This document shows positions 1 to 64,000 of a stretch of DNA of 64,000 nucleotides, in pieces; positions within the stretch are counted from its first letter, which is position 1; each line of letters starts with the position of its first letter. The notes under the pieces are model-generated. The model was not told the origin of the DNA, did no database searches, and saw nothing but the letters and a program-made list of their open reading frames with translations. A program made the translations under genes and the position numbers. This stretch comes from Hymenobacter sp. PAMC 26628 (GTDB lineage Bacteria; Bacteroidota; Bacteroidia; Cytophagales; Hymenobacteraceae): contig NZ_CP014304.1 of NCBI RefSeq assembly GCF_001562275.1, positions 3,658,001-3,722,000 of the forward strand, written 5' to 3'.

Positions 1-1659
1 TATTAGATTAGCAGCAGGTTTGGGGGCCCCAGTGATACGAGTTACTGCTTCGCTAGCGCTCAATGCTGCCGTAGCCATTGCTGGAGCAACAGGTAGTCCC
101 GAACCGGTAGCTACACCATCGTGAACAGCCTTATCCCAGGCGGCGTTGAAATTGCTATTGCCTAAAACCTCACGCCAGTTATTGCGCAAGAAGCTATAGT
201 ATGTCTCATTATTACCAGCCCAGCGCAACAAGCTCTCTTGGGCTTGGCGGGTGGCAAAAATTGGGGTAATAGCTGGCTGCGACAGGCTCAGAAAACCGCG
301 CTTCGGCTCAAAGTCATTCCACGACTCCAGCCAGTGGTGATCAGGAGTAGCATATTCGCATAGGCCACCAGTCTCATCAAGCCGGTCGTTGAACGAAATG
401 CTCAACGGCACCTTGGTAATGCCCGACTTGACTTGGGCAGACAGCGGGTGATTATACACCGGGTTAGCGTTGTAGAAGATCACTGCGCCTACTGTGCCGG
501 CGTTCATCTCTTTCACTAATGCGGCCATCCGGGCATCGTCGCCTTGGCGCACATTACTAGGGGCAGTTAGGTCCACCGTGGTGCCTACGTTACCCAAGCT
601 CTGGTTCAGTGCAGTTACCAGCGTTTGAACGGCTGGGTCATTCGATCCTGAGACGACGAGACTAGTGCCCCGATTTGCTTTCAATTCGGCTGCTGCTTTA
701 GCGATTTGCGGGGCCACTCGCGTGTTGCTGAAAGCAGGTGTACTTCCGCCGCCCACCACTGCATTATACAGCGCAACAGCTACAGTGCCCCACTCTGATG
801 GCTTAACTGACTCGCGCACATCAGCGTTAGAGCCAGTGAGCGACATAGCGGTTTCAAACTGGAAATGGCGCGACATAGAACGCTTGTCGCTGCTCACCTT
901 ACGGTTTTTAACGTACTGCTTGGCAAACTCAACTGGCGAGATCCAAGTACCGAGGAAGTCAGCACCAATGCTTACAATGACATTAGCACGGCTAAAGTCA
1001 TAGCCTGGTAGCACGCCATTGTTTGCCTGAAGCAAGCCACTGGCCGACTGCGCATCGTACATGACGTGCTCAGTAGTACGGTAGCGGGCAGCAAAGGCAG
1101 CAATAGCCTTCTTGGTGCTTGGGCTAATAATGGTAGGCGAAACGATAGCAATTTTGCCCGTCGTTGCAGCTAGTTTAGACTGAATCTGACGATCTACTTC
1201 GGCAGTTTCAGTGCGTTGGCCTTTGACAGCAAAATGCTGTAAACGGCCACTGTCGTACAAGTCAAGCACCGCGGCTTGAGCCCGGGCAGAAAGTCCGCCC
1301 CGAGTAATGGGCGACTCCGGGTTGCCTTCTAACTTAATGGGACGGCCGTCGCGGTTTTTCACCAGCACGGCATTGTAATCAGAGCCTGTAAAGTACGTCG
1401 AAGCGTAAAAGTTGGAGATGGTAGGATCTACCTCCTCGGGCTTGTTTAGGTAAGGAATGGCTTTGTGCACCGGAGTCTCGCACGAGGCTAGCGCAACGGC
1501 GCCTACCCCAAAACCCATCAGCTTCAGAAAGTCACGGCGAGGAGCCGACGTGGCATCCTTGCTCTCATGGCTCTCTTTAACCGGCAGGAACTCGGCAAAT
1601 GCCGTGCTCATGAATTCCGGAGTGCTTTCTAGTTCCTCAATTCCTTTCCAGTACTTCAT
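1..1659 (-). CDS. actB: ActB-like molybdopterin oxidoreductase/Fe-S subunit of alternative complex III (3' part missing)
   Basis: Reading frame open from an ATG at 1659 to the window edge (553 codons seen; the C-terminal part lies outside). The N-terminus carries a twin-arginine motif (RRDFLKLMG) followed by a hydrophobic stretch ending in LASC, as in the TAT-variant signal of ActB proteins. The sequence then runs as a molybdopterin-oxidoreductase-like domain (SVIVSIGADFLGTW-type region, NANPVYNHP motif). In the family ActB is a fused molybdopterin-like plus four-cluster ferredoxin protein that passes electrons from the cytochrome subunit within the quinol-oxidising alternative complex III. 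The Fe-S part should be outside this window. It lies 152 bases downstream of actA on the same strand, so co-transcription from the actA promoter is likely. Family assignment is from recognition of the sequence and the neighbour; the exact subunit name is well supported by gene order. Confidence 0.85.
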   Translation of the reverse strand, partial: MKYWKGIEELESTPEFMSTAFAEFLPVKESHESKDATSAPRRDFLKLMGFGVGAVALASCETPVHKAIPYLNKPEEVDPTISNFYASTYFTGSDYNAVLVKNRDGRPIKLEGNPESPITRGGLSARAQAAVLDLYDSGRLQHFAVKGQRTETAEVDRQIQSKLAATTGKIAIVSPTIISPSTKKAIAAFAARYRTTEHVMYDAQSASGLLQANNGVLPGYDFSRANVIVSIGADFLGTWISPVEFAKQYVKNRKVSSDKRSMSRHFQFETAMSLTGSNADVRESVKPSEWGTVAVALYNAVVGGGSTPAFSNTRVAPQIAKAAAELKANRGTSLVVSGSNDPAVQTLVTALNQSLGNVGTTVDLTAPSNVRQGDDARMAALVKEMNAGTVGAVIFYNANPVYNHPLSAQVKSGITKVPLSISFNDRLDETGGLCEYATPDHHWLESWNDFEPKRGFLSLSQPAITPIFATRQAQESLLRWAGNNETYYSFLRNNWREVLGNSNFNAAWDKAVHDGVATGSGLPVAPAMATAALSASEAVTRITGAPKPAANLI

Positions 1660-1811
1660 TTTCGGGGACTTAGAGACTCTATGTCTTAGGGGCCGTAAGC
1701 CAGCTAAGCCAAGAGCTACTTAATTTTTTAAGCGGAATTTTCTGTTGAGCAGCTAACGGTTCTGCAATTCTATATAACAAGCATTAGAAATCGCAGAGCC
1801 TCCTCAACTGG

Positions 1812-3164
1812 TTAGTAGTGGCACTTCGAGCACTCGGTACCGCCGTTCGACGATACGGTGAAGGGGGCCCCGGCATTTTTGGTATCGTGGAGCTTTACCA
1901 AGTTGTCGTAGTAAGCGTTACCCTTGGTATTGAGCGGTGATTCGCGGTGGCAGTTGATGCACCAGCCCATGGTCAGGGCCGAATACTGGTACACCACTTC
2001 CATGTTCTGGATCGGACCGTGGCAAGTTTGGCACTGAAGACCAGCCACTTGGGTATGTTGTGAGTGGTTGAAGTAGGCCAAGTCGGGCAGGTTGTGGATA
2101 CGGACCCACTGCACTGGCTGCTTACGCTCAATGGCGCGGTAAATCTTCTTGATTTCAGGTGACTCTGTTTTAATCTGCGAGTGGCAGTTCATGCAGATAT
2201 TGGCAGAAGGGATGTTGGCCGATTTGCCTTTGTACACAGATGTGTGGCAATAGGCACAGTTGATCTGATGTTCCCCAGCGTGCAACTTGTGTGAGAAGGC
2301 AATGGGCTGAGTCGGCTGGTAACCTTGGGTTAGGCCCACAGCCATCACGCTTTGCACCCCTTCGTACAATAAAACCAAGGCAAATACGACACCGACAATG
2401 CCGCGCAGTACCGGCGAACGGTAAAACTTACCCCAATCAAAACGCTGCTCCAAAATCTCGGTGTCGCGGCCGTCAAGGTCCTTGCGGCCCCGCAACACAT
2501 CCTTCATCAGGTTACCGATGATGATCAGCGTTACCACCATCACGATCAACACTACTACTAGCGCGATAAGCAAGATATCAACGTATTTGCCAGCCCCAGT
2601 ACCAGTATCAGCACCACCTGCCGCGGCTCCATCAGCTGCACCAGCATTCTGTACAGTAGCTCCACCCGTTACTGCTGTAGCAGGTTGGCCTTCTTGCGAA
2701 GTGATGTAAGCAACAATCGAAGTGATTTCTTTATCCGACAGCCCGAAGCTGGGCATTTGCTGCTTCTGGAACTTGTTGTAGAGGGCTACAGCGTACTCGT
2801 CGCCGCTGGCAACTACTTTGGCCGAATTCTTGATCCACGGAATGATCCATGTGATGGGACGACGCTTGCTAATGCCTCCAAGTGCGGGGCCCACCACCTG
2901 CTCATTCACGGCGTGGCACTGGGTACAGTTGGCTTTAAACAAGGCATCACCCGCCTGAACAGCGGCAGCATCAGCCCCACCCGCGGCAGGGGCGGCCGCG
3001 GTAGCAGGCGTAGCACCGGCAGTAGCGCCGGGCGTGACACCTGCTTTGCTCACAGTGGCAGTGCTAGCACTTGCATCTTGAGCCGTGGCCTGCTGGGCCC
3101 CGGCAAACGTGAGCAGTAGCGCCAGCAATAAGTGAGATAACGAACTGAGTCGGTTGCTATTCAT
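1812..3164 (-). CDS. actA: ActA-type multihaem cytochrome c of alternative complex III, with an extra N-terminal monohaem domain
   Basis: About 450 residues from the ATG at 3164, chosen because it starts directly before a signal peptide (MNSNRL then a Leu/Ala-rich core ending ATAQD); an in-frame ATG at 3200 is also possible. After an Ala/Thr-rich linker there is a class I cytochrome c domain with CTQCH (Cys80), then a strongly hydrophobic helix near residues 195-220, a second membrane helix, and a C-terminal part with five CXXCH sites (CAYCH, CMNCH, CQTCH, CINCH, CSKCH). The five-haem part matches ActA, which takes electrons from the complex; the monohaem part resembles ActE or a fused electron-acceptor domain. 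Six haem sites in one chain is a fusion of functions that are separate in the Rhodothermus complex. It is first in an operon with actB. Confidence 0.85.
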   Translation of the reverse strand: MNSNRLSSLSHLLLALLLTFAGAQQATAQDASASTATVSKAGVTPGATAGATPATAAAPAAGGADAAAVQAGDALFKANCTQCHAVNEQVVGPALGGISKRRPITWIIPWIKNSAKVVASGDEYAVALYNKFQKQQMPSFGLSDKEITSIVAYITSQEGQPATAVTGGATVQNAGAADGAAAGGADTGTGAGKYVDILLIALVVVLIVMVVTLIIIGNLMKDVLRGRKDLDGRDTEILEQRFDWGKFYRSPVLRGIVGVVFALVLLYEGVQSVMAVGLTQGYQPTQPIAFSHKLHAGEHQINCAYCHTSVYKGKSANIPSANICMNCHSQIKTESPEIKKIYRAIERKQPVQWVRIHNLPDLAYFNHSQHTQVAGLQCQTCHGPIQNMEVVYQYSALTMGWCINCHRESPLNTKGNAYYDNLVKLHDTKNAGAPFTVSSNGGTECSKCHY

Positions 3165-3210
3165 ACAAAAATAAGCAGAAATAACGAAATGCCGAAGCAT
3201 TTCAGGGCCA

Positions 3211-3241
3211 CAAAGGTAGGATACGATTCGCGGGCAGCAAA
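3211..3241 (-). promoter_or_regulatory. Bacteroidota-type promoter for actA-actB
   Basis: On the minus strand a perfect -7 box TACCTTTG (3218-3211) lies 19 bases after a TTTG -33 box (3241-3238). Transcription would start about 40 bases before the actA ATG at 3164. Confidence 0.7.
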
Positions 3242-3299
3242 AGCTAACAGGGGTTTTATAGGCTTAGAAACGGTTGCGGAATACTATTTGGAATATAGC

Positions 3300-3324
3300 T
3301 AAATAAGAAAAATCGTCTTATTTA
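3300..3324. repeat. Short AT-rich inverted repeat in the actA/rpsF divergent region
   Basis: Perfect 9-bp arms TAAATAAGA and TCTTATTTA separated by seven bases. It sits between the two divergent promoters in a 250-base AT-rich spacer and could be an operator or a weak hairpin. No regulator is identified. Confidence 0.35.
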
Positions 3325-3488
3325 AATACCAATTATTTAATCTCACTAACCCATTAACTCAACAGTTGGGGCCCCTTGGGGTAGGCGCCAGCCGGTAGCT
3401 GTCTGCCTTATCTTGGACAAATTTGTGAGGCAACTTGTTCATGATTTTAGCTAATAAATGACCCTAGTGGGGAAAAGCCAGTAACAGC

Positions 3489-3519
3489 TTGGCTTTCTGT
3501 CGCAGAATCAGTACCTTTG
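3489..3519 (+). promoter_or_regulatory. Promoter of the rpsF-rpsR-rplI operon
   Basis: TTGG at 3489-3492, 19-base spacer, then a perfect TACCTTTG at 3512-3519. The predicted transcript start gives a leader of about 35 bases before the rpsF ATG. Confidence 0.7.
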
Positions 3520-3560
3520 CGCCCCAATCAAATTTTTTTCACCAAATTCACCCCGTCGTA

Positions 3561-3938
3561 ATGGAAGTAAGAAATTACGAGACGGTCTTCATCGTAACCC
3601 CCGTATTGAACGAGGGCCAGGTGCAAGAGACGGTCGAGAAGTTCACCCAGGTGCTTAAGGAAAATAGCGCCGACATTTTGTCCACCGAAGCCTGGGGCCT
3701 GCGCAAGCTAGCCTACCCCATACAGAAGAAAACTACCGGTTATTACTTCTGCTTGGAGTTCACGGGTTCGGGCAACATCGTTGATCTGCTGGAGCTGGCT
3801 TACCGCCGCGACGAGCGCATCATCCGTTTCTTGACCACGGTGCTCGATAAGCACGCTGTGGACTACAACCGCCGCCGCCGCAACGGTGAGATGAACCAGC
3901 AAAAGGCTGCGAAAGAAACCGAAGCCGTAGCCCAATAA
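3561..3938 (+). CDS. rpsF: 30S ribosomal protein bS6
   Basis: 125 residues starting MEVRNYETVFIVTP, the typical bS6 opening, with the conserved GLRKLAYPIQKKTTGYY segment and the AYRRDERIIRFLTT segment that forms the bS18 contact face. The frame is open upstream to 3489, but the start at 3561 is chosen because the promoter -7 box lies at 3512-3519, inside that extension. The C-terminal tail (after DYNRRRRNGEMNQQ) is polar and variable, as usual. bS6 pairs with bS18 on the platform of the small subunit, and rpsR follows 13 bases downstream, the conserved order. In Bacteroidota the bS6/bS18/bS21 region helps to hide the anti-Shine-Dalgarno sequence; this is family knowledge and not visible here. 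Confidence 0.96.
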   Translation: MEVRNYETVFIVTPVLNEGQVQETVEKFTQVLKENSADILSTEAWGLRKLAYPIQKKTTGYYFCLEFTGSGNIVDLLELAYRRDERIIRFLTTVLDKHAVDYNRRRRNGEMNQQKAAKETEAVAQ

Positions 3939-3951
3939 CTTTAGAAGAGAT

Positions 3952-4227
3952 ATGGCAACGCCCTCGAATAACCGCAACAACGACCGCTCGGCTATGAACA
4001 AGCCAGTGGACACACGTAAGAAATACTGCCGCTTTAAGAAGAACGGCATTAAGTACGTGGATTACAAAGACCCGAACTTTCTGCTGAAGTTTGTGAACGA
4101 GCAGGGCCGCGTATTGCCCCGCCGTCTCACGGGCACCAGCCTTAAGTTCCAGCGCAAGGTGACCCAGGCCGTAGCTAAGGCCCGCCACTTGGCCCTGATG
4201 CCTTACATCGCCGATGCCCTGAAATAA
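3952..4227 (+). CDS. rpsR: 30S ribosomal protein bS18
   Basis: 91 residues with the bS18 core KKYCRFKKNGIKYVDYKDP and the C-terminal LPRRLTGTSLKFQRKVTQAV block that binds 16S rRNA. The N-terminal 20 residues are polar and longer than in the E. coli protein, which is common in this phylum; an internal ATG (residue 15) could also serve. It lies 13 bases after rpsF and 91 bases before rplI, in the same operon. The spacer to rplI holds a nested hairpin described separately. Confidence 0.96.
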   Translation: MATPSNNRNNDRSAMNKPVDTRKKYCRFKKNGIKYVDYKDPNFLLKFVNEQGRVLPRRLTGTSLKFQRKVTQAVAKARHLALMPYIADALK

Positions 4228-4308
4228 ATTATGAGTTATAAACTATGGGTTAGCAGCCGCTACTGTAGCGGCTAGTAAGACATCGTGCAAAACTCAAAAC
4301 TCATAATT
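4227..4308. repeat. Nested palindrome between rpsR and rplI
   Basis: Outer perfect arms AATTATGAGTT (4227-4237) and AACTCATAATT (4298-4308) enclose a second perfect hairpin AGCCGCTAC-T-GTAGCGGCT (4255-4273). The outer arms resemble the ACTCATAAC-type repeats before gatC at 36607-36641. It starts on the rpsR stop codon and ends 10 bases before the rplI ATG, so it would be transcribed within the ribosomal-protein mRNA. It may be a miniature palindromic repeat or a structural element tuning L9 synthesis. Confidence 0.6.
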
Positions 4309-4318
4309 AAAATAAGAC

Positions 4319-4762
4319 ATGGAAATCATCCTCAAAGACGACGTTAAGGGCCTCGGCTACAAGAACGACATCGTGACCGTGAAGTCGGGCTATGGCCGCA
4401 ACTTCCTGTTGCCGCAGGGCATGGCCATATTGGCTGACAAAACGAACAAAAAGATTACGGCTGAGAACGTGCGCCAAGCGGCTCACAAAGCCGATAAAGT
4501 GAAGGGCGATGCCCAGGCCGTAGCCGACCAGATTGGCGGCATGGTGTTGGACATCCCAGCCAAAGTGGGCGAAAGCGGCAAAATCTTTGGCCGTGTCACC
4601 ACGTTGCAGTTGGCCGAAGCTTTAAAAGCTAAAGGCATCGACGTGGACCGCAAGCGTCTGTCGTTCGACCAGGAGCCTTCGGCGGCTGGCGACTATACCG
4701 CTACTTTGAGCCTACACAAAGAAGTGAAGCACACCGTGAACTTCCGCGTAGTAGCCGAGTAA
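4319..4762 (+). CDS. rplI: 50S ribosomal protein bL9
   Basis: 147 residues. The N-terminal globular domain starts MEIILKDDVKGLGYKND and carries the bL9 signature around YGRNFLLPQGMAILA, the rRNA-binding part. A long connecting helix (residues about 45-75) and a C-terminal domain (GESGKIFGRVTTLQLAEAL) complete the usual two-domain dumbbell. Length is as expected. It is the last gene of the rpsF-rpsR-rplI operon and is followed by a strong terminator 26 bases after the stop. Confidence 0.97.
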   Translation: MEIILKDDVKGLGYKNDIVTVKSGYGRNFLLPQGMAILADKTNKKITAENVRQAAHKADKVKGDAQAVADQIGGMVLDIPAKVGESGKIFGRVTTLQLAEALKAKGIDVDRKRLSFDQEPSAAGDYTATLSLHKEVKHTVNFRVVAE

Positions 4763-4788
4763 CCTACCTGGGCTTTGCTCTGTTTAAA

Positions 4789-4821
4789 AAGGCCCTGCCG
4801 TGACGGCGGGGCCTTTTGCTT
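4789..4821 (+). terminator. Intrinsic terminator after rplI
   Basis: Twelve-base stem AAGGCCCTGCCG (4789-4800), loop TGA, CGGCGGGGCCTT (4804-4815) with one G-T wobble, then TTGCTTTTT. It ends the ribosomal-protein operon. Confidence 0.85.
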
Positions 4822-4848
4822 TTTAATGCTGCGGGGCGGCTATTTTTG
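4815..4848 (+). promoter_or_regulatory. Promoter directly before the GSCFA gene, giving a near-leaderless mRNA
   Basis: TTTG at 4815-4818, 22-base spacer, perfect TATTTTTG at 4841-4848. The ATG at 4854 begins only five bases later, so the transcript would start at or within a few bases of the start codon. The -33 box overlaps the rplI terminator. Confidence 0.6.
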
Positions 4849-4853
4849 CCACA

Positions 4854-7469
4854 ATGTTTAGAACTGAACTGATACTTGCGCCCGTGGCGCAACAGCTGCC
4901 GCCGTCGGCGCGGGTGCTCACGCTGGGCTCCTGCTTTGCCGATAGCATTGGCGCACGCTTGGCCGCGCACAAAGTGAACGTGGTAGTAAATCCTTTCGGC
5001 ACGGTGTTCCAGCCCTTGGCGTTGGGCCAACTGTTACGGGCGGCGCTGGGCGAAGATGTAGACTGGCAGCAGCACTTGGTGGAAGCCCGGGGCCGCTGGC
5101 AGAGCTACGACCTGCACGGCAGCCAAGGGGCCCCCACGCCGGTAGAGCTGCTACACGACATCCAGCAGACGGTGCGCCGCACGGGCGAATTCCTGCGCGG
5201 GGCCGATGCGGTGCTGCTTACGCTGGGCACAGCCTGGGCCTACCGCCTGCGCGAAACCGGCGAATTGGTGAGCAACTGCCACAAGATGCCCGCTGAGTTG
5301 TTTGAGAAAGAGCTGCTCACGCCCGACGATATCATCAACGGGCTGGCTGAAACCCACGCTTACCTGCGGCGCATCAACCCCAAGCTGCGCATCATTTTGA
5401 CGGTGAGCCCAGTGCGCCACTTGCGCGATACTTTGCCGCTGAATGCGGTGAGCAAATCGGTACTGCGCGTGGCCTGCCACTACCTCAGCGAGCTGTTGCC
5501 CGAAGTGAGCTATTTCCCGGCTTACGAGCTACTGACGGATGACTTACGCGACTACCGGTTTTATGCCGCCGATATGCTGCATCCGTCAGAAGTAGCAGAA
5601 GACTACGTATGGGAAAAGTTTGCCCGCACATATTTCGACGCCGATTTTGGTCGGTTCCGCAAGGAGTGGGCCGGGTTGAGCCAAGCCTTGGGCCACCGGC
5701 CCCTGAACGCAGCCGCGCCCGAGCACCGGCAATTTCTGGTGGCCACCCGCGAGCGGCTGGAGCGCCTGAGCCGCCAGCGCGTGAACGTGGCCGCCGAGCT
5801 GCGCGAAATAGACGAGCGGCTGGCTACATTGCCCGTACCCGCCGACGTGGTAGCGCCCGAGCCGGCGCCTGACGGAGAAGAGCGGGTGGACGTTGGCAGT
5901 GCTGAAGTGGTGGAGGCGTCTGCCTCAACGGCGGAAGCTAGCGCGGATGGGGCCCCTGCAATGAACAATGAGCGGCCCGCACGTTTGTCGCCGGAGGAGT
6001 TCCGAGCGCAGCGCGCGGCGCGCAACAACCGGCCGGATCGAGGCCGGCGTGAGGACCGCAACGTGGAGTCGAACTCCGAGCAACCCGTTGCCGACGCTGC
6101 CACAACAGCCAATGCTGTGGCATCTGCTGGCCTAGCTGCGCCTATTGAAGCGTTTGACGACAATACTGTTGCGATTTCGCCCACTGTTGACGGTGAAGAA
6201 TTGGACCCAGCGAAGAAGAAGAAGCGCCGTTCGCGGGGCGGTGCTAAGCGCACGGCCCGCAAAAACGCCGCGAAGCTGGCTGCTGGTGGGGGCGATGAAG
6301 CATTTACCCCTGCCGAGCCGGACGCAACGGCCGAGGGGGCCCCGGCGTTACCGCGCAACCCGCAGCCGGAAGCTCGCAAGTCGAGCGTCATCACCAAATC
6401 GGTGCCCGTGAAGCGCGGCGGCCGTGGGCGTGACCGTTCACAGAACGATGCGGCCTCGGTGGAAGAAACGGATGATGCATACACGCCGACTTCGACGGAA
6501 GCGGCGGTGGCCCCGCAATTGGATACCGCGCCGCAGGCGGACACCAACGAGCCAGTAGCACAGGCGGCTGCCGCGGCTACTGAGCCAACGGCTCCGGTGG
6601 ATGACCGCTCGGGCAACCGGCGCAACCAGGGGCCCAAAGCCCGGCCTTTGTTTGCCACGCCGGCGCAAGGGGCCCCGGGCACTTCAGATGACTTAGAAGC
6701 AAACACTGCGGCCGCTGCAAGCCAGCCAGCACCGGCAGCAGCAGCAAAGAAGTCGAATCGCCGCCGGCCTTCGCTCATTACCGAGACGCCGCCTATGACG
6801 CCCATCGTGCCGATTCGGACCGAGGTGCGGACCGCTGGCGTGGCCGCTGGCCGCATGCGCGGCTCCGATGCTACGCTGATAGTCAACGTACCGGCCAAGA
6901 AAGCCGTGGCACCAAAAGCTGCCGTTTCAAAAGCTGCTGCGCCGAAGGCAGCTACTGCGCCGAAAGTTACTGACGCGCCAAAGGCTGCTACCCCGGAAAA
7001 GGCCGCACCAAAAGCTGCTAAGCCAGAGGCCCCAGCAGCAACTGCTGTGCCCGAAGTTGCGGTGGCAGCAGTTGTAACGGCCCCAGCCATCGTGCCCAGC
7101 AATCCTAAAGCAAAGGCCCCCAAAGCTGTTGCGCCGAAAGCTAAAGCACTGAAAACCGCTGCTCCTGAAGCCGCCACCTCAAAAGCTGCTGTACCGGAAT
7201 CTGCGGCACCGGAAGCCGCCACCCCAAAAGCTACGGCCCCGGAAACCGTGGCACCGAAAGCCACTGCTTCAAAGGCTAAGGTACCAAAAGCGGCTGCGCC
7301 AAAAGCTGAAGCACCGAAAGCAAAGGCCCCCAAAGCCGCACCGAAAGCCAAGGCTGCTACTCCAGCCTCAGAAGCCCCGGCCCCCGCTGCGAAGCGCCCG
7401 GCCAAGTCCCGGGCAAAGAAGGCTGCTGCTTCGCCCGATTCGGCAGCCAATTCAGATTCCCCGGCTTAG
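4854..7469 (+). CDS. GSCFA-domain (SGNH-like) protein with a long disordered, histone-H1-like basic tail
   Basis: 871 residues. Residues about 1-320 are a GSCFA domain: the family motif LTLGSCFADSIG near residue 24 holds the nucleophile-type Ser, and ADMLHPSEVAEDYVWEKF near residue 240 holds the Asp-x-x-His block of SGNH/GDSL-like hydrolases. The substrate of GSCFA proteins is not established. From about residue 335 to the end the chain is low in complexity: Glu/Ala/Asn-rich stretches, basic patches (KKKKRRSRGG, AKRTARKNAAK) and from about residue 680 many copies of short units such as APKA, APKAA and PEAATPKA. This tail looks like histone-H1/AlgP-type DNA-binding tails. Ordinary GSCFA proteins are about 320-350 residues, so the tail is an unusual addition. 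No signal peptide. The whole frame shares the codon bias of neighbours. Confidence 0.85.
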   Translation: MFRTELILAPVAQQLPPSARVLTLGSCFADSIGARLAAHKVNVVVNPFGTVFQPLALGQLLRAALGEDVDWQQHLVEARGRWQSYDLHGSQGAPTPVELLHDIQQTVRRTGEFLRGADAVLLTLGTAWAYRLRETGELVSNCHKMPAELFEKELLTPDDIINGLAETHAYLRRINPKLRIILTVSPVRHLRDTLPLNAVSKSVLRVACHYLSELLPEVSYFPAYELLTDDLRDYRFYAADMLHPSEVAEDYVWEKFARTYFDADFGRFRKEWAGLSQALGHRPLNAAAPEHRQFLVATRERLERLSRQRVNVAAELREIDERLATLPVPADVVAPEPAPDGEERVDVGSAEVVEASASTAEASADGAPAMNNERPARLSPEEFRAQRAARNNRPDRGRREDRNVESNSEQPVADAATTANAVASAGLAAPIEAFDDNTVAISPTVDGEELDPAKKKKRRSRGGAKRTARKNAAKLAAGGGDEAFTPAEPDATAEGAPALPRNPQPEARKSSVITKSVPVKRGGRGRDRSQNDAASVEETDDAYTPTSTEAAVAPQLDTAPQADTNEPVAQAAAAATEPTAPVDDRSGNRRNQGPKARPLFATPAQGAPGTSDDLEANTAAAASQPAPAAAAKKSNRRRPSLITETPPMTPIVPIRTEVRTAGVAAGRMRGSDATLIVNVPAKKAVAPKAAVSKAAAPKAATAPKVTDAPKAATPEKAAPKAAKPEAPAATAVPEVAVAAVVTAPAIVPSNPKAKAPKAVAPKAKALKTAAPEAATSKAAVPESAAPEAATPKATAPETVAPKATASKAKVPKAAAPKAEAPKAKAPKAAPKAKAATPASEAPAPAAKRPAKSRAKKAAASPDSAANSDSPA

Positions 7470-7482
7470 CCGGCATTTATTC

Positions 7483-7512
7483 AAACCCGGCCTTGTTAGC
7501 CGGGTTTGTTGT
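7483..7512 (+). terminator. Terminator after the GSCFA gene
   Basis: Perfect nine-base stem AAACCCGGC (7483-7491), seven-base loop, GCCGGGTTT (7499-7507), then TTGTTT. It begins 13 bases after the stop codon. Confidence 0.8.
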
Positions 7513-7533
7513 TTAACCGCCGTGCTAGTTTTG
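7505..7533 (+). promoter_or_regulatory. Promoter of the DUF255/YyaL gene, near-leaderless
   Basis: TTTG at 7505-7508, 17-base spacer, perfect TAGTTTTG at 7526-7533; the chosen ATG starts at 7542, eight bases further on. The box overlaps the terminator of the upstream gene. Confidence 0.6.
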
Positions 7534-7541
7534 CCCTGCCC

Positions 7542-9572
7542 ATGCCCGAACACGCCCCTAACCGTCTGGCCCACGAAACCAGCCCTTATCTGCTCCAGCA
7601 CGCCTACAACCCCGTGGACTGGTACCCGTGGGGCCCCGAGGCGCTGGCCCGCGCCCTGGCCGAGCAGAAGCCCATCCTGGTGAGCATTGGCTACGCGGCC
7701 TGCCACTGGTGCCACGTAATGGAGGGTGAATCGTTTGAGCACGAGGCGGTGGCGGCGGTGATGAACACACATTTTGTGTGCATAAAGGTGGACCGCGAGG
7801 AGCGGCCCGACGTGGACCAGGTGTACATGGACGCGCTCCACGCCATGGGCGTGCAGGGCGGCTGGCCGCTGAACGTGTTCCTGACGGCCGACGCCAAGCC
7901 GTTCTACGGCGGTACGTACTTCCCCCGGGCCAGCTGGACGCAGTTGCTCGCCAACATCGGCGAGGCCTACGCCGGCGCGCACCGCGACGAGCTGGAGCAA
8001 TCGGCCGCCCGGTTTGTGGCCGCCATCGGGGCCAGCGAGCTGGAGAAATACGGCGCCACGGTGGGCGGTGGCGTGTCGGCCGACGAGTTCAAGCTGCTGC
8101 TGTACAACCTCGGGCTGAAATTTGACCGCGAGCGGGGCGGCACCGACCGGGCCCCAAAGTTCCCAATGCCCAGCATCTGGCGGTTTTTGCTGCGGGCCCA
8201 CGCCGCCATGGGCAGCACGGAGGCGCTTAAGCAAGCTGTGCTCACGCTGCGCGAAATGGCCTGGGGCGGCATTTACGACCAAGCCCACGGCGGCTTCGCC
8301 CGCTACTCGGTGGACGGCGAGTGGCTGGCCCCGCACTTCGAGAAGATGCTGTACGACAACGGCCAGCTGGTGAGTCTCTACAGCGAAGCCTTCCAGTTGA
8401 CCGGCGAGCCGCTGTTTCGCGGCGTGGTGTACGACACCGTGGAGTTTGTGCGCCTGGAGCTGACGAGCGAAGACGGTGGCTTTTTCTCGTCGCTCGATGC
8501 CGACAGCGAGGGCGAAGAGGGCAAGTTTTACGTCTTCACCAAAGACGAGCTGCGCGCAATTTTGGGCCCCGAAGAGCCGTTGTTTTCCGACTACTATAAC
8601 TGCACCGCGGCGGGCAATTGGGAGCACGGCCGCAACATCCTGCACCGCCGCGAGTCTGACGCTGACTTTGCCATTCATCACCACCTCACGCCCGGGGCCC
8701 TGGCCGAAGCAGTGGCCGGCTGGAAGCAGAAAATAATGGCCGTGCGCGCCGGGCGGGTGCGCCCCGGCCTCGACGACAAAATCCTCACCGGCTGGAACGC
8801 CCTCATGCTGCAAGGCCTCACCGATGCCTACCGGGCGTTTGGCGAGCCCGAGTTTCTGGCCATGGCCGAGCGCAACGCAGCTTTCATTGAGCAAAACCTG
8901 CGCCGGGGGCCCCAGTTGTGGCGCACGTTTAAGGCCGGCACGGCGCACATCGACGGCTTTCTAGAAGACTACGCGCTGGTGATTCAGGCCTACGTCAACC
9001 TGTACGAGGTGACGTTTAATGAGCAATGGTTGCGCACGGCCGAAACCCTTATGCAGTACGTGCTGGACCAGTTTTTTGACCCCACCGAAACGCAGTTTTT
9101 CTACACCGATAGCAGTGCCGAGCCACTTATTGTTCGCAAGAAAGAGCTATTCGATAACGTGATTCCGGCCTCCAACTCGGTGATGGCGCACAACCTGCGC
9201 CGCCTGGGCCGCCACCTCGACCGGGCCGACTACGTGGACCTGGCCGCCGCCATGCTGGCCCAGGTGCGCGAATTGGTGGCCAAGGAGCCCCAGCACCTCG
9301 CCAACTGGGCGTCGCTGTACGCCGCACTGCTGCACCCGGGGCCTGAAATTGCCATCGTGGGCCACCGGGCCGATACCTTCCGCGCCGAGCTGAACCAGCA
9401 GTTTCTGTTCGACACGGTGCTGGCTGGGGGCCCCAAGATGGGCAAGCTGCCGCTGCTCCAGCACCGCCCGGCGCGGCCCGGCCACACCGACGTGTACGTG
9501 TGCCGCAACTACGCTTGCCAGGCGCCGGTACAAACCGTGGCCGACGCCCAAGCGGCACTATCTTTAGGGTAA
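7542..9572 (+). CDS. DUF255 thioredoxin-like / YyaL (SPATA20) family protein
   Basis: 676 residues from ATG 7542; an upstream in-frame ATG at 7506 is rejected because it lies inside the terminator/promoter overlap. The protein opens with the family signature [21 protein letters not shown], followed by a thioredoxin-fold domain with [10 protein letters not shown] (a CxxC pair replacing the redox site) and [23 protein letters not shown]. The rest is an alpha-alpha toroid of the six-hairpin glycosidase-like type ([22 protein letters not shown]). The family (bacterial YyaL, mammalian spermatogenesis-associated protein 20) has no agreed biochemical role; a link to thiol redox or N-acylglucosamine-epimerase-like activity is only inferred. 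Length fits the family. It stands alone between a terminator and priA. Confidence 0.9.
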
Positions 9573-9702
9573 GCTGTTACTTCTGGCACTGCGGAAACGT
9601 TGAGCGGCGCGCTGGAACGCGGGCCGTCGATTTTTCGCGACGCTCGGAGCGACAATTACTTACACCACCACTTTCCGGGCCCTCCCCTGCCCTGCCGCCG
9701 TT

Positions 9703-12246
9703 TTGACCTTAGCGCTTGATTTTGTTTCGCCTACCCCGGCCAGCACCCCCGATCGGGTGACGCTGTTCGTGGACGTGATTTTACCCCTGCCGCTGCCCCG
9801 GCTCTACACCTACCGCGTGCCGTTCGAGCTGAATGACAACGTGGTGATTGGCGGGCGCGTCATCGTGCAGTTTGGAGCCAAAAAGACGCTGAGCTGCATC
9901 GTGGCGGCCGTGCACGAGACGCCGCCGGCCAACTACCAGGCCAAGTACATCCTCGAATTTATTGACGACGCGCCCGTCGTCACCCAGCCGCAGCTGAAGT
10001 TATTCCGCTGGATGGCGGACTATTACCTCTGCACGCTGGGCGAGGTGATTAACGCCGCGCTGCCGGCCGCGCTCAAGCTCAGCTCGGAGTCGCGCATCCA
10101 GTTGCACCCCGGGTTCTCGCGCGAGGAAAACGAGTACCCGCTCACGGCCCAGGAGGAAATCATCATCGACGCGCTGGGCACGGTGAGCGACGGCAAGGCC
10201 CTGACCTTTACCGAAGTGGGCGACCTGCTGGGCATCGCCTCGTTCCACAAGGTTATCAAGTCCTTGATGCAGAAGGACGTGATTTTCCTCTTCGAGCACA
10301 CTGCCGACAAGTACGCGCCCAAGGTACTAAAAAAGGTGCGCCTAGCCCATCGCTACGTGAGCGCCGGGGCCCTGGAGGAGCTGTTCAACGTGCTGGGCAG
10401 CAAGCCCAAGCAGCTTGACGCGCTGCTGCACTACTTGCAGCGCGTGCCCGTAGTGCAGAACGAACACGCCAACCACGCGGGCCTCGAAAAAGCGGCCCTT
10501 ACCAGCAGCCCGCGCCTGTCGGCTTCGGCGGTGAACACGCTGATTAAAAACGGCGTGCTGGAGCAGTTCGACCAGATTGTGTCGCGCTTCCCGATGGACG
10601 ACGGCGCGGCCACCCAGCCCAATTTCGACCTCACCGCGGCCCAGCTCGCGGCGCGCGACGAGATTATGCTGCACTTTGGGGCCCGCGACATTGCCTTGCT
10701 GCACGGCGTAACGGGCTCGGGCAAGACCGAGATTTACATCGACCTGATTCAGCAAGCGCTGGCCGGCGGCGGGCAGGTGCTGTACCTGCTGCCTGAAATT
10801 GCCCTCACGGCCCAGATTGTGACCCGGCTGCTGCGCGTATTCGGGGCCCGGCTGGGCGTGTACCACTCCAAATTCTCGGATAATGAGCGGGTGGAGGTGT
10901 GGAACGGCGTGCTCGGCGGGCGCTTCCAGGTGGTGGTGGGCGTGCGCTCGGCGGTGTTTCTGCCCTTCGACAACCTCTCGCTCATCATCGTGGACGAGGA
11001 GCACGAGTCGAGCTACAAGCAGTACGATCCCGCCCCGCGCTACAACGCCCGCGAAGTGGCCCTGATGATGGGCAGCTTCCAGGGCGCTAAGGTGCTGCTG
11101 GGCTCGGCCACGCCGGCCGTTGAAACCTACTACCAGGCGCGCCAGGGCCGCTACGGGCTCGTCACGCTCAGCAAGCGCTTCGGCGAGGCCGGCATGCCCG
11201 ACGTGGAGCTGGTGGACACCCGCAAGGCCCGCGAGCAGAAGACGATGCACAACCATTTCACGGCCGACTTGCTGGGCGAAATCGAGCGCAAGCTGGGGGC
11301 CCAGGAGCAGGTCATCCTGTTCCAGAACCGGCGCGGCTACGCCCCGGTGGTGGCCTGCGACGACTGCGGCTGGATTCCGAAGTGCGCGAACTGCGCCGTG
11401 AGCCTGAGCTACCACAAGCACAGCCACGAGCTGCGCTGCCACTACTGCGGCTACCACGAAAGCATGGTGGTTAAGTGCCCCGCCTGCGGCTCGCGGGCTG
11501 TGAAAACGGTGGGCTTCGGCACCGAAAAGATTGAGGACGACCTGAAAATTATGCTGCCCCAGGCCAACGTGCAGCGTATGGACCTGGACACGACCCGCGC
11601 CAAAAACTCGTACCAGCAAATTATTTCCGACTTCGAGAAGCAAAACACCAACGTGCTGGTGGGCACCCAGATGGTGACCAAGGGCCTCGATTTTGCCAAC
11701 GTGAGCCTGGTGGGCATTATCAACGCCGACAGCATCATCCATTACCCCGACTTCCGGGCCCACGAGCGGGCCTACCAAATGTTTGTGCAGGTGAGCGGCC
11801 GGGCCGGGCGCAAGGGCAAAAAAGGCAAGGTGCTGATTCAGACCGCCGACCCCACGCAGGTCATCTTCGACAAGGTGATGCGCAACGACTACGAGGAGTT
11901 TTACAACTACGAAATCACCCAGCGCCACGAGCACGGCTACCCGCCCTTCACCCGCATCATCAAAATGACGGTGAAGCACGTGGAGCAGGGCGTGGGCGAA
12001 AAAGCGGCCATTTTGCTCGCGCAAGAGCTGGTGGCGCGCCTGGGCGCGGGCGCCGTGCTGGGCCCCGAGGCGCCTTACATTTTCCGCATCCGCAACTTCT
12101 TCTTGCAGGAAATCACCATCAAGCTGGAGCGGGCCCATACTGTCCTTCGGCACGCCAAGGAGCAAATTGGCGAGGCAATGGACGTAGTACGCGACCAAAA
12201 GGAATTCAAGCAAGCCCGCCTGGTGGCCGACGTGGACCCGATGTAG
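9703..12246 (+). CDS. priA: Primosomal protein N' (replication-restart helicase PriA)
   Basis: 847 residues from a TTG at 9703 (no ATG or GTG nearby gives the conserved DNA-binding N-terminus; residues 19-35 VTLFVDVILPLPLPRLY match PriA 3'-binding domains). The helicase core shows Walker A GVTGSGKTEIY near residue 335, DEEH box IIVDEEHESSYKQ, GSATPAVETY, and motif VI region VSGRAGRKGKKG. Between the helicase lobes are paired-cysteine zinc motifs: CDDCGWIPKCANC, CHYCGY and CPACGS. PriA reloads the replicative helicase at stalled forks, unwinding 3'-5'. A perfect palindromic terminator follows 11 bases after the stop. The 130 bases before the start show no clear promoter box. Confidence 0.95.
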   Translation: MTLALDFVSPTPASTPDRVTLFVDVILPLPLPRLYTYRVPFELNDNVVIGGRVIVQFGAKKTLSCIVAAVHETPPANYQAKYILEFIDDAPVVTQPQLKLFRWMADYYLCTLGEVINAALPAALKLSSESRIQLHPGFSREENEYPLTAQEEIIIDALGTVSDGKALTFTEVGDLLGIASFHKVIKSLMQKDVIFLFEHTADKYAPKVLKKVRLAHRYVSAGALEELFNVLGSKPKQLDALLHYLQRVPVVQNEHANHAGLEKAALTSSPRLSASAVNTLIKNGVLEQFDQIVSRFPMDDGAATQPNFDLTAAQLAARDEIMLHFGARDIALLHGVTGSGKTEIYIDLIQQALAGGGQVLYLLPEIALTAQIVTRLLRVFGARLGVYHSKFSDNERVEVWNGVLGGRFQVVVGVRSAVFLPFDNLSLIIVDEEHESSYKQYDPAPRYNAREVALMMGSFQGAKVLLGSATPAVETYYQARQGRYGLVTLSKRFGEAGMPDVELVDTRKAREQKTMHNHFTADLLGEIERKLGAQEQVILFQNRRGYAPVVACDDCGWIPKCANCAVSLSYHKHSHELRCHYCGYHESMVVKCPACGSRAVKTVGFGTEKIEDDLKIMLPQANVQRMDLDTTRAKNSYQQIISDFEKQNTNVLVGTQMVTKGLDFANVSLVGIINADSIIHYPDFRAHERAYQMFVQVSGRAGRKGKKGKVLIQTADPTQVIFDKVMRNDYEEFYNYEITQRHEHGYPPFTRIIKMTVKHVEQGVGEKAAILLAQELVARLGAGAVLGPEAPYIFRIRNFFLQEITIKLERAHTVLRHAKEQIGEAMDVVRDQKEFKQARLVADVDPM

Positions 12247-12257
12247 GGCCCCAGCAA

Positions 12258-12309
12258 CACAAGCAAAAGGGGGCCCTGGCTACGTAGCCAGGGCCCCCTT
12301 TTGCTTGTG
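12258..12309. terminator. Bidirectional terminator between priA and the convergent lipoprotein gene
   Basis: A perfect 52-base palindrome with centre CTAC|GTAG, GC-rich core GGGGGCCCTGGC and A-tract/T-tract ends on both sides (AAGCAAAAGG / CCTTTTGCTT). It works symmetrically for both strands. Confidence 0.9.
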
Positions 12310-12321
12310 AGCTTGCTTCGG

Positions 12322-12933
12322 CTAGATGTTATCCAGCAGCCACAGCACCAGGAAAATAAGGCCGATGATGGCCGCCACAATGGCGATGACGCCGAAGATG
12401 GTACCCACCCCACCGCTAATGCCGCTGAACAGCGAGGCAATCACGGCAATGAGCAGGGCGATGATGCCCGTGCGCAGGTTGCCGTCGAGGCGGGCCGTGT
12501 TGGCCGTGGCCTGCTTGCCCTGCACTTTGGCCATCATTTTGTCCATGCCCTTAGTCACGTTCTTCATCATCTTTTTGGCCACAAAGCGCTGCACCAGCGT
12601 GGGCTTGGGAGTGGCTACTACGGCGGTGGCCGCAGCTGCCGACGGCGCAGCCAGGTCCTGGGGCGCTACGGCCCGGGGCGCGGCGGGAACCACGGCGGCT
12701 ACGGGGGCGGCGGCCTCCACAGCCGGGGCCGGGGTCGCTACTGGCGCGGCAGCTGCGGCAACGGGCTGCTCGCTAGCAGCTGGCGCGGCGGCTACTTGGC
12801 GGTGCGCAGCCTTGCCGTAGTAGGTCGACGTTTTGGGGAGCATGGCGTACTCGGAGCGGTTGCAGCTGCCCAGGGCGAGGGCGCAGCCGGCCACGGCCAG
12901 CAAGCGAGCGAAGGGAGAAGAGAATTTTTTCAT
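12322..12933 (-). CDS. Lipoprotein with Ala/Pro-rich linker and C-terminal membrane-like segment, unknown function
   Basis: 203 residues. The N-terminus MKKFSSPFARLLAVAGCALALGSC is a type II signal with lipobox LGSC. Residues about 45-125 are a low-complexity Ala/Pro/Val linker. Residues 130-160 are a basic amphipathic region (FVAKKMMKNVTKGMDKMMAKVQ), and residues about 165-203 are two consecutive hydrophobic stretches (GIIALLIAVIASLFSGI and FGVIAIVAAIIGLIFLVLWLL) like YqaE/Pmp3-type hairpins. A lipid-anchored N-terminus plus a C-terminal membrane hairpin suggests a protein spanning part of the envelope, but I do not recognise a family with a defined role. It converges on priA and shares its terminator. 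Confidence 0.75.
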   Translation of the reverse strand: MKKFSSPFARLLAVAGCALALGSCNRSEYAMLPKTSTYYGKAAHRQVAAAPAASEQPVAAAAAPVATPAPAVEAAAPVAAVVPAAPRAVAPQDLAAPSAAAATAVVATPKPTLVQRFVAKKMMKNVTKGMDKMMAKVQGKQATANTARLDGNLRTGIIALLIAVIASLFSGISGGVGTIFGVIAIVAAIIGLIFLVLWLLDNI

Positions 12934-13151
12934 GGGGTGTGGATAAGGGTAAAATGAAAACCGGATTACGGCGTTCTACGCGCAAAAGTATTCGCTGTTG
13001 GTTTTCGTACACGGTTTTTTAACGCCGGGGGCCCTGGGGCGCCGCCGGGCCGGGCCCCGTTTTTGCCTACTTTACCCCGGCATTGGCCCCATGCGCTGAA
13101 CGGGACGGCCCAGTTTACTGTTAAACCCGGCGCGAATAGCTGCTTCTTCTT

Positions 13152-13943
13152 ATGCGTAAATATTCTGTAATTTGGTTGCTTTGCCCGGCCGTGGTGGCCC
13201 TCTTGGCTGCTTGTGCTCAGATGCCTACCGAAACCGCCACTACTGGCCGCGTGGAACCCTTGGTGGCCTCCGCCCCCGCCACGCCGTTGCCCGATACCAG
13301 CGGCTACGAGCTGGCCCCGCCCCGCGACCCTAACGGCATCGGCAAGTACTACATGGGCCGCCAAATTGCCCACGTAATGGGCCACGAAGGCGCCGACTGG
13401 CTGGAGCGTGGCGACCGCAGCCAGGAAGAAGGCACGGACTTGCTACTCAAAGAGCTAAAGCTGAAGCCTACCGATGTGGTGGCCGACATTGGGGCCGGCA
13501 CGGGTTACTTCTCGTTTCGGATGGCCCGGTTAGTGCCCAAAGGGCAGGTGTTGGCCGTCGACATTCAGCCCGAGATGATTGCCGAGCTGACCGCCAACAA
13601 GGCCAAAAACCACCTAGCCAACGTGCGCCCCGTGTTGGGCACGGCCAGCAACCCCAACCTGCCCGCCGGCGCCGTGGACCTAGTGCTGATCGTGGACGCC
13701 TACCACGAATTCGACTACCCGCGCGAGATGGGCCGGGCCATCCGGCAGGCCCTGCGCCCCAGCACCGGCCGCCTGGCCCTGGTCGAGTACCGTGCCGAAG
13801 ATCCCAACGTGCCCATCAAGCGCATCCACAAGATGGACGTAGCCCAGGCCCGCAAGGAAATGGCGGCCGTGGGCCTAGAGTTTGCCGGCACCATCGAAAC
13901 CCTGCCCCAGCAGCACCTGCTACTATTCCGCCGGCCCAAGTAG
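13152..13943 (+). CDS. Lipoprotein-signal class I SAM-dependent methyltransferase
   Basis: 263 residues. Residues 1-21 form a lipoprotein signal (VVALLAACAQ, lipobox LAAC). The mature part has a short conserved region (GIGKYYMGRQIAHVMGHEGADWL) and a Rossmann methyltransferase domain: motif I VVADIGAGTGYFSFRMAR, acidic strand VLAVDIQPEM, and the DLVLIVDAYHEFDYP motif IV region. Members of this group are annotated as methyltransferases, many with export signals. Activity outside the cytoplasm is puzzling because SAM is cytosolic, so the protein may act elsewhere or bind another ligand. The substrate is unknown. A 218-base spacer separates it from the divergent lipoprotein gene; queA follows 176 bases downstream. 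Confidence 0.85.
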   Translation: MRKYSVIWLLCPAVVALLAACAQMPTETATTGRVEPLVASAPATPLPDTSGYELAPPRDPNGIGKYYMGRQIAHVMGHEGADWLERGDRSQEEGTDLLLKELKLKPTDVVADIGAGTGYFSFRMARLVPKGQVLAVDIQPEMIAELTANKAKNHLANVRPVLGTASNPNLPAGAVDLVLIVDAYHEFDYPREMGRAIRQALRPSTGRLALVEYRAEDPNVPIKRIHKMDVAQARKEMAAVGLEFAGTIETLPQQHLLLFRRPK

Positions 13944-14119
13944 CGAGGATTGGATTGTGGGGGGCGGTGGCCCGGCAGTTGTTGCATCGTTGGGCTTGTT
14001 CTCAGGGGCCCTAGCTGCCATTGTTTCACCGCAACAAGTGCTGGGCCGCTGGCGAAAAACCGACCACTATTCCCCGCCTCTCACTTCCCGCTTCCCCAAA
14101 ACGCCCGACCTTTGGGCCC

Positions 14120-15358
14120 ATGAACCCGCCAACGGACCCGCGCCAGCTCGCAATCCAAGATTTTGTTTACGATTTGCCGCCCGGGCGCATTGCCCCGGAG
14201 CCCCTGCCCGACCGCGCCGCCAGCCGCTTGCTGGTGAGCCGGGGCGGCGTTATCCAGGACCGCACCTTCCGCGACTTGCCCGCCGAACTGCCCGCCGGGG
14301 CCCTGCTGGTGTTCAACGACACCAAGGTGGTGCGGGCCCGGCTGCTGGCCCACCGCCCCACCGGTGGGGCGGTAGAGTTGTTCTGCCTGGAGCCCGTGGC
14401 CCCGCACCGGGCCCTGGAGCCCGCCCTGGCCCAGGCCGAAGCCTGCACCTGGCGCTGCCTGGTGGGCAACGGCCGCCGTTGGAAAGAGGGCCCCGTGGCC
14501 GTCGAATTCACCACCCCCGACGGCCAGCCCGCCACCCTGTGGGCCATCCGCCAAGCCCGCGAGGCCGGCGGCACCGTCCTCATCGACTTCTACTGGGCAC
14601 CCGGGGCCCTCACCTTTGCCGAGGTGCTGCAAGGCGCTGGCCACCTGCCGCTGCCGCCTTACCTGGGCCGCCCCGACACCGCCGCCGATGCCGTACGCTA
14701 CCAAACCGTGTACGCCGCCCACGAAGGCGCCGTGGCCGCTCCCACCGCCGGCCTGCACTTCACGCCCGAGTTGCTGGCTGAGCTGCGCGCCCAAGGCTTT
14801 GCCACAGCGCACGTCACGCTGCACGTGGGGGCCGGCACCTTCCAGCCCGTGAAGGCCGCCCGCATGGCCGAGCACCCCATGCACACCGAGCCGCTGCTGG
14901 TGACGGCTGCGCTGCTGCGCCAGCTGCTGGCCCACCGGCCGCGGCCGGTCATCGCCGTGGGCACCACCAGCCTGCGCACCCTCGAAAGCCTGTACTGGCT
15001 GGGCGCCGCGCTGGCCGCGGGGGCCCCGGTGGGCCCCGAGCTGGCCGTGGGCCAGTGGCAGCCGTACGAAAACGCCGCCGACGTCTCCGCCGAAGAGGCC
15101 TTGGGGGCCCTGTTGCGCCACCTCGAAGCCAGCGGTACCGACACGCTCCAGGCCAGCACCCGGCTGCTCATCGGGCCCGGCTACCGCTTCCGGCTGGTGC
15201 AGGGGCTCATCACCAATTTCCACCAGCCCGAAAGCACCTTGCTCCTGCTGGTGGCGGCCCTATTGGGCCCCGGCTGGCGCGCCGTGTACAACCACGCCCT
15301 GGCCCACGGCTACCGGTTTCTGAGCTACGGCGACAGCTCGCTGCTACTGCCGGGATAA
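14120..15358 (+). CDS. queA: S-adenosylmethionine:tRNA ribosyltransferase-isomerase
   Basis: 412 residues from the ATG at 14120 (an earlier ATG at 14021 would add 33 residues unrelated to the family). Conserved QueA blocks are present: DFVYDLPPGRIAPEPLPDRA at the N-terminus, LVFNDTKVVRARL, HEGAVAAPTAGLHFT, HVTLHVGAGTFQPV, and VIAVGTTSLRTLES. QueA transfers and rearranges the ribose of SAM onto preQ1 at tRNA position 34 to give epoxyqueuosine. A weak -7-like GACCTTTG lies just before the ATG. The C-terminus (ITNFHQPESTLLLLVAALLG, then FLSYGDSSLLL) is complete. No other queuosine gene is in the window. Confidence 0.95.
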   Translation: MNPPTDPRQLAIQDFVYDLPPGRIAPEPLPDRAASRLLVSRGGVIQDRTFRDLPAELPAGALLVFNDTKVVRARLLAHRPTGGAVELFCLEPVAPHRALEPALAQAEACTWRCLVGNGRRWKEGPVAVEFTTPDGQPATLWAIRQAREAGGTVLIDFYWAPGALTFAEVLQGAGHLPLPPYLGRPDTAADAVRYQTVYAAHEGAVAAPTAGLHFTPELLAELRAQGFATAHVTLHVGAGTFQPVKAARMAEHPMHTEPLLVTAALLRQLLAHRPRPVIAVGTTSLRTLESLYWLGAALAAGAPVGPELAVGQWQPYENAADVSAEEALGALLRHLEASGTDTLQASTRLLIGPGYRFRLVQGLITNFHQPESTLLLLVAALLGPGWRAVYNHALAHGYRFLSYGDSSLLLPG

Positions 15359-15382
15359 AAACGGACTTTTAAGCCGGATTTA

Positions 15383-15415
15383 TTGTACTGGCACGCTCCT
15401 TGCCAATAACCTTTG
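15383..15415 (+). promoter_or_regulatory. Probable promoter of the small secreted basic protein
   Basis: TTG at 15383-15385, 21-base spacer, then TAACCTTTG at 15407-15415 (one base longer than the TANNTTTG consensus). The ATG follows 48 bases later. Confidence 0.45.
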
Positions 15416-15463
15416 CCTAGCGGGGTCGTACAAAGCCCCATCACAATTTTTATACTCCCAGCC

Positions 15464-15772
15464 ATGAAAAAAGCACTTCTTTTGCTCGCCAGCCTCGCTT
15501 TCACGACCGCTGCTTTTGCCCAAACCACGCCTACCACCGAAGTAAAAACCCGGGACAATGGCACCAAGAAAGTGGTGACCAAGACCGGTAAAACCAACGT
15601 AGGCCAAGCCCTCGAAAACACGACCGATGCCGCCGGCAACCTCGTTAAAAAAGGTGCCAAAGCAGTAAAGCATGGTGCCAAAAAAGCCGGCAGCAAGACC
15701 GAAAGCGCCAGCCTGAAAGCCAGCCGTAAACTCAAAAAGAGCACGGCTAAGATGGAGGAGAAGAGCGAATAG
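15464..15772 (+). CDS. Small exported Lys-rich protein, unknown function
   Basis: 102 residues from ATG 15464. Residues 1-20 (MKKALLLLASLAFTTAAFAQ) are a clear Sec signal peptide. The mature part is strongly basic (Lys about one quarter of residues), with repeated KKGAK, KHGAKKAG and SRKLKKS units and no cysteine. It looks like an amphipathic or nucleic-acid/surface-binding polypeptide; no family with known function is recognised. An upstream in-frame ATG at 15413 is rejected because it lies on the promoter box. It has its own promoter and terminator and so is a single-gene unit. Confidence 0.8.
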   Translation: MKKALLLLASLAFTTAAFAQTTPTTEVKTRDNGTKKVVTKTGKTNVGQALENTTDAAGNLVKKGAKAVKHGAKKAGSKTESASLKASRKLKKSTAKMEEKSE

Positions 15773-15792
15773 CTCGGCCGCTTGGTTAACAG

Positions 15793-15822
15793 AAAGCCCC
15801 GGAGCAATCCGGGGCTTTTTTT
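15793..15822 (+). terminator. Terminator after the small basic protein
   Basis: Perfect 11-base stem AAAGCCCCGGA, loop GCAA, TCCGGGGCTTT followed by a run of T. It lies 20 bases after the stop and 16 bases before the convergent gene end. Confidence 0.9.
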
Positions 15823-15837
15823 GTAAAGTCGTGGGCC

Positions 15838-16077
15838 CTACGCGCCCGGGGCGGGCTTCTCTCGCACTTCGTGCAGCACTTTTTCGACCACGCTGCGGCC
15901 GACCAAGCTAACGCCGGCGTTCAGCACGACCAGGGCCGCGGTACCGGCGGCTACCCACTGCGGGGCGGGCACCCGGCGGTCTTTCAGGGCCCCGGCCCAG
16001 TGCACCATGCTGGCCCCGGCCCCAATGGCCACCAGCCCGGCGGGCGCAAACAGCAACCACTTTTTCTTGTGCGTCAT
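15838..16077 (-). CDS. Small two-helix membrane protein, unknown function
   Basis: 79 residues from ATG 16077 (MTHKKKWLLF). Two hydrophobic helices are visible: residues about 7-28 (LLFAPAGLVAIGAGASMV) and about 42-60 (WVAAGTAALVVLNAGVSLVG), joined by a basic loop, with a charged C-terminal tail. An upstream extension to 16197 is unlikely: a -7-like box TACCTTCG lies on the minus strand near 16147-16140, inside it. I do not recognise a family. It is divergent from the gene at 16196. Confidence 0.6.
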   Translation of the reverse strand: MTHKKKWLLFAPAGLVAIGAGASMVHWAGALKDRRVPAPQWVAAGTAALVVLNAGVSLVGRSVVEKVLHEVREKPAPGA

Positions 16078-16195
16078 AGCAATACGGGAAAGGTGAAGGT
16101 GGAAAGCCGGGGCCCGTTCGCCTCGTAACTTTCGGCGCGAAGGTAGCGCGCCTGCCTTCGTTTGCCCACGGTCCCGGGCCGTGTTTTCCATCCCC

Positions 16196-16663
16196 ATGTC
16201 GCCCTACGAACAACTCCTACACCTCGCCTTCGCCGCCCCGGCCGAAGCCGCCCAGTACCTCACCCCCACCGCCCGCGGGGCTCACGAACAGTTCCGGGCC
16301 GCCGCGCCGCCCGACCAGCCGTTTCGCTTCGAGCAGCTGCGCCTGGGCCTGGCCATGAGTTTGCTGAAGCTGCTGGCCGACCTCGGCGACCACGAGGAGA
16401 GCCGCCGGGCCCTGGCCGTGCTGCACCGGGCCCTGGAGCAGAGCCGCTCGCCCCAGGACATTGACCGCATCATCGGCCGCGAAGCCCAGCTGTTCGACCA
16501 GCTCTACGACAACCTGTACGTGAACGAGCAGGGCGAAGAATTGCTCAACCTCTTCGGCCGTACCCTCGACGCCGATACGCCCCACTTGCTCGCCGAAATT
16601 GCCCGCGAAGGCATGGACCTGGCCCGCAACCTCGACTTTGAGGCCGACGCAGACGACGAATGA
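16196..16663 (+). CDS. Conserved hypothetical, helical soluble protein
   Basis: 155 residues from ATG 16196 (MSPYEQLLHLAF); a GTG five codons upstream is also possible. No signal peptide or membrane segment. The sequence is all-helical in character and ends in an acidic tail (DFEADADDE). Segments such as LLKLLADLGDHEESRRALAVL and DQLYDNLYVNEQGEELLNLF resemble helical repeat or tail-type proteins, but no domain is recognised. The gene follows a divergent small membrane-protein gene and precedes a prohibitin-like gene by 96 bases on the same strand, so the two may be co-transcribed. Confidence 0.7.
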   Translation: MSPYEQLLHLAFAAPAEAAQYLTPTARGAHEQFRAAAPPDQPFRFEQLRLGLAMSLLKLLADLGDHEESRRALAVLHRALEQSRSPQDIDRIIGREAQLFDQLYDNLYVNEQGEELLNLFGRTLDADTPHLLAEIAREGMDLARNLDFEADADDE

Positions 16664-16759
16664 ATTGTGGGTATTAATTGTTAAAAACTAACGGCTTCCG
16701 GCCCGGACGCTTTCGATTGCCCGCGCGCCGGTGGGCCCTCAAATTTCTCTACCCAACCC

Positions 16760-17671
16760 ATGTTCTTGGTCATAATTGGTTTCTTTATTTTGATGGTGGG
16801 GCTCAACGCCAGCCGCTTCTCGGAGCGCGTGGAGCGGCTGCGTGGCGGCCTCATCTTCCTGGGCAGCGCGCTGCTCATTCTAGGTGCTTCCTTTAGCACG
16901 CTGGTGCAGGTGGGCGTGGGCCAGGTGGGCGTGCAAACGCTGTTTGGGCAGGTGCAGCAGCGCGTGCTCCAGCCCGGCCTGAGCTTGGTGAACCCGCTCG
17001 TGGACGTGACGCGCTTCGACACCCGCACCCAGAACTACACCATGTCGGCGGTGCGCAACGAGGGCCAGCAGGCCGGCGACGACGCCATCCGGGTGCTGTC
17101 GGCCGACGGGCTGGAAGTGGTCATCGACCTCACCGTGCTCTACCACGTGGTACCGGCCCAGGCCCCTAAAATCCTGGCCACCATCGGCGAGGACTACCAG
17201 GACAAAATTGTGCGGGCCATTTCGCGCACCCGCATCCGCGACAACGCCGTGTACTACGACGCCGTGGCGCTGTACTCTACGCGGCGCGAGGAGTTCCAGG
17301 CCCGCATTTTGGCAGCCATCGAGAAGGACTTCCGCACCAACGGCCTCCAGCTCGACCAGCTTCTCATCCGCAACATCCAGCTCCCGCAGTCGGTGAAAGC
17401 CAGCATCGAAAGCAAGATTTCGGCCGAGCAGGATGCCCAGAAAATGCAGTTCGTGCTGCAAAAGGAAAAGCAGGAAGCCGAGCGCAAGCGCGTAGAAGCC
17501 CAGGGCATCGCCGACTACCAGCGCATCGTGAACACCGAGTTGAGCGACAAGCTGCTACAGTACGAGAACATCAAGGCCAACCAGGCCATTGCTACCTCGC
17601 CCAACGCCAAGGTCATCATCATGGGCGGCGGCCGCGGGGCCCAGCCGCAGCTACTCATCGGGGATAAGTAG
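16760..17671 (+). CDS. Prohibitin-family (SPFH/Band 7) membrane protein
   Basis: 303 residues. Two hydrophobic N-terminal stretches (MFLVIIGFFILMVGL and GGLIFLGSALLILGASF) anchor the protein. They are followed by an SPFH domain (VGVQTLFGQVQQRVLQPGLSLVNP; FDTRTQNYTM; LSADGLEVVIDLTVLYHV) and a coiled-coil region (residues about 215-255, QDAQKMQFVLQKEKQEAERKR). The order and motifs match prohibitins rather than stomatins or flotillins. Such proteins form large ring assemblies at the inner membrane and in bacteria are tied to FtsH and membrane organisation; that role is inferred here. A perfect bidirectional terminator follows. Confidence 0.9.
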   Translation: MFLVIIGFFILMVGLNASRFSERVERLRGGLIFLGSALLILGASFSTLVQVGVGQVGVQTLFGQVQQRVLQPGLSLVNPLVDVTRFDTRTQNYTMSAVRNEGQQAGDDAIRVLSADGLEVVIDLTVLYHVVPAQAPKILATIGEDYQDKIVRAISRTRIRDNAVYYDAVALYSTRREEFQARILAAIEKDFRTNGLQLDQLLIRNIQLPQSVKASIESKISAEQDAQKMQFVLQKEKQEAERKRVEAQGIADYQRIVNTELSDKLLQYENIKANQAIATSPNAKVIIMGGGRGAQPQLLIGDK

Positions 17672-17691
17672 CCCGCCAGCCGGCCACCTAA

Positions 17692-17733
17692 ACAAAACAG
17701 GGCCCCCAACTGCGGTTGGGGGCCCTGTTTTGT
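17692..17733. terminator. Bidirectional terminator between the prohibitin-like gene and susD
   Basis: Perfect 19-base arms ACAAAACAGGGCCCCCAAC and GTTGGGGGCCCTGTTTTGT around a TGCG loop. Outer A- and T-tracts serve both strands. Confidence 0.9.
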
Positions 17734-17747
17734 GTTGAACAGGTTGG

Positions 17748-19169
17748 TTAGTACCCGGCGTTTTGCTTCAAATTAGTGTTGTTGTTAATTTCACGCTGCG
17801 GAATCGGGAGTATCAGCAGTGGACTGTCGGCCGGCAAAGTGCCAACTGCCTGGCCCGTGCGCTTCAAATCATGAACGCGAAACCCTTCGAACGCCAGCTC
17901 TAACTGGCGCTCCAGCAACACGTCAGCCAATGTGACGGCGGGCTTTATTGAGGCCCCCGAGCGCGCCCTGATGGTGTTTACGTCGTCCAGCGCCGAAGCG
18001 GCCTTGCCGGCCCGGACATCGCACTCGGCCCGGGTGAGGTACATTTCAGCCAGCCGAATGATGGGAATGTTTTGGCCGTAGGTGCGCCATTTCAGCGTGC
18101 GCAGCCGGCCCGCCTTGTTGTTGCCGTCGCTAAGGTAGATGAGCGTTTTCGTGGTGATGGCTGAAAGCGAATCCGTGCCCCGCACGTCGCCGCTGCCGTA
18201 GCCGTACAAGTTGGCAAAGCCGGGCAGCACCCGCACATCACCCCGGCCGTAGAGCACGCCCTGGTCGCCGTTGGGGCTGTATCCAGCAAAAAAGGTGGCC
18301 AAACCGCTGTTACTGGTACCGGCGTTGTTCTGGTCGTTCTGCTGAATCTCGAACAGACTTTCGGCGCTGTTGCGGTTGGCAAATACCGCCGCTACCGAGC
18401 CAATCAGGCTGGCCCCGCTGTTATTGATTACGTCGTTGGCCGCCGTTCGGGCCGCCGGGTAGTTGCCCTGCTGCAAGTATACCCGGGAGAGCATGGCCTC
18501 GGCCGAATACTTGGAGGCTCGGGTAATGTTCTGGGCTGGCAGCTTCGCCACGGCGTTTTGCAGGTCTTTGATGGCCTGGGCGTACACGTCCTCAACGGTG
18601 CTTCGGGCGAGCTTAACGTCAGCCTGCTCCACCGCCGTCACGGGCACCAAGTTGATAGGAACGCCGTCCTGGGTGTTGCCGCCGCCCGGCTTGTACTGCT
18701 GGGCGTAGAGGCGCACCAACTCGAAATACATCGAGCCCCGAATAAACGAGGCCTCGCCTTCGTACTGGCTTTTTTGGCCCGCGTCCGTTACGGCCGCCAA
18801 ATTAGCCAAAATCAGGTTGCACTGGTTGATGGCATCGTATGCTTGCGTCCAGATATTTTCCGCGTTAGAGTTGTTCGATATTTGCGTGTGGGCCCGCAAT
18901 TGCCGGTAGTTTTGGAAAGACCCGTCCCAGTTGATATAGCCGTTGCCGCCCAACAGCTCGGGCACCAGTACCAGGTCCGTGCCGTACAAACTGGAATTGT
19001 CGAGGCGGGCATAAATTCCCACCACTGCCGCGCCCACTTTCTGCGACGTACCATAGGCCGTGGAAGCGTCAATGCTTTGCTGCGGGTTGATGTCCAGCGC
19101 GTCCTTGCAAGCCGATAAGCTCAGGCCCAGCGCCAGCACACAGGCCGGCCAAATAAAGTTACTTTTCAT
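17748..19169 (-). CDS. SusD/RagB-family nutrient-binding outer-membrane lipoprotein (locus 1)
   Basis: 473 residues with lipoprotein signal MKSNFIWPACVLALGLSLSAC. Typical SusD features: DALDINPQQSIDASTAYGT after the anchor, TPR-like helices, and the C-terminal IRARSGASI / LLERQLELAFEGFRVHDLKR / ILPIPQREINNN blocks shared by the RagB/SusD family. SusD proteins form the lid over a SusC TonB-dependent channel and bind the substrate outside the cell. The SusC partner lies 21 bases upstream on the same strand (19191-22250). No hydrolase, sensor or anti-sigma gene is beside the pair, so the substrate cannot be named. Confidence 0.95.
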   Translation of the reverse strand: MKSNFIWPACVLALGLSLSACKDALDINPQQSIDASTAYGTSQKVGAAVVGIYARLDNSSLYGTDLVLVPELLGGNGYINWDGSFQNYRQLRAHTQISNNSNAENIWTQAYDAINQCNLILANLAAVTDAGQKSQYEGEASFIRGSMYFELVRLYAQQYKPGGGNTQDGVPINLVPVTAVEQADVKLARSTVEDVYAQAIKDLQNAVAKLPAQNITRASKYSAEAMLSRVYLQQGNYPAARTAANDVINNSGASLIGSVAAVFANRNSAESLFEIQQNDQNNAGTSNSGLATFFAGYSPNGDQGVLYGRGDVRVLPGFANLYGYGSGDVRGTDSLSAITTKTLIYLSDGNNKAGRLRTLKWRTYGQNIPIIRLAEMYLTRAECDVRAGKAASALDDVNTIRARSGASIKPAVTLADVLLERQLELAFEGFRVHDLKRTGQAVGTLPADSPLLILPIPQREINNNTNLKQNAGY

Positions 19170-19190
19170 ATTAATTGCGAAGACAAAGAG

Positions 19191-22100
19191 TTAAAAGCCA
19201 ATATTCACGCCCAGCAAATAAGTCTTATTCAGCGGCGGGGTGTAAAAATCGTGGCCCAACAAGTAGTTGGCAGCACCCAGGCCGTAGGTGTTCACCTCGG
19301 GATCGTAGCCGGTGTACTTAGTGAAAGTGGCCAGGTTCTGGCCCGTGAGGTAGATGCGCACGGTTTGCAGGTAGCCGTGCTTCACGAGGGTGGCCGGTAG
19401 GTTGTAGCCCAGCGTAACGTTTTTGATGCGGAAGAACGAGCCGTCCTGAACCCAGCGCGACGAGGTCTGAGTGCCGTTGCTTGCGCCGTAGCGGGCCTGG
19501 GGCACCTCGGTAATGTCGCCCGCTTTTTGCCAGCGGTTGAGTTGGTCCGTAGTCTGGTTATCGAGGTAATCGGCGTTGGCCGATTGGTATACGCCCGCCG
19601 CGTTGTAGATGCTGCCACCCTCTGAAAACTGACCGAGGGCGCTCAGGTCAAATCCTTTAAAGCTGGCGGTGATGTTCACGCCGCCCGTGTATTTTGGGTT
19701 CGGGTCGCCTACTTTTTGGACGGTAGCCAGCGCGTATTTATTCGTGGTCGTGCCATCGGCGGCATAATAAAGCGCGTCGCCGTTGGTCGGGTCCACGCCG
19801 GCGTACTTCTTCGCATAAAACACGCCCAGCGGCTCGCCCTGCTGCACCCGGCTGATTGTGTTGCCGGTCGGGATGATGGGCGTAGGCAGGTCGGTGATGA
19901 GGTTGCGGTTGAACGATATGTTGCCGCCCACGCTCAATTTAAAGCTGCCATCCAAAATGCGCCCGTTCAGGGCTATTTCTAGGCCCTTGTTGCGCAGGGC
20001 CCCCACGTTCTCCGTGATGGTGGTGTAGCCGCTGGTTAGCTGCAATTGGCGATTGAGTAGCAAGCCGGTCGTGTTTTTCTGGTACACGTCCACCTCACCC
20101 GAGATGCGGTTGTTCAGGAAACCAAATTCCAGACCTAAATCTACCTGCTTGGTATTTTCCCAGCTCAGGTTCGGATTGCCGATGTTGGCGTCGGGCGCGA
20201 TGCCCGACTGGTCGGCATAAGGCTGGGCCGACACGAAGCGCCGCGAATTGAAATTACCGATTTCGGCGTTACCGGTCAGGCCGTAGCTGGCCCTCACTTT
20301 CAAATAGTTAACTACCGTGCTGCCCTTTAAAAAGCTTTCTTCCGACAGTAAATAGCCAATCGAGCCGGCTCCAAAGTTCCCGTAGCGTTTATTAATCCCG
20401 AAGCGCGACGAGCCGTCGCGCCGCACACTACCCGAGAGCAAGTACTTGCCGCGGAAATTGTAGTTGACACGAGCGAAATACGACAGGAACGAGTAGCCGG
20501 TGCCAAACGAAGTATTGCCACCAGTTTTGATGGCTGCGCTGGCGATGCGCGTGAACTCAGTCGTGGGAAAGCCCCGGCCCTCGGCCGCTGTCAGCTTCTG
20601 GTCATTCCTCTGGTACGATTCACCCACCAGCACATCAAAATGATGGTCTTCGCTGAGGTCGAAAGCATAAGTAGCCGTATTGTTATTGGTGTAGTTGACG
20701 GTCTGGGTTTGCGCGTTGTAGGCGTAGCCCGAGGCCCCACCGTCCTGGGTGCCGGCTCCGCGCACCAAGTCTTCGTTGAGGTTGAGGAAGTCCCCGCCAA
20801 TTTCTGAGCGCAGCGTCAAGCCCTTTATCGGCGTCCAATTGACGTAGGCCGTACTGAACGAGCGGTAAGTGCCGGCCCGGTTCGAGCCGAGCGATTGGTC
20901 AATCAGGTTGTTGTAGTAGATAGTTGCCGGGTTGAGCAAACCGGTAGTGGGGTCGTAGGCTGTTTGCAACGGCGTAAGCGCGTTGAGCTGCAATGGGTTC
21001 GAAAAAGCATTATCGCCCGACACCCGCTCGTTCACGGTTCGCGCCAACGACACGTTCAGGCCGACGCGCACGCTCTCGGTTACGCTGTGGTCGAGGTTGA
21101 GGCGCAGGCTACCCCGCCGGAAGCGGTTGCCAATGATGATGCCTTTTTGGTCGTTAAAAGTGCCGCTTATATAGAACCGCGTTTTAGCATCCCCGCCCGC
21201 CGCGCTGAAATCATACTGAGACACACTGGCCGCGTCGCTTCCGAAAAGCTTGTACTTGCCGTTGTTACGAAACGCCAGACGGTCCCAGGGCGTATCGTAA
21301 GTAGATTTGTAGTCGATACCGCCCTCCCCAGCGAAAGCGGCCTCTATTGTAGGATAATCAGCGTTAGGGTCGGTAGGACTGATGTTCAATCCATTGCGCA
21401 TCGACTCGCTGAGCAGCGTCCGATACTGGTCGGCGTTTAAAAACTGGCGCAGCCGGGTGGGGGCACTGGTTCCATAGTAGTAGCCCAAAGTGACTTTCGT
21501 TTGGCCCTGCTTGCCTTTCTTGGTGGTAATGAGCACCACCCCGTTCGAGGCCCGCGAGCCGTAGATGGCCGAGGCCGAAGCGTCTTTCAAAATGCTGATG
21601 CTTTCAATATCGTTGGGATTGAGGTCAGCCAGCGGGTTCAAGGGCTCGTCACCGGCTTGCGACGGGTCCTGGGAGGTAACGGGAACCCCATCAATCACAT
21701 ACAGCGGACGGCTGGAGGCCGTCACCGATGAGGTACCGCGCACCTGAATGTTGATGCCCTGCCCCAGCTTACCGCTGCCCTGGTTGATGACTACCCCCGG
21801 TACGCGGCCCTGAATGGACTGCTCGAAGCTGGTCACGGGCTGGTTTTCGACTTCTTTAGCCGAAATCTGCACCACCGAACCCGTCAGGTCGGCCTTGTTT
21901 TGGGTGCCGTAGCCCACTACCACGGCCTCGCTTAGCTCGGTGGCGCTGGCTTGCAGCGTTACGTTAACGATAGATTGGCCGCCCACGGCAATGGTTTGGG
22001 TGGCGTAGCCCACGGAGCTGAACACTAGCGAAGCGCGGGGCCCCACGCTCAGGCGGTAGGTGCCGTCGGCGCCGGTGGTGGCGCCGTTGGTGGTGCCTTG

Positions 22101-22250
22101 CTCCAGTACGGTTACGCCGGGTAGGGCCCCGCTGTCCGAGCCCAAAACCCGGCCGCTAACAGCTTGGGTCTGGGCCCAAGCAGGCGCGGCCGCGAGCCAA
22201 CTTATCAGTAGCAGTAGCAACCGGTAGTGCGTAAAGATTCTCATTTTCAT
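19191..22250 (-). CDS. SusC/RagA-family TonB-linked outer-membrane transporter (locus 1)
   Basis: 1019 residues. Signal peptide ending APAWAQ, then a carboxypeptidase-like regulatory domain (VSGRVLGSDSGALPGVTVLEQ), the TonB-box/plug linker SEAVVVGYGTQNKADLTGSV, the SusC plug signature IRGTSSVTASSRPLYVIDGVP and ISILKDASASAIYGSRASNGV, and a long beta-barrel ending in NIGF (terminal Phe). Together with the downstream SusD it forms an outer-membrane uptake pair energised by TonB. Either of two start codons two residues apart (MKM) is possible. On the minus strand a TAGATTTG box lies at 22348-22341, about 90 bases before the start, without a clear -33 box at normal spacing. Confidence 0.96.
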   Translation of the reverse strand: MKMRIFTHYRLLLLLISWLAAAPAWAQTQAVSGRVLGSDSGALPGVTVLEQGTTNGATTGADGTYRLSVGPRASLVFSSVGYATQTIAVGGQSIVNVTLQASATELSEAVVVGYGTQNKADLTGSVVQISAKEVENQPVTSFEQSIQGRVPGVVINQGSGKLGQGINIQVRGTSSVTASSRPLYVIDGVPVTSQDPSQAGDEPLNPLADLNPNDIESISILKDASASAIYGSRASNGVVLITTKKGKQGQTKVTLGYYYGTSAPTRLRQFLNADQYRTLLSESMRNGLNISPTDPNADYPTIEAAFAGEGGIDYKSTYDTPWDRLAFRNNGKYKLFGSDAASVSQYDFSAAGGDAKTRFYISGTFNDQKGIIIGNRFRRGSLRLNLDHSVTESVRVGLNVSLARTVNERVSGDNAFSNPLQLNALTPLQTAYDPTTGLLNPATIYYNNLIDQSLGSNRAGTYRSFSTAYVNWTPIKGLTLRSEIGGDFLNLNEDLVRGAGTQDGGASGYAYNAQTQTVNYTNNNTATYAFDLSEDHHFDVLVGESYQRNDQKLTAAEGRGFPTTEFTRIASAAIKTGGNTSFGTGYSFLSYFARVNYNFRGKYLLSGSVRRDGSSRFGINKRYGNFGAGSIGYLLSEESFLKGSTVVNYLKVRASYGLTGNAEIGNFNSRRFVSAQPYADQSGIAPDANIGNPNLSWENTKQVDLGLEFGFLNNRISGEVDVYQKNTTGLLLNRQLQLTSGYTTITENVGALRNKGLEIALNGRILDGSFKLSVGGNISFNRNLITDLPTPIIPTGNTISRVQQGEPLGVFYAKKYAGVDPTNGDALYYAADGTTTNKYALATVQKVGDPNPKYTGGVNITASFKGFDLSALGQFSEGGSIYNAAGVYQSANADYLDNQTTDQLNRWQKAGDITEVPQARYGASNGTQTSSRWVQDGSFFRIKNVTLGYNLPATLVKHGYLQTVRIYLTGQNLATFTKYTGYDPEVNTYGLGAANYLLGHDFYTPPLNKTYLLGVNIGF

Positions 22251-22465
22251 GCGGCGGGGGTTAAAGTTGAAGAAGTAAAACGAGAGGGATGTATTACCAA
22301 AAATTAATATTTTCTCTTAAACAGTGTTGGCTACAAAGGCCAAATCTATTATAAATTAACAAAAAAATCACTTATCACTGGTTTTTTTACCTTAAAGAAG
22401 ACTAGCGAATTATTTGCACTGAATGATCTATTGGGCGTTTGACGGGCAACGGGGCCCCGGGCCCC

Positions 22466-22473
22466 TACTTTTG
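22466..22473 (+). promoter_or_regulatory. -7 box of the RNase D gene, near-leaderless
   Basis: Perfect TACTTTTG ending seven bases before the ATG at 22480. A TTTG lies at 22438-22441, but the spacer of 24 bases is longer than usual. Confidence 0.5.
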
Positions 22474-22479
22474 CCGGCC

Positions 22480-23652
22480 ATGCCCACAATCCACTACCTC
22501 ACTGCCGCCGACGCCATTGCCGCTGCGGCCGCCCACTTCGCCACCCTGCCGCGCATTGGCATCGACCTGGAGTTTGACGACATGCGCTACCGCTACGGCC
22601 GGCACCTAGCGCTCATCCAGGTGTTCGACGGGCAGGAGGTGTACCTCATCGACCCGCTGCCACTGGAGCCCGACATGGCCGCCGGCCTAGAGCCGCTGTT
22701 TGCCGTGCTGCGCGACCCGGCCGTAGCCAAGGTGTTCCACTCCTGCAAGTCGGACATTCTGCTGCTCGACGAGGTGTTCGGCGTCAACTGTCGCACCATC
22801 GTAGATACCAGCCTGCAGTTCAGCCTGCTGGCCGCCGAGGACAATAACATCTCCCTGGGCCGCCTCATCCAGAGCGAGTTGGGTTTTGAAGTGGACAAGG
22901 GCGAGCAGAAGTCGAACTGGCTGAAGCGGCCCCTCACCGAGGCCCAGAAGGAGTACGCTGCCAACGACGTGCTCTACCTGTTTGAGCTGACCGACCGCTT
23001 GGCTGCCCGCCTCGCCGACATGGGCCGCGCCCAGTGGGCCGCCGAGGAAAACCACGCCTTGGAAGCCGTGCGCTACGGCCGCGACGAGCCCCGCCCCTGG
23101 GCCCGCAACGCCACCAAATTCAAGATTTCGCCCGAGGAAATGCCCATCTTCCGGGAACTGTACAAGCTACGCGACACCGTGGCCCGGCAGCTCGACCGCC
23201 CGCCTTACCACGTCATCAGCAACGACCGGCTGGCCGAGCTGGCCCGCCAGCCCATCGAAACCGCCAACCAGCTGCGCGCCGCCAACGGCCTGCACCCCGA
23301 GCTGAAGCGCGCGCCCTACGCCGACCAGCTACTAGCCATCGGCACCACCGACCTGCCCGGCGAGGCCGCGCTGCCCCCCGACCAGCGCAAGTTTCCGTTT
23401 CGCCGCCGCCTGAATGGGGCTGCTGCCAACCGCGCCGAAGCCCGTGAAACCCTGCTGCTGGCCCTCAAGGCCCACCTCGCCGCCGACCAGGGCCCCGTGA
23501 TGGCCAACATGGTGCTCAGCAACCGCCTCATCGCCGACATTGTGGAGCAGGGCGCCGCGGGGGCCCTCCGCCCCTGGCAGCAGCAGCTACTAAAAGCCGC
23601 CGCCGAAAAACATGGCGAAGACTACGAGCAGATTGCGGCTCCGTTTGCCTGA
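22480..23652 (+). CDS. rnd: Ribonuclease D (DEDD 3'-5' exonuclease with HRDC domain)
   Basis: 390 residues from the ATG at 22480, chosen because it lies just after the -7 box; the frame is open to 22423. The exonuclease domain carries all DEDD motifs: GIDLEFDDMRY (first Asp and Glu), VFHSCKSDILLLDEVFG (second Asp) and YAANDVLYLFEL (Tyr and third Asp). An HRDC-type helical region follows (residues about 205-285, ELYKLRDTVARQLDRPPYHV). RNase D trims 3' ends of tRNA and other structured RNA. The stop codon lies inside the left arm of a large inverted repeat. Convergent to the aceA relic. Confidence 0.93.
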   Translation: MPTIHYLTAADAIAAAAAHFATLPRIGIDLEFDDMRYRYGRHLALIQVFDGQEVYLIDPLPLEPDMAAGLEPLFAVLRDPAVAKVFHSCKSDILLLDEVFGVNCRTIVDTSLQFSLLAAEDNNISLGRLIQSELGFEVDKGEQKSNWLKRPLTEAQKEYAANDVLYLFELTDRLAARLADMGRAQWAAEENHALEAVRYGRDEPRPWARNATKFKISPEEMPIFRELYKLRDTVARQLDRPPYHVISNDRLAELARQPIETANQLRAANGLHPELKRAPYADQLLAIGTTDLPGEAALPPDQRKFPFRRRLNGAAANRAEARETLLLALKAHLAADQGPVMANMVLSNRLIADIVEQGAAGALRPWQQQLLKAAAEKHGEDYEQIAAPFA

Positions 23653-23862
23653 ACCGCAGATTAAGCAGATTTAACGGATAAGAGTGGATTCTCATAGCCC
23701 TCTACTTTCCGGTGTGTGGTAAGTCTGAGGGCCTAGCTTAAGCTAACTGCAATTCCAAAGTCTAACTAAAAAGGCCACTTTAGGAGTGGCCTTTTTAGTT
23801 GCAGATAAGGGGATATTACAATCCGTTCTTATCCGTTAAATCCACTTAATCTGCGGTTCAGA
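23649..23862. repeat. MITE-like inverted-repeat element between rnd and the aceA relic
   Basis: Left arm 23649-23690 and right arm about 23821-23862 are near-perfect inverted copies of CTGAACCGCAGATTAAG followed by (C/T)(A/G)GATTTAACGGATAAGA. The stop codon of rnd lies inside the left arm and the stop codon of the aceA relic inside the right arm. A perfect bidirectional terminator lies in the middle. Confidence 0.7.
23764..23800. terminator. Bidirectional terminator between rnd and the aceA relic
   Basis: Perfect 16-base arms AACTAAAAAGGCCACT and AGTGGCCTTTTTAGTT with loop TTAGG. Confidence 0.9.
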
Positions 23863-24870
23863 CCTGTCCTTCTTCGGTACTGCCAACATAGGGCCCTGGC
23901 GCTGATTTGGTTGCTAGTCACTACGTTTTGCACGGCGTCGAAGTAGCCGGTGCCCCCGAATGCTTGATGTTTCACGGCCTGGTAGCCGTCCTTTTGCAAA
24001 GTAAATTCGCGCTTCTGGAGCTCCGAGTAGCCGGCCATGCCGCGCTCACAGTAGGCTTTGGCCAGTTCGAACATGCTGATATTTAGGGCACGGAAGCCGG
24101 CCAGGGTGATGCACTGGGACTTGTAGCCCATGGCGGCCAACTCCTTGCGGAAGGTTTCCATTTGCTCCACGCTCAGCTGGGCGGCCCAGTTGAACGACGG
24201 CGAGCAGTTGTAGGCCAGCAGCTTGCCCGGGAGAAGGGTGTGGATGGCTTCGGCAAACTGCCTGGCCTGGTCTGGCCCAGGTCGGGGTTCTAGGTTTCCG
24301 TCCAGATCAGGTCGGCGTAGGGGCCCAGGCCGCGGGCACTGCCGGCCTCCACACCGCAGCGGATGCGGCAGAAGTCTTCACTGGTGCGCTCGCCCGCCTG
24401 CTGGATAAACGGCAGGTCCCGGGCGTCCACGTCAGCTGTGAACAGGACGGCGGCGGCGGCATCCGTGCGGGCCACAATGAGCGTGGGCACGCCCAGTACG
24501 TCGGCGGCCAAGCGGGGTTGCGCTGCGCTGGCCCTCCACCACGTTGGCCCAGGTGGGCGCGTTCGAATCCTCAAAATCGGCCATGAACACTTTGGCAGCG
24601 GGGCCACCGTCCAGTCCTGCCCGCGCAAGCGCCGGGTTTCCGCCACAAAGTCGGGAAAAATGCTGGCCGTGAATTTGGCCTGCCGGGCCGCGCGGCGGGC
24701 CAGCAGCGCGTAGCGGGTGGCGTCGAAGCGTCGATGCAGCTCGGCCACGAACACCAGGGCCGAGGGCGTGAGCATTTCGGCAAACTCAGGCCGAAGTCGC
24801 CGGTGATGCGCACCCGGTCGGGGGTGCGCATCACCGGCGGCGGGGCGGTGGCAGGCGCGGTAAAGGGCAT
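23858..24870 (-). pseudogene. Fused relic of malate synthase (aceB) and isocitrate lyase (aceA)
   Basis: Starting at ATG 24870 the minus strand reads MPFTAPATAPPPV then RTPDRVRITGDF, the start of malate synthase. A frameshift near 24785 leads to PEFAEMLTPSALVFVAELHRR and on to GQDWTVAPLP. After a deletion and another frame change AKVFMADFEDSNAPTWANVV is still readable (about 24600-24530). At about 24520 the sequence jumps to the middle of isocitrate lyase: LAADVLGVPTLIVARTDAA, GERTSEDFCRIRCG, ARGLGPYADLIW. A stop/frameshift near 24290 is followed by KLLAYNCSPSFNW, then FRKELAAMGYKSQCITLAGF, and after a last frameshift near 23890 the C-terminal tail GSTEEGQV. Lost are most of malate synthase and the first 200 or so residues of isocitrate lyase, including the catalytic KKCGH loop, so neither enzyme can function. 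The glyoxylate-shunt regulator tail lies next to it. Confidence 0.88.
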
Positions 24871-24940
24871 GGGCAATGAGGGAAGAAATTGGGAACCAAG
24901 GACCACTGGGCTAGCGCTAGCGGGTGGTAATTTATGCTTC

Positions 24941-24948
24941 TATCTTTG
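24941..24948 (+). promoter_or_regulatory. Relic -7 box before the regulator remnant
   Basis: TATCTTTG fits the TANNTTTG consensus. No clear -33 box. It probably once drove the regulator whose 3' end remains at 25035-25274. Confidence 0.35.
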
Positions 24949-25034
24949 CGGGGCCTCGGCATCGACGGCAAACGCTCGTTCAGGGCCTTGCTGGGCCTTT
25001 TTTTGGTGCGCGGCGTTTTCCTCAAAAATATTCC

Positions 25035-25274
25035 GATGCTGAACCACGGCCAGCCCGCCACCAGCGTGACGATAGGCCTCGCTGCGACGACGCCTTGCGC
25101 CGGCAGCTCAAGTTTCGCGCTGGTCTTACCCTAGCCGTGAAAACCGTGAACGAAACCTGTGAGCGCTGCGCCGTGCCCAACTGCGAGGTGCGCGCCGCCC
25201 TGCCCACCCGGCTGGAGCAGGATGCCGCGCGCCGCGCCTACGCCGAAGCTGTGGCTGCCCTGGTGAGGGCCTGA
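25035..25274 (+). pseudogene. C-terminal remnant of an XRE-type short-chain-fatty-acyl (ScfR/RamB-like) regulator
   Basis: Pieces in two frames read PATSVTIGL then RCDDALRRQLKFRAGLTLAV and NETCERCAVPNCEVRAALPT, ending AEAVAALVRA and a stop at 25274. This matches the C-terminal domain of helix-turn-helix regulators of the ScfR/RamB group (the GLGCD, CxxC-x-x-xDCxxRA pattern), which commonly sit beside aceA/aceB and control the glyoxylate shunt. The helix-turn-helix and ImmA-like parts are missing, and at least one frameshift lies near 25080. The 24871-25034 stretch holds only the relic promoter box. Divergent orientation to the aceB-aceA relic supports a once-functional module. Confidence 0.7.
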
Positions 25275-25315
25275 ACTTTTGCCCGCCAATTTTCGTCCGG
25301 GGCCCTACTCTGCCT

Positions 25316-26362
25316 ATGTACACTGAAGTTGCGATGCGCCGTTGGCTGATGATTGGGTTGCTTGGGCTGCTGGCGGCGGGCGGCTACGCGGCGTGGCGGG
25401 TGCTGTACCGGCCCAACGTGGTGGCGTTTGTGGAGGGCGACGCGTACTTGTACGTCCGCACCGGCAGCGGCTACGGGGCCGTGCGCGACTCGCTGCGGCG
25501 GCAGGGGCTGCTGCGCGAGCCGGGCGCGTTCGACTGGGTGGCGCGCTGGCGCGGCTACCCGGCGCACGTGCGGCCCGGCCGCTACCGCCTGGGCCCGGGG
25601 CTGGGCAATTTGGCGCTGGTGCAGTTGCTGGAAAGCGGGCGGCAAGACACGGTACAGTTCGAGCTGGCGCCGTTTCATTACCTCGAAAACCTGCCCCGGC
25701 AAGTCAGCCGCCAAATTGAGGCCGATTCGTTCAAGCTCAGCTTGTTGCTAAATAATAATGCCGGTCTGCGCGCCCGCTACGGCCTCGATACCTGCACGGT
25801 GCGCACACTGTTCATCCCGGGGCCCTACCGCCTGCTGTGGAACACCAGCGCCGCCGCTTTCCTGGATACCGTGGCGGCGCGGCACCGCCGTTTTTGGTCG
25901 GCCCCGCGCCGGGCCCGGGCCGATTCGCTGGGCCTCACACCGGTGCAGGTGGGCGTGCTGGCCAGCATTGTGCAGCGCGAAACGGCCCAGCTTACCGACA
26001 AGCCACTCATTGCCGCCGTGTACCTCAACCGCCTGCGCTTGGGCCAGCCCCTGCAGGCCGACCCCACCCTGCTCTGGCCGCTGCATGGCCTCGGCACCCG
26101 CAAGCGCGTGCTGAATGTGGACAAAAAAGTGGACTCGCCCTACAACACCTACCGCCACAAGGGCCTGCCGCCGGGCCCCATTACCACGCCCCGCGCCAGC
26201 TCGCTCGACGCTGTGCTACGCCCCGCCCACAACGACAACCTGTTTTTCTGCGCCCGCCCCGACGGCAGCGGCTTTTCGGACTTCGCCGCCACCTATGCCC
26301 AGCACAAGCGCAACGCCCGCCGCTACCAGCACCACTTGGATAGCCTGGGCGTGAAGCGGTGA
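25316..26362 (+). CDS. mltG: Endolytic transglycosylase MltG (YceG-like)
   Basis: 348 residues; start at 25316 or six codons later. One N-terminal membrane helix (residues about 8-27). A LysM-like/periplasmic region (YVRTGSGYGAVRDSLRRQGLL; RPGRYRLGPGLGNLALVQLL) precedes the catalytic domain with ASIVQRETAQ (Glu222, the catalytic acid in MltG) and the ending motif DSPYNTYRHKGLPPGPITTP. MltG cuts nascent glycan strands at the inner membrane and sets their length. The ATG follows only three bases after a -7-like TACTCTG, so the message may be leaderless. It stands between the glyoxylate relic and a REP-like palindrome. Confidence 0.93.
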   Translation: MYTEVAMRRWLMIGLLGLLAAGGYAAWRVLYRPNVVAFVEGDAYLYVRTGSGYGAVRDSLRRQGLLREPGAFDWVARWRGYPAHVRPGRYRLGPGLGNLALVQLLESGRQDTVQFELAPFHYLENLPRQVSRQIEADSFKLSLLLNNNAGLRARYGLDTCTVRTLFIPGPYRLLWNTSAAAFLDTVAARHRRFWSAPRRARADSLGLTPVQVGVLASIVQRETAQLTDKPLIAAVYLNRLRLGQPLQADPTLLWPLHGLGTRKRVLNVDKKVDSPYNTYRHKGLPPGPITTPRASSLDAVLRPAHNDNLFFCARPDGSGFSDFAATYAQHKRNARRYQHHLDSLGVKR

Positions 26363-26387
26363 GGATGCTCTTTAGTAATCTAGCAGG

Positions 26388-26489
26388 CCGTCATGCTGAG
26401 CGCAGCCGAAGCATCTCTACCGCGTAACTGACCCAATCGGCTGGATTACTTGCGCGGTAGAGATGCTTCGGCTGCGCTCAGCATGACGG
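26388..26489. repeat. REP-like palindromic element, family 1 (copy A, perfect)
   Basis: Perfect 37-base arms (26388-26424 and 26453-26489) beginning CCGTCATGCTGAGCGCAGCC and containing GAAGCATCTCTACCGCG, around a 28-base spacer. Lies between the convergent ends of mltG and the GT-C gene. Copies of the same family at 29056, 36494 and 42388. Confidence 0.85.
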
Positions 26490-26543
26490 GCTTAGGTGCT
26501 GATACCAAGCAACTGACAACCAGCAACCGACATCTAAAACCCG

Positions 26544-28109
26544 CTACTGGGGCCCCAGGCGGTACACGCGGAGTTGCCGCGAGTCGTGCGCGGCGATGCG
26601 CTGCCAGTCCAGGGTTTGGTCGTAGTTGAGACCGGTGAATTCCGAGTGCTCCAGGAACAGCAGCGGCTCGGTGAGGCGGGTTTCGGGCCAGGCGGCCAGC
26701 GGGCGCTGGCGGCGCAGCGAGTCGAACTGCGCCACGTGGGCCACTTGCCAATAGGCGTCGAGCACCACGTAGTCGTAGCCCTGGCGGCGCAGGGCCCCCA
26801 GTTGGCACTCGTTGGCGATGCTAGTAAATTCTTCGTTTTCGGATAAATACGGGGCCAGGCCCAGGCCTACCGTGCTGGCCACGCGCCGGGCCCCATGAGC
26901 GTGCAGCCACGCGGCCACCTCGGGGTAGTGGCTGGGCGGGTAGCGGTAGAGGTGCTGCCAGAGCCGGTAGCCGTTCAGGGCCAGGGCGGCCAGCAGCACG
27001 GCGGCCCCGGGGCCCCGCCAGCGGCCGGGCAGGTGGCGCAGGCTGAGCACCACCAGCGCCGCCAGCGGCAGAAAGACGTAGGTGAGGCCGCGGGGCGCTT
27101 TCTGCAGCAAGGCCATGCCCGCCAGCCAGCACCCCGCCCAGATGCTCAGGTACAGCAGCAGCGGCAGCGGCCGGCCCGCGGGCCCCGGCGGCAGCGCCCG
27201 CCACTGCCGCCACCCCAGCCACGCGCCCGCCGCTAGCCCCGGCAGCAGCAGCGGCGACTCGAACGCCCACAAGTAGCGGAAATAGAAGAAAAAATCGGGG
27301 CTCAGCACCAGCTGCCGGCCGGCGGGGTTGGGCGCGTCGGGCAATATCAGGCGCACGTAGGTGGCCGGCCAGCGGTGCCAGGGCAGGCCGGCCAGCAGGG
27401 CCCCGGCGGCCATCAGCACCACGTAGGGCAGCGCCAGGCGGCCCAGCACCTGCCACTTCACGGCCCCGCGCCAGGCCGGCCAATCGGCCCGCCACGCCTC
27501 CAGGGCCCCCAGGATAGGCAGCACCAGCAGAAACTTATAGCTGTAGCACAGGCCCGCGGCCAGCCACCAGGCGGCCTGCCGCAGCGCCGCCTGCCGCCCA
27601 GCCAGCGGCCCCGCCTGCACCCGCCGGAAGTGGCTGCGCAGCAGGCCCGCGGCCAGCACCAGCCCGCCCGCCCCGGCCGTGAAATCGCGCCCCGAAAACG
27701 TGAGCAGCAGTCCAGTGCCGCCCAGCAGCACCAGCGCCGCGGCTTCGGCGTTGCGCCAGGGCCGCCCGCTAGCCGCTACTGCCTGCCCCACGAACTGTGC
27801 AAACAGCCCCAGCCCCGCCACGCCCAGCACCACATTGGCCACCTGAAACGCCCGTACATCGGACGTGACGCGGGCCAGCAGGGCAAACAGCAGGTTGAAG
27901 CCCGGCCCGGCCGTGAAAAACATGGAGTGGCCATCGCCATGTGCCAATTCCTGCACCAACTGCCAGTTGCGCACCGAATCGTAGTCGGGCAAGCCGGCGG
28001 CAAATAGGTGCCACAGCCGCAAGCCCAGCACCGCCAGCAGCGCCAGGACCAGCCCCCGGCGGGCGGTAGGCGGAGCAGGAAGCGGCGGCGCGGCGTTATT
28101 TGCGGGCAT
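26544..28109 (-). CDS. GT-C-type glycosyltransferase-like integral membrane protein
   Basis: 521 residues from ATG 28109 (MPANNAAPP); the frame is open to 28193, but a -7-like GACCTTTG lies inside the extension on this strand. About ten to twelve hydrophobic helices fill residues 20-400, starting with [19 protein letters not shown]. The first outside loop carries [17 protein letters not shown], with the acidic pair typical of GT-C enzymes that use lipid-linked sugars; a soluble C-terminal part (about 400-521) has [15 protein letters not shown] and LRVYRLGPQ. The exact acceptor is unknown. Divergent from dtd with a short shared spacer. Very high GC in codons, like its neighbours. Confidence 0.75.
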
Positions 28110-28206
28110 TCGGGGGCTATTAGGGCCCCGGGGCCGGGCCGCCGCAAAGGTCGGCACGGGCGCCCGGTGGGGCCCCGGCGGATTAGTATTCAACTCAATT
28201 TTTCCT

Positions 28207-28656
28207 ATGCGCCTTGTCGTTCAGCGCGTTCGCAGCGCGCAGGTTACCGTGGCGGAGGCCGTTACGGGCCGCATTGGGCCGGGCCTGCTGGTGCTGGCTG
28301 GCTTCGCCCCCACCGACGGCCCTGCCCAATTGGCCTGGGGGGCCCGCAAGCTGGTGCAGCTCCGCATTTTTGCTGACGAGGTGGGCCAGATGAACCGCAG
28401 CGTGCTCGACGCCGGTGGCGAAGTACTGGTGGTGAGCCAGTTCACCCTGCTCGCCGACGCCCGCAAGGGCAACCGCCCCAGCTACGTGGGCGCCGCCCCG
28501 CCGGCCGTGGCCGAGCCGCTGTACCAACAATTTGTGGCCCTGGTGGCCGAGCTACTGGGCCGCCCGGTACCCACCGGCATTTTCGGGGCCGATATGCAGG
28601 TGAGCCTCGTGAACGACGGTCCCGTTACCATCGTGCTCGACTCGCCCACCGGGTAG
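28207..28656 (+). CDS. dtd: D-aminoacyl-tRNA deacylase
   Basis: 149 residues. The DTD motifs are present: N-terminal [15 protein letters not shown], the catalytic [16 protein letters not shown] block (SQxxL), and the C-terminal [10 protein letters not shown] (the GP-motif that gives chiral proofreading). The enzyme hydrolyses D-amino acids and glycine from mischarged tRNA. Length is normal. A MazG-like gene follows 56 bases downstream on the same strand. Confidence 0.96.
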
Positions 28657-28712
28657 GGGCCCCGCCAAGCGGCACTTTTTCCCTTTTACCTCACCGAAAC
28701 CAACGCTGCGCC

Positions 28713-29039
28713 ATGACCATCGAGCAAGCCCAACAAACCGTCGACCAGTGGATTACGACTACCGGTGTGCGCTACTTCAACGAACTCACCAACATGGCCA
28801 TCCTCACCGAGGAAGTGGGCGAAGTGGCCCGGCTCATCGCCCGGCAGTACGGCGAGCAGTCGTTCAAAGAATCGGACAAAGGCCATGAGTTGGGCGATGA
28901 GCTGGCCGATGTCCTATTCGTCGTCATCTGCTTAGCCAACCAAACCGGCGTCGACCTCACCGAGGCCATGACGCGCAACCTGGCCAAGAAAACCCAGCGC
29001 GACGCCCGGCGGCACAAGGACAACGAGAAGCTGAAGTAG
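28713..29039 (+). CDS. MazG-like nucleotide pyrophosphohydrolase
   Basis: 108 residues, all-helical. The metal-binding motifs of the MazG/iMazG fold are visible: ILTEEVGEVARLIAR (EExxE) and HELGDELADVLFVVICLAN (ExxD). A single-domain protein of this length is like RS21-C6/iMazG enzymes that hydrolyse non-canonical dNTPs and house-clean nucleotide pools. The substrate is not shown by the sequence. Probably in one unit with dtd. A family 1 REP-like palindrome follows 16 bases after the stop. Confidence 0.9.
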   Translation: MTIEQAQQTVDQWITTTGVRYFNELTNMAILTEEVGEVARLIARQYGEQSFKESDKGHELGDELADVLFVVICLANQTGVDLTEAMTRNLAKKTQRDARRHKDNEKLK

Positions 29040-29055
29040 CTGAGCCGCTTAGTAA

Positions 29056-29150
29056 AACGTCACGCTGAACGCAGCCGAAGCATCTCTCCCGCAGCAGTAG
29101 TCAATGATTATCCAGCGGGAGAGATGCTTCGCTGCGCTTTGCATGACGTT
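29056..29150. repeat. REP-like palindromic element, family 1 (copy B)
   Basis: Arms AACGTCACGCTGAACGCAGC... (29056-29092) and ...GCTGCGCTTTGCATGACGTT (29115-29150) with several mismatches; core GAAGCATCTCTCCCGC matches copy A. Lies between the convergent ends of the MazG-like gene and comB. Confidence 0.8.
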
Positions 29151-29175
29151 CTAAAGTAGCGCCGCCACCGGGGCC

Positions 29176-29895
29176 CTACGCCAGCACCAGCCGGTCGTTT
29201 TGCAGCACGGGCAGGGCGTGGGCATAAGTGTCAATTTTCGCACAGAACAAAAAATCGTCGTTGGCTTCCAGGGCGTTGAGGCGGCGCACGGCGGCCGATT
29301 GCAGCAGGTAGCCCGGTAGGTCGTCGCCGGCCTGGTGCCAGAGGTGCAGCGCGGCCAGGGTGCTGTCGCTGTGTTGCACGTCGAAGCCCAGGGGCTCCAG
29401 GCGGGCAGCCAGGGCCCCACCGAATAGGCTGTCTTCAAGGCAGAATTGGCCTTTCCAACCGGCGCAGACGATCAGCACGTCGCGCTGCTGCTGCTGGGCA
29501 AAGTCGGCCACGGCCGTCAGGTTCACGAAGCCGCCGATGACGACGGCCTCGGCCGCCAGCGAGCGGCGCAGGGCCTGGGTGCCGTTGGTGGTGCTGATGG
29601 CCAGGGCGCGGCCCCGCACCGGCCGGCCGGGGTCGAGGAAACCGAAGGGCGAGTTCCCTAGGTCGAAGCCTTCGGCTGGCACGCCGTCGCGCTCGGCCGC
29701 CGTGAGGCAACCTTGGGCCCCCAGCGCCGCGCACTCGTCGAGGGTGCCCACCGGAAACACGTGCGTGACGCCCGCCACCAAGGCCGTGACGATGGTGGTG
29801 CTGGCCCGCAGCACGTCGACGATAACCGCCACCCGCCCCCGCAAATCATATAAAGGCAGCAAATCGGGAGAAAAACAAACGTCTAAAGCAGGCAT
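29176..29895 (-). CDS. comB: 2-phosphosulfolactate phosphatase (ComB family)
   Basis: 239 residues from ATG 29895 (MPALDVCFSPDLLP); the upstream extension runs into a repeat and is rejected. Family blocks: VAVIVDVLRASTTIVTAL, FDLGNSPFGF, ALAISTTNGTQAL, VLIVCAGWKGQFCLEDSLFGG. ComB removes phosphate from 2-phosphosulfolactate. In methanogens this serves coenzyme M synthesis; in bacteria without that pathway it may act in sulfonate metabolism, and here no other sulfonate gene is close, so the role is open. It lies between two palindromic repeats (29056-29150 and 29963-30066). Confidence 0.9.
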   Translation of the reverse strand: MPALDVCFSPDLLPLYDLRGRVAVIVDVLRASTTIVTALVAGVTHVFPVGTLDECAALGAQGCLTAAERDGVPAEGFDLGNSPFGFLDPGRPVRGRALAISTTNGTQALRRSLAAEAVVIGGFVNLTAVADFAQQQQRDVLIVCAGWKGQFCLEDSLFGGALAARLEPLGFDVQHSDSTLAALHLWHQAGDDLPGYLLQSAAVRRLNALEANDDFLFCAKIDTYAHALPVLQNDRLVLA

Positions 29896-29962
29896 TCGGG
29901 GGGTTGTTGGGTTTCTAAACAAGTGGCAATCACGCAGGTATTCTGGATGGCAAAAAACGGGG

Positions 29963-30066
29963 CATCCTGAGCGCAGCGAAGGACTTGGGGACGGCCGAAC
30001 GATTAGCAGCACTCATTTACTGCAAGTCGTTTCCTTGTTCTCAGATCCTGCGTTGCGCTCAGGATG
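29963..30066. repeat. REP-like palindromic element, family 2 (CATCCTGAGCGCA type)
   Basis: Left arm CATCCTGAGCGCAGCGAAGG (from 29963) and right arm CCTGCGTTGCGCTCAGGATG (ending 30066) form a long imperfect hairpin. Lies upstream of comB and downstream of gcvT. Sequences of the form GTCATCCTGAGCG are a widespread repeat type in many phyla. Confidence 0.75.
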
Positions 30067-30085
30067 ACAGGTCTTTAGTCAAAAT

Positions 30086-31195
30086 TTATACTTCCTCGGT
30101 GCCCGGCACCAGCGGCAGCTTGTGCACGGTGGCAGGCAGGCTTTTGCCCCGGATTTGCACGAAAATTTGGGTACCGGGCGCGGCCAGCTCGGCGCGCACG
30201 TAGCCCAGGCCCACGCCCTTGCCCAGGCTCGGCGACTGCGTGCCGCTGGTGACGTCGCCGATTTTCTGGCCGGCGGCGTCCACCAGCTCGTAGTGGCCGC
30301 GCGGAATGCCGGGGCCGTCCATCACGAATCCAACCAGCTTTTTGGCCATGCCGGCAGCTTTTTGGGCCTTCAAGGCGTCGCTGTTGGTGAACTCCTTGGT
30401 GAACTTGGTGATCCATCCCAGGCCGGCTTCGAGGGGCGAAGTGGTGTCGTCGATGTCGTTGCCGTACAGGCTGTAGCCCATTTCGAGGCGCAGCGTGTCG
30501 CGCGCGCCCAGGCCGATGGGCTTGAGGCCGTGGGGCTTACCGGCCACCATGATGGCGTCCCACACGCGCTGGGCGTACTCGTTGGGCACGTACAGCTCGA
30601 AGCCGCCCGCGCCGGTGTAGCCGGTAGCGGAGATGATGACGTCGGGGGCCCCGGCGAAGGGGCCCTGCGTGAAGGAGTAATACGGAATGGCGCCCAGGTC
30701 CACGTTGGTGAGGCCTTGCAGCGCGGCCACGGCCTTGGGGCCCTGCACGGCAAAGAGGCTGGTGCGGTCGGAAATGTCCTCCATCTCCGCGCCCTCGGTG
30801 TTGAACTGCTGGATCCAGTTCCAGTCCTTTTCAATGTTGGAGGCATTGACCACCAAGAGGTAATCGTTTTCGGCCAGCATGTACACCAGCAGGTCGTCGA
30901 CGAGGCCGCCGGTGTGGTTGGGCAGGGCCGAGTACTGGGCCTTGCCGGGCTGGAGTTTGGCGGCGTCGTTGGTCGTCACGCGCTGGATGAGGCCCAGCGC
31001 CTGGGGGCCCCGCACCCGGAACTCGCCCATGTGCGATACGTCGAACATGCCCACGGCCCGGCGCACGGTGTGGTGCTCGTCGAGGTCGGAGGAGTAGCGC
31101 ACGGGCATGTTGTAGCCGGCGAAAGGCACCATTTTGGCCCCCAGCTGCTGGTGGGTGGCGTCGAGGGCAACGGTTTTGAGCGAGGAAACGGTCAT
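30086..31195 (-). CDS. gcvT: Glycine cleavage system T protein (aminomethyltransferase)
   Basis: 369 residues. Family features: [20 protein letters not shown] at the N-terminus, [15 protein letters not shown], the folate-site VDDLLVYML and [11 protein letters not shown] region, [14 protein letters not shown] with the catalytic-type Asp/Glu region, and C-terminal [20 protein letters not shown] and [11 protein letters not shown]. GcvT takes the aminomethyl group from lipoyl-GcvH and makes methylene-tetrahydrofolate. The other Gcv genes are elsewhere. Its start is 46 bases from a palindrome that also serves the divergent signalling genes. Confidence 0.96.
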
Positions 31196-31240
31196 GGGGA
31201 ACGGGGGGATGGGGCCGGCCGCGGCCGCGGCTTCGGCCCG

Positions 31241-31258
31241 CGAAAGTAGCTACTTTCG
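31241..31258. promoter_or_regulatory. 18-bp perfect palindrome formed by two back-to-back -7-like boxes
   Basis: CGAAAGTAGCTACTTTCG reads as TACTTTCG (one base from TANNTTTG) on both strands, the two boxes separated by only GC. Start codons lie 46 bases (gcvT, minus) and 39 bases (CZB gene, plus) away. It may be a pair of overlapping, mutually exclusive promoters or an operator. Confidence 0.55.
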
Positions 31259-31297
31259 GCCCACAGCCGTAGACGAGCTTACGCTGCCCCCGCCCCC

Positions 31298-31666
31298 ATG
31301 ACCCCCAACGAAATCAAGCAGGACTTCGAGTCGGCCTCTACCAAACACTTCTTATTCAAGACGAAGCTGCGCTCGTTCTTGTACGGCAACGACTACGCCG
31401 AGGGCCCCCTGCGCGACCCCGACCAGTGCGCCCTGGGCCACTGGATTGCCGAGCGCCGGGCCGGGGCCTACGCGCACGTGCCCGAAATGGCTACCCTCGA
31501 CGCCGCCCACCGCCGCCTGCACCACAACGCGGCCGCGCTGATGGACCACCGCCTGGCGGGCCGCCCCGAAGCCGCGGCCGCCGGCCTGCCCGCCGTGCTG
31601 GCCCAGGCCGAAAGCATTGCGGGCCTGCTGCAAACCATTGAACGCACACTGCGTACCGAAGCCTGA
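31298..31666 (+). CDS. Free-standing CZB (chemoreceptor zinc-binding) domain protein
   Basis: 122 residues, helical. The CZB pattern is visible: ASTKHFLFKTKLRSFLYG (first His), DPDQCALGHWIAE (Cys44 with CxxGxW) and LDAAHRRLHHNAAAL (His pair), giving the 3His/1Cys zinc site. CZB domains are usually attached to chemoreceptors or diguanylate cyclases (TlpD, DgcZ) and respond to zinc or hypochlorous acid through the cysteine. Here the domain stands alone, 43 bases before a CHASE3 histidine kinase, so it may act as a sensor partner in trans. Function is inferred from domain and context. Confidence 0.85.
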   Translation: MTPNEIKQDFESASTKHFLFKTKLRSFLYGNDYAEGPLRDPDQCALGHWIAERRAGAYAHVPEMATLDAAHRRLHHNAAALMDHRLAGRPEAAAAGLPAVLAQAESIAGLLQTIERTLRTEA

Positions 31667-31709
31667 GCACGCCCTCCACCCAGCGCTGGGCTTGCGGCCC
31701 GGCAACTCC

Positions 31710-33257
31710 ATGAAAGTCAAGCTAAGTACCAAAATATTTGCCGGCATTTTACTGCTGCTGGGGCTGTTTGCAGCGGTGCTGTTTGTGAACTACCGGCTGG
31801 CCGTACAAGTAGTGAGCAACGCCCGGGCCGTAGCGGAGTCGCAGCGCGTGTCGGAAGAAGCCAACGGCCTACTGCGCAACATTGTAGACATGGAAACCGG
31901 CTTCCGCGGTTACCTGCTCTCAGGCGATGAGCAATCGCTCGACCCTTACTACCAGGGCGAGCGGCAGCTGGTGGGCCGCTTCAACGACCTACGCACGCTG
32001 GTGGCCCACAACCCGGCGCAGGTGGGCCACCTCAACCGTTCGCAGCACCTGTTTCAGCAGTGGAGCGCGTACACGCACCTCATCGTCATGGAGAAGCGCC
32101 GGGTGCACTTGCAACACCCCGAAATGGAGGCCCTGGCGGGCCTACCTCACCGCCGGCTTGTGGAGGGCCTCACGGGCAAGCAAATTATGGACAACGTGCG
32201 CTTCCACCTCAGCCAGTTCGACGTGGTGGAAAACGCTACCCGGGGCCGGCTCGACGCGCGCCGCGACGCCAGCATCGGCCGGGCCCAGTGGATTTCGGTG
32301 ACCGCGGCCGTGGCGGCGCTGGTACTCGGGCTGGCTTGGGCCGCGTATTTGGCGCAGGGGCTGGCGCGGCGCCTCACGGGCTTGGTGGGCTTGGCCCGCC
32401 GCCTCAGCGCCGGCGAGTACGACGCCCAGCTTGTTGATGACAACCAGGACGAGCTGAGCGTGCTTACCGGGGCCCTCAACGGCCTGGGGCGCACCGTGAA
32501 TACCAACATCGGCCAGCTCGAAGCCCGCAACCGCGAGTTGGACCAATTCGCCTACGTGGTGTCGCACGACCTCAAAGCGCCCTTGCGCGGCATTGAAAGC
32601 GCCTCGCGCTGGATTGAGGAGGACATGGGGCCTGACAAGCTGCCGGCTCACATCCGCGAGTTTCTGGGGCTGATGCGCCAGCGGGTGCACCGCATGGAAA
32701 ACCTCATCACCGGCATCCTCGACCTGGCCCGGGTGGGCCGCGTGACGGAAGTGAACGAAACGGTGTTTGTGCGCCAGCTGCTGCGCGAAATCGCGGCCAA
32801 CCTCAACCTACCCGCGGGCCTGCACTTCGAGCTGCCGTTCTTTTTGCCCACCCTCGTCACCACGCGGGTGCAGTTGGAGCAGGTGTTCACCAACCTCATC
32901 AGCAACGCCGTGAAGTACCACGAGCACCCCGAGCAGGCCAACGTCACCATCGGGTGCGACGACGCGGGCGACTTCTACCGCTTCTCGGTGATGGACGACG
33001 GGCCGGGCATTGCGGCGGAGTACCACGAGCGGATTTTTGTCATTTTCCAAACCTTGGTCGAGCGTGACACGCTGGAGAGCACCGGTGTGGGGCTGGCCAT
33101 TGTGAAGAAGATTGTGGAACGCCAGGGCGGCACCATCGGCATCGAATCAGTGCCCGGGCAGGGGGCCACCTTTGCCTTCACTTGGCCCAAGCAGCCGCCC
33201 AGCAGCCAGACTAAATCTGCCAAGGCTAATACCCTTGCGCCCGCCCTGGCTGCTTAA
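31710..33257 (+). CDS. CHASE3-HAMP sensor histidine kinase
   Basis: 515 residues from ATG 31710 (MKVKLSTKIFAGI); the open frame upstream overlaps the CZB gene and is rejected. Order: membrane helix (residues 8-28), CHASE3 sensor domain (about 30-185, with LLRNIVDMETGFRGYLLSGD), second membrane helix (about 193-215), HAMP linker (LARRLTGLVGLARRLSAGEYD), HisKA with FAYVVSHDLKAPLRG (phospho-His286), and HATPase with FTNLISNAVKYH (N box), MDDGPGIAAEYHERIF (G1), and STGVGLAIVKKIVERQGG (G2). No PAS or receiver domain. The likely partner receiver lies 54 bases downstream, and the CZB protein upstream. Confidence 0.95.
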   Translation: MKVKLSTKIFAGILLLLGLFAAVLFVNYRLAVQVVSNARAVAESQRVSEEANGLLRNIVDMETGFRGYLLSGDEQSLDPYYQGERQLVGRFNDLRTLVAHNPAQVGHLNRSQHLFQQWSAYTHLIVMEKRRVHLQHPEMEALAGLPHRRLVEGLTGKQIMDNVRFHLSQFDVVENATRGRLDARRDASIGRAQWISVTAAVAALVLGLAWAAYLAQGLARRLTGLVGLARRLSAGEYDAQLVDDNQDELSVLTGALNGLGRTVNTNIGQLEARNRELDQFAYVVSHDLKAPLRGIESASRWIEEDMGPDKLPAHIREFLGLMRQRVHRMENLITGILDLARVGRVTEVNETVFVRQLLREIAANLNLPAGLHFELPFFLPTLVTTRVQLEQVFTNLISNAVKYHEHPEQANVTIGCDDAGDFYRFSVMDDGPGIAAEYHERIFVIFQTLVERDTLESTGVGLAIVKKIVERQGGTIGIESVPGQGATFAFTWPKQPPSSQTKSAKANTLAPALAA

Positions 33258-33311
33258 GGCCACTACTTTGCCCTTTCTACGCCCCGGCCCCGCCGGTTTA
33301 CTTTTCCGCTT

Positions 33312-33752
33312 ATGTCCCCCGAATCTACCCCAAGCATCCTGTTGGTCGAAGACGACCAGATGGACGTTATGAATGTGCAACGCGAGCTGCGCCGCCAGCA
33401 CATTGAGGTACCGCTCACGCACGCCCGCAACGGCCGCGAGGCCCTGGACCTACTGCGCGGCGAGAACGGCCAAGAGAAAATTGCCAAGCCCAGCCTGGTA
33501 ATGCTCGACATCAACATGCCCCGGATGAACGGCTTGGAGCTGCTGGCGGCCCTGCGTGCCGACCCCGAGTTTGCCGGTCTGAACGTGTTCATCATGACCA
33601 CCTCCGACCTCGACGCGGACCGCTTCAAGGCCCAGCAGCTGGCCGTGAGCGGCTACATCATCAAGCCCCTGAGCTTCGAAACCTTCGGCGAAGGCGGCAC
33701 CAGCGTCGATGGCTTCAGCCTGTTCCTCGACCTGATTCAGCTGAAGCGGTGA
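33312..33752 (+). CDS. Single-domain response regulator
   Basis: 146 residues, only a receiver domain. Acidic pocket [18 protein letters not shown], phospho-acceptor [13 protein letters not shown] (Asp66), TTS switch region ([13 protein letters not shown]) and YIIKPLS (Lys118). The long insert between beta strands ([12 protein letters not shown]) is typical of the Rcp1/CheY-like receivers that pair with phytochrome or CHASE3 kinases in Bacteroidota and cyanobacteria. Without an output domain it must act by protein contact or as a phosphorelay step. Its stop overlaps the GTG start of rnhB by two bases (GTGA), so the two are translationally coupled. Confidence 0.93.
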
Positions 33753-34348
33753 GGGCCCCGGGGCCCCGGCCGGCGCTGCTGGCCACCCACACCGGCCTGC
33801 CGCTCGAAGCCGGCCTCGACGAGGCCGGGCGGGGCTGCCTGGCGGGGCCCGTGTTTGCGGCGGCTGTTATCCTGCCGCCCGGTTTTGCCCCGCCCCTGCT
33901 GCGCGATTCCAAGCAGCTTAGTGCCCGGCAGCGCAACTTGCTGCGCCCGCTCATTTGCGCCGAGGCCGTGGCCTGGGCCGTGGGCGAAGCTTCGGAAGAG
34001 GAGATTGGGGCCCTGAACATTGCCCAGGCCAGCTACCTGGCCATGCACCGAGCCGTAGCCGCGCTAACCGTGGCGCCGGCCCACCTGTTGGTCGATGGCA
34101 ACCGCTTTCGGCCCTTGGCTGGGTTTGCCCACACCTGCGTGGTGGGCGGCGACGGCCTGTACCGCAGCATCGCCGCCGCCTCGGTGCTCGCCAAAACCTT
34201 CCGCGACGAGCGCATGGCCGCCCTCGACCGCGAGTTTCCCGCCTACGGCTGGGCCCAGAATGCGGGCTACCCCACCGCGGCCCACCGGGCGGCCATCCGG
34301 GCCCACGGGCCGTCGCCGCGGCACCGCCCGGGTTTTCGGCTGCTGTAG
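33749..34348 (+). CDS. rnhB: Ribonuclease HII
   Basis: 199 residues from GTG 33749 overlapping the previous stop. RNase HII motifs: [19 protein letters not shown] (Asp-Glu pair), [11 protein letters not shown], and LLVDGN (third Asp), then [17 protein letters not shown] (fourth Asp) and [17 protein letters not shown]. It cuts RNA in RNA:DNA hybrids and removes single ribonucleotides. Its position at the end of a signalling operon is probably accidental. A terminator follows. Confidence 0.96.
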
Positions 34349-34378
34349 CCGGGGCCCAAACGAGGTTCTTGACTACGT

Positions 34379-34414
34379 AAAAGCCCCAACCTCGTGATGG
34401 AGGCCGGGGCTTTT
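34379..34414. terminator. Terminator shared by rnhB and the convergent small gene
   Basis: AAAAGCCCC (34379-34387) and GGGGCTTTT (34406-34414) enclose a smaller CTC/GAG pairing. A- and T-tracts occur on both sides. Confidence 0.75.
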
Positions 34415-34434
34415 GCAGGGGACGTTGGGCGCAG

Positions 34435-34680
34435 CTAGTGGCTGCCAGCCGAATCGCCTTTGGTAACGTCGTCGTTTTCACCGCGGCGCTGGCCCTGGCT
34501 GTCGCGGGGGCCCTCGGCGTCGGAGATTTCGTCGTCTTCGTCAGTGCTCACGTATTCGTTGGTGGTGGGGCCGAGGCCGTTTTTAGCTTCCAAGTCGGCT
34601 TCGGCCTGGGCGTGCTTCAGGGTAAAAAGCGGGTCGGACGGGTCGGGGGCGGCGGCTTTATTGGGCGGGGTTTGGGCCAT
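34435..34680 (-). CDS. Small acidic hydrophilic protein, unknown function
   Basis: 81 residues with no hydrophobic segment. The first half is Pro/Ala/Gln-rich with a short helical part (LFTLKHAQAEADLEAKNG); the second half is disordered and acidic (STDEDDEISDAEG, GENDDVTKGDSAGS). No domain is recognised. Support for a real gene is its position: it ends 20 bases from a shared terminator that would otherwise have no minus-strand user, and it starts about 93 bases downstream of the candidate structured RNA and its terminator, which could be its attenuating leader. Confidence 0.55.
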   Translation of the reverse strand: MAQTPPNKAAAPDPSDPLFTLKHAQAEADLEAKNGLGPTTNEYVSTDEDDEISDAEGPRDSQGQRRGENDDVTKGDSAGSH

Positions 34681-34772
34681 GGGCAGGGCCCCGGGGCCGG
34701 GAAGTGGGCGGCGCGGGGCTGTCCGGTTTTACGCAGGCGGCCCGAACGGGTTCGGGGCCCCAAAATCCTAAG

Positions 34773-34806
34773 ACAAAAAAGGCCGTTGCCCGGGGGCAAC
34801 GGCCTT
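34773..34806 (-). terminator. Terminator ending the candidate RNA
   Basis: On the minus strand AAGGCCGTTGCC, loop CCCG, GGCAACGGCCTT, then TTTTGT. The plus strand lacks a T-run, so it works only for minus-strand transcripts, although no minus-strand gene lies directly upstream. Confidence 0.8.
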
Positions 34807-34919
34807 AATAAGCAGCAGGGCCGGCCGGAAGCTGTCTACCCCAGCTTTTTGGCCAACCCCGCCAGCGCACGAGAGGTCCTTCCTTTCCACATTTCCAGCC
34901 CGTGCGGGGCACTTATGGC
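34773..34919 (-). ncRNA. Candidate structured RNA (small RNA or attenuating leader), family not recognised
   Basis: Minus-strand unit of about 145 bases with a promoter box (34929-34922), no open reading frame, and an intrinsic terminator at its end. The predicted transcript folds as a closed three-way junction: closing stem ATAAG (near 34916-34912) with CTTAT (near 34812-34808); hairpin 1 closed by CCCCGC/GCGGGG with an inner CGCACG/CGTGCG pairing and a purine-rich loop (GGAAAGGAAGGACC); hairpin 2 TGGCC-AA-AAGCTG with CAGCTT-CC-GGCCG. Then comes a 12-base terminator stem and TTTTTT. It does not match the SRP RNA, tmRNA, RNase P or common riboswitch signatures that I know. It could be a 6S-like or other small RNA, or the leader of the gene at 34680. 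Confidence 0.55.
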
Positions 34920-34921
34920 AA

Positions 34922-34929
34922 CAAACTTA
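34922..34929 (-). promoter_or_regulatory. -7 box of the candidate RNA
   Basis: TAAGTTTG on the minus strand fits TANNTTTG exactly; no clear TTTG is found 19-21 bases further upstream. Confidence 0.5.
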
Positions 34930-35034
34930 CAGCGGGCTTCGGATGGTTGTTTATTTATTTAGACTAGTTCAGTACTATCCTCTGCGAAATGGCGATATTC
35001 CTCTCCGAACGGCGCCGTAGCGGCGGGCACCGCG

Positions 35035-35042
35035 TAGTTTTG
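35035..35042 (+). promoter_or_regulatory. -7 box of the NUDIX gene
   Basis: Perfect TAGTTTTG, 36 bases before the chosen ATG at 35079. No clear -33 box. Confidence 0.5.
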
Positions 35043-35078
35043 CCGTGCGCGCGGCCCTTGCCCGCGCCGCCCGTGCCC

Positions 35079-35657
35079 ATGCTTTCTGACGCCGAACTCG
35101 ACGAAACCCACAACCCCTGGCGCGTGCTCGCCAGCGCCGTGAAATACCAAAACCCTTGGATTTCAGTACGTGAAGACCAAGTGTTGAACCCCGCCGGGGG
35201 GCCCGGCATCTACGGCGTGGTGAGCATGAAGAACAAGGCCATCGGCATCATTCCCGTCGATGCCGAGGGCAATACCTGGCTCGTGGGCCAGTACCGCTAC
35301 CCGCTCAACGAGTACAGCTGGGAGATTCCGATGGGCGGGGGCCCCGTAGAGCTCGACGTGCTGGAATCGGCCCAGCGCGAGCTGCGCGAGGAAACGGGCC
35401 TGCTGGCCGCCCGCTGGACGCGCATCGCCCGCTTGCACACCTCCAACTCCGTCACCGACGAAGAGGGCTTCGTGTACCTGGCCGAAGATCTGACGCTGGG
35501 CGAAACCGAGCCCGAAGAAACCGAGGACCTGCGCCTCTGGAAGCTGCCCCTGGCCGAGGCCGTGCGCATGGCCATGGACGACCGCATCACCGACGGCATC
35601 AGCGTGGCGGGCTTGCTGAAGGCTGAGCGCATTTTGGCGGCGCGCGCCAAGGGCTAA
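35079..35657 (+). CDS. NUDIX hydrolase, ADP-ribose pyrophosphatase-like
   Basis: 192 residues from ATG 35079 (MLSDAELDETHNPW); an ATG at 34989 is in frame but lies before the -7 box. The Nudix box GGGPVELDVLESAQRELREETGL is complete (shown: G-x5-E-x7-REL-x-EE-x-G). The fold before it (VVSMKNKAIGIIPVDAEGNTW then LVGQYRYPLNEYSWEIP) matches ADP-ribose/NDP-sugar pyrophosphatases. The family hydrolyses nucleotide diphosphates linked to sugars; ADP-ribose is the likeliest substrate. The plsC promoter is embedded in its 3' end. Confidence 0.9.
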   Translation: MLSDAELDETHNPWRVLASAVKYQNPWISVREDQVLNPAGGPGIYGVVSMKNKAIGIIPVDAEGNTWLVGQYRYPLNEYSWEIPMGGGPVELDVLESAQRELREETGLLAARWTRIARLHTSNSVTDEEGFVYLAEDLTLGETEPEETEDLRLWKLPLAEAVRMAMDDRITDGISVAGLLKAERILAARAKG

Positions 35658-35662
35658 CTTTG
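35633..35662 (+). promoter_or_regulatory. Promoter of the acyltransferase gene, near-leaderless
   Basis: TTTG at 35633-35636, 18-base spacer, TAACTTTG at 35655-35662; the ATG at 35671 follows eight bases later. The boxes overlap the last codons of the NUDIX gene. Confidence 0.6.
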
Positions 35663-35670
35663 CCCGGACT

Positions 35671-36447
35671 ATGCGCCACTTGTTTCGCTACCTGGGCCAC
35701 CGCCTCTACACCACCTGGGCCACGTTTTGGTTCGTGCTGCCGTTCGTGGTCACCTACCCCTGGCAGTGGTGGCTGGGGCGCACGCCGGCCAGCTACCCGG
35801 CGCTGCACCGCATCTACAGCGGCTGGGCCAGGTTCTCGATAGCGTTATGGGGCGTGCCGATTGAGGAAATCCACGAGGAAGCGGGGCCCCTGCCCAGCCC
35901 CTGCGTGTACGTGGCCAACCACGGCTCTTACATCGACATCATGCTGATGTTTAAAACGATACCCGGCTACCTCAACATGATGGGCAAGCACTCGCTGGCC
36001 AAGGTGCCGCTGTGGGGGCCCCTATTCGGCAAGGTCTACATCACCGTGGACCGGGCCAGCGCCGTGAGCCGCGGCCGGGCCCTGGTGGCGGCCCGGCAGG
36101 GCCTGGCCGCCGGGCGCAGCATCGCCATCTTTGCCGAGGGGCGCATTTCGCCCACGCCCGGCCGCGCGCTGCTGCCGTTTCAGGACGGCGCGTTTCAGCT
36201 GGCCATTGCCGCCGGCGTGCCCATCGTGCCCGTGGGCATGCCGCTGAACCACCTGTTCATGCCCGACGTGAAGGGCAGCCTGCGGGTGCGCTACCACCGC
36301 CTCAAAATTGTGTTCCACCCCGCCATTTCCACCGCCGGCCTCACCGCCGCCGACGTGCCTGCCCTCAAGGCCCGCGTGGCCGCCCTGCTCACCGCCGACT
36401 TCCTGCCCGAAGGCGCCGAGAAACCGGGCCCCAGCACGTGGCGGTGA
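35671..36447 (+). CDS. plsC: 1-acyl-sn-glycerol-3-phosphate acyltransferase (PlsC family)
   Basis: 258 residues with an N-terminal hydrophobic helix (FWFVLPFVVTYPWQWWL). Acyltransferase motifs: ANHGSYIDIMLM (motif I, NHx4D), GKVYITVDRAS (motif II), FAEGRISPTP (motif III, E-G) and GVPIVPVGM (motif IV). The enzyme acylates lysophosphatidic acid to phosphatidic acid at the inner membrane in phospholipid synthesis. Substitution of PEG by AEG in motif III is a mild variation seen in this phylum. Confidence 0.92.
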   Translation: MRHLFRYLGHRLYTTWATFWFVLPFVVTYPWQWWLGRTPASYPALHRIYSGWARFSIALWGVPIEEIHEEAGPLPSPCVYVANHGSYIDIMLMFKTIPGYLNMMGKHSLAKVPLWGPLFGKVYITVDRASAVSRGRALVAARQGLAAGRSIAIFAEGRISPTPGRALLPFQDGAFQLAIAAGVPIVPVGMPLNHLFMPDVKGSLRVRYHRLKIVFHPAISTAGLTAADVPALKARVAALLTADFLPEGAEKPGPSTWR

Positions 36448-36493
36448 AGCAGCGAATTATTAAGGCACAAATACTGACACAGCTATAAAGAAC

Positions 36494-36599
36494 GGTCATG
36501 CTCATCTGGCGTCCGCGCAGCCGAAGCATCTCTCTCGCGTAACTAATCCAATCGATTCAACGAAGCGGTAGAGATGCTTCGACAGGCTCAGCATGACGG
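36494..36599. repeat. REP-like palindromic element, family 1 (copy D, long-arm variant)
   Basis: Left arm GGTCATGCTCATCTGGCGTC plus CGCGCAGCCGAAGCATCTCT; right arm GCGGTAGAGATGCTTCGAC and GGCTCAGCATGACGGC. The extra CATCTGGCGTCC block also occurs, inverted, in the right arm of the copy at 42388-42490. Confidence 0.8.
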
Positions 36600-36606
36600 C
36601 ATTGCC

Positions 36607-36641
36607 TAACTCATAACTTTTAACTCATAACTCATAACTCA
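36607..36641. repeat. TAACTCATAAC direct repeats before gatC
   Basis: Three tandem copies of (TA)ACTCATAAC just before the gatC ATG at 36647. Similar sequence forms the arms of the palindrome at 4227-4308. Confidence 0.6.
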
Positions 36642-36646
36642 GCGAA

Positions 36647-36934
36647 ATGAGCACCGACTTAGCTACCCTGCGCGGCCTCGCCCACCTGGCCCGCCTCGAA
36701 TTTGATACCGCCCACGAGCAGCAGATGCTCGGCGACCTGAACAACATCCTCGACTTCGTGGCCCAGCTGGAGGCCGTGGACACGACCGACGTGGAGCCGC
36801 TGGTGCACTTGTCGCAGGAAATTAACGTGCTGCGCGACGACGAAGGCCGCAACACCGTGAGCCACCAGGAGGGCCTGCGCAACGCCCCGCGCAAGGATTC
36901 GGATTACTTCCGGGTGCCCAAAGTGCTCGACTAG
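36647..36934 (+). CDS. gatC: Aspartyl/glutamyl-tRNA amidotransferase subunit C
   Basis: 95 residues: LRGLAHLARLEFD, LNNILDFVAQLEAVDTTDVEPL and the C-terminal LRNAPRKDSDYFRVPKVLD are standard GatC blocks. GatC is the small linker of the GatCAB enzyme that converts Glu-tRNA(Gln) and Asp-tRNA(Asn) to the amide forms. gatA and gatB are not beside it, as is common in Bacteroidota. The next gene begins on the base after its stop codon. Confidence 0.95.
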   Translation: MSTDLATLRGLAHLARLEFDTAHEQQMLGDLNNILDFVAQLEAVDTTDVEPLVHLSQEINVLRDDEGRNTVSHQEGLRNAPRKDSDYFRVPKVLD

Positions 36935-39664
36935 TTGGCGCCTCCTGCACTCCCCGGGGGCCCCGGCCGCGCGTGGCGGCCCCGGCCCCTGGCCGGGCTA
37001 GCGGCGCTGGCCGTGGGCCTGGCGGTTTACTACTACTTCACGGGGCCGGCGGCCACGCTGCCCCTGCTGCTGGTGCCGCACCTGCTGGCCCAGCCCCTTA
37101 CCCTGCAAACCCTGGCCGTGGGGCCCCTGGCGCTGCCCGTGCAAGCCAGCGGCTTCGTGGTGAGCCTGACGCACGACCTGGCGGGGCCCTTCGCGCAGCC
37201 GGCGGCCGCTACCTGGCTGGTGGCGCTGCTGGCGGGGGCCCTGGCGGGCTGGGTAGCGGTGGCCACCACGCTGCGGCGCACGGCCTTCGTGGCGGCGCTG
37301 GTGCCGGTCATCTTCCTGCTGATGTCGCTCAACCTGGACTTGGTGGGCGTCTTTTCGGTGGAAAAACAGTATTTCCTGGCCCTGAGCCTGGCACTGGTGG
37401 GCGGGCTGGCCTTCGGGCTGCACGCCTACGGCGAGCGGGTGCCGCTGGCCGGGCGCGGGGCGCTGTGCGCGGCGCTGGTGGCCGGGCTGGGGGCCCTGCT
37501 GGCCTTCCGCGGCCAGCTGCCGCCCGCCGAGCTGGCCTTGCACCTGGCCGCCTACGCCACCCCGGGCGGGGCGGTGCTGGTGGCGGCGCTGGTGCTGTGG
37601 GTGGGCATCGAAAACGTGCGCGGCCTGCTGTGGCTGGCCGGCCGCGGGGCTTCGACGGGCACGGGCCTGGGGCCCTTTGTGGGCGCTAGCTTGGTGTACA
37701 TCGGCCTGCTGGCCGGGTGGTTCTGGACCGACGGCCAGCTGACACTATACCGCGGCGTAGGCCTCGACCCGCTGGTGCTGCTGCTGCCGGCGGTGCTGGT
37801 GGGGGGGCTGGGCCTGCGCCTGCGGGGCCCCAGCTACGCCGCCTGGGTGCCCTACGCGCCGGGCGTGGTCCAGTTCTACCCGCTGCTGCTGATGGCCAGC
37901 GGCGGCACCCTGGCCTATGCCCTGGCTACTGATAATACGCCCCTGCTGGCGGCGGCGCGCGGCTTCAGCGGCTTGGCGCTATTGGGGCTGGGGTTCGCGT
38001 TTTTTGGGTACGTGCTCATCAACTTTGGGCCCCTGGTGCGGCAGCGACTGCCGGTGTACCGGGTGGCGTTTGCACCACGGCGGCTGCCGTTCTACACAGT
38101 GTACGTGCTGGGCGTGGGGGCCCTGCTGGCCGTGCAGCTGCGCCTCGACTGGCCGCTGCTGGCGCAGGTGCGCGCCGGCATGTTCAACTACCTCGGCGAC
38201 CTGGGCCGCCGCCAGAGCGAAGCCCGCCCCGACGACCTCGGCCTGGCCCTGCTGGCCGAGCGCTACTACGCCGAAAGCGGCGACGTGCTCGACCGCAACA
38301 ACCTGCACGCCCAGTTGGGCCGGGCGGCGCTGTACCGCTTCCGCGAGCAGCGCCAGAACGAGCTGAACGCCCTGCGCCGGGCCCTGCTGCCGGCTCCCAA
38401 CGAGAAAGTCTCGCTGCGCGTGGCCGCCCTCGGCACCGCGCCCCAGGACTTGTTCAACAACCTCGACGCCCTGCGCCAGGGCCTGCGCCGCCAGCCCACC
38501 AGCGCCGCCCTGGCCGGTGACCTGGCCCAGTTGTTCACCCAAACGGCCCTCACCGACTCGGTGGCTATTTACCTGGACCGTACCGAGCGGCTGGCCCCTG
38601 GCTCCTACCCCAGCCGCACCAACCGCCTGGCCTTTTTGCTGCAACAAAACCTACTGCCCGACGCCCAAAAGCTGGCCGCCGGCTTCCAGCCCGCAGCCGA
38701 TGAGCCCACTCTAGCCAGCAACTTGCTGCTACTACGGCTACTGCAACACCGGCCCGCGGCGGGGGCCCCCAGCGTGGCCGACGGCGACCTCGACGCGGCG
38801 CAGTTTGCGGCGGTGTATCACGCGGCACTGGCGGCAGCCAGCCAGGCGCGCCCCGCGCTGCTGCCCACGCTGACGCGCCTGGCCGCTCGCCCGGCCAACG
38901 CGCCTTATTACGAGCAGTTGCTGTTTTTACAGGCCCTCACGCGCCACGCGCTGGGGCAAGAGCAAGTGGCCCGGCAGCTGCTGGCCCCGCTGGCGGCGGG
39001 CACCAGCGCCACTGCCGGCTACTACCAGCAGCTGCTGGGCCTGTGGCAGTTGCAGCAAGGCCAGTACGCCACGGCGGCCGACCAGCTTGCCCTAGCGGCC
39101 AGCCACGGCGCTACCACCGCCCCATTGGCGCGCGCTGGGGCCCTGCTGCTGGCCGACCGCGCCGATTCGGCCCGCACCGCACTGGCCCGCATCGCGGCGG
39201 CGCCCGATACGGCGCTGCGCCGCGCCGCCGCGCCCCTAGCGGGGGCCTTACCCGGGGCCGATGTAGGCCAGTGGCGCACCGCTTTTGCCGCGCGCTATCC
39301 ACGAGTGGGGACGCCTTGGCTGGCGCAAGCGCGGGCGGCCGGTGCGGGGCCCCAAGCGGCGGGCTTGTACCAGCGTATCGTGCGCGAAGCCCCGTTTAAT
39401 GAGCCGGCGGTGCTGGCGGCAGCGGCCTTCTACACCCAGCGGCGCGACTACTCGGCGGCCTACAACGCGCTGCAAGCGGGCCTGGCCGAAAACCCCGGCT
39501 CGCTGGCGCTGTTGCAAGCTTACGTGCTGGCCGCGGCCGACGCGGGCTTGTCGGATTACGCCACCGATGCCCTGGCCCGGGTACGGCAGCAGGTGCCGGC
39601 TGAGGCTTTCGCGGCGCTCCAGGCGCAGTTTGCGGCGCGCCGGGCGGCCCACGCGACTTTTTAA
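36935..39664 (+). CDS. Large polytopic membrane protein with C-terminal TPR-like domain, unknown function
   Basis: 909 residues starting with TTG directly after the gatC stop, so start and coupling are tentative. Residues about 20-400 hold roughly ten hydrophobic helices (for example LAGLAALAVGLAVYYYF, WLVALLAGALAGWVAVA, LVYIGLLAGWFW, LALLGLGFAFFGYVLI). Residues about 440-909 are soluble and helical, rich in Ala/Leu/Gln, with TPR-like units (ALYRFREQRQNELNALRRAL; YNALQAGLAENPGSLALLQAY). Lengths and layout resemble Bacteroidota envelope proteins of unknown role with solute-handling or assembly functions. No catalytic motif is seen. The frame continues without interruption and keeps local codon use, so it is a real gene. 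An ABC ATPase gene follows 33 bases on. Confidence 0.75.
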   Translation: MAPPALPGGPGRAWRPRPLAGLAALAVGLAVYYYFTGPAATLPLLLVPHLLAQPLTLQTLAVGPLALPVQASGFVVSLTHDLAGPFAQPAAATWLVALLAGALAGWVAVATTLRRTAFVAALVPVIFLLMSLNLDLVGVFSVEKQYFLALSLALVGGLAFGLHAYGERVPLAGRGALCAALVAGLGALLAFRGQLPPAELALHLAAYATPGGAVLVAALVLWVGIENVRGLLWLAGRGASTGTGLGPFVGASLVYIGLLAGWFWTDGQLTLYRGVGLDPLVLLLPAVLVGGLGLRLRGPSYAAWVPYAPGVVQFYPLLLMASGGTLAYALATDNTPLLAAARGFSGLALLGLGFAFFGYVLINFGPLVRQRLPVYRVAFAPRRLPFYTVYVLGVGALLAVQLRLDWPLLAQVRAGMFNYLGDLGRRQSEARPDDLGLALLAERYYAESGDVLDRNNLHAQLGRAALYRFREQRQNELNALRRALLPAPNEKVSLRVAALGTAPQDLFNNLDALRQGLRRQPTSAALAGDLAQLFTQTALTDSVAIYLDRTERLAPGSYPSRTNRLAFLLQQNLLPDAQKLAAGFQPAADEPTLASNLLLLRLLQHRPAAGAPSVADGDLDAAQFAAVYHAALAAASQARPALLPTLTRLAARPANAPYYEQLLFLQALTRHALGQEQVARQLLAPLAAGTSATAGYYQQLLGLWQLQQGQYATAADQLALAASHGATTAPLARAGALLLADRADSARTALARIAAAPDTALRRAAAPLAGALPGADVGQWRTAFAARYPRVGTPWLAQARAAGAGPQAAGLYQRIVREAPFNEPAVLAAAAFYTQRRDYSAAYNALQAGLAENPGSLALLQAYVLAAADAGLSDYATDALARVRQQVPAEAFAALQAQFAARRAAHATF

Positions 39665-39697
39665 GCCTTTCTTTCGACTCGTTTTCCGCACCCACTT

Positions 39698-40414
39698 ATG
39701 CAACCGAACGTCATCGAAACCCACAACATTTCCCGGATGTACCGCATGGGCACCGAGGAAATTCACGCCCTGCGCTCCATCAGCATCACCATTCCGCGGG
39801 GCGAGTACGTGGCGTTCATGGGGCCCTCGGGCTCGGGCAAGTCCACGCTGATGAACATTGTGGGCTGCCTCGACACGCCCAGCGGCGGCCAGTACATCCT
39901 CAACGGCCAGGACGTGAGCCGCATGAGCGACAACGCCCTGGCCCAGGTCCGCAACAAGGAAATCGGCTTCGTCTTCCAAACCTTCAACCTGCTGCCCCGC
40001 GCCTCGTCGCTCGACAACGTAGCCCTGCCGCTGATTTATGCCGGCTACGGCAAGCGCGAGCGCGACGAGCGGGCCATGCACGCGCTGCAAAGCGTGGGCC
40101 TGGGCGACCGTGCCAAACACCGCCCCAATGAGCTCAGCGGCGGCCAGCGCCAGCGCGTAGCCATCGCGAGGGCCCTGGTCAACAACCCCAGCATCATCCT
40201 GGCCGACGAACCCACCGGCAACCTCGACAGCAAAACGAGCTACGAAATCATGGATTTGTTCGAGGCGCTGTACGCCAAGGGCAACACCATCATCATGGTA
40301 ACGCACGAGGAGGACATTGCCCGCTACGCCCACCGCATCGTGCGCCTGCGCGACGGCCTAGTAGAATCCGACGAAGTGAATACGGAAGTGGCCATCCACA
40401 CGATACTTGGTTGA
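39698..40414 (+). CDS. ABC transporter ATP-binding protein (LolD/MacB type)
   Basis: 238 residues. Walker [16 protein letters not shown]-loop [12 protein letters not shown], signature [15 protein letters not shown], Walker [13 protein letters not shown] and H-loop [14 protein letters not shown] are intact. The sequence belongs to the MacB/LolD/FtsE group, which drives mechanotransmission rather than classic transport. No permease gene is adjacent, so the partner is elsewhere, or possibly the large membrane protein upstream; this link is speculative. Confidence 0.92.
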
Positions 40415-40418
40415 ATGA

Positions 40419-40651
40419 GTTAATGATAGAATGGGTGAATGACCGATTAGCAGCTATCCAAACAGGGGGTTGTCATTCCGAAGCAGGAGGAATCTGAGGA
40501 CTGTCCTTACCTGATTTTACCCAGATTCCTCTCTCCACTTAATGCGTGGAATGTCGGAACGACAACCCTCTCATTTAGTTCGATAGCCACGAAGCCGCAC
40601 TTTCTAACAAAAAGCCCATTCCTTCATTCTACCATTCTACCATTCACCCAT
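40419..40651. repeat. Composite intergenic repeat: outer inverted repeat around a family 3 palindrome
   Basis: Outer 10-base arms ATGGGTGAAT (40431-40440) and ATTCACCCAT (40642-40651) with extra ATTCTACC units on the right. Inside, 40467-40568 is an imperfect hairpin with arms GGGTTGTCATTCCGA and TCGGAACGACAACCC and inner AGGAATCT/AGATTCCT. This holds the whole spacer between the ABC gene and the adenosyltransferase gene. Confidence 0.65.
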
Positions 40652-40658
40652 TTAAAGA

Positions 40659-41207
40659 ATGAAAATTTACACCCGCACCGGCGACCAAGGCCTTACCTCG
40701 CTCATCGGCGGCACCCGCGTATCCAAGGGCAGCCTGCGCATTGAGGCCTATGGCACCGTGGATGAGCTGAATTCGCACGTGGGCCTGCTGCGCGACCAGG
40801 ACATCAACGCCCCGCGCCGGCCGCTGCTGAAGGAACTACAAGACCGGCTCTTCACCGTCGGCTCGGCCTTAGCCGCCGACCCCGAGAAGTCGCGCATGAA
40901 GTTGCCCGACCTGCACGACGCCGACGTGAAGCTGTTGGAAGACGAAATGGACCGCATGAACGAGGAGCTGCCCGAGCTGCGGGCCTTCATCCTGCCCGGC
41001 GGCCACCCCGCCGTGAGCATGGCCCACGTGGCCCGCTGCGTGTGCCGCCGGGCCGAGCGCCTGGCCATCCACCTGCGCGAGGAGTCGTTCGTGGCCGATT
41101 TAGTGGTGATGTACCTCAACCGCCTCTCCGATTACCTGTTTGTGCTGAGCCGCTACATGGCCCACGAGCTGGGCGTGGAGGAAGTGACCTGGAAGGCCCG
41201 GGTGTAG
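40659..41207 (+). CDS. Corrinoid (cob(I)alamin) adenosyltransferase, PduO type
   Basis: 182 residues. MKIYTRTGDQGLTSLIGGTRVSK is the PduO nucleotide-binding start; AYGTVDELNSHVGLLRD, FILPGGHPAVSMAHVARCVCRRAER and YLNRLSDYLFVLSRYMA are the remaining family blocks. The enzyme transfers adenosyl from ATP to cob(I)alamin to make coenzyme B12, supporting enzymes such as methylmalonyl-CoA mutase. No cobalamin riboswitch is seen upstream; the spacer is filled with repeats. Confidence 0.95.
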   Translation: MKIYTRTGDQGLTSLIGGTRVSKGSLRIEAYGTVDELNSHVGLLRDQDINAPRRPLLKELQDRLFTVGSALAADPEKSRMKLPDLHDADVKLLEDEMDRMNEELPELRAFILPGGHPAVSMAHVARCVCRRAERLAIHLREESFVADLVVMYLNRLSDYLFVLSRYMAHELGVEEVTWKARV

Positions 41208-41286
41208 CCCGCCCAACCGGCCGGGGCCCCCAGTCGTACCTTCGCCGTCCCCCACCCCCGTTCTTAGCCCGTTACTTTTTCAGTTT

Positions 41287-42357
41287 ATGCTCGACACCCT
41301 CGCCATCCGCACCCAGCGCACCGATGCCTCCCGCATTGCCGAGCGCGACGCCACTCCGCTGGAGTTCGGCAAAGTGTTTTCCGACCACATGTTCCTGGCC
41401 GAGTACCGCGGCGGCGAGTGGCACAACGCCCAGATTTTGCCCTTTGGCGACCTGCCCGTGAGCCCGGCCAATTCAGCCCTGCACTATGGCCAGGCCATTT
41501 TTGAGGGCATGAAAGCTTACCCTACCGCCGATGGCGGCGTGGCCCTGTTTCGGCCCCTCGACAACTGGGCCCGCCTCAACGCTTCGGCCGAGCGCATGTG
41601 CATGCCCCCCATTCCTGAGGAGCTATTTATGCAGGGCCTTAAGGAATTGGTGAGCCTCGATGCACACTGGCTGCCCAAGGTGGCTGGCGGGGCCCTCTAC
41701 ATTCGCCCCTTCATGTTCGCCACCGACGGCACGCTGGGCGTGCGGCCCTCCGAAACTTACCTGTTCTCCATCATCACCTGCCCCGTCGACCTGTACTACA
41801 GCAAGCCGCTGCGCGTGCGCTTCGAGCAGAAGTACGTGCGCTCGGCCGAGGGCGGCGCGGGCTTCGCCAAAAACGCGGGCAACTACGGCGCCGCCATGTA
41901 CCCCACCAAGCTGGCCCAGCAGGAAGGCTACCACCAGCTCATCTGGACCGACGCCTCGGAGCACCAGTACGTGGAGGAATCGGGCACGATGAATATCGTA
42001 TTTATCATTGACGGCAAACTCATTACCCCGTCAATCAGCACGTCTATTCTCGACGGCATCACCCGTCGTTCGGTACTCCAGTTGGCCCGCGACATGGGCG
42101 TAGCCGTGGAAGAGCGCCGCGTGAGCAGCCGCGAAGTCATTGGGGCCCTGCAAGCCGGCACGCTGCAAGAAGCCTTCGGCGTGGGCACGGCGGCCACCAT
42201 CGCTCCCATTGCCACCATCGGTTACGAAGGCCACGACTACGAACTGCCCACCCCGGGCCCCGATGCGCTGTCGAAGCAGATTGGCGCGGCCCTCGGAGCC
42301 ATCCGCAACGGCCAGGCCCCCGACCCGTACGGCTGGGTAGTGCCGGTGGGCGAATAG
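41287..42357 (+). CDS. ilvE: Branched-chain amino acid aminotransferase
   Basis: 356 residues, fold type IV PLP enzyme. HYGQAIFEGMKAY, the PLP-lysine region AGFAKNAGNYGAAMYPTKLA, and EHQYVEESGTMNIVFIIDG / ILDGITRRSVLQLARDMG are typical of the class with about 350 residues. It interconverts Leu, Ile and Val with their keto acids. A -7-like TACCTTCG at 41237-41244 would give a leader of about 40 bases. Confidence 0.95.
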   Translation: MLDTLAIRTQRTDASRIAERDATPLEFGKVFSDHMFLAEYRGGEWHNAQILPFGDLPVSPANSALHYGQAIFEGMKAYPTADGGVALFRPLDNWARLNASAERMCMPPIPEELFMQGLKELVSLDAHWLPKVAGGALYIRPFMFATDGTLGVRPSETYLFSIITCPVDLYYSKPLRVRFEQKYVRSAEGGAGFAKNAGNYGAAMYPTKLAQQEGYHQLIWTDASEHQYVEESGTMNIVFIIDGKLITPSISTSILDGITRRSVLQLARDMGVAVEERRVSSREVIGALQAGTLQEAFGVGTAATIAPIATIGYEGHDYELPTPGPDALSKQIGAALGAIRNGQAPDPYGWVVPVGE

Positions 42358-42387
42358 CTGATTGGGAGAATCTATTTTACACAGAGA

Positions 42388-42490
42388 ACGTCATGCTGAG
42401 CTTGCCGAAGCATCTCTACCGCGGCAGTAATCATAATTAGTTGAGCAGTAGAGATGCTTCGGCTGCGCGGACGCCAGACGAGCATAACCG
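42388..42490. repeat. REP-like palindromic element, family 1 (copy F)
   Basis: Left arm ACGTCATGCTGAGCTTGCCG with AAGCATCTCTACCGC; right arm GCAGTAGAGATGCTTCGGCT plus GCGCGGACGCCAGACGAGCA. The right arm has the same extra block as copy D at 36494. Confidence 0.8.
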
Positions 42491-42602
42491 CCTGATTTCG
42501 GCAATGCAAAAAAAGGCAGCCGGTCCCGCAACGGGCCGGCCGCCTTTTTTTGCGGACCTTTGCCCGTTCCAACTCCACCCATCCCATTCAACACTCCTAA
42601 GA

Positions 42603-43680
42603 ATGACTCAAGACCACGTGCGGGACTTGAAGGGCCGCGCCGAGGCCCTAAGGAGGTATCTTTGACTACGATACCCGCAAAAACCAAGTGACCGCGGCCG
42701 AGGCCGAAACCCTGGCTCCCGACTTCTGGGACGACTCCAAGGCGGCCGAAACCAAGCTCCGCGAAATCAAGGCCATCAAAACCTGGACCGACGACTTCGA
42801 GGCCGTGCAGCAAGCCGTGGCCGATGTGGAAGTGCTCTTCGACTTTTACAAGGAAGGCGAGGCAACCGAAGCAGAGCTCCAAGCCGAATTTGACGGGGCC
42901 CAGCAGAAAGTGGAGGCCCTAGAATTCAAGCGGATGCTCTCCAACGAAGAAGACCAGTTGCCGGCCGTCATCGAAATTAACCCCGGAGCGGGCGGCACCG
43001 AAAGCCAGGACTGGGCCGAGATGCTCATGCGCATGTACATCATGTGGGGCGAGCGCCACGGCTTCGGCGTGCGCCAGCTCAGCTACCAGCCCGGCGAGGG
43101 CGCGGGCATCAAGTCGGCCTCGCTGGAAATCGACGGACCCTTTGCCTATGGCTACCTCAAGAGCGAGATTGGCGTGCACCGCCTCGTGCGCATGTCGCCG
43201 TTCGACAGCAGCGGCCGGCGGCACACTTCGTTCGCGTCGGTGTTTGCCTACCCGGTGGTCGACGACACGATTGTCATTGACATCAATCCCGCCGATATCT
43301 CCTGGGACACGTTCCGGGCCGGCGGCGCGGGCGGCCAGAACGTGAACAAGGTCGAAACCGCCGTGCGCCTCACCCACGCGCCGTCGGGCATCGTCATCGC
43401 CGTGCAAATCGAACGCAGCCAACTCATGAACAAGGAGCACGCCCTGCGCATGCTCCGCTCGCGCCTCTACCAAGTGGAGATGGACAAGCGCCACGCCGAG
43501 CGCGATAAGATAGAAGCCACTAAAAAGCGCATCGACTTCGGCTCCCAAATCCGCAACTACGTGCTGCACCCGTACAAGCTCATCAAGGACCTGCGCACCG
43601 GCATCGAGCGCACCGACGTACAAAACGTGCTGGACGGCGACCTGGACGAGTATATCAAAGGTTTCCTGATGCAGCACTAG
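42603..43680 (+). CDS. prfB: Peptide chain release factor 2, with programmed +1 frameshift
   Basis: Zero-frame part 42603-42662 ([20 protein letters not shown]) ends at TGA 42663-42665; after a +1 shift the frame continues from GAC at 42664 to the TAG at 43678-43680. Total about 358 residues. RF2 hallmarks: SPF tripeptide (residues about 198-200, [10 protein letters not shown]) that reads UGA, and GGQ (about 243-245, [18 protein letters not shown]) that triggers peptide release. Regulation is built in: shortage of RF2 slows reading of UGA and increases frameshifting. An IS element begins on the base after the stop. Confidence 0.95.
42651..42666 (+). promoter_or_regulatory. prfB programmed frameshift site
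   Basis: AGGAGG (Shine-Dalgarno-like) TAT CTT TGA C: the classical RF2 autoregulatory site with slippery CTT followed by the UGAC stop context. It is the only strong Shine-Dalgarno-like element tied to a function in the window. Confidence 0.92.
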
Positions 43681-44517
43681 AGGCTGTTCTGTACTGAGGG
43701 TTAAATTTGGGGTATGGCGACAACGCGGTGTTACCCCAGTGATATTTCGGACGATGAATGGGCATTTGTGTGCCCCTACCTGTGCTTGATGCGTGAAGAT
43801 GCGCCCCAACGGGAACACCCGTTGCGCGCCCTCTTTAATGGCTTGCGCTATCTGGCCCACACAGGTTGCCCCTGGCGTTACCTGCCCCACGACCTGCCGC
43901 CCTGGGCGGCCGTGTACCAGCAATGGGAGCGCTGGCGGGACGCCCGCGTATTCGAACGTATCGTACACGACTTGAATGAGTTGCAGCGAATGTTACTGGG
44001 CCGGGCAGCTACACCCACGGCCGTCATTTTTGACGGGCGCACGCTGCAAAGCACGCCTGAGAGTGGACACCGGGCGGGCTATGACGGAGCCAAACGGCGC
44101 AAGGGAAGTAAAGCGCACATCGCCGTGGATACGCTGGGCCACCTGCTGAGCGTGGTCGTCACCCCGGCTAATGAGCAGGAGCGGGCGCAGGTGGGCGAGC
44201 TATGTCGGCAGGTGCAGGAAGTGACGGGTCAAACGGTCGAGGTCAGCTTCGGCGACCAGGGGTATACGGGGGAGGACCCGGAGTACGAAGCGGCGGTGCA
44301 TGACATTGACTTGCAAGTAATTATGAAACCAGAAGGGCAGACTGGTTTTGTATTATTGCCCCGCCGGTGGGTGGTCGAACGCAGCTTTGCCTGGTGCAGC
44401 CGCTTTCGGCGGCTGGCCCGCGACCACGAGCGCTTGAGTCAGACCTTACAGCAGCTTCATTTTGTCGTTTTTGCCTGTATTATGCTCGCCCGACACGCTT
44501 CAAGTACATAACAGGCT
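43681..44517 (+). mobile_element. IS5-family insertion sequence with CTAG target duplication
   Basis: 837-base element. Ends: left AGGCTGTTCTGTACT, right (inverted) AGCCTGTTATGTACTTG, about 12 of 15 matching. Flanked on both sides by CTAG (43677-43680 and 44518-44521), fitting the YTAR target of IS5. The left CTAG includes the TAG stop codon of prfB. One transposase gene fills the element. Intact ends, duplication and reading frame suggest recent movement. Confidence 0.88.
43714..44511 (+). CDS. IS5-family DDE transposase
   Basis: 265 residues in one frame, no frameshift. N-terminal DUF4096-type region (YPSDISDDEWAFVCPYL; GLRYLAHTGCPWRYLPHDLPPW). Catalytic triad: AVIFDGRTLQ (Asp107), FGDQGYTGED (Asp181) and RWVVERSFAW (Glu222, in the YREK-like block). 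It carries out cut-and-paste or copy transposition of the surrounding element. The stop lies six bases before the element's right end. Confidence 0.95.
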   Translation: MATTRCYPSDISDDEWAFVCPYLCLMREDAPQREHPLRALFNGLRYLAHTGCPWRYLPHDLPPWAAVYQQWERWRDARVFERIVHDLNELQRMLLGRAATPTAVIFDGRTLQSTPESGHRAGYDGAKRRKGSKAHIAVDTLGHLLSVVVTPANEQERAQVGELCRQVQEVTGQTVEVSFGDQGYTGEDPEYEAAVHDIDLQVIMKPEGQTGFVLLPRRWVVERSFAWCSRFRRLARDHERLSQTLQQLHFVVFACIMLARHASST

Positions 44518-44545
44518 CTAGGGGCGCTATAGCTCTCACTAAAGC

Positions 44546-44596
44546 AAGCCCGCCGGGGCTGGGGCCCTAAAGGAGGCCACCAGCCCCGGCGGGCTT
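44546..44596. terminator. Original prfB terminator, now downstream of the IS
   Basis: Perfect 17-base arms AAGCCCGCCGGGGCTGG and CCAGCCCCGGCGGGCTT around a 17-base loop, followed by CGCATTT. Before the insertion it would have started about 29 bases after the prfB stop. Confidence 0.75.
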
Positions 44597-44993
44597 CGCA
44601 TTTAGCAGTTGGCGGTCGCTTTTCCAACGGAGCCGCAAGCGACGAAGACAAACACGTGAACTACAGGCCAGCACGAAACCATAATACTAGCTGGGCTTAA
44701 AACAAAATGTACCAAGCGACAATCGTTTATTTTCAACAACCTGTTTTTGTAGCATTTCTGGCAATTTATGTATCATAGCATCTTTAACTATTAAGCTTAA
44801 TGTTTACATATCCAAATATTTTCCGCTCATATGATTTATCATATACTCTAATTTTAATTAGATAAAATACTATTCGTTAAGATAAAATAAAGTTTTTTTT
44901 CCTCATTCATTCACCATACTTTTAGCCGACGTAATAATTTTTTGACTTAAAGACCACCATTACTTCACTTCTTCACATCTTTTTTCATTACTT
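44597..44993. other. AT-rich spacer before the second SusC locus
   Basis: About 400 bases without a supported gene, much richer in A+T than its surroundings. A -7-like TACTTTTA lies at about 44919, some 65 bases before the expected susC start. No repeats or RNA recognised. Confidence 0.6.
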
Positions 44994-45010
44994 ATGAAAA
45001 AATATTACTC

Positions 45011-48000
45011 ATGAGCTTGGTGCTCATGTTCACCCTCTTCCACCAAGTAATGGCCCAGACGCGGACCATCTCGGGTAGAGTAATCGACCAGACTAACGGT
45101 GGCGGCCTGCCAGGCGTAACGGTGCTGCTGAAAGGCACCACCACCGGTGTATCAACCAACGCCGATGGCGGCTTTACCCTGGGTGTGCCCGCCAGCGGTG
45201 GTACGCTGACGTTCAGCTCCGTGGGCTTCGTCACCCAAGACCAACCCATTGGCAGTTCGGCTGTGATGTCGGTGGCCATGGCCACCGATACCAAGCAATT
45301 GAACGAAATTGTGGTGATGGGCTATGGTACCCAGCAAAACCGCCGTGAAGTAAAAGGCGCCGTTTCCACAGTAAACTCGGCCGATTACAAAGACCAGCCC
45401 ATCATTGGCGTTGACCAGGCTTTGCAAGGCCGGGCGGCTGGCGTGCAAGTAACCCAAAGCTCGGGCACTCCTGGCGGCGGCATCAGCGTGCGTGTGCGCG
45501 GCGCGGCTTCCATTGGGGCCAGCAACGAGCCGCTGTACGTGGTGGATGGCCTGCCCGTAATTACCGGCAGTACGACTCAGGTAGGCGCGGGCGGCCAGCT
45601 GACCAACGGCCTGAATGACCTCAACCCCAACGATATTGAATCCATCGAAGTGCTGAAAGATGCGGCTTCGGCGGCTATCTACGGCTCGCGGGGCTCGAAC
45701 GGTGTGGTGCTCATCACCACCAAGCGGGGCAAGTCGGGCAAGGCCCGCGTTGACCTCGACTACTACACCGGGGCCCAATCGGTGTGGAAGCGCCCCCAGG
45801 TGCTGAACGGGGCTCAGCAAACCCAGCTGTTTCTGGACGCCGCCGCGGGCGCGTATCCGGCCAACGCGGCCGGTAACTACCCTACTGATTTTGGTCCTCC
45901 TAATGCTCGGTACGTATTTCGCAGCAACGCCGACCTGGCCGCCTACATCTACGGTCCCGGCGATGCGACCGTCGTGAACGGCTTGGCCCAGTACGTGGAC
46001 GCCGGCCCCATCCGGCCCCTGAGCCAGTTCCAGAACCCCACCACGTCTACCAGCACCGACTGGACCAAAGAGGTACTGCGCACGGCCCCTATCAGCAACT
46101 ACGGCCTTACTTTTTCGGGCGGTTCGGATGCCAGCCGTTATCGCTTGGCGCTAAACTACTTCGACCAGCAGGGCACATTCATTGGCTCGGGCTACACCCG
46201 GGGCAGCGCCCGCTTGTCGGTGGATAATAAATTGTCGGAAAAAATCCGGATGGGGGTCTCCATTGGCCTGAGCCAAAGTGTTAACAACCGCATTAACAAC
46301 GACAACAACATCTACGGCGTGCTGACGACGGCTCGTCTGTACCCCAGCGATTTGCCCATCTACAACGCGGACGGTACCTACTACAAAAACGGCTCGCTGG
46401 AAAACCCCGTGGCGGCGGGCAAAGAGCCCTACTTCAAATCCACGAACAGCCGCTTGATTGGCAGCCAGTACACCGAGTTTGAGCTGATCAAAAACCTGAA
46501 GTACCGGGCCACGTTCGGCATCGATTACACTTACGGGCGCGACGACGTTTTCCTGTCAACCCTGACAAACGCCGGGGCCGCCGTGCGCGGCGATGCCACT
46601 GCGGCCACCATACAAAACCTGAACTACAACCACATCAGCTCACTCAACTACAACAAAACTTTTGGCACCGACCACAGCCTGAGCGCTTTGGCTGTGGCCG
46701 AGTACCAGCGCAATTCCGAAAGCGACATCTTTACCGAAGTAACGGGCTTCCCCAGCAATGCCATCCGCGAACTTTCGGCGGGCGCTACCAAGACGAACGC
46801 CACTTCCTCTTCCACTGGCCGGGCCCTGTTTGGTGTGTTGGCCAAGGTAGATTACGCCTACAAGGGCCGTTACCTGCTCGGCGCGTCGGTGCGCCGCGAC
46901 CAGTCTTCTACCTTCGGGGCCGATAACCAGGTGGGCTACTTCCCGGCGGTATCTGCCGGTTGGCGCGTAATTGAGGAAGGCTTCCTCAAGGACCAGACTA
47001 CCCTGAGCGAATTGAAGCTGCGGGGCAGCTACGGCGAAACCGGCAACCAGGCCCTCGGCGACTTTAGCTCGCGCGGCCTCATCAGCCCCGGCCGCAACTA
47101 CCTCGACCAGGGCGGCCTGTCGTTGTCGCAGCTGGCCAACCCCAACCTGAAATGGGAGCGGACGCGCCAGACCAACATAGGCGTGGACTTCGGCCTCTTC
47201 CAGAACCGCCTTTATGTTTCGGCCGACGTGTACCAGCGCAAGACCGACGCCCTCTTACTCGCGCAGAACCTTCCGTCCGACACCGGCTTTCTGAGCTACA
47301 GCGCCAACGTGGGCAACATCGAGAACAAAGGCCTCGAGTTCGCGCTGACGACCATCAACTTCCGTAACGAGGGCACCGGCTTCAACTGGGAAACCAACTT
47401 CAACATCAGCTTCAACCGCAACTTGGTGACGCTGTTGTCGGACCCCAATCCGCTGGGCATTGCAACGGGCTTCGCCAGCCGCCTCATCGTGGGCCAGCCC
47501 CTGGGGGCGTTTTACGGCTACCGCGTGGACCACATCTTCCAGACCCAGGAGGAAATCAACGCGCTGAACGCCGCCTCGACTACCGGTGCCTACCAGTCCC
47601 CCAGCACCCGGCCCGGCGACATCAAGTTTAAAGACCTGAACGGGGATGGCCGCATAACTGCTGCCGACCAGGAAATCATGGGCAATGCCCAGCCGAAGTA
47701 TTACGGCGGCATCACCAACACGTTCCGCTTCATGAATTTCGACCTTAGCGCCTTCCTGCAATACAACGTGGGCAACAAAGTGTACAACAACCCGCGGGCC
47801 TACACCCAGGGCATGAGCAGCGTGTACGGCCAGGACGTGGCGGTGCTGAACCGGTGGACGCCTACCAACACCGACACCGACATGCCGCGGGCCGTGTACA
47901 ACGACCCCAATAACAACGCCCGGACTTCGGACCGGTTCCTGGAGGACGGTTCGTACCTGCGCCTGAAAAGCCTGACCCTAGGCTATTCTCTGCCTTCGGC

Positions 48001-48214
48001 CTTGGCTACCCGCGCCCACCTGCGCACCGTGCGCATCTACGTGCAGTCGCAGAACCTGGTGACCTTCACCAAATACACGGGCCTCGACCCCGAGGTTAGC
48101 ACCGCGAACACGGTAAGCGCAACAAACAATTCGGGAAACACCGTGCTTGGCACGGACTTCTTCACCTATCCTCAGGCGCGTACCATCACCGGCGGCGTTA
48201 CGCTTGGGTTCTAA
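45011..48214 (+). CDS. SusC/RagA-family TonB-linked outer-membrane transporter (locus 2), start region frameshifted
   Basis: 1067 residues from ATG 45011 (MSLVLMFTLFHQVMAQ). The likely original start is ATG 44994 (followed by six A), where one more A would read MKKILLMSLVLMF; as given, that frame stops after six codons. The paralogue at 50063 has seven A at the same place and an intact MKKMLLMSLMLV. The remaining signal lacks its Lys-Lys n-region, so export may be weakened unless the base is a sequencing error or a phase-variable site. The rest is complete: regulatory domain (ISGRVIDQTNGGGLPGVTVL), plug (LNEIVVMGYGTQQNRREVKG; LYVVDGLPV; SAAIYGSRGSNGVV), barrel and final Phe. Confidence 0.92.
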   Translation: MSLVLMFTLFHQVMAQTRTISGRVIDQTNGGGLPGVTVLLKGTTTGVSTNADGGFTLGVPASGGTLTFSSVGFVTQDQPIGSSAVMSVAMATDTKQLNEIVVMGYGTQQNRREVKGAVSTVNSADYKDQPIIGVDQALQGRAAGVQVTQSSGTPGGGISVRVRGAASIGASNEPLYVVDGLPVITGSTTQVGAGGQLTNGLNDLNPNDIESIEVLKDAASAAIYGSRGSNGVVLITTKRGKSGKARVDLDYYTGAQSVWKRPQVLNGAQQTQLFLDAAAGAYPANAAGNYPTDFGPPNARYVFRSNADLAAYIYGPGDATVVNGLAQYVDAGPIRPLSQFQNPTTSTSTDWTKEVLRTAPISNYGLTFSGGSDASRYRLALNYFDQQGTFIGSGYTRGSARLSVDNKLSEKIRMGVSIGLSQSVNNRINNDNNIYGVLTTARLYPSDLPIYNADGTYYKNGSLENPVAAGKEPYFKSTNSRLIGSQYTEFELIKNLKYRATFGIDYTYGRDDVFLSTLTNAGAAVRGDATAATIQNLNYNHISSLNYNKTFGTDHSLSALAVAEYQRNSESDIFTEVTGFPSNAIRELSAGATKTNATSSSTGRALFGVLAKVDYAYKGRYLLGASVRRDQSSTFGADNQVGYFPAVSAGWRVIEEGFLKDQTTLSELKLRGSYGETGNQALGDFSSRGLISPGRNYLDQGGLSLSQLANPNLKWERTRQTNIGVDFGLFQNRLYVSADVYQRKTDALLLAQNLPSDTGFLSYSANVGNIENKGLEFALTTINFRNEGTGFNWETNFNISFNRNLVTLLSDPNPLGIATGFASRLIVGQPLGAFYGYRVDHIFQTQEEINALNAASTTGAYQSPSTRPGDIKFKDLNGDGRITAADQEIMGNAQPKYYGGITNTFRFMNFDLSAFLQYNVGNKVYNNPRAYTQGMSSVYGQDVAVLNRWTPTNTDTDMPRAVYNDPNNNARTSDRFLEDGSYLRLKSLTLGYSLPSALATRAHLRTVRIYVQSQNLVTFTKYTGLDPEVSTANTVSATNNSGNTVLGTDFFTYPQARTITGGVTLGF

Positions 48215-48234
48215 CCTTTTGCTTCTTCTCAACC

Positions 48235-49620
48235 ATGCATATAACTAATTTTCGCCAGCTCGCCACCCGCTCGGCCCTGCTACTGAGCCTGGGGCTAACC
48301 GTGGGTGCGTGCGACAAAGCGGTCAACGTTCAGCCGTCGAACAGTGTGAGCTCAACTGCTGGCTACAGCACCAAGGAAGATGCCGCCGCTGGCTTGCTTG
48401 GCTGCTACGATGCCGTGCAAAACGTTGATTACGACGGTGTAGGCTTCCCGTCAACGGTTGACTTGCTGGCCCGAGAAATCCGGGAAGTGGGCACGTTTAA
48501 CACCACTTTTGGCCTGATAAACCAGAACCAGACTTCAGCGGATAACGTGCAGGTAGGCAACACCTGGAACGCCATTTACACCGCCATCAACCGCGCCAAC
48601 TACCTGCTCCAACAAAGCGATAAGATTACTGACCCCGCGTTTCCGAAGCTGGCTACTCAGGCCCAGGCGCGGGCGTTGCGGGCCTACCACTACATGAACC
48701 TGCTGGCCTTGTGGGGCGGCAGCCCCCAAGGCTACGGCTACGACGGGGGTCTCGGGGTGCCGCTGCGCCTCACGCCAACCACGGCCGTTGGCCCGGAAAC
48801 CGATGCCATTCCCCGCTCAACCGAGGCCCAGGTAGCCGCGGCCATCCGGGCCGACCTGGATTTCGCCATCGCCAACTTGGCGGCCGGCACTGGCAACCGC
48901 GTTACCAAAAACTCGGCCCTGGCCCTGCGGGCTCGCTTCGAACTGCGGATGCGCAACTACGCCGATGCCCTGTCGTTTGCCAAGCAGGTGCCCGCCACGG
49001 CTGGGTTTGCCACGGCGGCAGCCACGGGCGTCACAACGCCCGATGCCCTCTGGCAACTGGTGTTTTCGAACACAGACCAGAACCTGTTTGCTTTTTACTG
49101 GTACCCTGCCCCGGGCGGACGGAACGAATTTGACCCGGGCACAGGCTTTGCCGCGGCGCACCCGGCCGGCGACCGCCGCTTGGCCGTCAACGTAGCTACT
49201 GCGCCTGCGGGCACCACGCTCAAATACACCCGCACCGCTACCCGCGACGACCCCTTCAACGTGGTGCGCTACGCTGAGGTAGTGCTTACTTTGGCCGAAG
49301 CTGCTGCCCAAACCGGCGACCTGGCCACAGCAGCGCTGCAACTCAACGTCATCCGCACCCGGGCCGGCCTGGCCCCAACCACGGCTACAACGGCTTCGGA
49401 CTTGATTACCGATATCCTGTTGCAGCGCCGCTTGGAACTAGCTTACGAGGGCAACTACTGGTTCGACCTGCGCCGCACCAACACCGTGCAATCGACCTTG
49501 GGCACGGCCCCCCCGGCCGCAGCCAACGCCTGGAACCAGACCTACCGCAACCTATTCCCGATTCCAGTGCGCGAAATCAACGTCACCAACGGGCTGATTG
49601 CGCAGAACCCACAGTACTAA
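48235..49620 (+). CDS. SusD/RagB-family outer-membrane lipoprotein (locus 2)
   Basis: 461 residues, 20 bases after the susC stop. Lipoprotein signal with lipobox VGAC (TRSALLLSLGLTVGACDKAV). SusD blocks: AYHYMNLLALWGG, EAQVAAAIRADLDFAIANL, VIRTRAGLAPT, LLQRRLELAYEGNYWFDLRR and the C-terminal LFPIPVREINVTNGL. It is the binding partner of the SusC protein at 45011. No glycoside hydrolase, peptidase or sensor is in the cluster, so substrate is open. A perfect terminator follows. Confidence 0.95.
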   Translation: MHITNFRQLATRSALLLSLGLTVGACDKAVNVQPSNSVSSTAGYSTKEDAAAGLLGCYDAVQNVDYDGVGFPSTVDLLAREIREVGTFNTTFGLINQNQTSADNVQVGNTWNAIYTAINRANYLLQQSDKITDPAFPKLATQAQARALRAYHYMNLLALWGGSPQGYGYDGGLGVPLRLTPTTAVGPETDAIPRSTEAQVAAAIRADLDFAIANLAAGTGNRVTKNSALALRARFELRMRNYADALSFAKQVPATAGFATAAATGVTTPDALWQLVFSNTDQNLFAFYWYPAPGGRNEFDPGTGFAAAHPAGDRRLAVNVATAPAGTTLKYTRTATRDDPFNVVRYAEVVLTLAEAAAQTGDLATAALQLNVIRTRAGLAPTTATTASDLITDILLQRRLELAYEGNYWFDLRRTNTVQSTLGTAPPAAANAWNQTYRNLFPIPVREINVTNGLIAQNPQY

Positions 49621-49635
49621 TTTTCAGCAAAACCA

Positions 49636-49682
49636 TTGCACAAAAAAGCCCAGGCCAAGTTGGCCTGGGCTTTTTTGTGCAA
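49636..49682. terminator. Bidirectional terminator after locus 2
   Basis: Perfect 22-base arms from TTGCACAAAAAAGCCCAGG to its inverse, loop AGT. It lies between susD and the hslU 3' fragment, the same arrangement as the terminator at 55412-55459 beside the intact hslU. Confidence 0.92.
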
Positions 49683-49699
49683 TGCAATCCGATGAGACC

Positions 49700-49799
49700 T
49701 CAGAGAATGCACTGGCTCAGGTTGCGGTTTTTCACCATGCTGGCCAGATGCTCATCGACCAGATCCGCCGTGATCCGGACGTGAGCGTGGGGCCCTATT
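49700..49799 (-). pseudogene. Stray 3' end of hslU
   Basis: The minus strand reads GPHAHVRITADLVDEHLASM then VKNRNLSQCIL and a stop at 49702-49700, nearly the same as the last 30 or so residues of the intact HslU (GPHAHIQITAALVEERLASM, VKNRDLSQYIL). About 80 percent of the 100 bases agree. Homology stops abruptly at about 49799. Changes are mostly conservative, so it looks like the end of an hslU from a related strain or an old duplicate that kept coding character for a while. No start, no other hslU sequence. Confidence 0.85.
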
Positions 49800-50062
49800 G
49801 TATATGTAACTAGGTTTATTACGACCTAATGCACTACTCTTCTGTACCGATACCACTAATAGCAGAAAGAACAGTAAAATTGTCAAATAGCTGGTAAAGA
49901 GGATTTTGTGAGATACGTCATTTTACTATTGGTCAAAAAAATCCAATTAACTAATACATAATTTATTTTCTTCCATTCTAAATCATTACCTTTTGAACGG
50001 CATATCATCTACTAAATCCAATTTTTCACTTGCCCAAGCGGGCAAAAAACTCTTTTGCGTAC

Positions 50063-53000
50063 ATGAAAAAAATGTTACTCATGAGCTTAATGCTCGTAAT
50101 CACCTTTTTTCAGCACGTTGCAGCCCAAAATAGGGTGGTGTCGGGAAAGGTGACGGACCAGAAGTCGGGCGAAGGTTTGCCTGGGGTTACGGTACTGCTG
50201 AAAGGCACTACCAACGGTGGCTCGACTAATGCGGATGGTGGATTTAGCCTGACCATACCCAGTACCGACGGGACCTTGATGTTTAGTTCGGTGGGCTATA
50301 TACCGCAGCAGCGCATCATCGGCAGCGAAACCAAGTTCAATGTGAGTTTGGTTGCCGACGTGAAGGAACTGAGTGAAGTGGTGGTAACGGCCCTTGGCAT
50401 CGAGAAGGATAAGCGCACCCTGGGCTATGCCACCCAAGAGATAAAGGGTGGCGAAGTAGCCCAGAAATCAGAGCCCAACGTAGTGAACGCCTTGCAAGGC
50501 AAGGTTTCGGGGGTCAACATCACGGGAGCCAGCGGCTTGGCGGGCTCCTCTACAAACATCAACATCCGTGGCATCACCTCTTTAGGAAGCAGCAACCAGC
50601 CGTTGTTCGTGGTGGACGGCATCCCGATCAGCAACGACGCTGACCGCACCAACGGGGGCGCTGCTGGCACGCTGTACGGGGCCCAAACCTCCAACCGGGC
50701 CGCCGACATCGACCCGGAGAACGTGGCCAGCATCAGCATTTTGAAGGGCCCCGCGGCGGCGGCGCTGTACGGGTCGCGGGCTTCTTCGGGGGCCATTTTG
50801 ATTACCACCAAGTCAGGCGCAAACGTCACACGGAAGCTGGAGGTCAACGTTACGTCGGGCCTCAACTTCCAGAGTGTGCTCGGCTTGCCCGAGTTTCAGA
50901 ACGGCTACGGCCAGGGCACCGGCGGAGTAAATACCACCCTCAACGGCGCGGGCAATATCTACACGGGCAGCGTCAATTCCTGGGGCCCGGCTTTCGGCAC
51001 GGGCCCTACCCGCCCCAACGGCCTGTTACTAGCCGATAACTCGTTCCTGCCTTACCAAGCGTACCCGGATAACATTCGCAACTTTTTCAAGCGGGGTGTA
51101 CTGCTGACGAACGGCGTTCAACTGGCGGGCAACAACGGAACGTCCAACTTTTCGCTCAACGTCAACAACACGCACCAGAAAGGGCTAACCGAATCGTCGA
51201 CGTTGAATCGTACCAACGTTCAGTTGGGCGGTGGCACCACTTTGCAGAACAAGATCCGGCTTACGGGTTCGGTCAATTTCTCTCAAACCGACCAGTTGGC
51301 GCCCCAAACGGGCAATGGGGCCAGTGCATTCGGCACCTTGTCGGCCGTGCCGCGAAGCTATGACTTGCAAGGCCAGCCCTACCAGACGGTTACGGGGGCC
51401 AACCTGTTCTTTCCAGGGCGCGACAACCCGAACTGGAACCTACTGAATACCAACACATCCAGTAACGTCACCCGTTTTATTAACGTGGCCAGCGTAGGCT
51501 ACGACTTCTTGCCCTGGCTGAGCGTTACGTACCGGGCCGGCTTGGACGCCTACACCGACCGCCGGAAACAGATTGCGGCCATCAGCTCGAACCGCAACCC
51601 GACCGGTCTAATTTTCCAAGACAACATCCAGTACGCGGAGTTCACGGGCGACCTGCTGATCAACGCGAAGAAGGATAACCTCTTTTTTGACAAGCTGAAC
51701 GCCAACCTGTTGGTTGGCCAGCAGGTGAATCAGCGTCGGCGCAACGAGCAGTACGTATCGGCCGCGACGCTTTCGCAGCCCGGCTTTTACAACACCATCA
51801 ACGCGGCCAACTTTACGGGCAGTGGCGAAATTTCGACGGTTCGGCGCTTGCTGGGCTACTACGCCGACCTTTCGCTGGCCTACAACAACTTCTTGTTTTT
51901 GGAAGCAACGGCGCGCGTGGACCAGTCCTCTACCCTACCCAAAAACAACAACACCTACTTGTACCCGTCCGTGTCGGCCGGCTTCGTGTTTACGGATGCC
52001 TTTCACATCGATTCGCGCTTCTTCTCCTACGGCAAAATTCGGGCGAACGTGGCCCGCGTGGGCCGCGATGCCGATCCGTACGTGCTGGAATCTTACTACG
52101 TTTCGGCCGGCCAAGGCAACAACGTCGCCAACGTGACTTTTCCCTTTAACGGGGTGGTGGGCTTTAAGCCCAGTACGTCCATTGGCGGGGGCGACGTGCT
52201 GAAGCCCGAGTTTACCAAGTCGGGCGAGGTGGGCCTGAACCTGGGCTTCTTCAACAACCGCGTCACCTTGGACGCTACCTACTTCAGCACGGTTAGCTCC
52301 AACCAAATTTTGCAAGTAACGCTGCCCGGTACCACGGGCTATAGCAGCTTCATAACCAATGCCGGGAAGCTCACCAACAAAGGCATTGAGCTACTGGCCA
52401 ACATCCGGCCGGTTAAGAGTGCCTCGGGCTTTACCTGGGACGTTACGGCCAACTACACCCGCCTGCGCAACCTGGTGGTGGACATTTACCCCGGCGTGAC
52501 GAGTTCGTCGATTGCCGGCAACTCGTTCATCGGGTCGGTGCCGTCGTACGTGGTGGGCCAGCCCTACGGGGTTATTTTAGGCCAAAAGAAGGCCACTGCC
52601 CCCGACGGCCAGTACCTGATCAACGGTAAAACGGGCTTGTGGGTGCCGGAGCTGAGCGCGCAGGTGACGGCCAACCCGAACGTGAACTGGCAAGGAGGCA
52701 TTACTAACACCTTGGCCTACAAAGGGCTCAATTTCTCTTTCTTGGTAGATGCCATTGTGGGCGGCGACATCCTGTCGTTCACGCAAGCCGCCTACAAGTC
52801 GGCGGGCATGCTAAAGGAAACCGGCGTTGACCGCAACATGCCGCGCGTCATCCCGGGCGTGATTCAGGGCGTGGCGGCCGATGGCAGCGCGACCTACACG
52901 CCTAATAATATCCAGGTAGATGCCCAGAACTACTGGAGCAACCAAGGCCTGCAGAGCGACCTGGCCATCTTTGATGGCACCCACTATACCCTACGCGAAG

Positions 53001-53218
53001 TCTCGCTGGGGTACGCGCTACCCAAGGGACTGCTGGAGCACACGCCGTTTGGCAACGTATCGTTCTCCATCTCGGGCCGCAACCTGCTCTATTATGCCCC
53101 CAACGCTAACTTCTTCCCGGAAGTGAACACCCAGGGCGCGGGTAACATCCGCGGGCTCGACTTACAGGGCCCCCCGAGCGTGCGCAGCTACGGCGCCTAC
53201 CTGCGGTTCACCCTGTAA
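50063..53218 (+). CDS. SusC/RagA-family TonB-linked outer-membrane transporter (locus 3)
   Basis: 1051 residues from ATG 50063 (MKKMLLMSLMLVITFFQHVAAQ, an intact signal peptide). Regulatory domain VVSGKVTDQKSGEGLPGVTVL, plug motifs LSEVVVTALGIEKDKRTLGYA, LFVVDGIPI, SISILKGPAAAALYGSRASSG, then barrel ending LRFTL. The VVTALGIEK plug type goes with SusD_2 partners, as found here. The first 40 codons are close to those of locus 2, indicating related origin or a shared leader. A TACC-TTTTG box lies at 49988-49995. Confidence 0.96.
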   Translation: MKKMLLMSLMLVITFFQHVAAQNRVVSGKVTDQKSGEGLPGVTVLLKGTTNGGSTNADGGFSLTIPSTDGTLMFSSVGYIPQQRIIGSETKFNVSLVADVKELSEVVVTALGIEKDKRTLGYATQEIKGGEVAQKSEPNVVNALQGKVSGVNITGASGLAGSSTNINIRGITSLGSSNQPLFVVDGIPISNDADRTNGGAAGTLYGAQTSNRAADIDPENVASISILKGPAAAALYGSRASSGAILITTKSGANVTRKLEVNVTSGLNFQSVLGLPEFQNGYGQGTGGVNTTLNGAGNIYTGSVNSWGPAFGTGPTRPNGLLLADNSFLPYQAYPDNIRNFFKRGVLLTNGVQLAGNNGTSNFSLNVNNTHQKGLTESSTLNRTNVQLGGGTTLQNKIRLTGSVNFSQTDQLAPQTGNGASAFGTLSAVPRSYDLQGQPYQTVTGANLFFPGRDNPNWNLLNTNTSSNVTRFINVASVGYDFLPWLSVTYRAGLDAYTDRRKQIAAISSNRNPTGLIFQDNIQYAEFTGDLLINAKKDNLFFDKLNANLLVGQQVNQRRRNEQYVSAATLSQPGFYNTINAANFTGSGEISTVRRLLGYYADLSLAYNNFLFLEATARVDQSSTLPKNNNTYLYPSVSAGFVFTDAFHIDSRFFSYGKIRANVARVGRDADPYVLESYYVSAGQGNNVANVTFPFNGVVGFKPSTSIGGGDVLKPEFTKSGEVGLNLGFFNNRVTLDATYFSTVSSNQILQVTLPGTTGYSSFITNAGKLTNKGIELLANIRPVKSASGFTWDVTANYTRLRNLVVDIYPGVTSSSIAGNSFIGSVPSYVVGQPYGVILGQKKATAPDGQYLINGKTGLWVPELSAQVTANPNVNWQGGITNTLAYKGLNFSFLVDAIVGGDILSFTQAAYKSAGMLKETGVDRNMPRVIPGVIQGVAADGSATYTPNNIQVDAQNYWSNQGLQSDLAIFDGTHYTLREVSLGYALPKGLLEHTPFGNVSFSISGRNLLYYAPNANFFPEVNTQGAGNIRGLDLQGPPSVRSYGAYLRFTL

Positions 53219-53238
53219 AGCAATCATAACACGTACAA

Positions 53239-54747
53239 ATGAAGAACTTATCTATCTTCCGGTATTCGGCGCTCGTAGCCGCTGCCGTTCTGGTTGGCAG
53301 CTGCTCCCCCAATAGTTTTTTGGATGTAAACGCCAGCCCCAACAACCCCACGGCTGTGCAGCCCAGCGTGCAGCTGCCAACCATCACCATCGGTACGGCG
53401 TTCGTAGTGACCAACACCCTGGGCCGCGACGCCGACCTGTTTGTACAGCACTACGCAGGCATTGCCAACCAGCCCGCCACCGAAGACCGCTACGTCATCA
53501 ACGGCAACTACGACAACGAGTGGCGCGGCGACCTGTACGGCAACAACCTGATTGGGGCCCAAACCTTGATTGCCAGCACTCAGGGCACCAGCCCGGCCTA
53601 TTCGGGCATCGCGAAGTTGATCAAGGCGTACAACTTCGCGGTGGCGACCGATTTGTGGGGCGACGTCCCCTACTCGCAGGCGTTGCAGGGCCTGGGCAAC
53701 ATTCAGCCCCAGTTTGACAAGCAGCAGGACATCTACGAAGGCGCAACCAACGTGCAAAGCCTGTTTGATTTGGTGCGCGAAGGCTTGGCCGACCTGGATA
53801 AAACCAGCGTGCTGACGCCCGGCGCCGACGACTTTGTGTACAAAGGCAGCTTGGCAAAGTGGCGCAAAATGGGCAACATGCTGCTGCTGAAATTTGCCAA
53901 TACCGTGAGCGTGAAGGACCCCGCGCTGGCCACGAAGGTCATCAACGAAGTGCTGGCGAAAGACCCCAGCGGGAGCGCCACCCTAGGCAGCGCGGCCATT
54001 GCTGCCAACGCCGATGATTTCGCCGTTCCCTTCGGCGCGGCGGTTGGCAACACCAACCCGTTTTACTCCTACAACATCACGAACCGGCCCGACGACCAGA
54101 TGGCCAGTACGCGCTTCCTGGACTCGCTGGTGGCATACAAGGACCCGCGCCTGCCCAAGTACTTCACGACTACGCCCAACAACGCCTCGCCGACCCATAC
54201 CACTACATTCGGCAAATTCACGGGCTTCGAGAACGGTAACACCACCGTTCCGCCCGGCCGGGCCGACCGTTCGGTATATAGCACCTACGTGCTGGGCAAC
54301 GCCGGCGAAGGGGCCGTGCGCCTGCTCACCAATTTCCAGCGGGCCTTTATTTTAGCTGAGTCGGCCATCCGGCTAAAAACGAACGGCAACGCCAACTTGC
54401 TGTACCAGGAAGGCATCCGGCGGGCAATGGAGGAAACCGGGCTGACGACGACCGAAATTGATGCTTATTTTGCCGCCAACCCCGGCATTGTGACCTTGAG
54501 CGGCAGCGACGGCCACAAAATTGGCCAAATTATTCGCCAGAAGTGGATGGCGTGGGTGGGCAACGGCTATGAAGCTTACAACGACTACCGCCGCACTGGC
54601 TACCCCAAGCTACAACCGGCCCTAAACGTATCGGTGACCCCGAACATCCCGCGGCGCCTGCTGTACCCGCCGTCCGAAATTGCGGGCAATGGCGCCAACA
54701 TCCCGGCCGCCGTCATCACCACCGATGTTTGGTGGGCTTCTAAATAA
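53239..54747 (+). CDS. SusD_2-type outer-membrane lipoprotein (locus 3)
   Basis: 502 residues, 20 bases after susC. Lipobox VGSC (SALVAAAVLVGSCSPN). Family blocks of the SusD_2 group: FLDVNASPNNPTAVQPSVQL near the anchor, AGIANQPATEDRYV, KAYNFAVATDLWGDVPYSQAL, KWRKMGNMLLLKFANTVS, and C-terminal RRTGYPKLQP and PRRLLYPPSEIAGN. It lids the SusC channel and binds substrate. Followed by an accessory lipoprotein gene in the same operon. Confidence 0.94.
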   Translation: MKNLSIFRYSALVAAAVLVGSCSPNSFLDVNASPNNPTAVQPSVQLPTITIGTAFVVTNTLGRDADLFVQHYAGIANQPATEDRYVINGNYDNEWRGDLYGNNLIGAQTLIASTQGTSPAYSGIAKLIKAYNFAVATDLWGDVPYSQALQGLGNIQPQFDKQQDIYEGATNVQSLFDLVREGLADLDKTSVLTPGADDFVYKGSLAKWRKMGNMLLLKFANTVSVKDPALATKVINEVLAKDPSGSATLGSAAIAANADDFAVPFGAAVGNTNPFYSYNITNRPDDQMASTRFLDSLVAYKDPRLPKYFTTTPNNASPTHTTTFGKFTGFENGNTTVPPGRADRSVYSTYVLGNAGEGAVRLLTNFQRAFILAESAIRLKTNGNANLLYQEGIRRAMEETGLTTTEIDAYFAANPGIVTLSGSDGHKIGQIIRQKWMAWVGNGYEAYNDYRRTGYPKLQPALNVSVTPNIPRRLLYPPSEIAGNGANIPAAVITTDVWWASK

Positions 54748-54782
54748 CGGGGAAGTTCAACCACACTCATTTGCTTCGCTCC

Positions 54783-55400
54783 ATGAAAAAAATAGCTATC
54801 AATATTTTGGCTTTGGCACTCCTGGCCGCTGGTTTTTCGGCCTGCAAAAAGGACTACGGCAACCAGTTAGGGCCCCTGCAGGACAGCGTGGCCGCCATTC
54901 CGGTCACGGTCACCAACCAGGAGTTTTTTGAGCGTTTCCCGGTCGTCACTACCAAGGTGGACACGGCCAGCGGCAGCCTCAACTCGACGGGTACGTTTTC
55001 CATTGCTTTCAGCATTCCGGCCGATAAGGGCAAAATCAAGGAAATCACGAAAGTGGCAACCGGCAACGGCGGCGTCGAGTACTTGCAAGACGCACGCTAC
55101 CCCAATTACCTGACCACGGCGGTGGCCGGTAGCGGCACCAACACCATCACGTTCACCTCTAGCCTCACCGCCGTGCGCGACTATCGGACCCGCCTCATCG
55201 CGGCTTTTGCTACGCTGCCGGCCAGCGCCACCAAAGCCGCGGCCTTCACCTTCTCGGGCATACCAACGGGTCGCCTGGGGTCGCTCACGCCCAACAAGAA
55301 CCCCCAGGCCCCTAACCAGCTTCGTTTCTTCTTCTTGATCACGCTGGAAGACGGCCAGACGCTGATTCCGACCGAGGTAGACGTGCGGCTGGTGCAATAA
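54783..55400 (+). CDS. Accessory surface lipoprotein of SusCD locus 3
   Basis: 205 residues from ATG 54783; signal MKKIAINILALALLAAGFSAC with lipobox FSAC followed by KKDYG, i.e. an acidic/charged start usual for surface export. The mature part is beta-rich (AIPVTVTNQEFFERFPVVTTKV; TFSIAFSIPADKGKIKEI; FFFLITLEDGQTLIPTEVDVRLV), suggesting an Ig-like binding fold. Proteins of this size commonly follow SusD_2 genes, where they add a substrate-binding module. No enzyme motif seen. Confidence 0.75.
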   Translation: MKKIAINILALALLAAGFSACKKDYGNQLGPLQDSVAAIPVTVTNQEFFERFPVVTTKVDTASGSLNSTGTFSIAFSIPADKGKIKEITKVATGNGGVEYLQDARYPNYLTTAVAGSGTNTITFTSSLTAVRDYRTRLIAAFATLPASATKAAAFTFSGIPTGRLGSLTPNKNPQAPNQLRFFFLITLEDGQTLIPTEVDVRLVQ

Positions 55401-55411
55401 GCGCAAAGCCC

Positions 55412-55459
55412 CCCCACAAAAAAGACCCGGCCTGCACAGGCCGGGTCTTTTTTGTGGGG
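55412..55459. terminator. Bidirectional terminator between locus 3 and hslU
   Basis: Perfect 23-base arms CCCCACAAAAAAGACCCGG... and the inverse, with a two-base centre. Confidence 0.93.
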
Positions 55460-55475
55460 CCCCAAGGCGGGAAAA

Positions 55476-56900
55476 TCAGAGGATATACTGGCTCAAGTCG
55501 CGGTTTTTCACCATGCTGGCCAGGCGCTCCTCTACCAGTGCAGCGGTGATTTGGATGTGGGCGTGGGGCCCTATTTTATCGGGCACGTCGAAGAGCAGGT
55601 CGTTGAGCAGGCGGCTCATGACGGTGTGCAGGCGGCGGGCCCCGATGTTTTCTACTTCAGCATTCACTTCGAAGGCGATTTGGGCCACGCGCTCCAGGGC
55701 AGCATCGTCGAAGGTCAGCTCCACTTCCTCGGCTTTGAGCAAGGCCTCGTATTGCTTGGTGAGGGCATTCTTGGGGTCTTTGAGGATGCGGTAGAAGTCG
55801 TCTTTGGTCAGGCTTTGCAGCTCAACGCGGATGGGGAAGCGGCCTTGCAGCTCGGGAATCAGGTCGCTGGGCTTGCTGACGTGAAACGCGCCGGCGGCGA
55901 TGAACAAGATGTGGTCGGTATTGACGATGCCGTACTTGGTGCTTACGGCCGAGCCCTCCACGATGGGCAGCAGGTCGCGCTGCACGCCTTGGCGGCTCAC
56001 GTCGGGCCCCCCGTTCTTGCCGCCGCCGCTGGTGGCCACCTTGTCAATTTCGTCGATGAAGATGATGCCGGCATTTTCAGCCTGGCGGATGGCTTCCTCC
56101 TTTACCTCGTCCATGTCGATGAGCTTAGCCGCTTCCTCTTCGAGGAGGACTTTGCGGGCCTCGGCCACGGTCACTTTGCGCTTGCGCGACTTTTTGGGCA
56201 GCATGTTGCCCAGCATTTCCTGCAAGCCTGACAGAGCAGCCTCGTCCATGCCCGGGGCCCCCATGATGCCCACGTTGGGCCCGCCTTGCGCCACCTGGAT
56301 TTCGATGTGGCGGTCTTCCATTTCGCCGTTGCGAATTTTCTGGCGGAACCGCTCGCGGGTGCGCTCGTTCAGCTCCTGGTCGGAAGTGGGCAGGGCGTCG
56401 CCCACGATGTTTTCGCTGCTGCCGCTGAAGCCCACGTTCGCGCGCGCCGCGCCGCCGTCCTTGGCGGGGGCCTTGAGCGGCGGGATGAGGGCGTCGAGAA
56501 TTGCGTCTTCCACGGCCTGGGCGGCCTGGGCCTTCACAGCCTCCTGGCGGCGCTGGCGCACGCGGTTCACGCTTTGCTCGGCCAGGTCGCGCACCATGCT
56601 TTCCACGTCGCGGCCCACGTAGCCTACCTCGGTGAACTTGCTGGCTTCGACCTTCACGAAGGGGGCGTCGGCGAGGTGGGCCAGGCGGCGAGCTATTTCA
56701 GTTTTGCCCACGCCGGTGGCCCCGATCATGAGGATATTGTTGGGCACGATTTCGGCCTGCATGTCGGCTGGCGCGTGCAGGCGGCGCCAGCGGTTGCGCA
56801 GGGCAATGGCCACGTGGCGCTTGGCCTCGTGCTGGCCGATGATGTACTTGTCGAGTTCGGCCACGATCTGGGCCGGGGTCAGGAAATGTTCTTGAAGCAT
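55476..56900 (-). CDS. hslU: ATP-dependent protease ATPase subunit HslU
   Basis: 474 residues from ATG 56900 (MLQEHFLTPAQIVAELDKYI); the frame is open 50 codons further but without family similarity. Walker A MIGATGVGKTEIARRLA, VEASKFTEVGYVGRDVESMV (pore GYVG), long inserted I domain (residues about 115-235), Walker B IIFIDEIDKVA, sensor region AAGAFHVSKPSDLIPELQGRFPIRVEL, and the C-terminal tail NRDLSQYIL that docks into HslV. HslV is not adjacent in the window. A copy of the last 100 bases occurs at 49700-49799. Confidence 0.96.
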   Translation of the reverse strand: MLQEHFLTPAQIVAELDKYIIGQHEAKRHVAIALRNRWRRLHAPADMQAEIVPNNILMIGATGVGKTEIARRLAHLADAPFVKVEASKFTEVGYVGRDVESMVRDLAEQSVNRVRQRRQEAVKAQAAQAVEDAILDALIPPLKAPAKDGGAARANVGFSGSSENIVGDALPTSDQELNERTRERFRQKIRNGEMEDRHIEIQVAQGGPNVGIMGAPGMDEAALSGLQEMLGNMLPKKSRKRKVTVAEARKVLLEEEAAKLIDMDEVKEEAIRQAENAGIIFIDEIDKVATSGGGKNGGPDVSRQGVQRDLLPIVEGSAVSTKYGIVNTDHILFIAAGAFHVSKPSDLIPELQGRFPIRVELQSLTKDDFYRILKDPKNALTKQYEALLKAEEVELTFDDAALERVAQIAFEVNAEVENIGARRLHTVMSRLLNDLLFDVPDKIGPHAHIQITAALVEERLASMVKNRDLSQYIL

Positions 56901-56976
56901 GGGCAAGGAATGGGGCCCCGGGCCGGCGAACGGCCGTCGCCCCGGGGCCCGGGGAGTAGTTTTTATAACCCGCGGG

Positions 56977-58026
56977 CTAATCTTTCTTCTTAACCAAAGC
57001 GCGCGCCAGGGTAAAATAGTTGCTTGCCCCCGACGCTTGCAGGGTAGCATACGTGTAATCGAGCTGGAAGCCGCTGATGGCCACCATGGCCCCGAAGGCG
57101 AGGCCGGCCCCGCCGCTGGTATTGGCCAGGCGCAGCTCGCGGCGCTGAAGGTGGTTGTAGCCCACGCGCAGCTGCAAGTTTTGGCTCAGTACCAAGGCCG
57201 CGCCCACCGTAAAGTGCCGGGCCAGGTTGTCGCCGAAGCTTTTGGTGGGGGCCTGGGCAACGCCATTGGCGTCGAGGGTGGTGGCCGCAGGGTCGAGGTA
57301 CTGGATGTCCCACTGCTGCAAGTGGTGGGCCGTGAGCGAGAAGCGCACCGGCATGTGCGCGGGCTTAGCGGTGGCGCCCAGCTGCACGTCGAGCGGCAGG
57401 GGGCCCCGGGCGGTACCGTCGTAGGGCACGAACTGGTAACCTAAGTTTTTGGCCACCAAGCCCAGCGTAAAATCCTGCGTGGGGTGCTTATATAATACGC
57501 CGGCGTCGGCCACGCCGGCCAGCGAGCGGTTGCCGGCAATGCTCGACACGGCCAGCTTAGCGGTGAGGCCAAACGTGAACTTGCCCTTAGTGTAGCTGTC
57601 GCTCACGCCGGCCGTGTACTCGCTCACCACGAACGAGCCCAGGCTGTTGCCGGCCGCGTCGTAGCTGGGCAGGTCGGCGTAGTTCACGTACGTCAGGGCC
57701 AGGCCGAAGCGGCCGGCTTTGGCCGTGTTGAAGACGTAGGCGGCGGTGCTCTGCTTGATGTCGGCCACGTAGCCCACGTAGCTCAAGGCCAGGCGGTGGT
57801 CCATGTCGGCGTTCAGCAGCGCGGGGTTGCCGAAGAGCATGGTGGGGTCGGCACTACGGGCCGACGGGTTCATGCCGCCCCAGGCCGCCAGCTGGGCCCC
57901 GGGCGGCAGGTCCAGAAATGGCAGCACCGACCGCCCGCCGAGCTGGGCGGCGGCGGGCAGGGCCCCCAGCAGGCCCGCCAGTCCGAAAGCAAAACCGGTG
58001 AGCCGGCGGGCGGAAAGGTGCTTCAT
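56977..58026 (-). CDS. porQ: Type IX secretion system protein PorQ
   Basis: 349 residues. Signal peptide ending ALPAAAQ, then LGGRSVLPFLDLPPGAQLAAWGG, and the NPALLNADMDHRLALSYVGYVADIK region characteristic of PorQ-type beta-barrels of the FadL/PorV group. The end is a barrel-like FQLDYTYATLQASGASNYFTL segment. PorQ belongs to the attachment complex of the type IX system and helps to shuttle or anchor cargo at the surface. Same strand as lon and hslU; a large AT-rich palindrome separates it from lon. Confidence 0.85.
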   Translation of the reverse strand: MKHLSARRLTGFAFGLAGLLGALPAAAQLGGRSVLPFLDLPPGAQLAAWGGMNPSARSADPTMLFGNPALLNADMDHRLALSYVGYVADIKQSTAAYVFNTAKAGRFGLALTYVNYADLPSYDAAGNSLGSFVVSEYTAGVSDSYTKGKFTFGLTAKLAVSSIAGNRSLAGVADAGVLYKHPTQDFTLGLVAKNLGYQFVPYDGTARGPLPLDVQLGATAKPAHMPVRFSLTAHHLQQWDIQYLDPAATTLDANGVAQAPTKSFGDNLARHFTVGAALVLSQNLQLRVGYNHLQRRELRLANTSGGAGLAFGAMVAISGFQLDYTYATLQASGASNYFTLARALVKKKD

Positions 58027-58029
58027 GGG

Positions 58030-58117
58030 GAATTAAAAATTAAAAATGAAGAATTAAAAATTGAAAAGAGCACTGCCGACGAGCCATTTTTAATTCTTCA
58101 TTCTTAATTTTTAATTC
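58030..58117. repeat. AT-rich palindrome between lon and porQ
   Basis: Two 32-base arms (58030-58061, 58086-58117) built of AATTAAAAATTAAAAATG and GAAGAATTAAAAAT match with one mismatch around a 24-base spacer. It would be transcribed between the two genes or act as a terminator for lon. Confidence 0.8.
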
Positions 58118-58123
58118 TTTTCC

Positions 58124-60637
58124 CTACTGCACCTCCACGCTGGGGCCCGGGGCGGCCACGGGCTCGTCACGCACGGGCAGTTTTTGGGGATGCGGCACCA
58201 ACTCGGTAAGCAGGGCCACGCCCAGCACATCCGACACGCGGTCGACGTAGTGAATGTGGAGGCCCTGAAGGTAGTCGGCCGTTATTTCGTCCACATCCTT
58301 GCGGTTCTTGGCACAGAGGATGATGTCCGTCATGCCGGCGCGGCGGGCAGCCAGCAGCTTTTCCTTGATGCCGCCCACCGGCAGTACCTTGCCACGGAGG
58401 GTGATTTCGCCCGTCATGGCCAGGCGCGGGCGCACCCTGCGCTGGGTGAAGGCCGAGGCCATGCTGGTGAAAATGGCGATGCCCGCGCTGGGCCCGTCCT
58501 TGGGCACGGCGCCCTCGGGGAAGTGAATGTGCAAGTCGTACTGGTCGAACAAGCGGTAGTCGATGCCGATTTCGTCGGCCCGGCTGCGCAGGAAGCTCAG
58601 GGCCGTGATGGCTGATTCCTTCATTACGTCGCCGAGCTGGCCCGAGAGCGTGAGCTTGCCGCGCCCGCGGCTCAAGAGGCTCTCCACGAATAAGATGTCG
58701 CCGCCCACGCTCGTCCAGGCCAGGCCCGTTACCACGCCGGCCGTGTCGTTGTCCTGGTACATGTCGCGGTCGAACAGAGCCCCGCCCAGGATTTTGCGTA
58801 CCTCGGCGGGGTCGAGCACGGCGGGCATGAGCTCCTTGCCGGCCTTGCGGCGGGCGAGGTTGCGCGTCACGGCGGCCAGCTTGCGTTCCAGGCCGCGCAC
58901 ACCGCTTTCGCGGGTGTAGTCGTCGGCCACGCGGTGCAGCGCGGCATCGGTGATCTTCACTTCCTGGGGCCCCAGGCCGTGCTCGCGCAGCTGCTTGGGC
59001 CAGAGGTGCTTCTTGGCAATCTGCACCTTCTCTTCCTGGGTGTAGCCGGTCAGGTCGATGATTTCCATCCGGTCGCGCAGGGCCGGCTGGATGGTGTCGA
59101 GTGAGTTGGCGGTGGCAATGAACAGCACCTTGCTCAGGTCGTACTCCACCTCCAGGTAATTGTCGACGAAGGTCGAGTTTTGCTCCGGGTCGAGCACTTC
59201 GAGCAGGGCCGAGCTGGGGTCGCCGCGGAAGTCGGCGCTCACCTTATCAATTTCATCGAGAATAATGACCGGGTTGCTGGCCCCGGCCTTCTTGATTTGG
59301 TTGATGATGCGGCCCGGCATGGCCCCCACGTAGGTTTTGCGGTGCCCGCGGATTTCGGCCTCGTCGCGCACGCCGCCCAGGCTCAAGCGCACGTACTTGC
59401 GGCCCAGGGCCGTGGCAATGCTGCGCCCGAGGGAGGTTTTGCCCACGCCGGGGGGCCCGTACAGGCACAGAATCGGCGACTTCAAGTCCTGTTTCAGCTT
59501 GAGCACGGCCAAGTATTCAAGGATGCGCTCCTTTACTTTTTCCAGGCCAAAGTGGTCGGCATCGAGGATTTTGCGGGTTTGCTTGAGGTTGATTTTGTCC
59601 TTCGTGTACTCGTTCCAGGGCAAGTCGAGCAGGAACTCTACGTAGTTGGAAATCACCGAGAAGTCGGGCGCCATGGGGTTGGTGCGGGCCAGCTTTTCCA
59701 TCTCCTTGGCGAAGTGCAGGGCCACCGGCTCGGGCCACTTTTTGGTCAGGGCCCGGTCACGGTAGCGGCCGATGTCCTGGTCGGGGCCCTCCTGGCCGAG
59801 CTCGTCCTGCAAGGTTTTGAGCTGCTGGCGCAGGAAGTATTCGCGCTGCTGGGCGTCGATGCCGGTGTGGGTTTTGGTGCGGATGTCCTGCTTAATTTCG
59901 AGCAGCTCCACTTGGTTGAGCAGCGCTTCGAGCAACTGGCGGGCCTGCTGCTCGGGGTCACTCAGCTCGAGCAGGCGCTGCTTGGCGGGCAGGTCGAGCT
60001 GCACGTTCGAGCACAGAAAATGCGTGAGGAAGGCCGGCGACTGGATGCCTTCGAGCATGCTGCGCGCCTCCGACGGGATTTCGGGGCTCAGCTCCACTAC
60101 TTTGCCGGCGGCTTCGCGCAGGCTTTGCAGCAGGGCAAATTCGGCGGGCACGTCCACGTTCAGCGACGTTTCGGCGAAGTACTGCACCCGGGCCGTGAGG
60201 CGGGGCGCGTAGGTTAGCTCCTCCTCAATGGCGAAGCGCACCTGGCCCTGGATGATGATGGTCACCTGCCCATCGGGCTGGTCGATGAGCTTAAGGATGC
60301 GGGCCAGCGTGCCTACGGGGTGCAGCTCGGCCACGGTGGGTTCGGCGTCGTCGGGGCTGCGCTGGGCCACTACGCCGAGCAGCTTGTCGCCGCTGGCGTA
60401 GATGGCGCGCACCAGCTTGGCGCTTTTCTTGCGCGTGACGGTGACGGGCAGCACCACGCCCGGAAACAGCACGGTGTTGCGCACGGGCAGCAGCGGCAGC
60501 TTGGCCGGCGCATCGTCGCCGTTGAGCAGGTGGTCGGGGTCGGCGGCCATGATGGCAATGGCCTCGGGTTGGGGATTGGCTTCGCCGCGCAGCCGGTGGG
60601 GGCGTGCGGCGGCGATAGAAACAGAAGCCAGGTGCAT
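58124..60637 (-). CDS. lon: ATP-dependent protease Lon
   Basis: 837 residues from ATG 60637; a later ATG at 60550 ([13 protein letters not shown]) and an upstream frame to 60712 also exist. N-domain [23 protein letters not shown]+ core with Walker [18 protein letters not shown] and Walker [11 protein letters not shown], and the protease domain with the Ser-Lys pair ([33 protein letters not shown]). Degrades misfolded and regulatory proteins. On the minus strand TTTG (near 60677) and TCCTTTG (near 60651) form a promoter-like pair just before the chosen start. Confidence 0.95.
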
Positions 60638-60845
60638 GGCAGAGGAAATCAAAGGACAAGCGCCGTGGGTGCCAAATTGGCAGCCCGCCGCGCATACAGA
60701 ATCAGCCGACAAGATACACCCGCCGGCGGCCCTGGCTGGTCAAGCGCCGTGCCAAAGCCCAGGGCCCGCCAAAGCGACGCTTACCCGGATAATTATATTT
60801 TTTTGAACAACTTGCATCCGCTATTCAACTCTTCGTACCCGGGCC

Positions 60846-62873
60846 ATGCCTGTAATATTTTGTCGGCGGGCGCTGCAGTGGCTCGTCTTTGCGTGGGGCC
60901 TGGCCCTGGGGGCCGGCGCGTGGGCCCAGGCGCCGCGCCCGGCTGTTGCGCCGGGGGCCTATAAAGCGCGCGGCCTTGGCAGCCGCACCAGCAGCCAGCT
61001 GCGCCTGCGCCCCGACGGCACCCCCGATTTTGTGTACCTCAATCAGTACCGCTTCTACGAAGATAAAAAAGCCCTGCGCGCCATTGCCCACGCCGAAAAG
61101 CGCCACCGTTACCACCAGGCCCAGCTGCTGCTCGAAGAATACATCGCGCGGTTCGGACCCGAAAACTTCGGGCGCGGCACCGGGCTGCTCTGGCGCATGG
61201 GCCAGCTGCTGGAGCGCGACAGCCAGCTGGTGAAAGCCAAAGCATACTACCGCCTGGCCCTAAAGCATTGCCAAACGGATGTTACCAAAGTGCAATTGTA
61301 TTACGATTCGCTGGAGCAAAAAACTACCGCCTTGTACGTGCCCCTGCAAACGTACTACAACCTGGTAGAGTACCGCAAAAACCTCAATACGTTCCACCCG
61401 CCCAAGGGCGTGTACACGAGCATGGGCGACGCCGTGAACAGCAAGGCCCCCGACTACGGCCCCACCCTGGCCGGGCGCGATTCGCTGCTGCTGTTCAGCA
61501 GCAAGCGCAAGCGCCGGGGTTTGGCCGGCACCGTCGACGAAGACCTCTATACCTCGCGGCGCGAGGGCGTGAGCTGGACCGACGCCGAGCCGCTGCCCAA
61601 ACCCATTAATTCGCCTTACAACGAGGGCTCGGCGTGCTTTAGCAAGGACGGGCGCACCATCTACTTTGCCCGCTGCGAGTGCCCCACCTGCCACGGCAAC
61701 TGCGACCTGTACACGGCCAAGCTGAGCAAAGACGGCCAGTGGAGCGTGCCCCGCAGCCTGGGCCCCGCCGTGAACTCGGTGGCCTGGGACTCGCAGCCCG
61801 CGCTGTCGCAAACCGAAGACACCCTGTACTTTGCCTCTGACCGCCTGGGTGGTTTTGGGGCGAGCGACATCTACTTCACCGCCCGCCAGAAGAACGGCCA
61901 GTGGGGCCCCGCCCAAAACCTGGGGCCCGTGGTGAACACCCGCGAGAGCGAGGTTAGCCCCTTCTACCACCCGCTCTACCACGTGCTGTACTTCAGCTCG
62001 CGCGGGCAATTGCTGAACTTCGGCGACTTTGACATCTACAAAACCTACCGCGTGCAAGGGCGCTGGCAGGAGCCGCGCAACATCGGGCCCCTGGTGAACG
62101 GCAAGGGCCCCGAATACTACTTCACCATCGACCGCGAGAGCAAAAATCTCTACTACGCGCGCTCCGAGCCCACGGAGGTGGGCAACCTCGACCTCTACTC
62201 CTTCCCGCTGCCGATGGAGGCCCAGCCGCTGGCCACCACCACCGTGGCCGGCACCCTGCGCGACTCCGTGAGCAACAAGCCGCTGCAAGGCATTGTGAGC
62301 GTGATTGATACCGACAACGGCGTGGAGGTGGCCAGCAAGTACCTGCGCCCCGACGGCAGCTTCGACTTTGAGCTGATGGAGGGCTCGCACTACGTGCTGC
62401 TCATCCAGAGCCCCGATTTTTTCAGCGTCGAGAAGAAGTTTGAGCTGAAGGGCGACACCTTAGTGAGCCTGCTGACGAACAGCCTGAATTACAAGCTGCC
62501 GCTGGTGTTCAAGAACATCGAGTTTGAGGCTGGCAAGGCCAACGTGCTGCCGGCCATGCACTCCACCCTCGACCGGCTCACCACCTTCCTGGCCGACCAC
62601 CCCACCTACCGCCTCAGCATCGCGGGCCACACCGACGCCCAGGGCGACCCCGACGCCAACCTCCTTCTGTCGCAGGCCCGTGCCGAAGCCATCCGCCGAT
62701 ATATTGAGCGCCGGGGCAAAATTGCGCCCGCCCGCCTCGAAAGCGGCGGCTTTGGCAGCTCCCAACCGTTGAAAGACGAGGCCAACGAGGCCGATGCCCG
62801 CGTGAACCGCCGCGTGGAGTTCCGCATCCTCAAGCCCGAAGGCGACGCCCCGGCCGGCGGGGCCTGGAAATAA
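60846..62873 (+). CDS. PorE-like OmpA-family protein (TPR, beta-propeller, CRD, OmpA)
   Basis: 675 residues with signal peptide ending GAGAWAQ. Domain order: TPR-like helices (residues about 75-150, YHQAQLLLEEYIARFG; LVKAKAYYRLALKH), a PD40/WD40-like beta-propeller (about 190-450, SACFSKDGRTIYFARCECPTC; DTLYFASDRLGGFGASDIYF), a carboxypeptidase regulatory-like domain (about 460-545, TVAGTLRDSVSNKPLQGIVSV), and a C-terminal OmpA peptidoglycan-binding domain (IEFEAGKANVLPAM; LSIAGHTDAQGD; NRRVEFRIL). This order matches PorE of the type IX secretion system, which links the machine to peptidoglycan. The name is inferred from architecture. Confidence 0.85.
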   Translation: MPVIFCRRALQWLVFAWGLALGAGAWAQAPRPAVAPGAYKARGLGSRTSSQLRLRPDGTPDFVYLNQYRFYEDKKALRAIAHAEKRHRYHQAQLLLEEYIARFGPENFGRGTGLLWRMGQLLERDSQLVKAKAYYRLALKHCQTDVTKVQLYYDSLEQKTTALYVPLQTYYNLVEYRKNLNTFHPPKGVYTSMGDAVNSKAPDYGPTLAGRDSLLLFSSKRKRRGLAGTVDEDLYTSRREGVSWTDAEPLPKPINSPYNEGSACFSKDGRTIYFARCECPTCHGNCDLYTAKLSKDGQWSVPRSLGPAVNSVAWDSQPALSQTEDTLYFASDRLGGFGASDIYFTARQKNGQWGPAQNLGPVVNTRESEVSPFYHPLYHVLYFSSRGQLLNFGDFDIYKTYRVQGRWQEPRNIGPLVNGKGPEYYFTIDRESKNLYYARSEPTEVGNLDLYSFPLPMEAQPLATTTVAGTLRDSVSNKPLQGIVSVIDTDNGVEVASKYLRPDGSFDFELMEGSHYVLLIQSPDFFSVEKKFELKGDTLVSLLTNSLNYKLPLVFKNIEFEAGKANVLPAMHSTLDRLTTFLADHPTYRLSIAGHTDAQGDPDANLLLSQARAEAIRRYIERRGKIAPARLESGGFGSSQPLKDEANEADARVNRRVEFRILKPEGDAPAGGAWK

Positions 62874-62891
62874 AAATGGGGCCGGAGCCCC
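62871..62891 (-). terminator. Weak terminator for the DoxX-like pair
   Basis: On the minus strand GGGGC-TCCG-GCCCC followed by ATTTTTA, between the convergent PorE-like and DoxX-like genes. Confidence 0.45.
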
Positions 62892-62908
62892 AAATTCAAC
62901 CAATTGTT

Positions 62909-63244
62909 TTACAGCGCTTTGGCGAAAATATAGGCATTTAGCAGCATGAAGGACAGGGCTGGCAGCGAGACCAGCAAGCCGTCCTTCACTTTGATGCGGA
63001 CGGCCACGCCCAGGAACATCAGCAGGGCCAAGCCGCCGGAGGAAATTAGTAGGATGAGGTTGTATTTCAGGCCCACCAGCAGCCCAACGGCCCCGAGCAA
63101 CTCGAAGATTATGGCAACCAGTCCCAGCCCTTCCAGCCCAAACCGTTTGAACTCGTCTTTCATAGCGGGGGATACAAAATAGGCAATCCCGTAGCCTAAA
63201 AAGGACAAGCTCGAAACCAGGACCAGGACTATAAACAAATACAT
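62909..63244 (-). CDS. DoxX-like small membrane protein (second of a pair)
   Basis: 111 residues with four hydrophobic helices (LFIVLVLVSSLSFLGYGIAYF; LGLVAIIFELLGAVGLLVGL; LILLISSGGLALLMFLGVAV; LPALSFMLLNAYIFA). The region EFKRFGLEGLGLVAIIFELLGAVG, a charged residue then a polar helix, is typical of DoxX-like (DoxX_2) proteins. Its ATG overlaps the stop of the upstream gene by one base (ATGA), so the two are coupled. Function unknown; DoxX proteins are often linked to oxidative stress or thiol metabolism. Confidence 0.8.
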   Translation of the reverse strand: MYLFIVLVLVSSLSFLGYGIAYFVSPAMKDEFKRFGLEGLGLVAIIFELLGAVGLLVGLKYNLILLISSGGLALLMFLGVAVRIKVKDGLLVSLPALSFMLLNAYIFAKAL

Positions 63245-63594
63245 CAGGCGGCAGAAATATGCAGGGCGGCGTAAGCAATGAATAAGCTCAGCACCAGCAA
63301 GATGAAGGAAGGGGCGCGCTTAAAAAGCGGATTATTGACCTTGTAGTGAAAGTACTGCGCGGCCAGCATCAGCGCGGCCATGAGCAGGGCGGGCACCAGC
63401 ACCAGGGCCGGGTACCAGATGCCCGCAATCAGCAGGGTGGCCAGGGCAATTTTGGTGGCTCCCACCAGCGTACGGGTTTGGTCGCTTAGGCCGTACTGCT
63501 TGAATTCCAGCACGATATTATCGAATCGGAAGACCCACACGTAAATAACCGACAGGGCGACGACGAGCTGGGCGATGATGGCGGCGGTAGTCAT
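63244..63594 (-). CDS. DoxX-like small membrane protein (first of a pair)
   Basis: 116 residues, four hydrophobic helices: AAIIAQLVVALSVIYVWVF, TKIALATLLIAGIWYP, LVLVPALLMAALMLAAQYF and FILLVLSLFIAYAALHIS. The LEFKQYGLSDQTRTLVGATKIALA segment aligns with the EFKRFGLEGLGLVAIIFELLG segment of the downstream gene, so the pair arose by tandem duplication or both belong to one family. Translation is coupled to the second gene. No regulator or enzyme next to them shows what they work with. Confidence 0.8.
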   Translation of the reverse strand: MTTAAIIAQLVVALSVIYVWVFRFDNIVLEFKQYGLSDQTRTLVGATKIALATLLIAGIWYPALVLVPALLMAALMLAAQYFHYKVNNPLFKRAPSFILLVLSLFIAYAALHISAA

Positions 63595-63861
63595 GCTAGT
63601 TTCCGTTTAGGGCCCCGGCGGCCGATTCTTTTGCCGCGTTGGCTCGGATTGCTGCCGGCCATGCCGCGCCATTTTCCGGGCCCGGCGCAGTGCACAGGTT
63701 CGGTAGCAAAGCTCCAAAGTCGCTCGAATGTTTAGGGCGCGGGCGTTAGCAAGCCGCGTCCGGGCCCCAACCAGTCGCGCCAAAGCAAGCAGGTCGCTCA
63801 GCAATAGTTGTCCGCTGTCAGCCAATGATGTACCACCTATCAACAAAAGCCGCCTAGCCGC
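63595..63861. other. Spacer with no supported gene
   Basis: About 270 bases. A 79-codon minus-strand frame (63846-63607) lacks recognisable similarity and regular coding character, so it is not called. Two GGGCCCC blocks occur; no terminator or clear promoter seen. Confidence 0.5.
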
Positions 63862-64000
63862 TTAACTAAACGCCCACCACGGCGCCTGCCGCACCGGGTC
63901 GCCCACGGCGTAGGGCTCGCCGATGCGGGGCACCGTGACGGGCACGCCCAGGGCCCCGGCGGCGGGCAGCAAGCGCTGGATGGGCTCGTTCCAGGGGTGG
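63862..64000 (-). CDS. C-terminal end of an MBL-fold metallo-hydrolase (RomA/NAPE-PLD-like)
   Basis: The last 45 codons: HPWNEPIQRLL, then AAGALGVPVTVPRIGEPYAV and APWWAFS before the TAA at 63864-63862. The pattern HxWxEPxxRLL...A...GV.V..P.IGE..WW matches the C-terminus of UlaG/RomA-like metallo-beta-lactamase-fold hydrolases. The metal-binding motifs lie outside the window, so the call rests on the tail alone. Confidence 0.55.
   Translation of the reverse strand, partial: HPWNEPIQRLLPAAGALGVPVTVPRIGEPYAVGDPVRQAPWWAFS

Follow-up and report, generated by a model that had tools for sequence, protein, structure and literature searches.

A two-hairpin small RNA gene widespread in the genus Hymenobacter and its possible action as a trans-encoded antisense RNA

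RNAs of the CsrB/RsmY type act by sequestering protein: they have a stand-alone gene and capture CsrA by means of repeated GGA motifs in exposed loops. The other close system is GibS of Bacteroides thetaiotaomicron; its paper of 2020 puts it forward as the first such RNA whose targets came out of a genome-wide screen (PMC7366714). As described in passages of that paper (PMC7366714), GibS is an intergenic, stand-alone sRNA with a conserved seed, and it pairs with the translation initiation regions of its targets through an extended seed. The part that pairs is its long, unstructured 5' portion, the RNA is largely unstructured, and it is conserved within Bacteroides; the same passages state that Bacteroides has no obvious Hfq or ProQ homologue (PMC7366714).

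The RNA gene described here is located on the minus strand of a 64,000-nt stretch of DNA of Hymenobacter sp. PAMC 26628 (“the window”), and the coordinates of its features are listed in Table 1. Like GibS, insofar as the latter is portrayed in those passages, it is intergenic and stand-alone and contains a conserved, proposed seed for start regions; this likeness is one of kind, drawn from the description of GibS, and it leaves sequence relation aside. The proposed seed, however, is the apical loop of a hairpin, and the Hymenobacter RNA is GC-rich, strongly folded and found only in Hymenobacter. With CsrB/RsmY-type RNAs it has in common the stand-alone gene and the repeated GGA in exposed loops. 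However, a search of the genome containing the window for the CsrA family (PF02599) gave 0 matches at E ≤ 1, so that the CsrA/RsmA partner of such a sponge RNA was not found, and this identity is not supported.

Table 1. Positions of the RNA gene, its elements and the neighbouring gene in the window
Feature	Position	Strand	Basis or remark
Small RNA gene (predicted), about 143 nt	34775..34917	minus	predicted +1 = 34917; covariance model R1 and covariation in 34 homologs
-7 promoter element of Bacteroidota type (TANNTTTG), TAAGTTTG	34922..34929	minus	read directly
Closing stem, 5' strand, ATAAG (shared core AAGU)	34912..34916	minus	fold and alignment
Hairpin 1	34866..34906	minus	fold and alignment; stem variable, covarying in distant homologs
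Apical loop 1, AAAUGUGGAAAGGAAGGA (candidate seed for antisense pairing)	34877..34894	minus	alignments
Hairpin 2	34814..34863	minus	changes on both sides in 7/11 pairs of helix 3 and 2/5 pairs of helix 4
Apical loop 2, GGGUAGA, within the conserved motif [GU]RGGGURGAY	34835..34841	minus	alignments
Intrinsic terminator (12-bp stem followed by a T run)	34775..34806	minus	changes on both sides in 7/12 pairs
Small acidic protein gene, 81 aa	34435..34680	minus	context gene; orthologs adjoin the RNA in 35/40 distant loci
AACC-N15-CGTA, probably an ECF-sigma-like promoter belonging to the small acidic gene (outside the RNA)	34730..34752	minus	

According to passages of PMC6847099, the -7 consensus of Bacteroidota is TANNTTTG, and the G of the box is placed at -5 in Flavobacterium johnsoniae. 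When the G of TAAGTTTG is likewise placed at -5, transcription is predicted to start at position 34917. The box is present in 69 of the 70 homologs that were scored, the exception being L033 (TACTTTG). This count omits L042, which has too little upstream sequence, the false match L119, and L102, L104, L108 and L121, in which loop 2 was missed by the pattern of our script; TACTTTTG is visible by eye in these four. Within the 60 nt upstream of 547 putative Hymenobacter starts (from 400 kb each of genomes G000 and G123, plus the window), TANNTTTG is enriched 14.5-fold. Single octamers of the box type are enriched 23- to 54-fold in a set of 517 stretches that is partly redundant, because it contains many copies of the RNA locus.

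The predicted fold consists of two hairpins within the stem ATAAG/CTTAT, followed by a terminator hairpin (34806-34779) and a T run, which are present on the minus strand only. A previous sequence-only reading had noted the minus-strand box, a non-coding region with two hairpins and a one-directional terminator, all of which we recovered in the sequence. The closing stem ATAAG/CTTAT, also proposed there, does pair in the clade of the window, but the stem common to the close set of homologs is AAGU/ACUU, and the latter is not recognisable in the more distant homologs. The folding energy is modest (z = -2.32; 6 of 200 shuffles are equally good), and one terminator-like site was counted in the GC-rich stretch, against a mean of 1.0 in its shuffles. 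Taken alone, the fold is unremarkable, and so is the terminator.

Unlike folding energy or the terminator, conservation and covariation settle that the structured RNA is real. The close alignment (A4) contains 34 of 36 copies; L024, at a contig end, and L023, a duplicate of L013, were dropped. In these 34 homologs, 98.3% of the cells are paired, compared to 93.1% in column shuffles, and changes on both sides affect 17 of the 42 pairs and 70 cells, compared to 8.6 and 16.8 in the shuffles; the covariation score is 0.232 versus 0.132. None of 500 shuffles attained any of the five measures, a result to be read with the caveat that kinship alone can lift sequences above shuffles, which rarely affects the two counting measures, and the pairing signal was lost when partners were slid. 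An alignment of relatives, which the earlier reading had named among its checks, yielded both compensatory changes and conservation in the genus; the lack of the two, which that reading had set as part of its refutation, was thus not seen. In the close set, the covariation is located in helices 3, 4 and 5. Helix 1, the closing stem, is paired in 99.2% of the cells and shows almost no variation, and hairpin 1 is near-constant; in the distant set, hairpin 1 varies and covaries. The distant alignment (A6) contains 34 of 40 loci, L101, L115, L129, L131 and L139 having been dropped as close relatives of rows retained, and L119 as a false match without the core. The presence of the box in nearly all homologs, together with a terminator stem that is kept and covaries, is what is expected of an independent transcription unit, and 34917-34775 is predicted to be a free-standing small-RNA gene. 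The genome containing the window scores 137.5 bits with R1, the window copy being among the model's own training sequences.

Two loops are nearly frozen, UGGAAAGGA in hairpin 1 and [GU]RGGGURGAY in hairpin 2. The loop-1 sequence UGGAAAGGA is unchanged in all 34 rows of A6. We claim this invariance from A6 only, because the 23-mer search behind the close set selects for an unchanged loop 1; the A6 loci derive from covariance-model matches instead. Loop 1 is predicted to be exposed (mean P(unpaired) 0.85), and on this modelling it would constitute a conserved and accessible pairing region. A small ORF starting at an ATG within loop 1 was considered and rejected, since the frame past the core shifts between clades through 1-nt indels. 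As we read it (this was not calculated), shifts of the frame while the loop nucleotides stay fixed mean that the constraint acts on the RNA.

A first DNA search detected the RNA in 8 of 59 genomes, one of them the genome containing the window. In a collection of genomes at species level, 34 stretches, each titled Hymenobacter, contain the exact hairpin-1 23-mer, which was present in 0 viral contigs. At E ≤ 0.01, R1 matched 82 of the 120 Hymenobacter genomes, with some short, spurious matches among the weakest, and the pattern TGGAAAGGA-N26..46-KRGGGTRGAY was found in 87 of the 120, against a single, chance-like occurrence among 84 other members of the family. Syntenic matches in seven genomes with variant loops (G010, G066, G072, G102, G103, G119 and G133) were added to the 87, and homologs are present in at least 94 of the 120 Hymenobacter genomes. 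Among 291 genomes drawn from the order, R1 gave just two matches outside the genus, of 43 and 55 nt (filters lose weak ones), and no full-length homolog was found beyond Hymenobacter among the sampled genomes. For 40 weaker loci, the R1 matches are full-length in every case (28-59 bits), and 35 of them show the gene order NUDIX / RNA / small acidic gene / rnhB. This synteny is independent of R1, as the model had no knowledge of neighbouring genes. The remaining five are the false match L119 and four paralogs.

According to our own count from the pattern search, 18 genomes carry two to four copies; G098 and G131, whose apparent extra copies look like chance, were left out. Twenty extra copies were inspected, and NUDIX, the small acidic gene and rnhB are nearby in none of them. 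In eight genomes (L197-L204), a paralog is located 140-175 nt downstream of a lysC-lysA pair (measured from the gene end to the loop-1 core), and other paralogs are near an XRE-like regulator or elsewhere, the identities of all these neighbours having been read from translations of single representatives. The TANNTTTG box is present in the three lysC-lysA paralogs with the upstream region read (L110, L114 and L126). The paralogs have retained the loops and altered the stems, and because they do so beside other genes, action in trans is indicated.

Screening of the whole window with Rfam did not result in any family at its gathering score, and the region itself gave sub-threshold matches alone. 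The best of these, ar35 (RF02346), covers the full length at 35.2 bits (gathering score 45); BcKCsr2 reached 24.9 bits (cut-off 40), and ncS011 reached 24.5 bits on the opposite strand. ar35 is an alphaproteobacterial sRNA, and the Hymenobacter RNA is alike in its hairpin-hairpin-terminator shape, but it stays below the gathering score and has non-standard pairs in its hairpin 1. Twelve distant homolog loci also gave sub-threshold matches only, the best being one to Thr_leader, which covers a terminator and reaches 36.7 bits (cut-off 55); ar35 appeared in one of them at 22.3 bits (E = 4.2) and in no other up to E = 5. Identity with ar35 was rejected, the match being probably a chance fit of shape. 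SRP RNA was rejected as well, since the single RF00169 match of the genome is located elsewhere (C2:2481724-2481821, 50.3 bits, cut-off 40). No description of a Hymenobacter sRNA of this kind was present among the matches listed from the open-licence PMC literature; one entry, a genome paper, concerns imidacloprid degradation. The RNA is undescribed in the RNA library and the literature searched, and the suggestion of a new small RNA agrees with the Rfam result, the genus-wide conservation and the covariation.

The gene on the 3' side of the RNA encodes a small acidic protein with the core GPRDSQG.RRGE, which is conserved in the genus Hymenobacter; the 81-aa protein of the window has no Pfam or NCBIfam family match. 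It was found in four of four genomes searched of g26, another genus of the same family, but in none of the 16 genomes searched from four further genera. The leader of the gene (34680-34780, minus strand) contains a second conserved element after its ECF-like promoter element, a GC-rich hairpin with the approximate loop sequence YYCACAUUC, which by eye is present in the homologous leaders L013-L139 and L172-L175, including g26 loci without the small RNA. This loop is nearly complementary to the clade-A loop, and it was considered as a target of the RNA. We rejected it because, in our reading, the hairpin is present in the RNA-less g26 loci and does not track the loop in other clades.

Two of the four g26 genomes have, at the place of the RNA, a gene encoding a protein of 1975 or 2035 aa (a gene for a protein of roughly 2000 aa occupies this place in loci L172, L174, L185 and L186). 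As read from its C-terminus, this protein is probably secreted via the type IX system. The motif UAGGGUGGAUG, which most distant homologs have at loop 2, starts at the stop codon of the large gene and is followed by a terminator; G358 has a single occurrence of it and G345 has two, of which the second is in another setting. A second model, R2, which has a poor automatic structure and was used for a single search, scored 31.9 and 25.9 bits at the g26 locus. These scores are weak evidence, because the opposite strand scores too (25.4 and 23.1 bits), as palindromic terminators do. A shared origin of the 3' half of the RNA and the 3' end of the large g26 gene is possible from the sequences.

We then turn to possible targets. 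In 16 genomes, 80 sites carry the complement of the 11-nt core of loop 1, CTTCCTTTCCA, of which 18 are within RNA genes and 62 elsewhere; with 55 sites for the reversed control, there is scarcely any excess. All but one (in G138) of the 62 sites were inspected. Seven of the genomes share the exact loop of the window, the identity of which was checked, and nine have other loop variants. The seven exact-loop genomes contain 28 sites, all within five of the genomes, and in four of them the perfect complementarity extends to 21 nt (L269), 20 nt (L267) and 18 nt (L252 and L232), compared to none of the 33 sites in the other nine genomes extending past 14 nt with the genome's own loop. The Markov background of the seven genomes predicts at most 0.010 sites of at least 18 nt and 0.0006 of at least 20 nt. 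Three of the four long matches sit 30-32 nt upstream of an ATG, with predicted duplexes of -33.0 to -37.7 kcal/mol. L252 and L232 are orthologs whose site precedes the ATG of a DUF2382 protein by 30-32 nt; that of L252, the one scanned, has a weak match to YflT (heat-induced stress protein) just below the cut-off. The L269 site precedes a small secreted Ser/Thr/Gly-rich protein (by reading; no Pfam match), and L267 is located between convergent genes with no ORF behind the site.

An ORF start lies within 75 nt of 22 of the 28 sites in exact-loop genomes, against 0.41 (22/54) for matched pyrimidine 11-mers (p = 5e-5), and near 15 of the 33 sites in the other-loop clades, which equals this baseline. 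As a side result, and one of several comparisons, an ECF-like element was found in 3 of 23 such candidate leaders versus 7 of the 547 background starts (p = 0.006), a suggestive excess. In the own genome, the longest loop-1 match among the sites found is 15 nt; four of the six sites begin 10-24 nt upstream of an ATG, with duplexes of -22.8 to -24.8 kcal/mol, and one of the sites is ahead of ruvA (identified by reading), with an orthologous site in G012. Pyrimidine k-mers are in general enriched ahead of starts, pyrimidine-only 6- and 7-mers about 2- to 5-fold in the 40 nt before putative Hymenobacter start codons, and the loop-1 complement is not special among its permutations in this respect. 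When duplex energies were scanned over 300 and 248 start regions, there was no excess over 13 control loops; in G123, the best single duplex (-27.2) is slightly lower in energy than that of any control (-26.7). The few long sites, set beside the lack of a general excess, suggest pairing with a few mRNAs and leave a broad regulon unsupported.

As further options, the sequence-only reading had offered attenuation, with the RNA as a leader of the small acidic gene, and a divergent 6S-like RNA. Adjacency on the same strand in 35 of the 40 distant loci is what attenuation of the small acidic gene would predict. Yet the gene appears to have a promoter of its own: AACC-N15/16-CGTA, which we take to be an ECF-sigma-type promoter, precedes it in 60 of 63 loci (N16 in 57, N15 in three, window included), always 126-373 nt past the loop-1 core and thus also past the RNA terminator. 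Moreover, the 20 additional RNA copies have no such gene nearby, and in two of the four g26 loci the small gene lies beside NUDIX with no RNA detected. As judged from these sequences, the small acidic gene does not appear to depend on the RNA promoter, which contradicts attenuation as the main role, and we consider it very unlikely. An RNA that binds RNA polymerase in the manner of 6S would fit the length, the stand-alone gene and the occurrence across the genus, as well as a genome without a match over the cut-off to 6S-Flavo, the one 6S family searched genome-wide. This idea found no support in the structure, which has two separate hairpins with conserved apical loops rather than a rod with a large central bubble, nor in the 10 Rfam matches up to E = 10 in 34600-35100, which include no 6S family. 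With several copies in 18 genomes in addition, the 6S-like reading is given little credence.

What the sequence does establish points to a stand-alone gene with a housekeeping-type promoter and a terminator, whose apical loops are nearly invariant on covarying stems. In our view, the best explanation, with a probability of roughly 60%, is a trans-encoded antisense RNA that would act by pairing of its loop 1 with the start regions of mRNAs. The RNA would be transcribed from 34917 to about 34775, and its 18-nt purine-rich loop 1 would pair with pyrimidine-rich 5' untranslated regions just before start codons and keep a limited set of mRNAs from being translated, the foremost candidates being those of the DUF2382 protein and the small secreted protein; loop 2 may be a second contact, to RNA or protein. 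Conservation and covariation, paralogs that keep loops on changed stems, long complements confined to exact-loop genomes and the proximity of the sites there to ORF starts argue for this explanation. Against it stand the near-equal count of the reversed control and the energy scan, the orthology of two of the four long matches, the lack of an ORF at L267, the short matches of the own genome and the other-loop clades, which do not favour start regions. Alternatively, the purine loops might capture an RNA-binding protein in the way of CsrB/RsmY, mRNA complementarity being incidental. Two almost frozen loops with repeated GGA, retained in paralogs, would suit such a role, but CsrA, the one protein searched, is missing from the own genome at the threshold given above, and long complements restricted to genomes with the matching loop would be left unexplained; we regard protein capture as unlikely. 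A ribosome decoy, in which GAAAGGA of loop 1 pairs with UCCUUUC in the 16S 3' tail, is scarcely credible. The expected tail GGATCACCTCCTTTC, complementary to GAAAGGA, is present in all four genomes searched (found as a sequence, not via rRNA annotation), but its duplexes are ordinary: 67, 82 and 159 of 500 loop shuffles are equally good for three loop-1 variants, and pairing with the 16S tail, not going beyond shuffled loops, was rejected.

Extending the antisense explanation, one may picture a family of hairpin-loop antisense RNAs, present in several copies and throughout the genus, which would act as a general brake on pyrimidine-rich starts lacking Shine-Dalgarno sequences, chiefly those of stress and envelope genes with an extracytoplasmic-sigma-like promoter, and whose 3' half would share ancestry with the 3' end of the g26 secreted-protein gene; taken as a whole, this picture is speculative and rather doubtful. 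To our knowledge, targets are known for only a few of the trans-acting small RNAs in Bacteroidota. The Hymenobacter RNA offers a series of at least 94 species, together with paralogs, naturally occurring loop variants and specific candidate targets, which makes co-variation between loop and target directly testable, and it lends itself to studying how antisense RNAs function in bacteria with mRNAs that lack Shine-Dalgarno sequences.
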